The notes below the pieces were generated by a model. It was not told the DNA's origin. It worked only from the letters and a program-made list of their open reading frames with translations, and did no database searches. From positions 1 through 33,685 of the IMG/VR virus record IMGVR_UViG_3300009506_000125: a DNA stretch of 33,685 nt. One strand, 5' to 3'. Source of the stretch: a virus. Both the position numbers and the translations under genes were made by a program. Every line of letters starts with the position of its first letter. Positions within the stretch are counted from its first letter, which is position 1. Shown here one piece after another: positions 1-33,685 of this stretch.

Positions 1-264
1 GGCAACGCATCGGCAAATGAGATGGTTGTTGTTTTTGTCTTTTATTCCTTTTGGTATCACGACAATTTTTTTTGACTCGAACTCTGTCGAGATGACATAT
101 CCTGCGAGTTCGAGTTTTTGTAGTAGGGCGAGTTCTCGAATTTGGAAAGGTTCGATTTGAAGGAATTCATCTAGTAGGACAAAGGATATTGCTGATGCTA
201 CCCAGATGTCGTTGGTGTTGAGGGGTATTTCTTCCATGCAAGTTTCGCAGAATTCAATGATCAT
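1..264 (-). CDS. Hypothetical protein, C-terminally truncated by window edge
   Basis: The frame opens with ATG at 264 and runs 88 codons off the left edge without a stop. The product begins MIIEFCETCMEEIPLNTND and has a helical-looking middle (ELALLQKLELAGYVIS) that reads like a small winged-helix or zinc-associated fold. It has four cysteines (a CxxC at the start and a CRC near the edge), which may bind metal. Its start overlaps the stop of the upstream Cys-rich gene by four bases (ATGA), so the two are probably translationally coupled. An AAGGGAA stretch about 10 bases upstream is a usable ribosome-binding site. I do not recognise the family. Confidence 0.6.
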   Translation of the reverse strand, partial: MIIEFCETCMEEIPLNTNDIWVASAISFVLLDEFLQIEPFQIRELALLQKLELAGYVISTEFESKKIVVIPKGIKDKNNNHLICRCVA

Positions 265-428
265 TCGACGATTTTCCCTTTTCGCTTAGCTGTCTCGGGT
301 CTTTTCCCGAAACGGTATTTCCAGAGAGGGCATTTGGTACATGTGCACAAATCAACCTCTCGAGACTTGTTTCCGATACATTCCAAGCAAAATGCCCGAA
401 TGGCTTTCATGGGGGTATCTGTTCTCAT
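261..428 (-). CDS. Small Cys-rich putative zinc-binding phage protein (55 aa)
   Basis: A 55-codon frame reads MRTDTPMKAIRAFCLECIGN at its start, with a second cysteine cluster VDLCTCTKCPLWKYRFGKRP. The pattern KAIRxxCxxC followed by CxxxxCPLxxYRxGK is, from memory, a recurrent small protein of tailed phages whose function is unknown; the cysteines are probably metal ligands. AAGGAA lies a few bases before the ATG. A good sigma70-type promoter (497-525) faces this gene, which is the first of a coupled pair with the truncated gene at 1-264. It is basic at the C-terminus (ETAKRKGKIVE). Confidence that it is a gene is high because of the motif conservation and coupling. Confidence 0.75.
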   Translation of the reverse strand: MRTDTPMKAIRAFCLECIGNKSREVDLCTCTKCPLWKYRFGKRPETAKRKGKIVE

Positions 429-496
429 ATGTTTTTCCTTTTGGAGGGTAGCTAGCTATGGTTTAATCGCTCTAGAATCGACGATCTATTTTTCTG

Positions 497-525
497 AGTA
501 TACCCATAGGTCTAAATGCTATCAA
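497..525 (-). promoter_or_regulatory. Sigma70-type promoter for the Cys-rich gene pair
   Basis: On the minus strand, TTGATA (520-525) is followed by a 17-base spacer and TATACT (497-502), close to the consensus. It reads toward the small gene starting at 428, leaving a leader of roughly 60 bases. Confidence 0.6.
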
Positions 526-551
526 CATTTTTAGCATGATTAAGTGCCCCC

Positions 552-579
552 TTGACAAATATCCCCATCAGTTTATCGT
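552..579 (+). promoter_or_regulatory. Putative promoter for the 40-aa membrane peptide
   Basis: A perfect -35 TTGACA (552-557) is followed after 16 bases by TATCGT (574-579), a weaker -10. The candidate operator GTGATAAGA (578-586) overlaps the -10 and sits just before the Shine-Dalgarno of the gene starting at 600. Confidence 0.4.
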
Positions 580-599
580 GATAAGAAAGGAGGTGCGGC

Positions 600-722
600 A
601 TGTACTACATCAAACACAAAAAGAAGAATTATGAGTTGACGACAAAGCAGCAAACCATTCTAGCCCTTTCTTACCTTGCGGTGTTTGTGGTATATTGTTT
701 CATATATTTTGTCCGAAACTAA
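600..722 (+). CDS. Small single-pass membrane peptide (40 aa)
   Basis: ATG at 600 is preceded by AAGGAGGTG, nearly perfect complementarity to 16S rRNA, at suitable spacing. The 40-residue product starts with a basic, polar segment (MYYIKHKKKNYELTTKQQ) and then has about 19 hydrophobic residues (ILALSYLAVFVVYCFIYFV) ending RN. That is a typical N-in single membrane span. Phages encode many such peptides, acting as holins, antiholins or exclusion factors, but nothing here fixes the role. Its 3' end overlaps, tail to tail, the last 63 bases of the HTH gene on the other strand, so mutual transcriptional interference is possible. Confidence 0.55.
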   Translation: MYYIKHKKKNYELTTKQQTILALSYLAVFVVYCFIYFVRN

Positions 723-908
723 ATCCTCAGGTTCAACTGCCCTATGCGTTACAACACTTATGATGAGAGCTGTTTTCAACGTAGGCATATTTCCGGCTAG
801 TATATGGTGTACTTGACTATAGGTTAAGCCGCTACGCATCGCAAATTCCATTGTGCTTTCTTCATTTGCGTCAAGGTATTCTTTTAGATTCATTTTTTCT
901 TGCTCCAT
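660..908 (-). CDS. Cro/CI-like HTH DNA-binding protein
   Basis: The 82-aa product has the layout of a small lambda-repressor-fold regulator: MNLKEYLDANEES, then FAMRSGLTYSQVHHILAGN as helix-turn-helix (about residues 22-41) and PTLKTALIISVVTHRAVEPE as the following helices. The string 'HHILAGNxPTLKTAxxI...T.xxVxPEDL' matches the usual phage Cro/XRE pattern in which a residue-rich turn is followed by 'ps...A..I...T.g.v...d'. The C-terminal tail is basic (YHKHRKVRKG). AGGA lies just upstream of the ATG. It is transcribed away from the recombination operon from a promoter overlapping that operon's promoter, which is the usual arrangement for an autoregulating switch. The C-terminal coding end overlaps the membrane-peptide gene on the other strand. 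Confidence 0.7.
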   Translation of the reverse strand: MEQEKMNLKEYLDANEESTMEFAMRSGLTYSQVHHILAGNMPTLKTALIISVVTHRAVEPEDLVSDKIYETIYHKHRKVRKG

Positions 909-928
909 ATCCTGATTCTGTATATAGT
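900..928 (+). promoter_or_regulatory. Putative early promoter for the recombination operon
   Basis: TTGCTC (900-905), 17-base spacer, TATAGT (923-928). It reads into the genes starting at 966, 1088 and 1741. Its -10 overlaps the operator-like GTGATAAGA at 927-935. Confidence 0.45.
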
Positions 929-949
929 GATAAGATAACTCAAAACCAA
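921..949 (-). promoter_or_regulatory. Putative promoter of the HTH gene, face to face with the early promoter
   Basis: On the minus strand TTGGTT (944-949), 17-base spacer, TATATA (921-926). The spacer contains GTGATAAGA (927-935, plus-strand reading), so one bound repressor could block both divergent starts. Confidence 0.35.
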
Positions 950-965
950 AGGGAGGTCAAGAAAA

Positions 966-1127
966 ATGGAAGAGCAGATTAAAGAGATTTGGAATGGCCT
1001 TGAAGTTCTTCCAGACCCCAACGAGTCTCCGGAGGATTACAAGGAAGCTCTACGAGAATTACAACAAACGCTATTGGAGGTAGAAAGTTGGACAGATCAG
1101 GATATTTACGAGTCACGGAAATACTGA
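966..1127 (+). CDS. Small acidic hypothetical protein (53 aa)
   Basis: ATG at 966 follows GGGAGG with a 9-base gap. The product (MEEQIKEIWNGLEVLPDPNE at its start) is acidic, without cysteines or membrane segments, and probably helical (EDYKEALRELQQTLLEVE). It is the first gene of the recombination operon, and its last 40 bases overlap the start of the nuclease gene; the nuclease's ribosome-binding site lies inside it. I do not recognise a family. A small regulatory or structural partner of the nuclease is possible but unsupported. Confidence 0.55.
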   Translation: MEEQIKEIWNGLEVLPDPNESPEDYKEALRELQQTLLEVESWTDQDIYESRKY

Positions 1128-1675
1128 CTCCCTTCACGGGTGTGGAGTTTGTGGATCGGGAACTTTTAGTTCCTGCAGCGGAAAGAGGAACAGAAGTACA
1201 TCAAGCCATCGAGGCCAGGATTCATGGGCAAAGCATACCATACTTTCTCATGGATACCAGTTCTGATACTATCGACGGGTATCTGGACTCGTGGTCGCAT
1301 TGGTGGAATACATCACAACACATTTTTAAAGATGCGGATCTTGTAACCGAGGAAAGGCTCTATTGCGATGAGCTTAAGATCACGGGAGCGATCGACCTGA
1401 TCGCAAAGCTTCCTGATCGTACGTACATCTTCGACTGGAAATCTTCCTCTCGGCCACAAAACCATTGGCGTTTGCAAGGAGCCGCCTACCGATATCTATG
1501 CGAAGTCAATGGATACGCATCTGTTGACAATGTGCTTTTTGTCCATGTCAAAAAAGGGAAAAAACCAAGCCTCAAAAAGTATGAAACTTACGTCGAAGAC
1601 TTAAATGTATTTAAGAAATGCCTAGAACTATACCAATGGTTCGATATGTCTTCTACAAGAGGTAATTCTATATGA
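1088..1675 (+). CDS. PD-(D/E)XK (RecB/Cas4-like) nuclease
   Basis: The start is TTG at 1088, chosen because GGAGG sits seven bases upstream and no ATG serves as well. The 195-aa product carries the ordered motifs of the RecB/Cas4/YqaJ nuclease clan: H38 in EVHQAIE, E89 in TEERLY, D103 in ITGAIDLI, D116-x-K118 in YIFDWKSS, and the downstream Q130 in RLQGAAYRY. Such enzymes cut or resect DNA ends with Mg2+. Next to an ERF annealing gene it is probably the exonuclease half of a phage recombination pair, or a DNA-processing nuclease. Length is normal for a stand-alone single-domain member. No Cys cluster for an iron-sulfur centre, so it is not a true Cas4. Confidence 0.85.
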   Translation: MDRSGYLRVTEILTPFTGVEFVDRELLVPAAERGTEVHQAIEARIHGQSIPYFLMDTSSDTIDGYLDSWSHWWNTSQHIFKDADLVTEERLYCDELKITGAIDLIAKLPDRTYIFDWKSSSRPQNHWRLQGAAYRYLCEVNGYASVDNVLFVHVKKGKKPSLKKYETYVEDLNVFKKCLELYQWFDMSSTRGNSI

Positions 1676-1717
1676 AGTTGGTGTTACGACAATCAACCAT
1701 ATTTTAAAAGGGAGAAC

Positions 1718-1744
1718 ATGGAACACACAAGGAGAAAACCATGA
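1718..1744 (+). CDS. Possible 8-aa leader peptide coupled to ERF
   Basis: ATG at 1718 has GGGAG just upstream and encodes MEHTRRKP, stopping with a TGA that overlaps the ATG of the ERF gene (ATGA at 1741-1744). It could load ribosomes onto the ERF start. The same stretch contains the ERF Shine-Dalgarno, so chance is a fair alternative. Confidence 0.25.
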   Translation: MEHTRRKP

Positions 1745-2349
1745 AAACAAGTGAATCAATAAAAGAGATTGCTGTTGCATTAAACAAATTACAATCCGAG
1801 TTACAAACAGTATCAAAAGATTCAAAAGGATATAATTATAAATACGCAGATTACGCATCAATTTGGAACATATTGCGTGAGCCTCTAACAAAAAATGGGC
1901 TTTCTGTTGTTCAGGATGCAACATCTTCCGATGACGGAGTTTCCGTTACAACGACATTGATACATACCAGTGGCGAATGGATGTCTTTTGGCCCACTACT
2001 GGTTCCGATGGGAAAACGTGATGCTCATAGTACAGGCAGTTCCATAACTTACGCTCGTCGTTATTCTCTTAGCGCCGCTGTTGGAGTTGTGCCAGATGAT
2101 GATGATGGTGTGTTAGCTCAAAAAAGTGCCCCTCATGAAGAATCAAAAGAACAACCGAAAGTAACAGTCGGCCAATTTCTCGAGAAATACGGCCAAAAAT
2201 ACGATAGAAATGGCCTTATTGAGTACATCACCGAACTGTCAAAACTGACAGATGAGCAAACAATCTTGCGTAAAGCTATGGCGAATGAAGCGGGGTTTAG
2301 CAAAGGTTTCGAAGAGTGGCTACAACAAAAAGAGCAGAGTGAAAGGTAA
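1741..2349 (+). CDS. erf: ERF-family single-strand DNA annealing protein
   Basis: The 202-aa product contains the ERF signature: GYNYKYADYASIWNILREP near residues 30-48, then NGLSVVQ, VSVTTTLIHTSGEWMSF, and SSITYARRYSLSAAVGVVPD followed by an Asp run. P22 Erf and relatives form rings that bind single-stranded DNA and anneal complementary strands, supporting phage recombination and circularisation or concatemer formation. The C-terminal third (about 130-202) is a charged linker and tail, as in the family. AAGGAG lies eight bases before the ATG. It follows the PD-(D/E)XK nuclease with a 65-base gap, an exonuclease-annealase pairing like lambda exo/beta. A terminator-like hairpin follows at 2426. 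Confidence 0.92.
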   Translation: MKTSESIKEIAVALNKLQSELQTVSKDSKGYNYKYADYASIWNILREPLTKNGLSVVQDATSSDDGVSVTTTLIHTSGEWMSFGPLLVPMGKRDAHSTGSSITYARRYSLSAAVGVVPDDDDGVLAQKSAPHEESKEQPKVTVGQFLEKYGQKYDRNGLIEYITELSKLTDEQTILRKAMANEAGFSKGFEEWLQQKEQSER

Positions 2350-2425
2350 CACCCTGCTCCCAAGATTCAATGATGAGTTTACTTTATGATTTTTTGACAT
2401 TTTTGGCAAGGAAAGGACTCCTTTT

Positions 2426-2457
2426 AATTGAGAGGGGCTTGATTGCCCCTCAATTTT
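2426..2457 (+). terminator. Terminator-like hairpin after ERF, ahead of the pentamer array
   Basis: AATTGA and GGGGC (2426-2438, two-base bulge between them) pair with GCCCC and TCAATT (2445-2455); the loop is six bases, and four T follow. An upstream TTTTAA allows weak action on the other strand. It would separate ERF from the array, or become a regulated stop if the array is read from the same transcript. Confidence 0.5.
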
Positions 2458-2460
2458 AAT

Positions 2461-2535
2461 GGGAAGGGCCTGGACAGCATAGGCGAGAAGGGGATGGGAA
2501 CGTCTGGGATTGGGAGATAGAGGTTTGGCAAGGAT
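2461..2535 (+). repeat. GG-phased pentamer array, segment A
   Basis: Read in fives from 2461, the form is NGGNN: 11 of 15 pentamers have GG at positions 2-3 and 14 of 15 have G at position 2. The stretch is poor in C and so should be single-stranded as RNA. It starts with GGGAAGGGCCTGGA (2461-2474), repeated exactly at 2758-2771 with further similarity beyond. It leads directly into the first tRNA-like hairpin. Confidence 0.75.
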
Positions 2536-2536
2536 A

Positions 2537-2579
2537 TAGTGGTGATAGTCGTAGTGGAGTGCAACTCTCCACATCACTA
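2537..2579 (+). ncRNA. tRNA-like minihelix 1
   Basis: TAGTGGTG (2537-2544) pairs with CATCACTA (2572-2579), eight base pairs including one G-U. An unpaired linker follows (2545-2554). TGGAG (2555-2559) pairs with CTCCA (2567-2571) around the seven-base loop TGCAACT (2560-2566). The T-stem abuts the acceptor strand with no gap, giving a 13-bp stack as in the top half of a tRNA. C56 and A58 equivalents are present. A2580 follows in the discriminator position; no CCA is encoded. D and anticodon arms are absent. Not a functional tRNA by known rules. Confidence 0.7.
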
Positions 2580-2590
2580 ATTCTGATAAT

Positions 2591-2650
2591 GGAATGGACG
2601 GCACAGGACGGGTAAGTCGGGGACTGTGAAGTAAAGGAATGGAATGGCCA
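2591..2650 (+). repeat. GG-phased pentamer array, segment B
   Basis: Between minihelices 1 and 2, twelve consecutive pentamers from 2591 all begin with G and eight begin with GG (form GGNNN). The motif GGTAAGTC (2611-2618) recurs in segment C at 2779-2786. No coding frame or hairpin explains the phase. Confidence 0.75.
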
Positions 2651-2691
2651 TAGTGGTATTGGTAATGGAGGTTCGACTCCTCCAACCACTA
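2651..2691 (+). ncRNA. tRNA-like minihelix 2
   Basis: TAGTGGT (2651-2657) pairs perfectly with ACCACTA (2685-2691). The T-arm GGAGG (2667-2671) pairs with CCTCC (2679-2683) around TTCGACT, a textbook T-loop. T2666 can also pair with A2684, making a continuous 13-bp stack. The linker ATTGGTAA (2658-2665) resembles a D-loop, with a GG that could dock on the T-loop. An A follows the acceptor strand. A separate small hairpin (GTTCC/GGAAC, 2695-2708) comes right after it. Confidence 0.75.
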
Positions 2692-2700
2692 AATGTTCCA

Positions 2701-2825
2701 CGAGGAACAGACCAGACCGGAGCGGATTGGAACGTCGAGGCAGGGATCGGACTGAACGGGAAGGGCCTGGAATGTATAGGTAAGTCAAGGCACAGAAAGT
2801 CAAGGATTGGAAAGCAAGGGAAAGG
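2701..2825 (+). repeat. GG-phased pentamer array, segment C (25 units)
   Basis: Read in fives from 2701, all 25 pentamers have a G at position 4 or 5 and 16 have GG at both (form NNNGG). It contains the second copies of GGGAAGGGCCTGGA (2758-2771), GGAACGTC (2729-2736, first copy 2497-2504) and GGTAAGTC (2779-2786). It ends about 25 bases before the RAMP-like gene, whose AAGGAG ribosome site lies at 2838-2843. Confidence 0.8.
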
Positions 2826-2851
2826 CAACTTTTTAACAAGGAGAAAATAAA

Positions 2852-3451
2852 ATGATAAGAGCAAATGTAACAATCAGAGGCATAAAACCCTTCATTTTTC
2901 ACAAATTCAATTTAGAATCCATAACGGATACAAGAAAACCACGAGAGGGATCAGCAGGAAACAACCCCAACGAATGGAGAGATTCTTTTTTCCATAGAAA
3001 TGGACAACTTTACATGCCAGGAACCTACATGTTTGCGTCGTTAAGAAATGGTGCAGTCCACACAAAAGTAGGAAGAGGTACCATTCAAAAAACATGGATA
3101 TCTGCTGTCACAGTAGACGACGAAATCATTGTATTTAACCGACACATGTTCGATAACTGGGAAAATATAGAACCAGAAAACATACCACAAGATTCTAATC
3201 TCCCTGTTTATGTGGATATCAGAATGGTAAGCAATCCTAATACGAAAGGAAAAAACGTGAGATACCGAATAGCTATGTCACCAGGATGGGAATGCTCCTT
3301 TTCCTTAACAATAGATAATTCCTTGGTATCTCAAGCTCAAGCAAAGAAAGTTATTGAAGATGCAGGGAAACTTCAGGGAATAGCAGACGGAAGAACTTTG
3401 GGCTATGGTAGATTTGAAGTTGTTAAATGTGATTTTGAGCCCTTAACATAA
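2852..3451 (+). CDS. RAMP-like (Cas7-like?) phage protein of unknown function
   Basis: The 199-aa product starts with a beta strand and loop, MIRANVTIRGIKPFIFHKF, and ends with a glycine-rich segment, QGIADGRTLGYGRFEV (175-190), which resembles the G-loop of RAMP/Cas7-type RNA-binding proteins. From memory, phages carry a family of such proteins, often beside recombination genes, with starts like 'v.i.G..Pllmh' and ends like 'G.gd.R...GRFev'; none has an assigned job that I know of. AAGGAG stands nine bases before the ATG. The gene sits between two G-pentamer arrays carrying tRNA-like hairpins, so an RNA-binding role is attractive (inference). Gene existence is secure; the RAMP relationship is tentative. 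Confidence 0.65.
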   Translation: MIRANVTIRGIKPFIFHKFNLESITDTRKPREGSAGNNPNEWRDSFFHRNGQLYMPGTYMFASLRNGAVHTKVGRGTIQKTWISAVTVDDEIIVFNRHMFDNWENIEPENIPQDSNLPVYVDIRMVSNPNTKGKNVRYRIAMSPGWECSFSLTIDNSLVSQAQAKKVIEDAGKLQGIADGRTLGYGRFEVVKCDFEPLT

Positions 3452-3485
3452 AACCTTCAAACTCTGTAGCCCTTTTAATCTATTT

Positions 3486-3540
3486 TACGGCACGGCATGG
3501 AGGAGAGAGGGTTGGATTGCTTGGGCATGGTTAGGTTCGG
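3486..3540 (+). repeat. GG-phased pentamer array, segment D
   Basis: Eleven pentamers in the NNNGG phase: nine have GG at positions 4-5 and the other two have one G there. The flank begins with ATTTTACGG (3482-3490), repeated exactly 100 bases later at 3582-3590, so minihelix 3 is inserted between two identically started arrays in the same phase. Confidence 0.75.
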
Positions 3541-3581
3541 CGGCGTGATAGGCTCCACGGGGTGCAAGTCCCCGACGCCGC
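3540..3581 (+). ncRNA. tRNA-like minihelix 3
   Basis: GCGGCGT (3540-3546) pairs perfectly with ACGCCGC (3575-3581). After an 11-base linker (3547-3557), CGGGG (3558-3562) pairs with CCCCG (3570-3574) around TGCAAGT. The T-stem directly abuts the acceptor strand: a 12-bp tRNA-type stack. The stems differ in sequence from minihelices 1 and 2 while the architecture is kept, which argues for selection on structure. The linker starts GATAG as in minihelix 1. An A (3582) occupies the discriminator place. Confidence 0.75.
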
Positions 3582-3585
3582 ATTT

Positions 3586-3670
3586 TACGGATGGGAAGGT
3601 ATTGGATTGGCGAGATGTGGACAGGGAAGATGTGGCATGAATAGGACAGTTATAGCAAGGCAAGGAGAGG
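3586..3670 (+). repeat. GG-phased pentamer array, segment E
   Basis: Seventeen pentamers in the same NNNGG phase as segment D: 11 with GG and all with G at position 4 or 5. The last units (CAAGG, CAAGG, AGAGG) double as the ribosome-binding site of the membrane protein starting at 3675. Confidence 0.75.
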
Positions 3671-3674
3671 TCTT

Positions 3675-3827
3675 ATGCACTTAATTAAAGTCGGTACAAT
3701 AGGGTGTCTATTCTCCCTACCATTTTATATCTTGTGGATCTGTAAACCTCCAGAATCTATAGCAACTTCTATTTTGATATGGAGTATGTTACTTTTTTAT
3801 TTCATGATCATAAAAGAAGATACGTGA
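3675..3827 (+). CDS. Small two-span membrane protein (50 aa)
   Basis: ATG at 3675 is preceded by AAGGAGAGG, the end of the pentamer array. The product has two hydrophobic stretches: VGTIGCLFSLPFYILWIC (about 6-23) and IATSILIWSMLLFYFMII (about 29-46), separated by a short KPPES loop, with basic/acidic ends. This hairpin membrane topology fits small phage holin-like or inner-membrane proteins, but nothing proves the role. It follows the array with no gap and precedes other small genes in the same direction. Confidence 0.55.
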   Translation: MHLIKVGTIGCLFSLPFYILWICKPPESIATSILIWSMLLFYFMIIKEDT

Positions 3828-3833
3828 GGATTT

Positions 3834-3896
3834 ATGCGAATTGAAAAAAGAATTTTTTGGATTCTTCATGATCGAAGTGATCATGGAAATCATTAG
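3834..3896 (+). CDS. Possible 20-aa peptide over a hairpin
   Basis: ATG at 3834 has GAGGA upstream and gives MRIEKRIFWILHDRSDHGNH. The frame overlies a seven-bp perfect stem, CATGATC (3867-3873) with GATCATG (3879-3885). It could be a short peptide or simply leader RNA for the gene at 3926. Weakly supported. Confidence 0.25.
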   Translation: MRIEKRIFWILHDRSDHGNH

Positions 3897-3925
3897 AAGA
3901 ATAGTAGACATTTTTTAGGAAAGAT

Positions 3926-4147
3926 ATGAACAAGATAAACAATGATACATCAGGCCCACACATTCCGAAGCCAGTTAGGCTTTACCGCACAAGAAGTTAC
4001 TATCCATTCCCACCAGAAATTTTAAATGCAATAGCGAGGTTGCAAGATGACAAAGAAAAAGGACTCAAAGGTAGAACTGCGAAGGATTATACCAAAAGAG
4101 GAAATCCCCGAATTGGTGAACTCCCTAGACAAGTTGATCCAAGCTGA
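3926..4147 (+). CDS. Hypothetical basic protein (73 aa)
   Basis: ATG at 3926 follows AGGAAAG. The product starts MNKINNDTSGPHIPKPVRLY and continues with a helix PPEILNAIARLQDD, then a basic tail rich in Lys, Arg and Gly. There are no cysteines and no membrane segment. Its final 101 bases overlap the next gene in another frame. The amino-acid makeup before the overlap looks natural, while the tail after residue 48 looks like a by-product of the overlapping frame, so the gene may be real with a poorly constrained end. No family recognised. Confidence 0.45.
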   Translation: MNKINNDTSGPHIPKPVRLYRTRSYYPFPPEILNAIARLQDDKEKGLKGRTAKDYTKRGNPRIGELPRQVDPS

Positions 4148-4442
4148 AATAGAAAAACACTTCACATGTTTGCAAGAGATGACTACCCAAGTACAGATCC
4201 TCTACGCAAAACTTCAGAAAGCTTTGGCAGGACAGGAAAAAGCTCTGGAAAAGATGATCGACCAGAATCAGATCACAGAAGAAACCCTTTGCAACGTTCT
4301 GCTAGCGATTCGTCAAAATGAATACCTACAGGCATGGTACCCCGATACTTGCGGCTTCCCAGAACAAAAAGTCGTAGGACAGCATCCTGTTCAAAAGGAA
4401 AGACTCCAAAAGAAAATTGAAGACAGAAAAGTTTCTCGATAA
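4047..4442 (+). CDS. Hypothetical helical protein (131 aa)
   Basis: The product starts MTKKKDSKVELRRIIPKEEI and is dominated by long charged helices with a likely coiled coil (about 20-95: EIEKHFTCLQEMTTQVQILY, QKALAGQEKALEKMIDQ). The C-terminus is basic (RLQKKIEDRKVSR). GAGG lies about eight bases before the ATG. It is the last gene of the plus-strand early run and ends exactly at the minus-strand terminator (4441-4473). I cannot assign a family; a DNA- or protein-binding accessory is possible. Confidence 0.6.
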   Translation: MTKKKDSKVELRRIIPKEEIPELVNSLDKLIQAEIEKHFTCLQEMTTQVQILYAKLQKALAGQEKALEKMIDQNQITEETLCNVLLAIRQNEYLQAWYPDTCGFPEQKVVGQHPVQKERLQKKIEDRKVSR

Positions 4443-4473
4443 AAAAAGCCCCAGAATGGAGAAAACTGGGGCT
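4441..4473 (-). terminator. Rho-independent terminator of the minus-strand late operon
   Basis: An eight-bp perfect stem AGCCCCAG/CTGGGGCT (4447-4454 with 4466-4473) with an 11-base loop is followed on the minus strand by at least six T. It closes the late transcript after the last lipoprotein gene. Confidence 0.8.
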
Positions 4474-4499
4474 ACGAGAACACAAGGGAAAAAATCAAT

Positions 4500-4673
4500 T
4501 CACTCTTCAGGCGTGCTTGGGGTGAGATCGATAGAGATCCCAGTCTCATGTTCTATTACATCTTCCAGGCTCTCTTCGACAATGTTATCGTCTTTAAGTC
4601 CACACCAATGGTTGATGTAAGCACAACCCCCACAACCAAAACCCAAAATCAGGAGTGCAATTACTATCTTCAT
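4500..4673 (-). CDS. Small predicted lipoprotein/membrane protein (57 aa)
   Basis: I start this gene at the ATG ending at 4673, because AAGGAAG lies seven bases upstream; an in-frame start 20 codons earlier has no ribosome site. The product begins MKIVIALLILGFGCGGCAYI: one basic residue, a short hydrophobic core and closely spaced cysteines that look like a lipobox. The mature part is short and acidic (ESLEDVIEHETGISIDLTP). Last gene before the late terminator. A spanin-type or virion-exit lipoprotein would fit the position, but this is inference. Confidence 0.55.
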   Translation of the reverse strand: MKIVIALLILGFGCGGCAYINHWCGLKDDNIVEESLEDVIEHETGISIDLTPSTPEE

Positions 4674-4705
4674 AACGACTTCCTTATATTTGCTCAACAA
4701 TTTCT

Positions 4706-4813
4706 TTACTGGGGATCTACTTTTCCGTCCCATTGCATCTCATATTGAAGGTTTGTATGAAGATGGCACCCCGTACATGCGAGTGCTAAAAAAGCGAATA
4801 CTAAAATTTTCAT
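4706..4813 (-). CDS. Tiny predicted lipoprotein (35 aa)
   Basis: The frame begins with an ATGA overlap onto the stop of the upstream membrane-protein gene. MKILVFAFLALACTGCHLHT is a compact signal peptide with a lipobox-like LALAC or ACTGC, followed by about 20 polar residues ending GKVDPQ. Very short lipoproteins of this form are typical of outer-membrane spanin subunits (Rz1/gp-o-spanin), which work with an inner-membrane partner; the adjacent single-span protein could be that partner. This is an analogy from layout, not from sequence identity. Confidence 0.5.
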   Translation of the reverse strand: MKILVFAFLALACTGCHLHTNLQYEMQWDGKVDPQ

Positions 4814-4992
4814 GCCCAACCTATGATATCTAAAATAATGAACATGACGAACAATACAACAAATATGCCAAATATGACAAATGCAATCTTGTCATATTCG
4901 CCTTTATCTTTTGACCGATCCGACAACTTGTCTTTTGTCTTCTTCGGTTTGGGCAGCGTCGTAGGCTTGGAGATATCTTTCTTTCTCGGCAT
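4810..4992 (-). CDS. Single-span membrane protein, C-terminal anchor (60 aa)
   Basis: I prefer the internal ATG at 4992 (MPRKKDISKPTTLPKPKKTK at the start); the earlier ATG at 5022 lacks a ribosome site, though AAAAGG before 4992 is also distant. The N-terminal 35 residues are strongly basic and polar, then IAFVIFGIFVVLFVMFIILD is an unmistakable membrane span ending in IGWA. It overlaps the upstream 85-aa gene in a different frame and the downstream lipoprotein by four bases. Position in a late cluster with two lipoproteins suggests a lysis function (holin or inner spanin), unproven. Confidence 0.5.
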   Translation of the reverse strand: MPRKKDISKPTTLPKPKKTKDKLSDRSKDKGEYDKIAFVIFGIFVVLFVMFIILDIIGWA

Positions 4993-5161
4993 CACATACA
5001 GCCTTTTCTTGGCGAATTTCATCTAATTTCGTGCTATCTGCAAAAAGCAAAGCTCTCAAACATTCTTTTTCTGAATATTTGTTGATCGGACAAAATATTT
5101 TATCCAGCCGACTAACGAATTCATCTCTATCATGTACGGGATCAACATTAGGATTAATCAT
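4904..5161 (-). CDS. Hypothetical charged protein (85 aa)
   Basis: AAAGG stands about six bases before the ATG at 5161. The product (MINPNVDPVHDRDEFVSRLD at its start) is mostly helical, with Cys24 and Cys34 (FCPINKYSEKECLRALLF) and a long charged helix DEIRQEKAVCDAEKERYLQA. It follows the last fibre gene with a ten-base gap. Its last 89 bases overlap the membrane-protein gene. In phages of this plan, small proteins following the fibre genes are often fibre chaperones or lysis accessories; no specific assignment is justified. Confidence 0.55.
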   Translation of the reverse strand: MINPNVDPVHDRDEFVSRLDKIFCPINKYSEKECLRALLFADSTKLDEIRQEKAVCDAEKERYLQAYDAAQTEEDKRQVVGSVKR

Positions 5162-5171
5162 TTTTCAACCT

Positions 5172-7058
5172 TTAACTATCTGACATTTTGTATTGTAATG
5201 TTCCATAAATGTTTCGGGAACCGGACGGCATTTCGTCGTTGGTCAAAATATCTCCCGTTTCTCCTCTCCAGGATGTGAGATTTTGTGCTGATATAGCATG
5301 ACCACCAACCCTGGCCGTTATAGAAGTGGAGTTCCAATATGCAGCACCAGCGTAGAAATTATTGCCATTTTGCACAGCAATATAAGGTATCGTTAGAAAG
5401 GAAACAACGGCTCCTGCTCCATCTGTGCCACCATCTCCATCCATGAAGTATTGGATTTCACAGCGAGATCCTGGCAAAATGCGGAATAGATATTCGTTAG
5501 TGCTGAAAACAGGAGCAGTGCCACCATTGTCCTGAATATACGTGCCTGTCGCCGCTCCAAACGCAGCTGTAGGAAAAGTAAACTCTCTAGAATATTGGAA
5601 TTGACCTATCCCATCCTGATCATCTAGCGTTTGTACTGTCCAATCATCTGAAGCACTCATTCTCATACGAAAGGACCCTACCATCAAACATGGATTCGTA
5701 TCGTAGAGAGTTTCATCAATGTTGTCTAATGAGAAAAAGCTGCCTTGAGTATCTGCCACAGCATCGTCAGGAGCACCAATGTTGGCTGTAGCAGGACTTT
5801 GTCTTAAATCGGGTACTCTTGAAATCATAAACTGAATGGCAGATTCGGCATCATTGGTTACCGCATATAAGAAGAAAGGTAAATCTTGTGCATACGCAAC
5901 ACTAGTTGTTAAGCCAAACAAATTGTTGATAATTTCACTAGCGCCAGCGTCGTCAATAAAATTCTGATCAGCAGTGATCGCATATCTCGTAAACGCTCCT
6001 GGAGTGGCTTTAGAAGGCAAAACCACATATGCTGGATTTGTTGCGCTTAGTGTTGCCGTAGCTCCTCTGACGGTAAATGTCCCTCCAGAATAAGTTATAC
6101 CCAGATTTTCGTAGTAAGGTCCTTGATAGCGCAAATTGTTGTTAACACGTGTCGTACCACCATCAAAAGTTACAAAGCCAGTATCTATGCCATAAGCTGT
6201 ACGAGTAGTTACTGTATTCGCTGATCCCGTGTTGCTGTAAGTAACTTTTCCATATACGATAGCTCCTGCTCCAGATATAGGTGCAGCATTTGTTGAATTA
6301 ACAACATTATCATCAAAAAGACATGTATGACCAGCCCCTACTGTTACAGCGGCTGCTGTAGTGGATCCAAAGTGATTCGACAAAAGTGTGCTCTGACCAG
6401 TTCCAGCTAACGCAATGCATGTCGTTGCTGCGTTAGAAAACCTCGTAAACCAGCTATTGATAGATCCTGTTCCAGAAGTCGAAAAAGGTTGGTTAAAATT
6501 GCTTGATTGAAAGTTGATGCTTCCTGCACTACAAGTTGAAACAGCAGCAGTTCCAGACGTCGTTCCATTACAATTGAAATAAAATATCGTTCCCCCTGTC
6601 GTCACATGTATGCCAATAGCATTAGCGGTAGAAATTGAGCATTGCCACAACCTCATTGATCCTGTTGTATTCGTACAATGCAGACCTGACGAATTAGTAC
6701 ATTGCAGTGTACAATCTATTATGTGCAAAACCGTAGAATTAGATCCTGTAATCTCAACAGCATAATCTGAATTGGTTTGCAGTCTAATTCCTTTAATAGA
6801 CGACACCCCAGTGGCAGTCATAGTAATTTTGCCCACAATGTCTACAGCAGAAGTGGACCCATTTCCAAAACCTACCAACTCCACGCCTGCAGGAATAGTA
6901 AAATCTTCTGTATACGAGCCTGGACGTATCGCTATAGTATCCCCTGCACTCGCACTTGCACAGGCAGAAGTAATAGTGCTGTGAGAGCCGTTAGCCAAAG
7001 AGGGAGCTACAATCCATGTTGTTGGTCCATGCCTATTGTCACCTGTATTCTGAGCCAT
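5172..7058 (-). CDS. Tailspike-like protein with parallel beta-helix
   Basis: The 628-aa product opens with a pectate-lyase-like entry: WIVAPSLANGSHSTITSACA, then AGDTIAIRPGSYTEDFTIPA and GVELVGFGNG, which is the usual cap and first turns of a right-handed beta-helix. Repeating short strands with Thr/Ser/Asn turns follow to about residue 300. The C-terminal half (about 300-628) looks like a beta-sandwich or trimerisation domain, including FRILPGSRCEIQYFMDGDGG. P22-type tailspikes bind and often cleave surface glycans; I cannot identify catalytic acids here. It is the last large gene of the fibre cluster, with AGGT before the ATG. Confidence 0.75.
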   Translation of the reverse strand: MAQNTGDNRHGPTTWIVAPSLANGSHSTITSACASASAGDTIAIRPGSYTEDFTIPAGVELVGFGNGSTSAVDIVGKITMTATGVSSIKGIRLQTNSDYAVEITGSNSTVLHIIDCTLQCTNSSGLHCTNTTGSMRLWQCSISTANAIGIHVTTGGTIFYFNCNGTTSGTAAVSTCSAGSINFQSSNFNQPFSTSGTGSINSWFTRFSNAATTCIALAGTGQSTLLSNHFGSTTAAAVTVGAGHTCLFDDNVVNSTNAAPISGAGAIVYGKVTYSNTGSANTVTTRTAYGIDTGFVTFDGGTTRVNNNLRYQGPYYENLGITYSGGTFTVRGATATLSATNPAYVVLPSKATPGAFTRYAITADQNFIDDAGASEIINNLFGLTTSVAYAQDLPFFLYAVTNDAESAIQFMISRVPDLRQSPATANIGAPDDAVADTQGSFFSLDNIDETLYDTNPCLMVGSFRMRMSASDDWTVQTLDDQDGIGQFQYSREFTFPTAAFGAATGTYIQDNGGTAPVFSTNEYLFRILPGSRCEIQYFMDGDGGTDGAGAVVSFLTIPYIAVQNGNNFYAGAAYWNSTSITARVGGHAISAQNLTSWRGETGDILTNDEMPSGSRNIYGTLQYKMSDS

Positions 7059-7065
7059 ATTTTAC

Positions 7066-7995
7066 CTATGTATGTAAACCTTGAATATATAGTTGTACTG
7101 ATGCTCCTGCTTGTAGTGTAAAATCACTCCAATTATAACTTGCCGATAAAGCTCCAATGCCAACTGCATCTTTATATATACTAGAAAGCAAATTGGACGA
7201 TGCTGTAGAAAATATATTCTTTGATGCCAATGTGCTAAAACCGCTACATGCAACAGCACCCCCGTTTTCATCACATACAAAGGCTAACCAGTAATTTGTT
7301 GTAGGCGTTAATACATCAGTTGCAGTGACTGATGCCATTGTACTTCCTGCTGTAGTTCCAACCGTACCCCAATCGGTTACAAGAGCAAAACTGCCATCTG
7401 AAGGATCTTGGGTATAAAGGCCCATTCTTGCCGATGAGCCTGCTACTGCTGAAGTAATATAAACTCCAACTTTGCTTAATGTGATCTGATTGCTAATGCA
7501 GATGGGTATTAATTCTAATCGATCATCTGTTACACTATAAGTTGTCTGGTTTGAAGGGCGCAAACTGAACCATATATTTGTCGCTGTAAAAAGCATGTTA
7601 GTTCCAACTCCACCACCACCAGCAGCAGTTTGAAACGTCGGCAATGCTCCTGCCCCATTGCTAGTTAATACGTCACCTGATGATCCCAAGCCGGCCAAAG
7701 ACTGGATAGCTCCTGTGGCAGTGGTGCCTCCACAAAGCACAGCGTAAGCGGTATTTGTCGTGACCCCAGTTCCTCCACCAGCAACTACCGCCGTTCCAAA
7801 GGCCGGGTTAGCGCTAGAGCCTTGGGAAATTAACGGAACCCCAGATGTGGCTGAAGGTGCTACATTTGCGATACCGTTATTTGTATCACCGACTAACACA
7901 TCATATTGTGTTGTTGTCTCTGCTGAAAATGAGCCAGCACCATCATAAACCGGAATGCCAGAAGTTGTTATATTTAATGCGTTATTTGTAGCCAC
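7066..7995 (-). CDS. Tail fibre-like protein (309 aa)
   Basis: The N-terminal 125 residues are Gly/Ala/Thr-rich and low in charge (GIPVYDGAGSFSAETTTQYD, GTAVVAGGGTGVTTNTAYAV, SLAGLGSSGDVLTSNGAGAL), a repeated-turn stalk of the kind found in phage fibres. From about residue 135 a globular beta domain follows (LSKVGVYITSAVAGSSARMG, PTTNYWLAFVCDENGG), plausibly a receptor-binding head. AAGGGAG lies directly before the ATG. It is one of five consecutive fibre-like genes and may assemble with them; which one contacts the host cannot be read from sequence. Confidence 0.65.
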   Translation of the reverse strand: MATNNALNITTSGIPVYDGAGSFSAETTTQYDVLVGDTNNGIANVAPSATSGVPLISQGSSANPAFGTAVVAGGGTGVTTNTAYAVLCGGTTATGAIQSLAGLGSSGDVLTSNGAGALPTFQTAAGGGGVGTNMLFTATNIWFSLRPSNQTTYSVTDDRLELIPICISNQITLSKVGVYITSAVAGSSARMGLYTQDPSDGSFALVTDWGTVGTTAGSTMASVTATDVLTPTTNYWLAFVCDENGGAVACSGFSTLASKNIFSTASSNLLSSIYKDAVGIGALSASYNWSDFTLQAGASVQLYIQGLHT

Positions 7996-8004
7996 ATTTC
8001 TCCC

Positions 8005-8976
8005 TTATGCTAGTGTCCATGATCCTGTAGAGGAGATCGCCCACCAATCATCCGTGGCTGATTGATAAATCAAGGCAAGTGCATCTCCAGCGGCAGTGGA
8101 GGTAAAAGTTCCACCAGCCGTGGTTGATGAACTACCCAGATGTCCTACTTGCGTTCCAGCACATGTCACAGCTAAAGCACCAGCCGTAGTTGCAATAAAT
8201 TCGCAGCGATCCCCTTGACTCGGAGCTGCGGGAAGCGTCAAAGCAATTGCAGCAGTAGCAAATGACCCTGTATTAACAGCTACGCTTGTAGGCGCTGCAT
8301 GATCTGTATAGGCCACCGCATCTATCGTAAGCGTAGAACCTGCTCCAGAGGTAACGACACCAGCACCACCCAGTATGTTCCAGTTTCCACCAGTTGGAGA
8401 AAGCGCCCCACCAGTATCACCAGTAATCGTCTTACCAACAGTCGTTCCACCAGCTACGACAATATCAAGAGTTCCGGCTCCGCCAGTGATCGTGATCGAA
8501 CTATCAGCCGATGTTAGCGTTGCTGCTACAGGTGCTGCACCAGTGCTTCCTATTATGAGCTGGCCATTGGTTAAAGGCCCCAGCTCCGCCATATCCACAT
8601 TGTTTCCAGAACCATATAGAAAGGTATAGGCAGTTGCATCTAAACCAAAATCTAGCGTATTGGCCGTCGTACCGTCCGTGAAAACATGTGTTCCGGTTAA
8701 AGTGATCTGTCCAGTAGCATTTGGCGATACAGGTCCCGCAATATCTGTAACAAAAGTCTCAACAGGATCCCCTCCGCCAGCCGTATTAATCGTGATATTA
8801 GGATCACTATAACTTACAGTAAGAGTGGAAGAAGTAATCTGGCCAATTTTTATGGCCGGTGATCCGCCAGATCCTATTGCTAACTGACCACTAGAACTAA
8901 ATTGCCCTGAAGGTGGATCAATACCTCGAAAGTCCAGATTGTCGCACCAACAGACGTCGTTGTCAAAACCAGCCAT
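8005..8976 (-). CDS. Tail fibre-like protein (323 aa)
   Basis: The protein starts MAGFDNDVCWCDNLDFRGID and is then dominated by Gly/Thr/Ser/Ala turns: SGQLAIGSGGSPAIKIGQIT, TGQITLTGTHVFTDGTTANT, GQLIIGSTGAAPVAATLTSA, GTLDIVVAGGTTVGKTITGD. Such strings occur in fibre stalks built from short beta strands. The end (GDALALIYQSATDDWWAISS) resembles a compact C-terminal beta domain. AAGGAT lies before the ATG. It shares its style with the 309-aa protein downstream and the 963-aa protein upstream, suggesting a common origin of fibre segments. Confidence 0.65.
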   Translation of the reverse strand: MAGFDNDVCWCDNLDFRGIDPPSGQFSSSGQLAIGSGGSPAIKIGQITSSTLTVSYSDPNITINTAGGGDPVETFVTDIAGPVSPNATGQITLTGTHVFTDGTTANTLDFGLDATAYTFLYGSGNNVDMAELGPLTNGQLIIGSTGAAPVAATLTSADSSITITGGAGTLDIVVAGGTTVGKTITGDTGGALSPTGGNWNILGGAGVVTSGAGSTLTIDAVAYTDHAAPTSVAVNTGSFATAAIALTLPAAPSQGDRCEFIATTAGALAVTCAGTQVGHLGSSSTTAGGTFTSTAAGDALALIYQSATDDWWAISSTGSWTLA

Positions 8977-8985
8977 ATTTTATCC

Positions 8986-9546
8986 TTAACTTGTAAATAC
9001 ATAATATCCAACAGCAGACCAATTCAGAGGATCTATGCCAGCCACCCCTGTCACTCGAACCACTGCGTTATTTCCCGAAGCCACAGCGAGAGCGTTCGCA
9101 CCCGCAAGTGCGGCTTGTTCATGGTTTATTCGATCTGTGTTATCTATCAAAGTTGCAGTTGCACCATCAGTAATAAATCCAAAAAACAAACGATACGATG
9201 CTCCAGCAGGCGTCGCACTGTCAAATGCCGATACTGTCGCTTCAAACGTATACACACCAGGAGTGGCACCAAGGGCGAACGTTATAATATCAGCAGTCAC
9301 CGCACCAGATGTTGTTGTTGTTCCTTGGACCCTATTTGTAAGTTGAATTTCTAAGTCATTAGCCGCGCCACCCTCTGTTGCTGCCGCTCCACCTCTAGTC
9401 TGTATTCCATTCGCATTGTTATCAGTACTATCAACAGCTTTAACATCTAAAACATTAGCTACCGGTACGGCTGTTCCGGAATCAGTCGTGTATGATGTCG
9501 CCACACTAGGGGTAGACGCTACTGAAAGATGACCAGCTTGTGACAT
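8986..9546 (-). CDS. Probable tail fibre/decoration protein (186 aa)
   Basis: The product begins MSQAGHLSVASTPSVATSYT and keeps a low-charge beta-rich composition. A central globular part (ITFALGATPGVYTFEATVSA, SYRLFFGFITDGATATLIDN) looks like a beta sandwich. It starts with a TAATG overlap on the preceding 108-aa gene, with GAGGT upstream, so the pair is coupled. I do not recognise a named family; position between fibre genes suggests a virion component. Confidence 0.6.
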   Translation of the reverse strand: MSQAGHLSVASTPSVATSYTTDSGTAVPVANVLDVKAVDSTDNNANGIQTRGGAAATEGGAANDLEIQLTNRVQGTTTTSGAVTADIITFALGATPGVYTFEATVSAFDSATPAGASYRLFFGFITDGATATLIDNTDRINHEQAALAGANALAVASGNNAVVRVTGVAGIDPLNWSAVGYYVFTS

Positions 9547-9872
9547 TATGGTACCTCGCTAATAATTACTAGATAAACATCTCCTGTTCCAGCCGCCGCA
9601 CCTTTGATATAAAATTGCGTACCTACAGGAAACACAAAATCATAAAACCTTCCTGCATTTGTCCTTAAATCATACAAAAAAAACGAATCCGATGGACAAA
9701 AATCATGATCCGTAGACCCATCAATCGAAACATCAATATCCGTGTCGCTGTTATTTACAATTTTAACCAAAACAGCAGGAGAGCTCAAAGAGCTCCCCAA
9801 TGTTTGATATGTATTGTCAAATGTTGAAGCGTCGCGGGTCCCTCTTGTCAAATACTCCGCTTTTCTAGTCAT
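9546..9872 (-). CDS. Small virion-associated protein (108 aa)
   Basis: MTRKAEYLTRGTRDASTFDN begins the product, followed by a compact beta-rich fold (AVLVKIVNNSDTDIDVSIDG, FYDFVFPVGTQFYIKG, GDVYLVIISEVP) typical of a small jelly-roll or adaptor domain in tail regions. Similar small proteins accompany fibre genes in many podoviruses. AGAGGAAAAAG precedes the ATG, and both ends overlap neighbours (four bases upstream, one base downstream), so it belongs to a tightly coupled translational string. Function unassigned. Confidence 0.6.
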   Translation of the reverse strand: MTRKAEYLTRGTRDASTFDNTYQTLGSSLSSPAVLVKIVNNSDTDIDVSIDGSTDHDFCPSDSFFLYDLRTNAGRFYDFVFPVGTQFYIKGAAAGTGDVYLVIISEVP

Positions 9873-10123
9873 TCTTTTTCCTCTTCTTGAACTTCTTCAC
9901 ACTCATCTTTACAACTTTCATCTTTATTTAACACTTTCAAATTTTCCTCTTCTTGCTTTTTAGCCTCTTCTTCCTGCTTTAGCAATTGTTGGAATGCCCA
10001 ATTCTTCTGTTGTACTGCAAATTCATAAAATTGCGGTAAACTCATAGTTGAATCACAAAACGTCCATGCTTTCTTTCCGTCAATCTCGTATTCCCATCTT
10101 GATGTTGCGTGTGTTGGTTCCAT
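9869..10123 (-). CDS. Small acidic-tailed hypothetical protein (84 aa)
   Basis: The N-terminal half (WEYEIDGKKAWTFCDSTMSL, PQFYEFAVQQKNWAFQQLLK) looks folded. The C-terminal half is a Glu/Lys run with three cysteines (EEAKKQEEENLKVL, SCKDECEEVQEEEKE) likely to form a charged helix. AAGGAG lies seven bases before the ATG. Placed at the head of the fibre cluster after the HNH gene, it could be an assembly chaperone, but this is only positional. Confidence 0.55.
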   Translation of the reverse strand: MEPTHATSRWEYEIDGKKAWTFCDSTMSLPQFYEFAVQQKNWAFQQLLKQEEEAKKQEEENLKVLNKDESCKDECEEVQEEEKE

Positions 10124-10230
10124 GTCTATTCTCCTTTTTTTTGGTTACAAAAACTTATAATTTTTATAACAGAAATCGTTGATTTGCTGACATGGAATTT
10201 TTTAGAAACGTTAACAGTGTTGCTCATTAC

Positions 10231-10246
10231 TACAAAATATTTTGTA
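10231..10246. promoter_or_regulatory. Perfect 16-bp palindrome, candidate operator
   Basis: TACAAAATATTTTGTA is exactly self-complementary. It lies in the 135-base gap between the HNH gene and the 84-aa gene, about 110 bases before the latter's start. It could bind a dimeric regulator or act as a small RNA hairpin. A possible extended -10 (TG then TATAAA, minus strand) lies nearer the gene. Confidence 0.4.
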
Positions 10247-10258
10247 TGGATTTTCGTG

Positions 10259-11107
10259 TCAAGAATCTATTTGCTTCGCTTCGTCTGGCCACGGAACGTG
10301 CGACCAGCTTTTGCCATGTTTGATAGAATATACATGAGTTCTACTCAAACCAAATTCTATTGCTAAATTTGCCCCAACCTCACCAGAAATCAATCTTCTT
10401 TTTATCTCTATTACCTGATTCTCCGTTAGCTTGGAATTCCAGTTTTTTTCACCAATAGTCATATCTCTACCATCTTTCTTGCGATCATTCGCATTTTCCT
10501 TTGCATCGCCAATTTTCAGATGATCGGGACAACAACATGCAGGATTTCCACCACCAGGGCATTTATGAAGGACAAATGCTTTTTTTGGTATTGGCTCATT
10601 GAAAACTGAGTAAGAAAGACGATGGGATGTCCATTGCCGTCCGTTTATCTTGCATTTACCATATCCAGCTCTATTTAATCCGTTTTGCCAGATCCAGCAC
10701 CCGTTTTCGTTTATTTTTACATTTTCTCTAATATGATTTTGGATTTCACGTATCGTTTTTTTCTTGGCTGTTCCTTTTCCAAAACAGTGCCTACAATATC
10801 CTGTTCTTTTTTTGGAAGCATTCATTACCACAATTCTTTCGGCTTTACAGATTGGACAAATAATTTTTTTACCCTTAAATCTTAGTCCTGATTTTGAGAT
10901 ATAGATTTCGTCTTCGTTGGTTAAGATATATCCTTCTCTTGCATAATTTCTGCAGGACACGCAATAGCCCTTATGTGTTTTAAAATCTCGTTTGTCTATC
11001 TCCAAAATCTTCTTACAGCGCCTGCATTCTATACGAATGTATTTTCTTTTTTTTGGATCTTTGGGGCTTTTTTTTGTAACTTCTTTGTAAAATTCTTCGT
11101 AAAGCAT
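10259..11107 (-). CDS. HNH homing-type endonuclease with two zinc ribbons
   Basis: The 282-aa product has, in order, a zinc ribbon (C28, C31, C49, C52), a second ribbon (C84, C87, C105, C108), an HNH core (about 136-205: CWIWQNGLNRAGYGKCKING, SHRLSY, HKCPGGGNPACCCPDHLKIG) and a C-terminal helix-turn-helix (about 225-270: LTENQVIEIKRRLISGEVGA, FGLSRTHVYSIKHGKSW). This is a free-standing HNH endonuclease of the kind that spreads between phages by cutting sites in relatives. It is followed by a normal fibre-cluster gene and lacks a clear ribosome site. A terminator of the upstream fibre gene (11167-11195) sits just before it, so it may depend on its own weak promoter. Confidence 0.88.
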   Translation of the reverse strand: MLYEEFYKEVTKKSPKDPKKRKYIRIECRRCKKILEIDKRDFKTHKGYCVSCRNYAREGYILTNEDEIYISKSGLRFKGKKIICPICKAERIVVMNASKKRTGYCRHCFGKGTAKKKTIREIQNHIRENVKINENGCWIWQNGLNRAGYGKCKINGRQWTSHRLSYSVFNEPIPKKAFVLHKCPGGGNPACCCPDHLKIGDAKENANDRKKDGRDMTIGEKNWNSKLTENQVIEIKRRLISGEVGANLAIEFGLSRTHVYSIKHGKSWSHVPWPDEAKQIDS

Positions 11108-11166
11108 AGGTGTTTCATTGTGATACGTTCTTTGTTATCATATCGAAACCACCTATTTTAAACTAT

Positions 11167-11195
11167 AAAAAAAAGCCTCCGGATTATCCGGAGGC
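11167..11195 (-). terminator. Strong rho-independent terminator after the 963-aa fibre gene
   Basis: A nine-bp stem, GCCTCCGGA (11175-11183) with TCCGGAGGC (11187-11195), three-base loop, followed on the minus strand by eight T. It would reduce read-through into the HNH gene and the distal fibre cluster, implying either leaky termination or a separate promoter downstream. Confidence 0.85.
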
Positions 11196-11224
11196 CATGT
11201 TTTGCCAATATAAATGGCTTCAGA

Positions 11225-14116
11225 TTAGTCCATAACCCAAAAGTTTGTGATTATGTCCGTGTTCAAAGCCGCTGGACCAGAATTGGTTAGGTGAATTACT
11301 ATCGAACCAACTGCTTGTCTAACGCCCTCGATCGTCAAATCCGCATCGTTTCCTCCCGATTTAGTACATACAGAAACAAACACAACAGACTCTGCTAATA
11401 TATTAGTGTTGTTAATAGTTAGATCTAAATCTGCACCACTCGCAGTAGTAAACGAATCCCAAACTATTGAACCAACTCTAGCATTCAAAGTCTGAGATAC
11501 TGTTGGAGACGATTGAGTTCCAGTAGACGCTGTAACGGCTACATTTCCACTTGACGAGATAGATATTTCACCTCCCCCAGTAAGCAAATCGATGCCCCCG
11601 CTAGCATCACTCGCATTCAAGACGATCGCATCTGCAGCCGCCTGAGTTGCTGTGATATTAACCGATCCCCCAGTGCTGATAAGGCTGAGGTCTTGAGCTG
11701 CTCCAGTAACGGTAAAGTTAGAGGCTGTAGCTGCGTCTAGGCTGATTCCAGCAGCAGTATCAACCGTGATGGCTCCTGCAGATGCGGAACCGACAGCGAT
11801 CACGTGTGCCGCAGCTCCTGTCGCCAAGTTCAAAGCGCCTGCTCTTGTACTAGTTAGCACATTCAAAGTCTGAGTACCAGCAGTTGCAGCACCTGTTAAA
11901 ATGTTAACGGTACTATTTGCCGCAGAAGCCCCACTAGCTACGTTAATAACTTGTGCTCCCGCATTAATAGCGTTACCAACGTTGATGGTTTGTCCGCCAG
12001 CAGCGGTACTTTGACCTATCGTGATGGTTCCTGTTCCAGTCGCACCACCGAGGGCAATCGTTCCTGTAGTCATCGCATTACCAATAGCGACCGATCCACC
12101 AGTTTGGGTATTACCGATAGCTATAACGTTGGCACCAGTTCCTCCAACGTTGATGTTGTTGGCCATAGCAGCCCCTGTACCAACGTTGACGGTACCTGCC
12201 TGCCCAGTCTGAGTTAGCAAGTTAAGTACTTGAGTCCCCCCAGAAGGCACACCGCTTAAGATGTTAACGGTTTGAGCGTTAGCCGATGGGTTGCCGGTCA
12301 TCAGGTTAAAGGTATCGTTCTGGGCACTGTTGCCACCACAAACGTTAACCGTTCTAGCGGCCGCCGGAGCGATATCAGCAATATCAACGGTAGTTACTCG
12401 AGTATTGTTAGCTAGATTCAGCACTCCAGCCCCTGCGGTACCAACACCACTCAAGACATTGACGGTAGAATCTGCAGCAGATGCCCCGTTAGCAATGTTA
12501 ACAGTTTGAGCGGTAGAGTTAACTCCATTACCCATACTTACGGTTAATGATCCGCCAATACCGTTACCTAAATTAAGTGCTTGAGTACCACCTGTTGCTG
12601 TTCCACATAGAACATTAACAGTTTGAGTATTCAGCGAAGGCGCACCATTCATGATGTTTAGGGTATCATTCACAGCGCTGTCACCACCTAATATAGTAGT
12701 AGTTCTGGCAGCCGCAGGAGCAATATTACCAAGAGTAATAGCTGTTACTCTTGTATTATTTGCCATATTGAGCTGAGCAGCACCCGCAGTACCAACACCC
12801 GTCAAGATATTAACATTTGAATTGGCAGCACTAGCACCAGTTGCAATGTTAATTGTCTGCGCCCCAGCGTTTATCCCAGCGCCCACGTTGATGGTCTGAC
12901 CAGCTGTCGACTTACCAAGTGTTAAGGTTCCTGTCATGGTGGCAGCGCCTAGATCAATGGTTCCAGCAGCAGCTCCAGTACAAGAGAAGTTGCCTGTGCC
13001 ATACAGAATGTCTACTTGTGCAGCCCCTGTTACCGATCCTATTGTGGTAACATGCGCAGCAGCTCCGGTTGCTAGGTTAAGAACACCGGCTCGGTTTCCA
13101 GTAAGGACATTAAGGGTTTGTGCACCGGCCGATGCGTTTCCTGAAAGGATGTTAACTGTACTATTAGCAGCACTGGCACCAGCAGCTACGTTTATGGTCT
13201 GAGGAGACGAGTTAGCTCCATTTCCAAGACTAATGGTATTTCCTCCAATTCCGGCTCCGATATTGATGGTAGCCGCACCAGCTCCTCCACCAAGGGTTAG
13301 GGTTTGCGCTGCCGAAGAAGAGCCAACAGTAATTACACCAGTTCCATCTGAACGCCCTATAGTAATTGTTCCTGCTGCAACAGGAGTTACTGCAAAGTTT
13401 CCTGTACCACATTGTAATATTAAACTTGCTGCACCTGTTTGCGAACCTATAGTGACGGTGTGCGCTGCAGCCGAATTTGCTATTGCTACCGCTCTCGCTA
13501 CATTTCCCAAACCAATATTAACTGCATCTCCAGAGTTGTCAGAACCCAGGTTTAGTGCTGTTCCTGCTGTTAAAATCGTTGCCGACCCACTCAAAGACGC
13601 AAGACCAGATGCTGCAAGTGTTGTAAAACTACCAGCAGCGGCAGTCGTTCCCCCAATCGCTCCTGGAGATCCAAGAATAGACGCCACATTAGAAGGTACT
13701 AGTGCTTTATCTGTTGCGGTTTGCGCTAATGCTTCCGCATTGGTAGCAATCTCTATAATACCTTTCACTGCTGTTGTAGCATCTGGTGATCCCGCAATCG
13801 CCAAAGCATCAGCATAGGTTTTAACAGCTAGAGAGGTTGGTACGTCGGAATTATCGGCTCCGGCTAACGTACCATCGGTGTTGATTAAAACAATACCTGC
13901 TACCGTCGTCGTCGCTGCTTGGTTACCACCAGTCTGCCAAGTACCTCCTCCTAAATGATCGTATATAACTGAAGGAGATGCACTATCATCAACCCAGACA
14001 TACCCTACTGGATATTCGGTGTCGGCGGTCGTTGGCGCTCTTTGCGCTACTTTTGCAGGTGGCTGTACATCAACAAATGGTGAACTTCTTCCTACTGCTT
14101 GTTCTATTCTTGGCAT
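11225..14116 (-). CDS. Long repetitive tail fibre (beta-solenoid, 963 aa)
   Basis: GGGGGA precedes the ATG. Residues 1-100 hold an N-terminal attachment region (PVGYVWVDDSASPSVIYDHL). Residues 160-800 are short strands in repeating turns such as GQTINVGNAINAGAQVINVA and GTITIGQSTAAGG. Four longer repeats start with GASAANSTVN-type strings at about 313, 428, 544 and 729. Copies 2 and 3 share the tail VLSGVGTAGAGVLNLANNTR and copies 1 and 4 share LNLATGAAAHV, so the order is A-B-B-A. A globular C-terminal domain (about 880-963) follows. No residues mark an enzyme. Probably a long side fibre. Confidence 0.75.
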   Translation of the reverse strand: MPRIEQAVGRSSPFVDVQPPAKVAQRAPTTADTEYPVGYVWVDDSASPSVIYDHLGGGTWQTGGNQAATTTVAGIVLINTDGTLAGADNSDVPTSLAVKTYADALAIAGSPDATTAVKGIIEIATNAEALAQTATDKALVPSNVASILGSPGAIGGTTAAAGSFTTLAASGLASLSGSATILTAGTALNLGSDNSGDAVNIGLGNVARAVAIANSAAAHTVTIGSQTGAASLILQCGTGNFAVTPVAAGTITIGRSDGTGVITVGSSSAAQTLTLGGGAGAATINIGAGIGGNTISLGNGANSSPQTINVAAGASAANSTVNILSGNASAGAQTLNVLTGNRAGVLNLATGAAAHVTTIGSVTGAAQVDILYGTGNFSCTGAAAGTIDLGAATMTGTLTLGKSTAGQTINVGAGINAGAQTINIATGASAANSNVNILTGVGTAGAAQLNMANNTRVTAITLGNIAPAAARTTTILGGDSAVNDTLNIMNGAPSLNTQTVNVLCGTATGGTQALNLGNGIGGSLTVSMGNGVNSTAQTVNIANGASAADSTVNVLSGVGTAGAGVLNLANNTRVTTVDIADIAPAAARTVNVCGGNSAQNDTFNLMTGNPSANAQTVNILSGVPSGGTQVLNLLTQTGQAGTVNVGTGAAMANNINVGGTGANVIAIGNTQTGGSVAIGNAMTTGTIALGGATGTGTITIGQSTAAGGQTINVGNAINAGAQVINVASGASAANSTVNILTGAATAGTQTLNVLTSTRAGALNLATGAAAHVIAVGSASAGAITVDTAAGISLDAATASNFTVTGAAQDLSLISTGGSVNITATQAAADAIVLNASDASGGIDLLTGGGEISISSSGNVAVTASTGTQSSPTVSQTLNARVGSIVWDSFTTASGADLDLTINNTNILAESVVFVSVCTKSGGNDADLTIEGVRQAVGSIVIHLTNSGPAALNTDIITNFWVMD

Positions 14117-14167
14117 ATTTATTCCCCCTGTTTAGGTTTTTGATTTAACATTAAATTTTTAGGAAAT

Positions 14168-14230
14168 AATACACAATGCATTATTCAAATTATTTTTGTT
14201 ATTGTGTAATATTAAGAATGTGTGTAATAT
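14168..14230. promoter_or_regulatory. Divergent control region with TGTGTAAT repeats
   Basis: TGTGTAATAT occurs twice in direct orientation (14203-14212, 14221-14230), and AATACACAAT (14168-14177) is a near-match in inverted orientation. A plus-strand promoter, TTGTGT (14202-14207), 17 bases, TAATAT (14225-14230), overlaps both direct copies. A regulator bound here could silence the HTH gene and influence the fibre gene on the other side. Confidence 0.45.
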
Positions 14231-14249
14231 AGATACGTATAGGGAATTT

Positions 14250-14456
14250 ATGGACGAGTATTTAACGCCTAAAGAAGTAGCGATTGCCCTAAAAGTTTGC
14301 ACCAGAACCGTTATAAATATGATTAACGACAAACGCCTTAAAGCTATTAGAACCAGTGGGAAACAACGAATAACTTATAGAATTTTGGCTAAAGAATTAG
14401 ACCGATTTATTGCAGAGGAATATTCAGAAAGAGAGATTAATAAACCTTCTTCTTAG
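14250..14456 (+). CDS. Excisionase-like (MerR/HTH_17-type) DNA-binding protein
   Basis: I start at the ATG at 14250, with AGGGA just upstream, rather than 18 codons earlier. The 68-aa product MDEYLTPKEVAIALKVCTRT, then VINMINDKRLKAIRTSGKQR, and YRILAKELDRFIAEEY, is the standard winged-helix layout of excisionase/HTH_17 proteins: 'tp.evA..l.vs..Tv..mi..g.l.a.....g....i...el..fl'. It is the only plus-strand gene inside the late operon, so it is an independently controlled insertion (moron-like). TGTGTAATAT repeats in its own promoter suggest autoregulation. With no integrase visible here, a regulatory rather than excision role is the safer guess. Confidence 0.7.
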   Translation: MDEYLTPKEVAIALKVCTRTVINMINDKRLKAIRTSGKQRITYRILAKELDRFIAEEYSEREINKPSS

Positions 14457-14515
14457 GTTTAATCTTTTTTATGCGATGTTTATGTATTGCAAAAAGATAT
14501 TCCAGCTCGGGCAGC

Positions 14516-15745
14516 TTAGGACCTTTTCTTTTTCTTTTTTTCTTCTCTTTCACGTTTTTCTTTTTGCCTCTTTTTTTCTTCAGGTAGACCAAAGAAACTA
14601 TATACCTCTTTGAATTTTGCTGAATACTCTTGACCTCTACCATACTTCTTTTGAAGCTCTCTTATTAGAGCTGAGACACCAGCGCCCCTAGATTCTTCTC
14701 CTTGAGCCCAGTTTCCATAAAAGTTGCCACCCGTTGTTTTTGCTATGAAAAGTACATTTTCTAATTTTCTGGCAAATTCCTCGGGAACATTCTCATAGGT
14801 ATAGCTGTCGCCTGTATGAAACTTCACCTGTAGTAACTTTTGTCCTGCATCATAACCCACCCAGTTTAGCATTGACGACCGATATTCTTCTGGAATGGCA
14901 GCTATTAACCTTTCATAAAGGTCCAAAATCTCATCATTATTCTCCGGTATAGGCGTTAGGTCCTCCGATCTGAAAACCTTTTTCTTGCCATCTATATCTA
15001 ATTTGGCAGTCTCGCCGGGTTGCTGTTCAATCGTGCCAATATCACCATCTGGCGTGATAACTTCATTTGCTTTACCAAAGCCCGCTTTCTGCGAAAGATA
15101 AGAGGTTACTAAATCTTCTATTGAAGCTTTTGTCTGTTCTCCTAACCATTTTTTCTGTTCTGGAGACAGAAACTTATTTAATGCGCCTGCAATAATAGAC
15201 GGTTCTTCTCCCTGCTTACCCAACTGTTCTACTAACTTTCCAAACTTCATTTGGTCTATAAGGTCTACCGCTTTGGGTCCAAGCTCTTCTATTGGAGACT
15301 TTGCCACTTCGGCAGCACCACCGATCGCTTCTGCTACCGGTGCCGTTGCCTCTCCTGCTACCTCAGCGCCCACTTCGGCCTCTGCCCCATCTCCAAGTAA
15401 ATTCGAAAGAAGAGGAAAACGAGATAGTAAATGAGGTGCGGTTCTCGATAACATATGAGCACCAAAAGCCATACTGCCTAATCTAAGCCCTTTATTTAGC
15501 AAGTCAGTTGTCAATTCTTCCGCTTCTTGTTTCTTCCTTCCTGTGATAATATTTGATGCTTGATAATCTTTAGTGGTCTCTTCAGACATATTCTTGGAAA
15601 AATAGTCCAATATCTTTCTTGAAGAATGTCCTGACTTCTTCGCTTTTTCAATCCTAGGCGCTATCTTGGGTATAACCTTCATCATATAACGCAAAATATC
15701 ATCTTCGCCATACCCTTGAGCAAGTGCTGTAAATATTGGATTCAT
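14516..15745 (-). CDS. Probable ejection/internal virion protein with KTSC domain (409 aa)
   Basis: The N-terminal 100 residues are helical and basic (ILRYMMKVIPKIAPRIEKAK, KKSGHSSRKILDYFSKNM). Then an Ala/Glu/Gly-rich linker follows (about 118-150), then helices, and a KTSC-like domain at about 290-345 (SSMLNWVGYDAGQKLLQVKF, GDSYTYENVPEEFARKL). The tail is a run of Lys/Glu ending KKKKRS. In P22 the genes after gp10 encode the ejected proteins gp7, gp20 and gp16; by order this is the third of three such genes and so a gp16-like candidate, though I see no direct similarity. AAGGG precedes the ATG, and an ATGA overlap couples it to the 458-aa gene. Confidence 0.6.
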   Translation of the reverse strand: MNPIFTALAQGYGEDDILRYMMKVIPKIAPRIEKAKKSGHSSRKILDYFSKNMSEETTKDYQASNIITGRKKQEAEELTTDLLNKGLRLGSMAFGAHMLSRTAPHLLSRFPLLSNLLGDGAEAEVGAEVAGEATAPVAEAIGGAAEVAKSPIEELGPKAVDLIDQMKFGKLVEQLGKQGEEPSIIAGALNKFLSPEQKKWLGEQTKASIEDLVTSYLSQKAGFGKANEVITPDGDIGTIEQQPGETAKLDIDGKKKVFRSEDLTPIPENNDEILDLYERLIAAIPEEYRSSMLNWVGYDAGQKLLQVKFHTGDSYTYENVPEEFARKLENVLFIAKTTGGNFYGNWAQGEESRGAGVSALIRELQKKYGRGQEYSAKFKEVYSFFGLPEEKKRQKEKREREEKKKKKRS

Positions 15746-17118
15746 TTCTTACCCTTAATGTAATCTACCCATCTTCCCCATCCCTGGAAAATATATGGCA
15801 ACGAATCTAATGGCGCATTTTGTAAAGACCCTAACTCTGCTTCTTGTTCTGCAGATAATACAAGTCCTTTACTTTGAGCCAGCTCTAGCATATCCCAAAA
15901 GTGTCGCCAATCTATATCCTTTTCTCGACGCAATTTTTCTCTTAAACCAAGCAAGGAAACTTTAGAATCAACATTTTTTGCCAGAAAGTCTGAATATTTA
16001 TTTGTCATATCAGCTATAATCTTTGGATTTTCTTTTTTTACAAAATCGTAGTTGGGTTTGTCAGGATCAGCAAACATATCTCTAAAGAACTCTTCCTCTC
16101 TATAAGGAGCTTTCGGTAAAGCATATACGTTAGATACCGCTGTTCCCTTTAATGGTTTAACCACCATTTCGATTTCCGCTGGACTTAAGTCTTGTTCCGC
16201 CAGAATACTTCTAGCCTTCATCTCTTCGCCTAAATCCACCATAGGCTTCATTACAGTTTGGAGTTTTTTTAAAGCCTGCTCTCTGTAGTTCGGCCCACGA
16301 AATAATCCTGAGACAATTCCTGGTATATTTGCGTTTTTTACACTATTTTCAACGTTTTGTAATTTTTGATGGTCTCTTTTCGTCGCCCTAAACCAATCCT
16401 CTGGTGCCATGCCCTGGTATTTAGCTCCAATTCTCATGAATTGGTTAAGATCATCTTGTGACATCTGTGGCAATTTACTAGCCGCAAAATCTGACAATTG
16501 TTTAGCTTTTTGCAACTCAACATTTTGTATCTCAGCATCGATTTGAGCTTCTGTCAATCCTGAAAACATCCTTGCAGCATCTTCGTAACTACTTTTTGTT
16601 AGCATTGCAAATTGCGCTATTTTAGGATTGTACCCACGTGGTGTTGGCCGCGTTGTTGGCGCACCCCCTGGAGCTACTATATCTTCTACACCCCCTCTTG
16701 GCGCAGATGCCGGTTGTGCTCCAGCTGGAATTGTTCCTGGTGATGACGGCATACCACCAGGCACCACTGGGGCAGATGTTGGAGCTCCTTCTTTTGGTGA
16801 TAATATCTGACCAGGAGGCACATATTCCCCTTCTTGCCCAGGTATAAGATTCATAGAATGCTTAACCAAATATTGGGGTAATATGGTTTGTTGCATCTGT
16901 TCGGAACCCGGTATTCCAGCCATCGATTGCGCCCATTTCATAGTAACATCTGAAGGTGTATCAGTGGGGTTAATCATGTTTTTGAAATCTTCTAATGCAC
17001 CTCGTTGCCTCATAGCCAACAATTGTTGACCAGTATAATCTCCCAAAGCTCCCCCCAAAGCCTGACCTAATTGTCCTGCCTGTGATGGTCGTGGCGTTGG
17101 ATCAAATACTTGCACCAT
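15742..17118 (-). CDS. Probable ejection protein, gp20-like by position and size (458 aa)
   Basis: The product starts MVQVFDPTPRPSQAGQLGQA, has a Gly/Gln-rich lead, a Pro/Ala-rich segment (about 100-165, with repeated APGGAP-type strings) and then a long helical domain (KIAQFAMLTKSSYEDAARMF, EMKARSILAEQDLSPAEIEM). Length is close to P22 gp20 (471 aa), an ejected DNA-transfer protein. It lies between a 200-aa Gly/Gln-rich protein and the 409-aa protein, which mirrors the P22 order gp7-gp20-gp16. GGAGG lies before the ATG. Assignment rests on order, length and composition rather than a diagnostic motif. Confidence 0.6.
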   Translation of the reverse strand: MVQVFDPTPRPSQAGQLGQALGGALGDYTGQQLLAMRQRGALEDFKNMINPTDTPSDVTMKWAQSMAGIPGSEQMQQTILPQYLVKHSMNLIPGQEGEYVPPGQILSPKEGAPTSAPVVPGGMPSSPGTIPAGAQPASAPRGGVEDIVAPGGAPTTRPTPRGYNPKIAQFAMLTKSSYEDAARMFSGLTEAQIDAEIQNVELQKAKQLSDFAASKLPQMSQDDLNQFMRIGAKYQGMAPEDWFRATKRDHQKLQNVENSVKNANIPGIVSGLFRGPNYREQALKKLQTVMKPMVDLGEEMKARSILAEQDLSPAEIEMVVKPLKGTAVSNVYALPKAPYREEEFFRDMFADPDKPNYDFVKKENPKIIADMTNKYSDFLAKNVDSKVSLLGLREKLRREKDIDWRHFWDMLELAQSKGLVLSAEQEAELGSLQNAPLDSLPYIFQGWGRWVDYIKGKK

Positions 17119-17120
17119 GA

Positions 17121-17723
17121 TTAACCTCCAAATCCTCCGGTTGCACCACGCCCAGCTCCCTGAGCAAATGCTGCTAAAAATTTCATAAGAGCCCCTTCCT
17201 GTGGTGCTTTATATCCAAATGGCTGAGCACCCATACCCATTCCTGCCATACCACTATATTGCTGCATAATATCTCTTATCGCCTGTTGCTGTAATCCTGA
17301 TTTCATTCCCGCTAGCTGTGTTTGCAAATTGGCTCCAGCACTACTTAGTGCCTGACCAAACCCAGACGATGATAATGCTCCCCCTTGAGCGCCTGCTCCA
17401 GCAAACTGCTCCGCTAAGCCGGGAATCGTCTCTTGCTGGAATTGCTGCATATAAGGTGCCTCAAAACGTTGATAAGCTGCTGAAGAAGGGTCTAACATCT
17501 CTTGTAATCCCCCAAGGCCTTGACCGTATGCCTGCCCTAGCTGTCCTTCTTGGCCTAAAGAGGCTAGAATCTGATTCAGCAATGCCGTTTGCTCCTTGGT
17601 CATGGTTGGCATTTTCTCAAAATCAGTACCAAACAGCCAATCTGCTATGTTGTCCTTTTGTTTGTAAGCTTGCTTTCCAACTTTATAGGAACTATAACCC
17701 GGAATGAAGTCATACCACGCCAT
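17121..17723 (-). CDS. Probable ejection protein, gp7-like (200 aa)
   Basis: The product starts MAWYDFIPGYSSYKVGKQAY and turns into a long Gln/Gly/Ala/Met-rich helical region (LGQEGQLGQAYGQGLGGLQE, MQQFQQETIPGLAEQFAGAG, GQALSSAGANLQTQLAGMKS). That composition is characteristic of small virion proteins that are released early during DNA transfer; P22 gp7 is a little longer (229 aa). AGAGG precedes the ATG. It sits two bases upstream of the 458-aa gene. An internal-core or tail-plug function would also fit. Confidence 0.6.
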   Translation of the reverse strand: MAWYDFIPGYSSYKVGKQAYKQKDNIADWLFGTDFEKMPTMTKEQTALLNQILASLGQEGQLGQAYGQGLGGLQEMLDPSSAAYQRFEAPYMQQFQQETIPGLAEQFAGAGAQGGALSSSGFGQALSSAGANLQTQLAGMKSGLQQQAIRDIMQQYSGMAGMGMGAQPFGYKAPQEGALMKFLAAFAQGAGRGATGGFGG

Positions 17724-17725
17724 AT

Positions 17726-18220
17726 CTAAACCTCTTTTGTATACTCTATCACAACAGTCGTTTCTCTAAAGTTAGAAAAATCAGCCCCCGTTGTGATGAT
17801 GATGTCTGTTTCATCTGCTTCTAACGTAACATTATTTATCAATGTTGGACTAGAGAAAGGTAAGGGAATAAATTGAATACCTGATGGATCTGAAGCGGCA
17901 CCATACATTCTAGTCATCCTGGTTGTATTCGTAAATGTAACGTTATGTTGCACTCTTTTTAATGTTGCATTTGGCAAAGCTCCAAAATCTACCACTTTGC
18001 GATAGACATTTCTGTTATTCTGAGGATCCTCAACACTGAAATATTGTTGATATGTTGCCAGTTCTTGAGGAAGATAAAGAGATCCCTCTTTTGTGTTAAT
18101 AGCATCTGTGACCTTCTTGTATTCCCTATCAAACATTTCAATGAAATCTTCGAAATTGTCAGGAAAATCATTGTCGCTTGTTTGGTTTGTAACTAAAGGA
18201 GGATCATTGCTAAAACTCAT
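17726..18220 (-). CDS. Virion-associated protein, possibly gp14-like by position (164 aa)
   Basis: A four-base overlap couples it to the 865-aa gene, and GGGAGG lies upstream. After a disordered start (MSFSNDPPLVTNQTSDNDFP) there is a helix (FEDFIEMFDREYKKVTDAIN) and then strands (KRVQHNVTFTNTTRMTRMYG, LINNVTLEADETDIIITTGA). The pattern 'E.FdR.Yk.V.daIN.KEGsLYlp.E' recalls, from memory, proteins found next to tail hub genes in environmental podoviruses. P22 gp14 (172 aa) occupies the same place, but sequence support is lacking. Confidence 0.55.
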   Translation of the reverse strand: MSFSNDPPLVTNQTSDNDFPDNFEDFIEMFDREYKKVTDAINTKEGSLYLPQELATYQQYFSVEDPQNNRNVYRKVVDFGALPNATLKRVQHNVTFTNTTRMTRMYGAASDPSGIQFIPLPFSSPTLINNVTLEADETDIIITTGADFSNFRETTVVIEYTKEV

Positions 18221-20814
18221 GGTGACAACCTCCCGCCTGGCTTAACCCAAAACATTAAGGCACTTAAAACAAAAGGCTGGTCGAGAACGTCTCTATCATT
18301 CATTTGGTCATCATTATATGTGATTTCTGCCGAGATGAACTGACCAAATAACGTTGAAAAAAACCTATTCCATGCAAGGTCCGCACTTTGAACCTTAAAC
18401 AACGGATTATCCTGTGTTTGAAGCTGTGTTTGCCCAACAGAGAGGTTGCCGGCTTCCTTAACCGTTGTATCGGCATAAAGATTGACAGAAACTACCCCTG
18501 AAGGAGTTTCTTGGGTAAGAAAATCAATATATCCCAGCTTTAGCTGTTTTCCCTGACTCAAGAATGGATTAAAATCCTTTGTAACTATCTGCATCTTAGG
18601 CAAAAGAGTCGCTTTTCCTTGACCTATGTATGTTCCAGTGCCAGATGCAGGAGTGTAGCTGAAGTCTGCTTCATAGGTTTGTGTGGTACTATTCCATTTC
18701 GTTATTTTGATAATGTCTGCATCATATGGAACCAGGGTCTCCACACGGTAGGTTTCATCATTTAGATCTGTTGTTACATCTGAGGAATCAGACGTATCAA
18801 TGAAATCTAAATCCTCAACATAAATTATATCACCATCAATAAGATTGTGATTAGTGATAGTCAATCTTGGTGGTATTACAGTTCTATCAACCGCCGTAAT
18901 CGATAACGATTCCTCATCTTTTGTGGTGTAGTTTAGAAAATGAATGAACCCTTGCTGGTTACCGCAAATAATAAATGGAAATTGTGTCTGACCATCTGGA
19001 TCTTTCCAATATACATCAAAATCATTCCAAAAGACATCTAGTCTATCCCATGTTATTCCATTAATACCATAGTACCGACCAAAAGCTGTAATATTGTTCC
19101 GAAGTATAGCCCATGTATCATTTCTATAATTATACAATAGGCTTTTATTAGGAAATACTTGCGCTGTCCCTGTGTCCGTAGCATCATTAAAACACCAATA
19201 AACAATCTCCTTTTGAAAGTCTCTTATTCCATGTATCCTTTCTGTCCCTTGATTTTGGTTTTTAAACGTGAAAACCATATCCGGGATCTTAAGATCAATC
19301 CTTTGAACACCCTGAGCGTTTGACGATATAATAGCCCTGTCGCCGACCCCAAGAACACCTTCATCGAAAAGTATTGTTGAGAACTGGCTTTCAGATCCCA
19401 AATCTGACGAAATCCTCTCCCACACAAATGGTAAGCCATAATCTCCTACATACCTCAATTGCCACGTTGTCTTTTCAAAAAAGACTATCATGGTGTTTTT
19501 GTAAAAAATGGCTGAAATGATCTCCTCGTTAGTTGGAGCATCTATAAAGCCCCCTCTTCCAAATATCGTTGAATCCCAAGCTCCAACTTGCGTGGGATCT
19601 CCTACTTGTGAAAACCGCACTCGGTTGAAATACTGCTTTGAACCGTTTCTGTCTGGACCCTCAAAGGTGTTAAAAGCTAAAAGTCTACCATAGTACGGGA
19701 GCAATATTTTTGCCGAGAATAGCTGATTGGCCTGGTACTTATAATTGATTGTCACTGTTGCATCTGCTGTCATTGCAGGACTGATTGTAGGGAGGGTAAT
19801 TGCTCCAGTAGTGTAGTTGATTGTACCGCCAGTGTTTGTACTGGCCGATCCTTTTAAAGTGCCATCCTTAGCAGGATCAGTAAAGATGACATCTGGATCT
19901 ACACCGTTACTAACAGTAATCGTTACTGTCCCTGGCATAATTGGGAAAGATGCTGTGTTGCCAGACCAGGATGTCCAGGGCGTTACTACACCCGGAACCA
20001 TACTTTCATTTGATACTTGCGTACTACTGACAGCCGGCTCAAAATCTGTCCATGATATCGCATCCGTATAACGCATAGGGTTACCAGATGGTTTGTCTAG
20101 ATTGAAATTTGTTACAAATAGCTGTCTAACAGAAGCGTCTGAACCTCGATAATTTGTTCCCCAAAAAAACTGGGAGTTCGATCCGTTCCAGGTTGTGGAT
20201 GTGGCAGGTAGAAATTCGTTGTAGTTTGTTCCATCGAAAGCATAACAATATTTTGTGTCCCAAACCAAAGTCTGCTCGAAATTGATATTGGACCTTTCTC
20301 GCATTATGATTCCCATCACCGGCAATGATGGATAATAATTGATGGCACAAGTCATTGCAGCACCACCTGTGGCACCTACTCCACTATAGGCAAGAACAAC
20401 TTCGCCTGTAGCATAATTGATATACGAACCAGTTGCCGTTCCCAACCCAGCCCCACTTACAGTAAAAGTCCCATCCCCTTGATCTGTAAAGACATTGGCA
20501 TCCGGGGCGGCTACCGTTATAACAAGTGAGCCTGGTTGAATCTCCGCGTTCTCCCCTGTAATTCCTAGCGTCGTAAAGATATCTGCAATTGTAGTTGTGG
20601 CACCTGCCAAATTGTTTCCTAGAGCCTGACCGGCTGCAAGAACCCTTCGTAGTCTCCCTATTAGCTTCAAACCTTCACGCTTTTTAACCCGGTCGCGCCA
20701 AACATAAGCATTCTCTAACGTTGGAAATGCCTTGTCTGGTAACAGAAACGACTTCTTATCAGTCTCAAGACCCGCATCCGATCCAGCTATAAGGTAAGGT
20801 TGTAAACTGCTCAT
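18217..20814 (-). CDS. Tail hub/tail accessory protein, P22 gp10-like (865 aa)
   Basis: The start (LPDKAFPTLENAYVWRDRVK followed by KREGLKLIGRL) and the centre (FYKNTMIVFFEKTTWQLRYV, EGVLGVGDRAIISSNAQGVQ) match the plan of the P22 gp10/T7 tail tubular B group, beta-propeller proteins beneath the portal that keep packaged DNA in place. It is longer than P22 gp10 because extra beta domains are inserted: two copies of a module ending GxINYxTG then ITINY-type strands, at about 93-160 and 291-360. A third copy lies in the neighbouring gp4-like protein. AGGAA lies before the ATG; one-base overlap with the fibre gene upstream. Confidence 0.75.
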   Translation of the reverse strand: MSSLQPYLIAGSDAGLETDKKSFLLPDKAFPTLENAYVWRDRVKKREGLKLIGRLRRVLAAGQALGNNLAGATTTIADIFTTLGITGENAEIQPGSLVITVAAPDANVFTDQGDGTFTVSGAGLGTATGSYINYATGEVVLAYSGVGATGGAAMTCAINYYPSLPVMGIIMRERSNINFEQTLVWDTKYCYAFDGTNYNEFLPATSTTWNGSNSQFFWGTNYRGSDASVRQLFVTNFNLDKPSGNPMRYTDAISWTDFEPAVSSTQVSNESMVPGVVTPWTSWSGNTASFPIMPGTVTITVSNGVDPDVIFTDPAKDGTLKGSASTNTGGTINYTTGAITLPTISPAMTADATVTINYKYQANQLFSAKILLPYYGRLLAFNTFEGPDRNGSKQYFNRVRFSQVGDPTQVGAWDSTIFGRGGFIDAPTNEEIISAIFYKNTMIVFFEKTTWQLRYVGDYGLPFVWERISSDLGSESQFSTILFDEGVLGVGDRAIISSNAQGVQRIDLKIPDMVFTFKNQNQGTERIHGIRDFQKEIVYWCFNDATDTGTAQVFPNKSLLYNYRNDTWAILRNNITAFGRYYGINGITWDRLDVFWNDFDVYWKDPDGQTQFPFIICGNQQGFIHFLNYTTKDEESLSITAVDRTVIPPRLTITNHNLIDGDIIYVEDLDFIDTSDSSDVTTDLNDETYRVETLVPYDADIIKITKWNSTTQTYEADFSYTPASGTGTYIGQGKATLLPKMQIVTKDFNPFLSQGKQLKLGYIDFLTQETPSGVVSVNLYADTTVKEAGNLSVGQTQLQTQDNPLFKVQSADLAWNRFFSTLFGQFISAEITYNDDQMNDRDVLDQPFVLSALMFWVKPGGRLSP

Positions 20815-21464
20815 TAATTTCCTATGGCTAACCAGTAAAATTGAAAGCTATGACTTCCGTTATTATATACTTGAAATCCAGATGTTGTTAAATTTGATGT
20901 CGAAACCCACGCATCTGTTACATTACCTGGAGATGATGGAGCTCGATATCCTGTTACCTGAATGTTCCACACATTGTTAGGAAACGTCCTTGGAAACGTA
21001 TAAGTAAAAACATCAGTCGATGCAGCCGTATTACTATTACCCCATTGCATGATTAATCCACCAGGAAGAAACGTCCACCCACCATTTAAGCTAGGGGGAC
21101 CTACTTGATAATTTGTATCAGTTCCAAATGTTGTAATATTACCGTCTGCCCCAGCAGTACTAGTTGTTAATTGATAAGAACTTCCAGTATTTTCTCCTCG
21201 AAAATGCAACTGAGAAACACCTCCAACTGCGGCAACATACAACCCACCCTCGTTAGCGGCGGTGGCTGGTGGGCTAGAATTGTTATCCCAACCTGTTCCA
21301 GATTCCGGGAGTTGCAGAAATTTATGCTTCCCATCATTGCTTGTAGTCAACGGTATGTGGTTTTTACCAAATGCGGTGTTAATATCAGAGAAGTTCTGTT
21401 GGATGATCGGTTGCGTCTCGCCTAATGACTGGCCGCTAGCCGGAACCGAAGTATTATAGGTCAT
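20814..21464 (-). CDS. Tail fibre protein with gp53-like C-terminal domain (216 aa)
   Basis: The C-terminal half contains GGWTFLPGGLIMQWGNSN, then FTYTFPRTFPNNVWNIQVTG, and ends FQVYNNGSHSFQFYWLAIGN. This is the layout of the short fibre/collar C-terminal domain seen at fibre tips ('.W..l.gGlilQWG.....tv.FP..Fp...w.i...'). The N-terminal part (SLGETQPIIQQNFSDINTAF) is a likely attachment helix. It is encoded between the gp4- and gp10-like genes, where P22 places its needle gene 26 slightly later, and it may be a needle-tip or fibre. ATGA overlap with the HNH gene. Confidence 0.75.
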   Translation of the reverse strand: MTYNTSVPASGQSLGETQPIIQQNFSDINTAFGKNHIPLTTSNDGKHKFLQLPESGTGWDNNSSPPATAANEGGLYVAAVGGVSQLHFRGENTGSSYQLTTSTAGADGNITTFGTDTNYQVGPPSLNGGWTFLPGGLIMQWGNSNTAASTDVFTYTFPRTFPNNVWNIQVTGYRAPSSPGNVTDAWVSTSNLTTSGFQVYNNGSHSFQFYWLAIGN

Positions 21465-22021
21465 TGGTTATTAACAACATATGTCGCCCCCTTTTTGGTT
21501 TCACTTATTTTCTTTTTAGTTTCTTCGCTTCTTTTTTTTTCTTTCCAATAACGTACAGGATTTTTTATCTTTGCTTCACTCATTTTTCTTTTAGCATCTT
21601 CAGACATCTTTCTTCCTCTTTGATCTGGAAGTCGTCTCTTTACTTTTGCATCTTGAATATTGTCTTTACATGTTCCCAACCACAAATGGCTCGGATTCAC
21701 ACAATGTTTTACATCACAAGAATGACATACATATAAACCTTTTCCAATTTCACCTTTAAAGGCCACATACGATGCTCGGTGTGAGCTGATTGTCTTTCCT
21801 TTATAATCGATCTTGCCATATCCATTGCAGGACATCGACCCATTCCAAATCCAGCAATCATTTTTATTCTTTTCACATCGTTGCAAAATTATATCCTTCA
21901 TACTCGTATGTTTATGCTCTTCCATACATTTTCTTGAGCAATATTTCTTTCTTCCTTTCCTGCACGCATATGCCTCACACTCTTTCTTGCAATTTTGACA
22001 TTCGAAAATAAACTTCTTCAT
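21461..22021 (-). CDS. HNH endonuclease with NUMOD3 repeats (186 aa)
   Basis: An N-terminal Cys cluster (FECQNCKKECEAYACR, KYCSRKC) is probably a zinc finger. The HNH core is at about 52-125: DCWIWNGSMSCNGYGKIDYK, SSHRASYVAFKG, YVCHSCDVKHCVNPSHLWLG. Two NUMOD3-type DNA-binding repeats follow (RGRKMSEDAKRKMSEAKI, KRSEETKKKISETKKG). This is a free-standing homing endonuclease inserted between the gp4-like and fibre genes. AAAGGAG lies six bases before its ATG, so it is well translated from the late message. Its HNH core resembles that of the other endonuclease at 10.3-11.1 kb, but the accessory domains differ. Confidence 0.9.
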   Translation of the reverse strand: MKKFIFECQNCKKECEAYACRKGRKKYCSRKCMEEHKHTSMKDIILQRCEKNKNDCWIWNGSMSCNGYGKIDYKGKTISSHRASYVAFKGEIGKGLYVCHSCDVKHCVNPSHLWLGTCKDNIQDAKVKRRLPDQRGRKMSEDAKRKMSEAKIKNPVRYWKEKKRSEETKKKISETKKGATYVVNNQ

Positions 22022-22083
22022 GATTGACTCCTTTTAGACCATCATAAATGAAATTTACCTCTTTGTCCCGCACCGTTTTTATT

Positions 22084-23160
22084 TTAACCATTATTTCCAC
22101 CAAAAGGAGTAAATCCCGACGAATATCCTGATAACTGATCTCGAAAAATTGTTGATATCGATTGTTTCCCGAGCTGAGCATATGTCCTTGTTTCGTTTAA
22201 AGCATATCGTTCTGCCAGCATTTTATCCATCATCACTATACCATCAGCATCTTGACGATCTTCAAATATCTTTTTTGACGCTCCTGCTGCTATTGTTTCC
22301 CACCACTCGCGAAGCTCAGGAATCCCCGTTAAAGTAGGTGCATCAGGGTCTGTACTTCCTAACAAAGCCTGAGATGGTGTTCTATAAGCTGTCACCTCTA
22401 CAGTATAAGCAGCATCTGGACACGGCCTAAGTATAAGTTGATCCTGGAAATATAGAATAGCTTGCGGAAGAGACTCGCTAGTCGGATTGTAATGAATTGT
22501 AATATCGTTTCCTGATGGTACCGCAGAAGTAAATGTTAATGCCGAAACTACTCCAGTTCGATAATTGATTGTACCTCCTGCAGCGCAATCGCCAATTAGA
22601 TTTCCATTTCCATCGTCTGTCACATGTAAGCTTGATGTAGCCGTATTTGCTGATATCAGAATATTTTGAACTCTAGACGGGTTAGGTTCGCTATAAGCCG
22701 GAGGGAATCCAGTTGGGAACGGTGACACATTAGGTATTTGGGTATCTGTTTCAGCATTATTGTTTACACTTGCAATCAAGGGAATGTTTTGAACAGTACC
22801 TGAATAAGGTCCTGTAGAACCATCTCCCGTATCAAGGACTTCACGAGTTTGCCAATTGAAAAATAATCCATAGAATGGCCATGGGGAAGTGTACAAAGGC
22901 ACTAACTTCTTATCTACATATACAGGTGACTCAACCGTTGTGTAATACCTAGAATTGAACGGATAAGTATCTAACCCCATGATTGTATTAAACGTAAAGA
23001 CATTCTTTAGCTGTAGACTTCTAAATTCTGCTGGAAAGTCATAAAGATAAAAGCTGTTAATGTAATCAATGATTATTGAATCTGTTAACTGAAGGCTATT
23101 CCCTGTTCCAGTCAGCTTTCTGACCTTTGTAATGATATCATCTAATGTAGCCGTGGACAT
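22084..23160 (-). CDS. Head-to-tail connector, P22 gp4-like tail accessory factor (358 aa)
   Basis: AGGAGGG lies five bases before the ATG. The N-terminus LDDIITKVRKLTGTGNSLQL followed by DSIIIDYINSFYLYDFPAEF is the usual helical start of the gp4/tail tubular A group, which forms the ring under the portal. The C-terminus (PELREWWETIAAGASKKIFE, AERYALNETRTYAQLGKQ) is the conserved helical end. Between about residues 105 and 230 a beta module is inserted (DGNGNLIGDCAAGGTINYRT, GNDITIHY), the same type as found twice in the gp10-like protein. This makes it larger than P22 gp4 (166 aa). Confidence 0.75.
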   Translation of the reverse strand: MSTATLDDIITKVRKLTGTGNSLQLTDSIIIDYINSFYLYDFPAEFRSLQLKNVFTFNTIMGLDTYPFNSRYYTTVESPVYVDKKLVPLYTSPWPFYGLFFNWQTREVLDTGDGSTGPYSGTVQNIPLIASVNNNAETDTQIPNVSPFPTGFPPAYSEPNPSRVQNILISANTATSSLHVTDDGNGNLIGDCAAGGTINYRTGVVSALTFTSAVPSGNDITIHYNPTSESLPQAILYFQDQLILRPCPDAAYTVEVTAYRTPSQALLGSTDPDAPTLTGIPELREWWETIAAGASKKIFEDRQDADGIVMMDKMLAERYALNETRTYAQLGKQSISTIFRDQLSGYSSGFTPFGGNNG

Positions 23161-23522
23161 TAAGCCCTCCTATTGTCAAAAGCGTCTTGAAGATTAACTC
23201 TTGGCGGATTGCTTCCTGGAACTCTAGTAGATCCACTAGGCAAACATGTTGGAGGGGTAGTTCCTGCCGTATTTAGCGCTGAATAATCAAACGCATCCCA
23301 ATCCGTTGTGTCTATATCCACCGTTATTGTTGTAGTTGCTGTACCAATGACGGTTCCTCTTACTTGGTTTATCTGAAACATTCCGAAGTCTCGAGTCACC
23401 CTAAATGATACAATCTCCCCCTCAGTAAAATCATGGGCTGCAGTGAAGGTTACTACAGCCTGTGGTGCATTTGTGATGGCATTAATATACGCCAACTGAG
23501 GGTATATAACATTTGTTGGCAT
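23160..23522 (-). CDS. Small FCCH-like beta-domain virion protein (120 aa)
   Basis: The core reads AHDFTEGEIVSFRVTRDFGM, then INQVRGTVIG and ITVDIDTTDWDAFDY, ending SNPPRVNLQDAFDNRRA. The pattern HxFxxGExVxxxV...GMxxxNxxxGTV...IDT is the beta-barrel module often annotated in phages as an E1 FCCH-like domain. It is paralogous to the C-terminal third of the 348-aa protein upstream (HDFSVGERVRLKVPTNYGMT, LNIDTSGFTTFAMP). Likely a head or connector decoration subunit. One-base overlap with each neighbour. Confidence 0.65.
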   Translation of the reverse strand: MPTNVIYPQLAYINAITNAPQAVVTFTAAHDFTEGEIVSFRVTRDFGMFQINQVRGTVIGTATTTITVDIDTTDWDAFDYSALNTAGTTPPTCLPSGSTRVPGSNPPRVNLQDAFDNRRA

Positions 23523-23902
23523 TACAATACATCAATAGGGGTAAATCTTACTCTAGACACTGTATCAAACGTTGATGGTAACCCCCTATCAGGAAGCCTG
23601 TTTCCACGAGCTGCCCCATCATTTAAGCCAAAGTTTCTAATCTTTTTTACCGTATTGTTCAAATGCTTTACAAGCCCCATGGGGATCTCACACACTTCAT
23701 TATGAACAAATTTATAAGTCACAAGCAAATCTTCTGGGAAGAAACGATAGTTGAATTCTAGAAATCCACCACCTGCATCGATAAACTCGAACTTACCCTT
23801 TACCATCTTTGAATGCTCTTTACGGAGCTTTTCTATCATTTCTTTTGTTTTTTCAGGGTCACCTTTTTTTTGATGACTTCTTCTTATCTCTTTTATTTCC
23901 AT
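23522..23902 (-). CDS. Conserved structural-region protein (126 aa)
   Basis: AAAGGAG precedes the ATG. A charged helical N-terminus (MEIKEIRRSHQKKGDPEKTK) leads to a beta-rich part: KGKFEFIDAGGGFLEFNYRF, FPEDLLVTYKFVHNEVCEIP, then a Gly/Arg-rich end. Proteins with 'G..eFid...G.f.F.yr.fpgd....y.f.dGe...iP..va.hLN' are, from memory, found between coat and connector genes of many podoviruses, with no proven role. The gene is separated from the decoration gene by a terminator (23922-23947). Confidence 0.6.
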   Translation of the reverse strand: MEIKEIRRSHQKKGDPEKTKEMIEKLRKEHSKMVKGKFEFIDAGGGFLEFNYRFFPEDLLVTYKFVHNEVCEIPMGLVKHLNNTVKKIRNFGLNDGAARGNRLPDRGLPSTFDTVSRVRFTPIDVL

Positions 23903-23921
23903 GTAGATCTCCTTTTTAACT

Positions 23922-23947
23922 TAAAAAAGAGGGGGTTGCCCCCCTCT
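23922..23947 (-). terminator. Intra-operon terminator after the capsid genes
   Basis: AGAGGGGG (23928-23935) pairs with CCCCCTCT (23940-23947) around a short loop, and on the minus strand six T follow (23923-23928). Its place, right after the coat and 348-aa decoration genes, would let capsid protein be made in excess of tail parts. Confidence 0.75.
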
Positions 23948-23952
23948 CATAT

Positions 23953-24999
23953 TTACTCTGCAGTGTGAAGGTTACTATAATAAGCTTCCCAATCATAAAC
24001 AGCAGATGCACTTGTAATAACATTGGTACCACAACGCATCACATATCTATTACGGTTATCTGCAGCAGCATTAACAGGTACCCCGGGAGGATTAGCTCCA
24101 TCTTCAGGGTTTGCCCCAGCAGGTATAATTTCTGCTGGTATTTTTTGTGTCGCCCATTGCGCAGATGTTGGCATAGCAAATGTTGTAAATCCACTTGTAT
24201 CAATGTTCAATCTTAATGCGTTATAGTTAGCTGCAATAGTTGTACTATATGCAGCGCCACTTGCATTACCAATTGACAAGACCGTTCCTGTTAGGTTGTT
24301 AGCTTCAGTCATTCCATAGTTTGTTGGAACTTTAAGGCGAACTCTTTCACCAACAGAAAAGTCATGATATACAGAAGTACAAACAACACATTGCGTTGCC
24401 TGAGTAATACCCCTTAATCCACCTACTGGCACAATATATCTCTTTCTTGGGTAAAATCTACCAGGGATAATCAAGCGAGCATTACCAGCAGTTGCCGCCG
24501 CAGCTTCGTTCTGAGCATCCCAGTTTAAAGTTATATTTGTATTAAGGGTTACTGCTGTAACAGAGAAATCAATCCCAGAGGCTTGGAGCATACTAGTAGT
24601 ATTATCAAATCTTACTACTGATCCAACTTGGATTGATCCAGTATTTGCCATAGTTGCAACAGCCGGGTTAGCATTAGAGATTTCTGTTCCACTTAATGCT
24701 AAAGCCGCGAACGTTGGCGGATTCCAGCTATCAAAAAACCTAAATCCGTTTGTAGTTACAGCTGCTGCTGCCGTCGACAGCTCACTATTGGTATTGACAC
24801 CTTTATCAATGGTTAAAGCAGCTTCTTCCGCCATCCCACGATAACGCTTTGATATCAATGCTGTTTCTGTGGTTGCATTCCAGTCTGTTCTGTTCTGCAA
24901 AATAAAAAGATCCGGTTCACCATATGGCAATACAACATCATGCAAATCTGGTGTTGCTGTTGAGGTAAACGAACCACTTAATCTTCCACTAAAAGACAT
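23953..24999 (-). CDS. Probable head decoration protein with FCCH-like C-terminus (348 aa)
   Basis: AAGGAGGT lies six bases before the ATG, one of the best ribosome sites in the window, fitting a highly made virion protein. The N-terminal half is beta-rich and low in charge (GRLSGSFTSTATPDLHDVVL, GFRFFDSWNPPTFAALALSG, TGSIQVGSVVRFDNTTSMLQ). The C-terminal third has the FCCH-like module (VYHDFSVGERVRLKV to IDTSGFTTF) shared with the 120-aa protein. It directly follows the coat gene, so decoration, head-completion or cement protein is the natural reading. Exact role unproven. Confidence 0.6.
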   Translation of the reverse strand: MSFSGRLSGSFTSTATPDLHDVVLPYGEPDLFILQNRTDWNATTETALISKRYRGMAEEAALTIDKGVNTNSELSTAAAAVTTNGFRFFDSWNPPTFAALALSGTEISNANPAVATMANTGSIQVGSVVRFDNTTSMLQASGIDFSVTAVTLNTNITLNWDAQNEAAAATAGNARLIIPGRFYPRKRYIVPVGGLRGITQATQCVVCTSVYHDFSVGERVRLKVPTNYGMTEANNLTGTVLSIGNASGAAYSTTIAANYNALRLNIDTSGFTTFAMPTSAQWATQKIPAEIIPAGANPEDGANPPGVPVNAAADNRNRYVMRCGTNVITSASAVYDWEAYYSNLHTAE

Positions 25000-25010
25000 G
25001 ATTTACCTCC

Positions 25011-25967
25011 TTATACTGCCAATAGGCCGGTTGATCTTAGATTCTGTACCCAAAGGTCTTGTGTGATGCACTGACCTTGGTAGAACGTTGCCCCTGCGGT
25101 ATGACGTAGCATACAAGGGTCGTTGTTGTATCCTGGAGGCAGGTAGATAAACTTGGCTTTTCCACCGGCTTGCCAGACAACTTTGTAACCCTCTTTTGCT
25201 GTCACAAAACAGTTTGCAATGTCATTGCCAAGCAACGAAGCATTGCTGGAAATCGATCCTTGCGAAGATACGAAGAATCGAACGTTGTTGACCCCTCCCC
25301 ACTCAGACTCAAGAGTCCTATCAATGTTGGGATACTGAAATTTTCGAACAAATCCTGTCATATCATTCAACACAGGAATCATTCTAGTATGGCACATAGC
25401 TCCATACGAATCTCCTATAGGCGATGTACCAATTTTGTCTTGCCCTCCAATCATGGAAGTGATGTATTCCCCATCATTTCCTTGAAGAACGGCCACAATA
25501 TCATCGATATCGCTTACGGCCATCTGGGTTGGTAAATCACCGTTTCCCCCGCCAACGCAGTTAACAATAGAAGCGGTCGCCTCTAGGTTATCTCGCTGGA
25601 GGATATCTTGGGTTTCCCTCATCGCTTGCCCAAGGCGAGCAGCTGCGGAGTTAAGAACAGGATCTTCGTTAGTGATAGTTACCTGTCTCGTTAACACGAT
25701 ATAGGTAGCATACACACGAACCCTGCAGTCCACGTCTACTCTATTAAGCTGTTGCGATGGAGGGTTAAGCTGGGCGTCATCTAGAGGCACAGGGAAACGA
25801 TCTAAGCGATCGTACCGTGATTGTCTATCAATGAAGCCCTGGTTGTCTGGAAGCTCCACAGGGACCGCAAACAAGTTGTGAATGTTGTTCCTTTCTGGAG
25901 TAGACAACAATTTTGCGTTGTACCGCTGTTGTATTTGCGGTGGCAACGTAGCAATTGAGACTGTCAT
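25011..25967 (-). CDS. Major capsid (coat) protein (318 aa)
   Basis: GAGGT lies before the ATG, and the gene directly follows the scaffold gene. The product has the N-terminal arm and E-loop style of HK97-fold coat proteins from N4/P22-like podoviruses: LLSTPERNNIHNLFAVPVEL, DNQGFIDRQSRYDRLDRFPV, then RVRVYATYIVLTRQVTITNE and a helix AAARLGQAMRETQDILQRDN. Later segments FVRKFQYPNIDRTLESEWGG and YNNDPCMLRHTAGATF look like the P-domain and C-terminal strand. Assignment depends on position after a scaffold and on fold pattern; a match to the N4 gp56-like coat family should be tested. Confidence 0.75.
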   Translation of the reverse strand: MTVSIATLPPQIQQRYNAKLLSTPERNNIHNLFAVPVELPDNQGFIDRQSRYDRLDRFPVPLDDAQLNPPSQQLNRVDVDCRVRVYATYIVLTRQVTITNEDPVLNSAAARLGQAMRETQDILQRDNLEATASIVNCVGGGNGDLPTQMAVSDIDDIVAVLQGNDGEYITSMIGGQDKIGTSPIGDSYGAMCHTRMIPVLNDMTGFVRKFQYPNIDRTLESEWGGVNNVRFFVSSQGSISSNASLLGNDIANCFVTAKEGYKVVWQAGGKAKFIYLPPGYNNDPCMLRHTAGATFYQGQCITQDLWVQNLRSTGLLAV

Positions 25968-25982
25968 CTTAACCTCGGTTTT

Positions 25983-26756
25983 TTAATAACCGGGTGACTG
26001 ACTCGCATATCCCATCATTTCTTCATAAAGACGTGTCTTCTCTTCCTTGCTCATATTCGCCATTGAGAAAGCTTGCGCCATAGGCCTTTTGTTATAAGCT
26101 TGAGGAGACTGTACAGCCTTCTCGTTCTTATCAATTTTCTTTTTTACCTCGCGGGCATGCCTGTTTTCTGGCTCAGCTTGGTAGAGATTCATTGCCTTTA
26201 TGAATTTGTATGTCTGGACACCCATCTTGTAGGGATCCTTGAGATCTGCAATCGTCGTAGCCAACTCCGGTTCTTGTTGTTCCAAAATTGCAATTGTCTC
26301 AGGATTCACAATCTCATCAAAATCTGAATATCGTGCTTTTAGACGTTCGGCAAATCTTGCCCTATCTCGCTCTTGCTCAAGCCGATTAAATTCCTCTCTG
26401 GCGATAGCTCGTGCATCTCTTTGGATCATCTGTCTAGTCTGACCCTTTGATGTGAACTCATCGTCTGGAATTTCAGCAAACGGATCAACCTCTTCTCTAG
26501 GCTGTTCTGTTTGCCTCGGGTGAGCTTTTTGTGCCTCTATTAAGTTTCTAATAAACTCGTCTTGAACTTTCAGCTTTTGTTGAGCTTCTTGCTCTTTCCG
26601 TCTCAATTCACGCCAGTTGCGCTCTTGAGGATCTTCAGCCTGAACTTTTTCATGCTGCTCAAATTGAGATTCAACTTGCGATTCTTGTTCGACAATTGTG
26701 GAGTCTTGATCTTGAGGAGTGACCTCTTCTTGTACACTGTTTTGACCTTCTTCCAT
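25983..26756 (-). CDS. Scaffolding protein (257 aa)
   Basis: I use the ATG at 26756, with AAGGAAG upstream, rather than a GTG 16 codons earlier. The sequence is highly charged and helical: MEEGQNSVQEEVTPQDQDST, RNWRELRRKEQEAQQKLKVQ, RAIAREEFNRLEQERDRARF. A middle acidic segment (EVDPFAEIPDDEF) and a basic C-terminal helix (NMSKEEKTRLYEEMMG) fit the P22-type scaffold, whose C-terminal helix-turn-helix binds coat. It lies between portal-side genes and coat, the standard place. No protease domain is visible. Confidence 0.75.
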   Translation of the reverse strand: MEEGQNSVQEEVTPQDQDSTIVEQESQVESQFEQHEKVQAEDPQERNWRELRRKEQEAQQKLKVQDEFIRNLIEAQKAHPRQTEQPREEVDPFAEIPDDEFTSKGQTRQMIQRDARAIAREEFNRLEQERDRARFAERLKARYSDFDEIVNPETIAILEQQEPELATTIADLKDPYKMGVQTYKFIKAMNLYQAEPENRHAREVKKKIDKNEKAVQSPQAYNKRPMAQAFSMANMSKEEKTRLYEEMMGYASQSPGY

Positions 26757-26879
26757 TATTCTTCCTTTCGCGTTGGCGAGACACGATTGCAGCCATAAAT
26801 ACACACCTTTTTAGGTAAAGTGGAAACCTTTAACTTTAATCTATCTATTCAGGAAAATTAAGTAAAGAATTTAGGTTAT

Positions 26880-27413
26880 TTACACGCCAATAAGTGATAT
26901 GCGAGGTTTATTCGCATCATGTGGTCGATCTTTGTAATTTGGGTTTGGTATCCAATGCTCACCATCGGGTGTCTTTTCGAAACCAAAGTTTGTAAGATCG
27001 TTGTTTTGCCATTCCTTGATTCTTCTAATGTATTCAGAATCATATAAATAGGAATTTGCCAAGATATTCCACATTTCGGAGTGGTGAGGAAGGTCCCAGC
27101 AGCAACAGACTTTATTAGATCTTGGTTCTACATAGAAAACAAGGGTGTTGTCTTCGGGATAGGGACGATACACTGTTGTAAAGATTCGCCTTTTTATCGC
27201 ATTCTTCATCTGTAGGTCACGTTCTTCTACAACATTTACATAAAAAGGTCGCCCCTCAAAAGGGTTAGACTGAATGGCGTCATTAACATCATCAATGAGA
27301 CCACTAATCATCTCACTATTAACATCGCCTATTAAAAGACCAGCAACACTGTTGTTTTGAGCTTTAATATACGTAGTTCCAACAGTGTCTCTATCACCAT
27401 ATTCAGACTTCAT
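26880..27413 (-). CDS. Conserved phage protein of unknown function (177 aa)
   Basis: The product starts MKSEYGDRDTVGTTYIKAQN and includes GRPFYVNVVEERDLQMKNAI, FYVEPRSNKVCCCWDLPHHS, EMWNILANSYLYDSEYIRRI and a final Pro/Asn-rich segment. The cysteine triplet CCCWDLPHH is striking and could bind metal. Similar proteins sit between portal and scaffold in environmental P22-like phages, from memory, with no function known. The ribosome site is weak (AGGT). A terminator hairpin (27424-27450) precedes it, so its level may be set by read-through. Confidence 0.6.
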   Translation of the reverse strand: MKSEYGDRDTVGTTYIKAQNNSVAGLLIGDVNSEMISGLIDDVNDAIQSNPFEGRPFYVNVVEERDLQMKNAIKRRIFTTVYRPYPEDNTLVFYVEPRSNKVCCCWDLPHHSEMWNILANSYLYDSEYIRRIKEWQNNDLTNFGFEKTPDGEHWIPNPNYKDRPHDANKPRISLIGV

Positions 27414-27423
27414 GAATTACCTA

Positions 27424-27450
27424 ATAAAATGGGGAGGAAGAACCCTCCCC
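27424..27450 (-). terminator. Intra-operon terminator/attenuator
   Basis: A seven-bp stem GGGGAGG (27431-27437) with CCTCCCC (27444-27450), then ATTTTATT on the minus strand. The U-run is short, so partial termination is likely. Confidence 0.55.
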
Positions 27451-27456
27451 AAAGAT

Positions 27457-27642
27457 TTAATAACGGCCTTTGAAAGATTCGCTTTTAAGCTTTCTCCCAG
27501 CCTTTGACTGCCGAGCATCTTGCCTCTCTTTATACATGAGAGGTGCCTGATCATACTTTTCTGCAAAAGCTGCGCTAGGCATCTGGCAATCTTTTACTTC
27601 GGGCATCATATCGCCCTGCTTGTATCCTTTTTTGTAAGACAT
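27457..27642 (-). CDS. Small basic hypothetical protein (61 aa)
   Basis: GGAGGT stands five bases before the ATG. The product MSYKKGYKQGDMMPEVKDCQ, then PSAAFAEKYDQAPLMYKERQ, and DARQSKAGRKLKSESFKGRY is basic and probably disordered, with one cysteine. It has its own strong promoter (27689-27697) and is followed by a terminator, so it could be transcribed as a single short unit. Small basic proteins next to portal genes may bind DNA or neutralise charge in the head, but there is no evidence here. Confidence 0.6.
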   Translation of the reverse strand: MSYKKGYKQGDMMPEVKDCQMPSAAFAEKYDQAPLMYKERQDARQSKAGRKLKSESFKGRY

Positions 27643-27658
27643 TTTGTACCTCCGGTAG

Positions 27659-27671
27659 GTTACAATGTAAC
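27659..27671. promoter_or_regulatory. Palindrome GTTACAATGTAAC in the leader of the small basic gene
   Basis: Six-base inverted arms (GTTACA and TGTAAC) flank one base. It lies between the extended -10 promoter and the ribosome site, so it is either an operator or a small leader hairpin. Confidence 0.4.
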
Positions 27672-27688
27672 TTTAATAGTTTACTCGC

Positions 27689-27697
27689 ATTATAGCA
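27689..27697 (-). promoter_or_regulatory. Extended -10 promoter inside the late operon
   Basis: On the minus strand TGC precedes a perfect TATAAT. No good -35 is visible, as is usual for extended -10 promoters. It would start transcripts just ahead of the small basic gene, scaffold and coat. Confidence 0.6.
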
Positions 27698-27705
27698 AAC
27701 AAATT

Positions 27706-29742
27706 TTATACTTGAGATCCTGGGCTTTGCTCTCGCTCCATTTTATCGTCGAAATTCAAGGAGTTGATTCTATCCAACATCTCTACTTTTGCTGCTAAAT
27801 TGCTTGTATCCATGGTTTGCAGCTCTTTAAGAGTTTTAACAAGAGAAAGCAGACTAGCAGTATCTTCATGTTCTGCTCTCCGTAATTTATCTTCAGCCAC
27901 AGCTTTGTCTGTTTGGATTTTGGCCATACGCTCAGCCGCCAGTCCATGCTGACTGTGGGCATAAGCCAGTTTGGTCTCGTTGTCAACCTGTAACTGCTGC
28001 ATCTGGAGTTGTGCCATTTGCTGTTCCTGCTGTGCTTGGGCTTGCTGAAATTCCTGTACTTGCTGCTTTAGCTCATCTTTGTTTTGAATGTACATTGCAT
28101 CTAGAATACGCTGCATTACAGGTGGAGGTGTATTTGGCCCCATCATCTCCTGGAGATTCAGAAGCTGCCCAAGCTCTAGTTGCTGCTGACTTTCGGTTAG
28201 CACTCCTTGTATGACTTTGCAACCATATTTGAAGAATGCCTTGTCATCAAATTCAGGTGTGGGTTCTTCACCTATAACTTGAGCCACCTTGTTGTAACTC
28301 CAATTCTTTTGTATCATTTCTAAAATGATATCTCCACAGAGACGCTGGCTTTCATCAAATTGATCAAATAGTCGCTGAAGTGTGGTTAGACCAGCCCCTT
28401 GTCGCAACATAGACAGAATGCCAGCCTTGTCATCGACAGCAGCACCTAGCAGTTCCTCGTTGACACCGCTAATTTGTCGCATAACATCCTTGAGCATGTC
28501 CTCCATTTGTATCATGGTTGGCGCTGGCGGTATGATTTGCATCTGCTCAACGTCAGACATTTGTGCAGTCTCTTTCAAGACAAGCATGCGGCCGTTGCCC
28601 TGATTGAGAGCATCATCGGGTGTTACTAGTGTGCCCTTTTTGACCTTGATTCCCTGCTGTTGAGATTCGAGAATGTCTAAATCTGTCGCTTTTCGCCTGT
28701 TAAAGAGGTATTGGGCGTCACGCATGTCGCGAACAATACCTTTAAACTTGTAGGCATAGTAGGGAGTGTCTGGTGTGAAGTATCCAAGGAAAGGGACGTA
28801 TGGGTAGCGATCGATACCGTATGGGTTAGACTCATCTACTAGGACTTTGTCGTTGATAAGGATGGCTCGTCTAACAGTTTGCTTAGGCTTTTTAGTAAGC
28901 TTGAATCGATCTTTTCCAAGCCTTAACTGGATTATCCTAAAATCTTCTTCATCACCCTGGAACTCTTGGATTTCATTTGTGTAAGTATCGACTAAATAAT
29001 TAGCTTCACGAGAACTCAAGTACCAGTACTCATCAAAAGCGACAAGGCTAGGAAATTGTATCTGATAAACTTCCGGCATATAGTAGAACTTGTCATCACG
29101 ATATGAACCAGGCGCAATATTTAATATTTCTTCGGCAAATTGAGGATAGAGGTTAGCAGCTTCTTGTTTGTCAAAAAATTGACGAGTCCAAATAAACCTG
29201 CAATCGGACAGGTCATGGCGCCTAAAGAAGGGATCAATGAGAACGCTTTTGAAGTCGATATAGCGAAGTTTGATATCCCCTGAGGCAGGGTCGGATGTTA
29301 AGTCGTTATAGATACTAACAAGTCCAATTCCTTGCGTAAGAGCGCCTTGCTCAAAGGCGTCTGAATATACTTGATACGCTCCCGATTGATTGTGTACGTA
29401 ATAAAGACATTTTGTCATCTGATCAGCGGTCTTTTGCATAGGAGACTGTATGGGTATGCATATTGAAGACTTGCGGTTTTGACGCTGGTAACCAGTGACC
29501 ATCTGAACTGTTGAGTTGATAAGGTTGAAGTTAAACATCTTGCGCCGGTACGTGCTGACGCCAGGAAATAGAAGCCCCCAAAGGTCTTGGTCACCAAGAA
29601 CAAAACGTTGGTCTAGATCTGCTTGGTACCATTGAGTTTGAAGGATGTTTATTGTGTCGGAGTAGTTGCGGTCCATCTCTCTTCGCATTGATGTATCGGC
29701 TTCTAATCCGGGCCAGAACGTAGGATCACTTGACCTTGGCAT
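27706..29742 (-). CDS. Portal protein, P22-like (678 aa)
   Basis: GAAGGAAT precedes the ATG. The protein follows the P22 gp1 plan: an N-terminal part with VTGYQRQNRKSSICIPIQSP and QGIGLVSIYNDLTSDPASGD, the wing/stem region with RQFFDKQEAANLYPQFAEEI, and SGVNEELLGAAVDDKAGILS in the clip-crown transition. The C-terminal 120 residues are a Gln-rich helical barrel (QQQLELGQLLNLQEMMGPNT, QEFQQAQAQQEQQMAQLQMQ), as in P22. Length is close to P22 gp1 (725 aa). Twelve copies would form the DNA channel and dock the terminase. Gene order (terminase upstream, scaffold and coat downstream) agrees. Confidence 0.92.
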   Translation of the reverse strand: MPRSSDPTFWPGLEADTSMRREMDRNYSDTINILQTQWYQADLDQRFVLGDQDLWGLLFPGVSTYRRKMFNFNLINSTVQMVTGYQRQNRKSSICIPIQSPMQKTADQMTKCLYYVHNQSGAYQVYSDAFEQGALTQGIGLVSIYNDLTSDPASGDIKLRYIDFKSVLIDPFFRRHDLSDCRFIWTRQFFDKQEAANLYPQFAEEILNIAPGSYRDDKFYYMPEVYQIQFPSLVAFDEYWYLSSREANYLVDTYTNEIQEFQGDEEDFRIIQLRLGKDRFKLTKKPKQTVRRAILINDKVLVDESNPYGIDRYPYVPFLGYFTPDTPYYAYKFKGIVRDMRDAQYLFNRRKATDLDILESQQQGIKVKKGTLVTPDDALNQGNGRMLVLKETAQMSDVEQMQIIPPAPTMIQMEDMLKDVMRQISGVNEELLGAAVDDKAGILSMLRQGAGLTTLQRLFDQFDESQRLCGDIILEMIQKNWSYNKVAQVIGEEPTPEFDDKAFFKYGCKVIQGVLTESQQQLELGQLLNLQEMMGPNTPPPVMQRILDAMYIQNKDELKQQVQEFQQAQAQQEQQMAQLQMQQLQVDNETKLAYAHSQHGLAAERMAKIQTDKAVAEDKLRRAEHEDTASLLSLVKTLKELQTMDTSNLAAKVEMLDRINSLNFDDKMEREQSPGSQV

Positions 29743-29809
29743 AATTTATTCCTTCACCAAAAAAATTTGCTAATTTTATCTTTATGCAACTAACTATATA
29801 ATTCAATGT

Positions 29810-31162
29810 TTATCCATCACCCCAAAATTTTCGTAAAGCTTCTGCATCTTCTTCTATGGATCCTTGATCATTTAAGCCGATAGTTTTTACACCAACTGCG
29901 AAGTAGCGAAAGGCATCGGCCCCGTGCGACCAGCGGTTGTGCAAAGGCGTATCATAATAGACTTTCATCGCTTCATTGTACTTTTTGCAGTAGAAATCTA
30001 AGCATTTGATACCTTCAGAGCATCGATTTTGATCGAAATAACAGCGGTTGAGTAAGGATCTAACTGCCTGAATACCTTCATCTACACGGTCTCTTTTGAG
30101 AACTGCTGGTTTTATGCCAAGCTGATTTAATGCCATAGTTCTATCTATTCCGGTGATAAGCTCTTTATTTGCGGCGTCGTGTGGTAAGAAGTGTGTACCC
30201 CAGATGATGTCGTGGCGAGCTTTGAACTTGTCTAGATACTTAGCATAATGTTCTAAACCTTCACCATGGTTTTCGTAATAGTCTATGAAATTATAGCAAC
30301 CATTAGGAAGAGCCTGGAAGATCCAGATTGATGTGCTATCTCCAATGCCAAGATCCCACGATGTGTGGCAAGGAAGGTCATCGATTATGGGGAGGTCACA
30401 TATTCTATTCTCGTCACGAGCTCGCTGTATGAACTTGCCGTAGTATGATCCTTCAGCTCCACGAGTGAATGAGCAGAAGTATTCTTGTTGAATAAAGTCT
30501 TCTGGAACCCCCTCTTTTCGTAGGCTTTCAATGTGATCTAACGAAATGGTTTTGGTATCCTCAATGGTCATCATGGATGCGAAATATTCGGGGCTTTTGA
30601 TGGCATGGTTATAAAGTTCATAGAAATGATTTTGGCCGTTGGGTGTAGAGATAAAGATTGCTGTTCCATTATTCTGAGCTACACGGGGTTCTACTGTGTG
30701 CCAAGATTCGGGGTCCATGTATGCGTATTCTGATAGGATAACAAAGTTAGGGTTCATGCCACGGGCACGAGCAGCATTCTTACCATCTAGACCCATGACG
30801 CAATAGATTGAGCCATTTTTTAGCTCTACCATCATCTCGCTACTATTTTTATGCTTTATAATTTCCTTGGGGATATGATCAAGGTAAGCTATGGATTCGC
30901 CATCGTGGGTATCATGCACTGACTTCCAAATTGCCCGTTTACCCTGGTTATAATTCGGAAAGCAGTGAAGGTATACACCAGGTTTCTCAAATGCTTTTTT
31001 GATTAAGTAATTGAGACACATGAGGTCTTTGCCAGCGCCTCGATGGTGTACGCAGACAGCTCGCTTGATGCCAGAATCTAAAGCATCTAGCATTTCTAAT
31101 TGATACCAGCGAGGTTCGAACTTATGTGGGAGGGTTATTTCTATCTTTGCTTGAGCCGGCAT
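29810..31162 (-). CDS. Terminase large subunit (450 aa)
   Basis: The ATPase has a Walker A variant HHRGAGKD (39-46), a Walker B region FVILSEYAY (140-148) and the coupling motif ISTPNG (171-176). The nuclease part has D270 in SWDLGIGD, D329 in FLPHDAAN and D416 in WSHGADAFRY, the three metal-binding acids of the RNase H-like fold. It cuts concatemers and drives DNA into heads. The Walker B 'SE' in place of 'DE' is tolerated in phage terminases. No clear ribosome site: the start lies inside the small-subunit gene (41-base overlap), so translation is probably coupled. Confidence 0.95.
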   Translation of the reverse strand: MPAQAKIEITLPHKFEPRWYQLEMLDALDSGIKRAVCVHHRGAGKDLMCLNYLIKKAFEKPGVYLHCFPNYNQGKRAIWKSVHDTHDGESIAYLDHIPKEIIKHKNSSEMMVELKNGSIYCVMGLDGKNAARARGMNPNFVILSEYAYMDPESWHTVEPRVAQNNGTAIFISTPNGQNHFYELYNHAIKSPEYFASMMTIEDTKTISLDHIESLRKEGVPEDFIQQEYFCSFTRGAEGSYYGKFIQRARDENRICDLPIIDDLPCHTSWDLGIGDSTSIWIFQALPNGCYNFIDYYENHGEGLEHYAKYLDKFKARHDIIWGTHFLPHDAANKELITGIDRTMALNQLGIKPAVLKRDRVDEGIQAVRSLLNRCYFDQNRCSEGIKCLDFYCKKYNEAMKVYYDTPLHNRWSHGADAFRYFAVGVKTIGLNDQGSIEEDAEALRKFWGDG

Positions 31163-31565
31163 AGTTTATAGTTGTTACGGCTATTTCTTTTGCTATTTTC
31201 ACTTCGGCTTCAGCTCTAGCCTCTTCTTGGGCTTTAAATTTTGCTTTTTCTTGATCAGCGGACTCGGGAACCATGTGCCACATAAACCTATGAGCCATAG
31301 AGGGATTGATCGATCCGTCAATATATCTTTTACCTAATGCAGCTCTTGCACGTTCATAATACACGCGAAACTCATCTAGTTTACACATGGCATCAAATTC
31401 AGATCGTAGCATACCAATATCTGGTTGAGTATACCATTCACAGAATCTGCAACGTAGTTCATCTGTTTCTTCTTCTGACCATTTTACCAAATCTTCGCCA
31501 AGTTCTATTACTTTTTCTTTTGGAGGTGTAGTAGTTCTTGGTGCACCAACCGGTTTACTGGCCAT
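31122..31565 (-). CDS. Probable terminase small subunit (147 aa)
   Basis: It directly precedes and overlaps the large subunit. The product starts MASKPVGAPRTTTPPKEKVI, has a helical DNA-binding-like core (LVKWSEEETDELRCRFCEWY, CKLDEFRVYYERARAALGKR, YIDGSINPSMAHRFMWHMVP) and an Ala/Glu/Lys helix at the end (AEAEVKIAKEIAVTTINYAG). The 'W..e...lRl.eWy....i....f..........' style is common in podovirus small terminases that recognise the packaging site. A TAATG overlap links it to the 66-aa gene. Confidence 0.75.
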   Translation of the reverse strand: MASKPVGAPRTTTPPKEKVIELGEDLVKWSEEETDELRCRFCEWYTQPDIGMLRSEFDAMCKLDEFRVYYERARAALGKRYIDGSINPSMAHRFMWHMVPESADQEKAKFKAQEEARAEAEVKIAKEIAVTTINYAGSSKDRNNPPT

Positions 31566-31765
31566 TATTGTACCACTAGTAGTGCCCTAACTTTTATGTC
31601 ATCGGGCAAGATTTTAGAATTGTTTGTAGCTTGCTGCACGCACTGTTTGATAGCTAAATCGTCAGTTGATAGTTGACATGGTTCGTGTAGTAGGAATTTT
31701 TGTTTGTAAGTTGAGCCGTCGCCGTTTTCTGTGGTGCCTTTAATTGTAACGGTTAGTTCTATCAT
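31565..31765 (-). CDS. Small hypothetical protein next to terminase (66 aa)
   Basis: The product MIELTVTIKGTTENGDGSTY, then KQKFLLHEPCQLSTDDLAIK, and QCVQQATNNSKILPDDIKVR is a short alpha/beta protein; 'dLti..e' and 'IkVrallv' strands suggest a small compact fold. GAGAT lies close to the ATG. Similar tiny proteins precede small terminase genes in related phages (memory), function unknown. The stop overlaps the start of the small subunit. Confidence 0.55.
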   Translation of the reverse strand: MIELTVTIKGTTENGDGSTYKQKFLLHEPCQLSTDDLAIKQCVQQATNNSKILPDDIKVRALLVVQ

Positions 31766-31806
31766 ATCTCTTTTTTATCAAGTTTAGTTTTTTGTGTAAA
31801 GCTGCT

Positions 31807-32097
31807 TTACATGGAAAGTTTTTTTTGTATCCATGCTGGAAGTGGCATTTTGTCGTAAGGCATCCACGCAATAGGCGTTTCCCACTCCGCTAGTATAAAA
31901 TTTTTTGAACCGTAGTAGATTGCTTGAGCATAATCTAGAGAACGAAATTCTATTTGATTTTTATCAGAGGGGAGAGGATTAGAAATCATGGGAATTATCT
32001 GTGTATCTCGGATATGGTCTGATTCCATTCTACCTTTTATGAGTAACCAAATGATGCCGGCTGGTGGTTTTTCTTTTTCTATGTCGATCCATTTCAT
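31807..32097 (-). CDS. DUF551-like hypothetical protein, possibly leaderless (96 aa)
   Basis: The product MKWIDIEKEKPPAGIIWLLI, then ending AEWETPIAWMPYDKMPLPAW has the DUF551 layout 'W..v....P..g..vLv....' plus 'iThWMp.p.pP'. It is found in many phages and has no known activity. A good minus-strand promoter (TTGATA, 17, CATAAT at 32104-32132) ends only six bases before the ATG and there is no Shine-Dalgarno, so the transcript could start at the ATG itself. It is the first gene of the minus-strand late direction. Confidence 0.65.
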   Translation of the reverse strand: MKWIDIEKEKPPAGIIWLLIKGRMESDHIRDTQIIPMISNPLPSDKNQIEFRSLDYAQAIYYGSKNFILAEWETPIAWMPYDKMPLPAWIQKKLSM

Positions 32098-32103
32098 AAG
32101 GTA

Positions 32104-32132
32104 ATTATGTAATTTGTTGATTTTTTTATCAA
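32104..32132 (-). promoter_or_regulatory. Promoter at the head of the minus-strand late operon
   Basis: TTGATA (32127-32132), 17-base spacer, CATAAT (32104-32109) on the minus strand. A separate TTGACA (32141-32146, minus) has no partner at proper spacing. Confidence 0.55.
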
Positions 32133-32183
32133 TCTGAAGGTGTCAAGCGTGCCTTGATTTTTTCATTAAAATTCTTTTTCGTA

Positions 32184-32212
32184 TTGCTTTAATGTAGCGT
32201 GTGTGTTATATT
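32184..32212 (+). promoter_or_regulatory. Early promoter with GCGTGTGTGTTATATT core
   Basis: TTGCTT (32184-32189), 17-base spacer, TATATT (32207-32212). The 16 bases through the -10 match those of the next promoter downstream at all but two positions. Confidence 0.6.
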
Positions 32213-32259
32213 GGTGGCATAAACAACGCCAAGAAGGCACAACACAAGGAGATGATGTT

Positions 32260-32469
32260 ATGCTTTATGAGATGATAGATCCCCCTTTTGATGGGGACTT
32301 TGAAACTGGTGAGTGTTATATTTGCCGGGAACCGGTGACGGTGAGGGAGGCGCATTTAGGGGATAATCCTTTTGTTTTTTTCCACGAGAGTGATGAAGAG
32401 GGTAAGTGGCCATGCTGTGGGGAATCTTGTTTGGAAAGGCTGGAAGAGATAATCGAGCTTGACGAATAA
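32260..32469 (+). CDS. Small Cys-rich zinc-binding-like protein (69 aa)
   Basis: I start at the ATG at 32260 because AAGGAG lies eight bases upstream; a frame 19 codons longer has no ribosome site. The product is acidic with CxxC near residue 19 (ECYICREPVTV), then a FFHESDEEGKWPCCGESCLE segment, ending in a Glu-rich helix. The spacing resembles a treble-clef or zinc-ribbon finger with His and three or four Cys ligands. First gene of the right-hand plus-strand early cluster; the next promoter begins within its last codons. Confidence 0.65.
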   Translation: MLYEMIDPPFDGDFETGECYICREPVTVREAHLGDNPFVFFHESDEEGKWPCCGESCLERLEEIIELDE

Positions 32470-32486
32470 GGCGTATGTGTTATACT
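32459..32486 (+). promoter_or_regulatory. Early promoter with GCGTATGTGTTATACT core
   Basis: TTGACG (32459-32464), 16-base spacer, TATACT (32481-32486), near consensus. The -35 lies in the 3' end of the upstream gene. It resembles the promoter at 32184-32212. Confidence 0.65.
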
Positions 32487-32505
32487 AAGAGAAAGGGGGG
32501 TGACT

Positions 32506-32688
32506 ATGAAAGTTATCGTTAAGCATAAATTGGAGTTTGGCAAGGATCGGTTTTATCCAGAGAACAAGGAAGCGAGGATTTTGCTTTTGCTGATGCATCG
32601 AGTGAGTTTTACTCGAGAACAGCTAGAGATGTTGAAGGAATTGGACAGTATTAACATTGGTGTGATCCAGGAAGAGATCACGATTTAA
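32506..32688 (+). CDS. Small hypothetical protein (60 aa)
   Basis: The ATG at 32506 has an AAAGGGGGG run upstream; an in-frame GTG two codons earlier overlaps that run and is less likely. The product MKVIVKHKLEFGKDRFYPEN, then EARILLLLMHRVSFTREQLE, and MLKELDSINIGVIQEEITI looks like a compact strand-helix-helix protein, possibly DNA-binding, with 'FTREQLEMLKEL' as a helix-turn-helix-like segment. It is read from its own strong promoter. Family not recognised. Confidence 0.55.
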   Translation: MKVIVKHKLEFGKDRFYPENKEARILLLLMHRVSFTREQLEMLKELDSINIGVIQEEITI

Positions 32689-32705
32689 ACAAGGAGCAAG
32701 ATTCG

Positions 32706-33011
32706 ATGAATGATTTAGACGTAGTAGATTTTGAGAGGGAGTTATACCGAGAGCTTTGCGAGGAGATGCGGGAGCTTTTAAGCAAGAAAAAGGAACTGGC
32801 AGCTAGAGAGGAAGAGATTCGCAAAAGATTGCTAGCAATGTCTGGGGGTGCACGAATGGAACATGGAATTCAAATAAGCCTTATCGAGTCGAGAGGCTCT
32901 GTGGATTATAGGGCAATGGTCGAGGGTGTGTATACGCCGGAAGAGGTTGAAAGGCTGTCGGGTGTTTTCAGAAAGCCGGACAAGAGTTATTGGAAGATTA
33001 CGAGTTATTAA
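32706..33011 (+). CDS. Hypothetical protein of a nuclease-associated type (101 aa)
   Basis: AAGGAG lies nine bases before the ATG. A charged N-terminal coiled coil (LYRELCEEMRELLSKKKELA, REEEIRKRLLAMSGG) leads to a C-terminal beta part: IQISLIESRGSVDYRAMVEG, then FRKPDKSYWKITSY. The ending 'v....GsVDYk.......v...e.yRk....yW.I' is, from memory, seen in small phage proteins encoded close to YqaJ/PD-(D/E)XK nucleases. In this phage the nuclease lies in the other early cluster. Function unknown. A strong terminator follows directly. Confidence 0.65.
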   Translation: MNDLDVVDFERELYRELCEEMRELLSKKKELAAREEEIRKRLLAMSGGARMEHGIQISLIESRGSVDYRAMVEGVYTPEEVERLSGVFRKPDKSYWKITSY

Positions 33012-33018
33012 CTTGATG

Positions 33019-33046
33019 AGCCCGAATAATTTCGGGCTTTTTTTTT
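33019..33046 (+). terminator. Rho-independent terminator after the 101-aa gene
   Basis: AGCCCGAA (33019-33026) pairs with TTCGGGCT (33031-33038), four-base loop, followed by a run of T to 33046. It isolates the downstream zinc-ribbon gene, which must rely on read-through or an unseen promoter. Confidence 0.85.
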
Positions 33047-33058
33047 AAGGGGAATGTG

Positions 33059-33280
33059 ATGATTGAGTTTTTAGTATTTGTTAGCATGATGGGCACACAG
33101 GCGGAGGATATGGCGGTCGATCGCAGGTGTGAGCGGTTTTATGAGATGGTGGGTGTGGACAAGTATCCGAAGAATGAAAGGCAATCAGGGCCGTGGTATT
33201 GCCCTAATTGCGGGATACTTAACATGCATTTACAGAGGTATTGCCACAAGTGTGGGTATAAGAGGCCTAGGAAGTCTTAG
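33059..33280 (+). CDS. Small zinc-ribbon protein (73 aa)
   Basis: AAGGGG lies upstream of the ATG at 33059; a GTG one codon earlier is an alternative start. The C-terminal half has a clear zinc ribbon: WYCPNCGILNMHLQRYCHKC followed by GYKRPRKS. The N-terminus (MIEFLVFVSMMGTQAEDMAV) is moderately hydrophobic, not a convincing membrane span. The ribbon and basic tail suggest nucleic-acid binding. Its stop overlaps by three bases the stop of the methyltransferase gene on the opposite strand. Confidence 0.65.
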   Translation: MIEFLVFVSMMGTQAEDMAVDRRCERFYEMVGVDKYPKNERQSGPWYCPNCGILNMHLQRYCHKCGYKRPRKS

Positions 33281-33685
33281 AACATTTCCATTTGTGCTGA
33301 ATTTATTTTACCGTACCCGTTGAGCTTTCGCCAGACTATTTCCTTACGCTTTTCTCTATGTCCACCTTTTGCGGTATTAGATGCTGTACATCTTGCATCA
33401 AATTCGAATCTTTCCCAATCGGAAGGCACGGCTGGGTTGTCATAGCAGGAAAGAAGGAATTGCCCTTGGATATTTTTCAATGTTTCAATAAGGTTTTCAA
33501 AATCCTGTTGAGTATAACCGGAATAATGCCCTTGACAGGTATTTGGATAAGGGGGATCGCAATAAAAGAACGCTTCATGGCAATCGAATTTTTCTATTAA
33601 ATCTAGTGCATCTCGATCAAACATGTAGATTCCTTTTAATCTTTCAATAGTAGTTAAGATATTTTTTATTCGATTGGAATATGTG
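33277..33685 (-). CDS. dam: DNA adenine methyltransferase (D12 class), N-terminus beyond the window
   Basis: The frame is open to the right edge; the ATG at 33624 is internal because upstream codons continue the family pattern (SNRIKNILTTIERLKGIYMF). The catalytic motif DPPY is in EAFFYCDPPYPNT, followed by GHYSGYTQQDFENLIETLKN and LLSCYDNP, as in Dam-like enzymes. It methylates N6 of adenine; GATC is the usual Dam target but specificity cannot be read here. About half of a normal length is present. Phage Dam enzymes protect against host restriction or mark packaging sites. Convergent with the zinc-ribbon gene. Confidence 0.88.
   Translation of the reverse strand, partial: TYSNRIKNILTTIERLKGIYMFDRDALDLIEKFDCHEAFFYCDPPYPNTCQGHYSGYTQQDFENLIETLKNIQGQFLLSCYDNPAVPSDWERFEFDARCTASNTAKGGHREKRKEIVWRKLNGYGKINSAQMEMF

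Follow-up and report, generated by a model that had tools for sequence, protein, structure and literature searches.

The window, meaning the whole stretch of DNA analysed, was IMG/VR record IMGVR_UViG_3300009506_000125, a virus sequence of 33,685 nt, with positions 2461–3670 as the region of interest. The record carries terminase, portal and Erf genes, i.e. the setting is that of a phage. In the region of interest, a gene for a 199-aa protein (vipr) is flanked on its own strand by five or six arrays of GGM/NN pentamers, read here as guide arrays. The upstream neighbours of vipr encode an ERF annealing protein and a PDDEXK nuclease, and a 50-aa ORF lies downstream. The features were located as follows.

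2432–2451, plus strand: terminator-like hairpin between the Erf gene and array 1 (a consensus match only; two found versus 1.3 expected in shuffles)
2461–2536, plus strand: putative guide array 1, about 15 GGMNN units (lag signal, composition, scan)
2537–2579, plus strand: tRNA-like minihelix 1, 13 bp, T loop TGCAACT, followed by purine A2580
2591–2650, plus strand: putative guide array 2, 12 units (lag signal, composition, scan)
2651–2691, plus strand: tRNA-like minihelix 2, 13 bp, T loop TTCGACT, GG in the linker, followed by purine A2692
2701–2825, plus strand: putative guide array 3, ~25 units, probably comprising two guides (the half that begins near 2754 resembles array 1)
2852–3451, plus strand: vipr gene, 199-aa RAMP with a predicted Cas7/Csm3-like fold
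3482–3490, plus strand: ATTTTACGG, leader of array 4, repeated before array 5 at 3582–3590
3486–3539, plus strand: putative guide array 4, about 11 units (lag signal, composition, scan)
3540–3581, plus strand: tRNA-like minihelix 3, 12 bp, T loop TGCAAGT, GG in the linker, followed by purine A3582
3586–3670, plus strand: putative guide array 5, 17 units (lag signal, composition, scan)

The arrays comprised about 11–17 units each, except for array 3 (about 25). GGGAAGGGCCTGGA stands at the start of array 1 (2461) and again near the start of the second half of array 3 (2758), with 22 of 30 bases identical. As the second half begins like array 1, array 3 probably consists of two guides joined, judging by its sequence. 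The end of array 5 overlaps a Shine-Dalgarno-like AAGGAGAGG ahead of the 50-aa ORF at 3674. No sigma-70-like promoter was found on the plus strand.

Just upstream of the arrays (1088–2349), the window encodes a PDDEXK/RecB-like exonuclease (weak Cas4 match, E 0.0013) and an Erf single-strand annealing protein. A recombination module thus adjoins the vipr locus.

An earlier note on this DNA had described five segments with GG phased at every fifth base. Within these segments, G–G coincidences numbered 107, 99 and 97 at lags 5, 10 and 15, while the means of dinucleotide shuffles were 65, 61 and 57 (z = 9.4, 8.2 and 8.6). G–G pairs were depleted at lags 2, 3, 7, 8, 12 and 13. The proposed check of lag-5 autocorrelation against shuffled controls therefore came out in favour of the signal. 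We also ran an unbiased scan for phased GG over the whole 33,685-base record (75-nt scan windows, both strands, periods 3–7). The top five non-overlapping period-5 windows on the plus strand were the five reported segments, at the coordinates given in the note, with GG in 0.60–0.73 of units; the next-ranking period-5 window on either strand reached 0.40. Chance G-rich sequence is a practically negligible explanation: the z-scores against shuffles are 8–9, the five segments are the top five of the record, and equivalent arrays lie at the same gene in relatives. Chance or low complexity was rejected by the shuffle z-scores and the whole-record scan.

Among complete units, GG occupied the phase positions in 51 of 76, and 75 of 76 had at least one G. 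The earlier count of 55 of 80 with GG was reproduced when partial units were included, and that of 79 of 80 with at least one G was right within the choice of unit boundaries. The composition per unit was G (92%), G (74%) and A/C (83%), followed by two positions of any base (1.89 and 1.91 bits). The consensus is G-G-A/C-N-N (GGMNN), so that each unit has two or three fixed bases as an anchor and two that are free. The last two positions are near maximal entropy, as would be expected if the arrays were guides.

The GG start modulo 5 was 1, 0, 3, 3 and 3 for arrays 1–5. The phase is kept across minihelix 3, as the earlier note had observed, but is lost across minihelices 1 and 2, and phase continuity across minihelices was rejected as a rule. 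Because of these two breaks, the 100-base spacing at minihelix 3 is probably a coincidence plus the common ATTTTACGG leader, and separate RNAs fit better than one continuous filament.

The 199-aa ORF at 2852–3451 had no match in Pfam, and PADLOC had no model for the protein. PHROG 4652 matched residues 5–190 (E 7.5e-13), and the Vipr protein of Escherichia phage SUSP1 belongs to the same PHROG (E 1.4e-96). A two-sequence profile searched against the PDB gave 36pp, 'SUSP1 Vipr protein', as its sole sequence match (E 3.3e-4), and hhalign against a profile of six Viprs gave a probability of 98.3 (E 2.6e-14). The AlphaFold2 prediction reached pLDDT 75 and pTM 0.73 from four sequences, and pLDDT 39 from two sequences only. 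Among the best 50 PDB matches of the predicted fold in Foldseek, nearly all were Csm or type VII CRISPR effector entries; the top matches had E-values from 8e-7 and a probability of 1.00, with a TM score of only ~0.45. From chain lengths and entry titles, we read the matched chains as Cas7-type backbone subunits. The 199-aa protein is a RAMP of the Vipr family.

VIPR was described in 2026 as a phage-borne, CRISPR-like, RNA-guided system (PMC13142463, bioRxiv 2026.04.26.720920). According to the main text of PMC13142463, its vrRNAs consist of 9–16 YNNGG units (GGY/NN). These arrays contact DNA through their NN dinucleotides, which base-pair with a one-base skip; transcription of rival phages and satellites is thereby repressed. 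The same text gives seven VIPR types, with arrays that are staggered, hammerhead-interspersed or of a single vrRNA and with 'a related consensus' in some types. It names SUSP1 and a Pseudomonas fulva prophage as examples, reports for SUSP1 that vrRNA is transcribed and copurifies with Vipr, and states that a vap accessory gene typically adjoins vipr.

The window resembles these systems in being phage-borne, in having a Vipr-family RAMP gene (~20 kDa class) between pentamer arrays on the same strand, and in units that combine a GG-containing conserved triplet with two hypervariable bases. It differs in the triplet, which is GGA/GGC in the window and GGY in those systems, and in the tRNA-like minihelices that split its arrays, of which the main text of PMC13142463 makes no mention. 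Compared with Cas7/Csm3 backbone subunits of Class 1 CRISPR systems, the predicted fold is alike (Foldseek probability 1.00), whereas the TM score is ~0.45, identity is 10–16% and the pitch is five bases in the window versus six. No CRISPR array or other cas genes were seen. The window locus almost certainly belongs to VIPR, and its pentamer arrays are thereby assigned to a recently described, RNA-guided system related to CRISPR. The earlier note had proposed that an oligomeric protein reads an RNA in steps of five bases. This fits Vipr and the pentamer-phased vrRNAs (main text of PMC13142463); the guide code of two variable bases had been missed. The 199-aa protein as the partner also fits, given its Vipr family (PHROG 4652, hhalign) and Cas7/Csm3-like predicted fold.

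By homology with SUSP1, each array would be coated by Vipr subunits, with its GG-containing triplets held by protein. The variable dinucleotide of a unit would base-pair with DNA at a one-base skip and thereby repress competing phages or satellites. Targets were sought in 1.16 Mb of related loci (two NN registers, skips 0–3), where only chance scores occurred apart from the arrays themselves. Three 8-unit seeds gave 14, 30 and 31 matches in IMG/VR, with flanking agreement at chance (0.26, 0.32 and 0.20). As no target was found, it is homology that the guide function rests on.

This search result would also suit a protein-coated regulatory or sponge RNA that is held at a five-base pitch, in the manner of TRAP, and has no guide function. 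Such an RNA would share the period-5 spacing and the neighbouring RNA-binding-like protein. Nevertheless, it is highly improbable: hhalign identifies the protein as Vipr and not TRAP, Vipr systems are experimentally guide systems (main text of PMC13142463), and the last two unit positions are near maximal entropy, as expected of guides. A TRAP-type regulator was rejected on protein family and on the units, which are GGMNN and not (G/U)AG. Of the two analogies drawn in the earlier note, that to TRAP hence fails, and that to Cas7 was the right lead, given the Csm3/Cas7-like predicted fold.

Single-sequence searches with the window Vipr gave no match, neither by tblastn against INPHARED (E 0.01) nor in single-protein scans of IMG/VR and GTDB contigs. 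Two relatives came from a search of portal-protein relatives, and the remaining ones from a DNA pattern based on the conserved PNTKGKNVRY stretch, followed by a four-sequence alignment-guided scan. Together, pattern and scan gave 17 IMG/VR loci encoding Vipr relatives, some of them on the same contig or near-duplicates. The closest were L097/L100 (64% identical) and L098/L099 (62%), both with near-perfect GGANN arrays beside vipr. Pentamer arrays flank most Vipr relatives (L097/L100, L098/L099, L101, L109 and, as GCANN, G033), so that the earlier expectation of arrays at the same locus in relatives held: they flank the same gene there. The G033/G034 Vipr (43% identical) goes with a long series of GCANN arrays in tandem, which end in GAGG and a run of T. 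The VIPR guide code is thereby extended to GGA/GGC triplets, and to GCA in a relative. Named phages with Vipr homologs were LittleE, prophiBWHA-1, Trine, MakoManhole, Medea1, LESphi2, Quico and Pipp.

Several loci differed in layout. About a dozen GCANN arrays lie upstream of the 43%-identical Vipr (L087, ~2470–3148, and L085, 1–370; G033), each ending in GAGG or GCAAAGG plus a T run, so that both the guide consensus (GCA/NN) and the separator are unlike those of the window. Long GGC-phased arrays stand beside distant Vipr homologs in Mycobacterium phage Quico (L093, 1688–1977) and Gordonia phage Pipp (L094, 2688–2934). These have GGCAGGC boundaries and no minihelix, and possibly represent the 'staggered' architecture of the VIPR preprint. 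In L107 and L112, Vipr homologs lie directly 5' of ORFs that look HNH nuclease-like by eye, and no pentamer array was detected nearby.

All three array-to-array junctions in the window carry a minihelix. It consists of a 7-bp acceptor-like stem, a linker of 8–11 nt, a T stem of 5–6 bp and a 7-nt T loop. The helices of minihelices 1, 2 and 3 comprise 13, 13 and 12 bp, with no mismatch in any. The D-loop-like linker has GG, which might form a tRNA elbow with the T loop, in minihelices 2 and 3 but not in minihelix 1, and two of the window T loops have G at position 55. A canonical tRNA or known Rfam RNA was rejected, as ARAGORN and Rfam at the gathering threshold found none in the window. The best Rfam match of minihelix 3 was to full-length mascRNA-menRNA, with an E-value of 0.13 and below the gathering score.

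In related phage loci (2.14 Mb of strand), a strict scan rule for the minihelix, adjusted after the window had been seen, found five structures; under this rule, the 1.2-kb stretch holds three minihelices versus 0.003 expected. To avoid the circularity of a rule tuned on the window, covariance models were trained without it. Model R1 was trained on two Gordonia phages and model R2 on the actinobacteriophage copies of LittleE, Trine and MakoManhole. The top two hits of R1 on the window were minihelices 1 and 2 (E 0.017 and 0.033; next hit 4.7). The top three of R2 were minihelices 2, 1 and 3 (E 0.0096, 0.49 and 0.57), with a fourth hit elsewhere at 0.82; the R2 E-values of minihelices 1 and 3 alone are not significant, and their weight comes from rank and position. 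Across 466 kb, the best three hits of R2 were junctions in prophiBWHA-1, L100 and the window.

The same minihelix occurs between arrays in five other Vipr phages (L100, LittleE, prophiBWHA-1, Trine and MakoManhole). Copies were registered by hand and by covariance model, since MAFFT misaligned minihelices with variable linkers. Fifteen copies registered by hand, from the loop outward, have 11–13 pairs. Every copy has G-C as its innermost pair, as tRNA does at G53-C61, and the remaining pairs vary with compensation. A purine follows the helix in 15 of 15 copies, and the linker GG is present in 14 of 15. In a covariation test of nine copies, 100% of cells were paired and nine of 12 pairs had changed on both sides, on a model-made alignment that is fitted to the structure and thus favours this result somewhat. 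None of 500 shuffles was as good, and slid controls were only 44–65% paired. The hand comparison of the 15 copies agrees with this result. The minihelices are very probably real, conserved tRNA-like structures.

In a tree of 22 proteins, the minihelix-bearing Viprs fell into two clades split at 100/99 support, one with four actinobacteriophage Viprs and the other with the window and L100; long branches meet in this tree, and its deeper joins are uncertain. L099, the sister of L100, and SUSP1 have no minihelix, which shows that it is unnecessary for VIPR. As two distant clades have it while L099 and SUSP1 do not, the minihelix is thus an optional module that was gained repeatedly, lost, or moved by recombination.

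The minihelices were compared with known RNase P and RNase Z substrates. mascRNA/menRNA (RF01684; the MALAT1/MEN-beta tRNA-like elements) are such substrates (PMC11693755) and were, as noted, the best sub-threshold Rfam match of minihelix 3. They likewise have an acceptor stem and T arm, and their reduced D region and two Gs facing the T loop resemble the GG-containing linker of most phage copies. Unlike the phage element, they are eukaryotic and have an anticodon-like stem, where the phage element has only the 8–11 nt linker. The T-loop/D-loop elbow of mascRNA is a recognition site for RNase P as well as for RNase Z (PMC11693755). Bacterial RNase P copes with heavily truncated tRNAs and also cleaves substrates other than tRNA (PMC4919922).

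It is fairly likely, from this anatomy, that the minihelices are RNase P/Z processing sites. One transcript would carry several guides. A cut by host RNase P at the 5' edge of the minihelix would define the 3' end of the guide before it. Past the purine discriminator, a second cut, by RNase Z or else by RNase E together with exonucleases, would define the 5' end of the guide that follows. Several guides could be released in this way without a phage nuclease, as in hammerhead-interspersed VIPR arrays but by host tRNA enzymes, and would then be coated by Vipr. In L109 (4498–4567; the same in L110), a GGANN array 3' of vipr is followed without a gap by a degenerate tRNA of full length (ARAGORN tRNA-???), as though a complete tRNA stood in for the minihelix; this fits a processing role.

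The main rival accepts the VIPR locus but takes the minihelix as a 3' tail or cap that belongs to the guide and is bound by Vipr or shields the RNA end, like the pseudoknotted tail of SUSP1. The minihelix directly follows window arrays 1, 2 and 4, which have no other tail, just as the SUSP1 tail directly follows its array (main text of PMC13142463). Other guides speak against this: no minihelix follows window arrays 3 and 5, the Trine minihelix precedes the first array, and each LittleE guide has a hairpin tail of its own ahead of the minihelix. The guides of LittleE and MakoManhole have a conserved 3' tail (mostly ...GGTA) whose last base directly adjoins the minihelix; the tail is present on the last LittleE guide too, but there a terminator-like hairpin takes the place of the minihelix. 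As the tail stops at the minihelix and the last LittleE guide lacks one, the minihelix lies between the RNAs and not within them. Moreover, the T-arm features match tRNA-enzyme recognition. We consider a tail or cap unlikely.

A decayed VIPR locus, with arrays and minihelices as relics that have no present function, was also weighed. GG occupancy in the window is 67–74%, versus near-perfect GGANN in L100 and L099, and the window arrays may therefore be relaxed or partly decaying. No target was found, and no clear promoter. Against full decay, the reading frame of vipr is intact and conserved, and all three minihelices hold 12–13 pairs without mismatch, which makes it quite improbable.

As a whole, the evidence is probably best explained by a phage-borne VIPR system whose guides are split by tRNA-like minihelices and would be released by host enzymes. 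What looks new is the separation of guides by miniature tRNA look-alikes, seen in no fewer than six Vipr loci. Neither tRNA nor RNase P is mentioned in the main text of PMC13142463; its supplement may describe tRNA-like arrays. On balance, we lean towards the view that phages in two distant Vipr clades naturally build polycistronic arrays of tRNA-like elements and guides, in which minimal acceptor/T-arm elements recruit host RNase P and RNase Z.

Engineered polycistronic tRNA-gRNA arrays (PMC6297969) also place tRNA or tRNA-like units between guides, for cutting by host RNase P and RNase Z, a step that in the window is suggested by anatomy. They are man-made, with full tRNAs and Cas9/Cas13 guides, whereas the window arrangement is natural and minimal and carries putative Vipr guides. 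If host RNase P/Z do cut the minihelices, phages multiplex guides through borrowed tRNA maturation, as engineers later designed. The locus would then be nature's parallel to engineered tRNA-gRNA multiplexing; it would also offer an alternative, based on host enzymes, to the hammerhead-interspersed layout of VIPR arrays, and it could supply compact natural processing cassettes for VIPR tools.

Elsewhere in the window, two ORFs on the minus strand (10259–11107 and 21461–22021) look HNH homing endonuclease-like by eye and are inserted among structural genes. A 963-aa protein encoded on the minus strand (11225–14116) has degenerate G/A/N-rich repeats (NVGAGINAGAQTINIA-type) and is probably a tail-fibre or beta-helix protein.

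Follow-up and report, generated by a model that had tools for sequence, protein, structure and literature searches.

The window analysed here, a 33.7-kb stretch of viral DNA (positions 1 to 33,685 of IMG/VR record IMGVR_UViG_3300009506_000125), carries a small gene, here called vipr, between two blocks of pentanucleotide arrays. Genes for ERF and a PD-(D/E)XK exonuclease lie directly upstream of the arrays; a weak Cas4-type nuclease match in the window is the exonuclease ORF at 1088-1675. The features of the locus are listed below.

2432..2451, + strand: intrinsic-terminator-like hairpin between the ERF gene and array 1 (consensus match only)
2462..2536, + strand: array 1, 15 GGMNN pentanucleotide units; putative variable part of guide RNA (vrRNA) 1
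2540..2579, + strand: minihelix after array 1, stacked 7 bp + 6 bp, T-loop UGCAACU
2591..2650, + strand: array 2, 12 units; putative vrRNA 2
2651..2691, + strand: minihelix after array 2, 7 bp + 6 bp, T-loop UUCGACU, bulge AUUGGUAA; weak Rfam tRNA match (17 bits, not significant)
2704..2828, + strand: array 3, 25 units, without a minihelix; the vipr leader
2852..3451, + strand: vipr, encoding the predicted RAMP-type Vipr protein, 199 aa, ATG start, G-loop at residues 175-190
3489..3543, + strand: array 4, 11 units, the final unit overlapping the start of the minihelix
3540..3581, + strand: minihelix after array 4, 7 bp + 5 bp, T-loop UGCAAGU, bulge GAUAGGCUCCA; weak Rfam mascRNA match
3589..3673, + strand: array 5, 17 units, without a minihelix; its AAGGAG (3662-3667) serves the ORF at 3675 as ribosome site

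As the initial annotation had proposed, the ORF at 2852-3451 is real and is the only one between block A (units 2462-2828, 5′ of vipr) and block B (units 3489-3673, 3′ of vipr). The arrays abut it on both sides, with 23 nt between the upstream block and the ATG and ~38 nt between the stop and the downstream block, and the ribosome site of vipr, read from the sequence, is AAGGAG at 2838-2843. The claim that an array end forms the ribosome site of the next gene was likewise borne out, as the units GGCAA GGAGA GGTCT (3659-3673) supply AAGGAG and the next ATG is at 3675. In the viral relative L009 (6125-6219), the last array unit, GGAATGG, holds the start codon of the next small ORF (MANWISVYDRLP...), suggesting that arrays serve as ribosome sites in relatives as well.

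The five-base phase described earlier was quantified on GG pairs lying 3-40 nt apart. Distances that were multiples of five made up 50% of the pairs in block A and 46% in block B compared to 21% in shuffles (z = 15.7 and 10.2, respectively), and 0 of 2000 dinucleotide-preserving shuffles reached the observed level. In the rest of the contig, no other 300-nt stretch with enough GG pairs scored that high, which confirms the phase as a property of this region. An array detector based on ten-unit tracts found exactly five arrays in the window (2457-2541, 2591-2655, 2699-2823, 3484-3553 and 3579-3673), all on the + strand and all flanking vipr; its false positives in 40 Markov-shuffled windows were one at the loose threshold and none at stricter ones. 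Over the 80 units, the first base was G in 74 and the second was G in 60 (next T, 11), the third was A in 45, C in 21, T in 10 and G in 4, and columns 4 and 5 were variable. The fixed triplet in the window is hence GGM rather than the pyrimidine-ending GGY. Tandem Repeats Finder reported no repeat in the array region, which indicates that the units have a common phase and are not copies of one sequence.

The Vipr protein of the window matched phrog_4652 in PHROGs (E 7.5e-13), a family annotated 'unknown function' to which the Vipr of Escherichia phage SUSP1 also belongs (E 1.4e-96). When a 24-member profile of the window protein's relatives was searched against the PDB, SUSP1 Vipr (36pp) was matched over its full length (positions 5-188, E 7.7e-11) and was the sole credible match. 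A single-sequence PDB search with the window protein placed 36pp, 'SUSP1 Vipr protein', at the top and Cas7-11 RAMP chains second, all of them weak. Pfam and PADLOC scans of the window Vipr gave no match, and tblastn of the protein against phages gave none at E 0.01 and weak ones at E 10. Among the relatives, weak RAMP/Cas matches recurred (PF03787 RAMPs in 5 of 24; also Csm4 and Cas6). The glycine-rich, G-loop-like end pointed out in the initial annotation is QGIADGRTLGYGRFEV, the C-terminal stretch at residues 175-190 of the 199-aa protein, and six residues of the G-loop region (G172, G176, R181, G184, G186 and R187) were invariant across the 24 relatives. SUSP1 Vipr, the structure of which is solved, is described as a RAMP with an RRM core, a G-loop and a thumb (PMC13142463). 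A RAMP fold is predicted for the window Vipr from this full-length homology, in support of the initial annotation, and the weak RAMP/Cas matches point in the same direction.

A first IMG/VR scan with the window protein alone returned no relatives. With an alignment of the window, Paenibacillus and Nostoc proteins as the seed, 56 viral and 35 genome loci were recovered; these, together with phage and plasmid loci and the window, make up 98 vipr loci, some on near-duplicate contigs. A phased array lay on the vipr strand within 1 kb of the gene at 89 of them, so the expectation that homologues are flanked by similar arrays held. Three of the nine array-less loci (L096, L098 and L099) were only partially matched, and the nine include two pairs that resemble near-duplicate contigs. 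In the tree, the window fell into a viral clade with L009, L010 and L012 (60-64% identical, support 0.98), all four of which are viral, use a GGA or GGM triplet and are without an HNH gene; the arrays of L009 and L010 are near-perfect GGA. Most cellular relatives, and many viral ones, have an HNH gene alongside vipr. Others use GGY, or GTY in cyanobacteria and some phages, and GGA users occur at three places in the tree; both HNH and triplet labels were assigned by simple scripts. K80 is shared by the GGA-using Viprs, most of which also have I83, and GTY users mostly have K65 where GGY users have R65 (window numbering). Residues 65, 80 and 83 are possible specificity residues for the fixed triplet, which is only a lead, the K80/I83 contrast between GGA and GGY Viprs being drawn from six sequences of about three lineages.

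A pattern scan of IMG/VR for GGA arrays returned mostly purine-rich simple repeats, and complex arrays usually had a vipr nearby. An exception was L155 (178-1147), with three complex GGA arrays and no vipr found in the 13.5-kb stretch; it is possibly a guide-only element or has a very divergent Vipr. In the window, the small ORFs at 3675-3827, 3926-4147 and 4047-4442 matched no curated family at its cut-off where scanned and had no relative in the other loci. No vap accessory gene or nuclease was recognisable beside vipr, a vap gene being typical of VIPR but not universal. HNH homing-endonuclease-like ORFs are present at 10259-11107 and 21461-22021, inside the structural gene block and not adjoining vipr. 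The window held no CRISPR repeats or spacers, and no cas effector gene was found beside vipr among the ORFs scanned.

Viral Interference Programmable Repeat (VIPR) systems were described in 2026 as pairing a small (~20 kDa) RAMP-type protein with vrRNAs in which 9-16 YNNGG units precede a structured tail (PMC13142463). They recognise double-stranded DNA through the NN bases, skipping one base of the target for each unit, repress transcription and act mainly between phages, and the targeting of one VIPR by another has been reported (PMC13142463). In this description the fixed triplet is GGY 'or a related consensus', so that GGM marks a variant and membership is still possible. Arrays 1, 2 and 4 (15, 12 and 11 units) lie inside the published repeat range, and arrays 5 (17) and 3 (25) exceed it. 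The homology of Vipr and the arrays at 89 of 98 homologue loci suggest that the arrays are guide RNAs in which each unit would have two fixed, one semi-fixed and two variable bases. We therefore consider, with high confidence, that the locus is a phage-borne VIPR system with its arrays acting as guide RNAs.

The best-characterised point of comparison is the type II VIPR of SUSP1 (vipr at KT454805.2 28477-29061). Both systems are phage-borne, with a homologous full-length Vipr, several same-strand tracts of phased-pentanucleotide vrRNA up- and downstream of vipr and a structured 3′ element. In contrast, the window uses GGM where SUSP1 uses GGY, the two proteins are 25% identical, a T-arm minihelix stands in place of the pseudoknot tail, and neither vap1 nor any other accessory gene is shared with the fetched loci, including SUSP1. 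The nearest protein relatives outside the viral clade are HNH-bearing VIPR loci of Bacilli, Chloroflexales, cyanobacteria and many phages, as exemplified among the closest cellular relatives by the 45%-identical Vipr of Paenibacillus cellulosilyticus. These loci also have an array beside vipr, but an HNH endonuclease gene follows vipr, the arrays are GGY or GTY and some have hammerheads, whereas the window has no nuclease beside vipr. Like the class 1 CRISPR backbone RAMPs (Cas7, Csm4 and Cas7-11), to which it has weak sequence matches, the window Vipr appears to have a RAMP G-loop; its period is five bases compared to six in class 1 CRISPR.

Membership and anatomy come from the locus itself, and polymerisation, the skip rule and repression are carried over from SUSP1. 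By this analogy, Vipr would polymerise on guide RNAs transcribed from the flanking arrays with one subunit per five-base unit, as the phase would naturally suggest. Periodic RNA binding by an oligomer, the reason for the phase suggested in the initial annotation, is the published explanation in the Vipr family (PMC13142463) and would apply here by the same analogy. Each subunit would grip the fixed GG(A/C) and present the next two bases, the guide would read DNA as NNxNNxNN, skipping one target base per unit, and the complex would prevent a competing phage, or another mobile element, from being transcribed. Arrays 3 and 5 lie in the leader of vipr and that of the following gene, respectively, and may either yield guides or allow Vipr to bind its own mRNA leader.

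The guides of the window were compared with potential targets. Using skips of 0-3, no target was found in any of the fetched loci, and in IMG/VR the one-base-skip patterns of arrays 1-4 had zero exact matches. Array 5 had a single IMG/VR match that did not extend beyond the searched core and was set aside as chance. A match was found for the relative L014, a viral contig, where ten consecutive units (5604-5660) have the variable bases TT-GC-GA-GG-AG-TC-AT-GG-TT-GG. Read with a one-base skip, they agree at 20 of 20 positions with the vipr codons for the G-loop stretch LADGRSIGFG in two Bacillus genomes (L074 and L069), the skipped base being the third of each codon; L014's own vipr matches at 16 of 20. 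The chance expectation for a match of this type was estimated at ~0.01 over all guides and skips tried. The one-base-skip rule thus appears to show itself in this branch of the family, and the match is in line with the reported VIPR-against-VIPR targeting. Most of the high-scoring cross-locus guide matches (L031, L052 and L008) were discarded, as the guides were apparently of low complexity.

A feature beyond the initial annotation, which had addressed neither the VIPR identity and guide code nor the division into five separate tracts, is that three of the tracts end in a tRNA-like element. The elements after arrays 1, 2 and 4 have a common plan of two stacked helices, a seven-base T-loop and a 5′-side bulge of 7-11 bases, mostly GG-containing, and no such element follows arrays 3 and 5. 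In form this minihelix is the acceptor/T-arm half of a tRNA; it is not a tRNA. Neither the Rfam tRNA model nor ARAGORN found a tRNA in the window, where Rfam gave sub-threshold matches only; the mascRNA match on the array-4 minihelix had 22 bits against a gathering score of 42.5 (E 0.13, not significant). The 3′ ends are without CCA, the next bases being AAUU, AAUG and AUUU. The same minihelix follows three arrays in the 64%-identical phage L010 and four in Mycobacterium phage LittleE, and Rfam gave no match on the elements of either at an E-value cut-off of 5. A T-arm was present within 110 nt downstream of 11 of 209 arrays, all eleven from four loci, compared to 8 of 2760 random stretches, and strict minihelices were found nine times after arrays and five times elsewhere in ~1.9 Mb. 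Across ten tails, 9/10 base pairs varied on both sides, counted on the paired arms only since MAFFT misaligned the acceptor arms; the tails were picked partly for pairing, so their position after arrays is the stronger evidence. SUSP1 tails, inspected by eye, had no T-loop, and the word 'tRNA-like' is absent from the main text of PMC13142463.

Further array-associated elements were seen in other loci. In L038 (5998-6067), a GGA-type array is immediately followed by a complete tRNA (Rfam, 46.5 bits) whose anticodon loop is defective, and L041 (2606-2675) and L135 have the same layout. A vipr-HNH locus of Marinithermofilum abyssi (L066:5866-6722) has seven type II hammerhead ribozymes interspersed with and surrounding its arrays, and hammerheads have been reported for some VIPR types (PMC13142463). 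Genes 33-34 of LittleE (NC_042322.1; L007:1655-3466) form an unannotated VIPR with five arrays, four of which end in the acceptor/T-arm minihelix. LittleE differs from the window in its SUSP1-like Vipr, its GGY arrays and its distant place in the tree, and the existing annotation is silent on VIPR.

Three other accounts of the locus were weighed against the VIPR reading. A protein-coding or low-complexity origin of the five-base phase, which would make it an artefact, has next to no likelihood: five is not a coding period, the units are phased rather than copied with columns 4 and 5 variable, and the arrays are associated with vipr across the family, even though purine-rich simple repeats elsewhere in IMG/VR fit the GGANN pattern. 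It is highly improbable, too, that the arrays belong to the ERF/exonuclease module as DNA or RNA elements, such as recombination sites, beside an incidental RAMP-like gene. The two module genes do lie directly upstream, but each occurs in one other fetched locus only, which suggests that the arrays belong with vipr, and for SUSP1 the arrays have been proven to be RNAs that Vipr binds (PMC13142463). Unlikely, but deserving more weight, is a VIPR that has decayed or become self-regulatory: targeting would have been lost, and the main role of Vipr would be to bind the array 3 and array 5 leaders and so control vipr and the next gene. The second G present in 60 of 80 units and the mixed third base, compared to the near-perfect GGA of L009 and L010, would be expected of such a system, as would the leader position of array 3 and the failure to find targets of the window guides in the fetched loci and IMG/VR. 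However, the Vipr ORF is unbroken and retains every residue that is invariant in the family, the minihelices of arrays 1, 2 and 4 are well formed, and absence of targets from one database is weak evidence.

The role of the minihelices is less settled than the identity of the locus. The guides of this variant may be made as longer transcripts, in which host RNase P would cut the 5′ end of a minihelix and/or RNase Z its 3′ end, so separating the guides. Substrates of RNase P include acceptor and T-stem helices of ~12 bp, and the enzyme binds stacked stems (PMC11221534). The complete tRNA in L038 and the self-cutting hammerheads between arrays in one family branch would be other cleavable spacers and favour this reading. 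It is also favoured by the T-loop, the 12-13 bp of stacked stems and a bulge that mostly contains GG, since a simple cap would not require such tRNA features. We infer, with a confidence that falls just short of even, that the minihelices after arrays 1, 2 and 4 are tRNA mimics for processing by host RNase P/RNase Z. Alternatively, the minihelix may stay on the guide as a fixed 3′ handle rather than a cut mark, a folded cap that is bound by Vipr or shields the 3′ end and is equivalent to the SUSP1 pseudoknot. The missing CCA, which would weaken recognition by RNase P, and the tails that published type II vrRNAs retain (PMC13142463) favour a handle. Array plus minihelix measures ~118, 101 and 93 nt in the window, close to the ~100 nt of SUSP1 vrRNAs (PMC13142463), and the minihelix is the last element before the next array in both the window and L010. 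We regard the handle as a serious competitor, though a somewhat less probable one than processing. A precedent for cleavage is provided by mascRNA and menRNA, tRNA-like elements cut by RNase P at the 3′ ends of MALAT1 and MEN-beta (PMC11693755). As in the window, they directly follow a functional RNA; they belong to human nuclear RNAs, and with the Rfam match not significant the parallel is one of analogy only.

Relative to published VIPR, the window is a variant that differs in its GGM triplet, the absence of an accessory nuclease and the acceptor/T-arm minihelix after three of five arrays. To our knowledge, VIPR is known from one preprint, and annotation databases still list PHROG 4652 as 'unknown function'. 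VIPR has been proposed as a precursor, and is the probable ancestor, of CRISPR. With this locus, VIPR gains a clade of environmental phages whose fixed triplet differs (GGA/GGM), along with an indication of what a guide expression cassette for this branch would require. The tRNA-like elements between guides are a rather surprising point. It is quite conceivable, at a likelihood a little below one half, that some VIPRs mature their guides via a stripped-down tRNA, a solution that would be common to distant branches and would parallel the hammerheads of others. Such an element could explain how multi-guide transcripts are cut in VIPRs without ribozymes.
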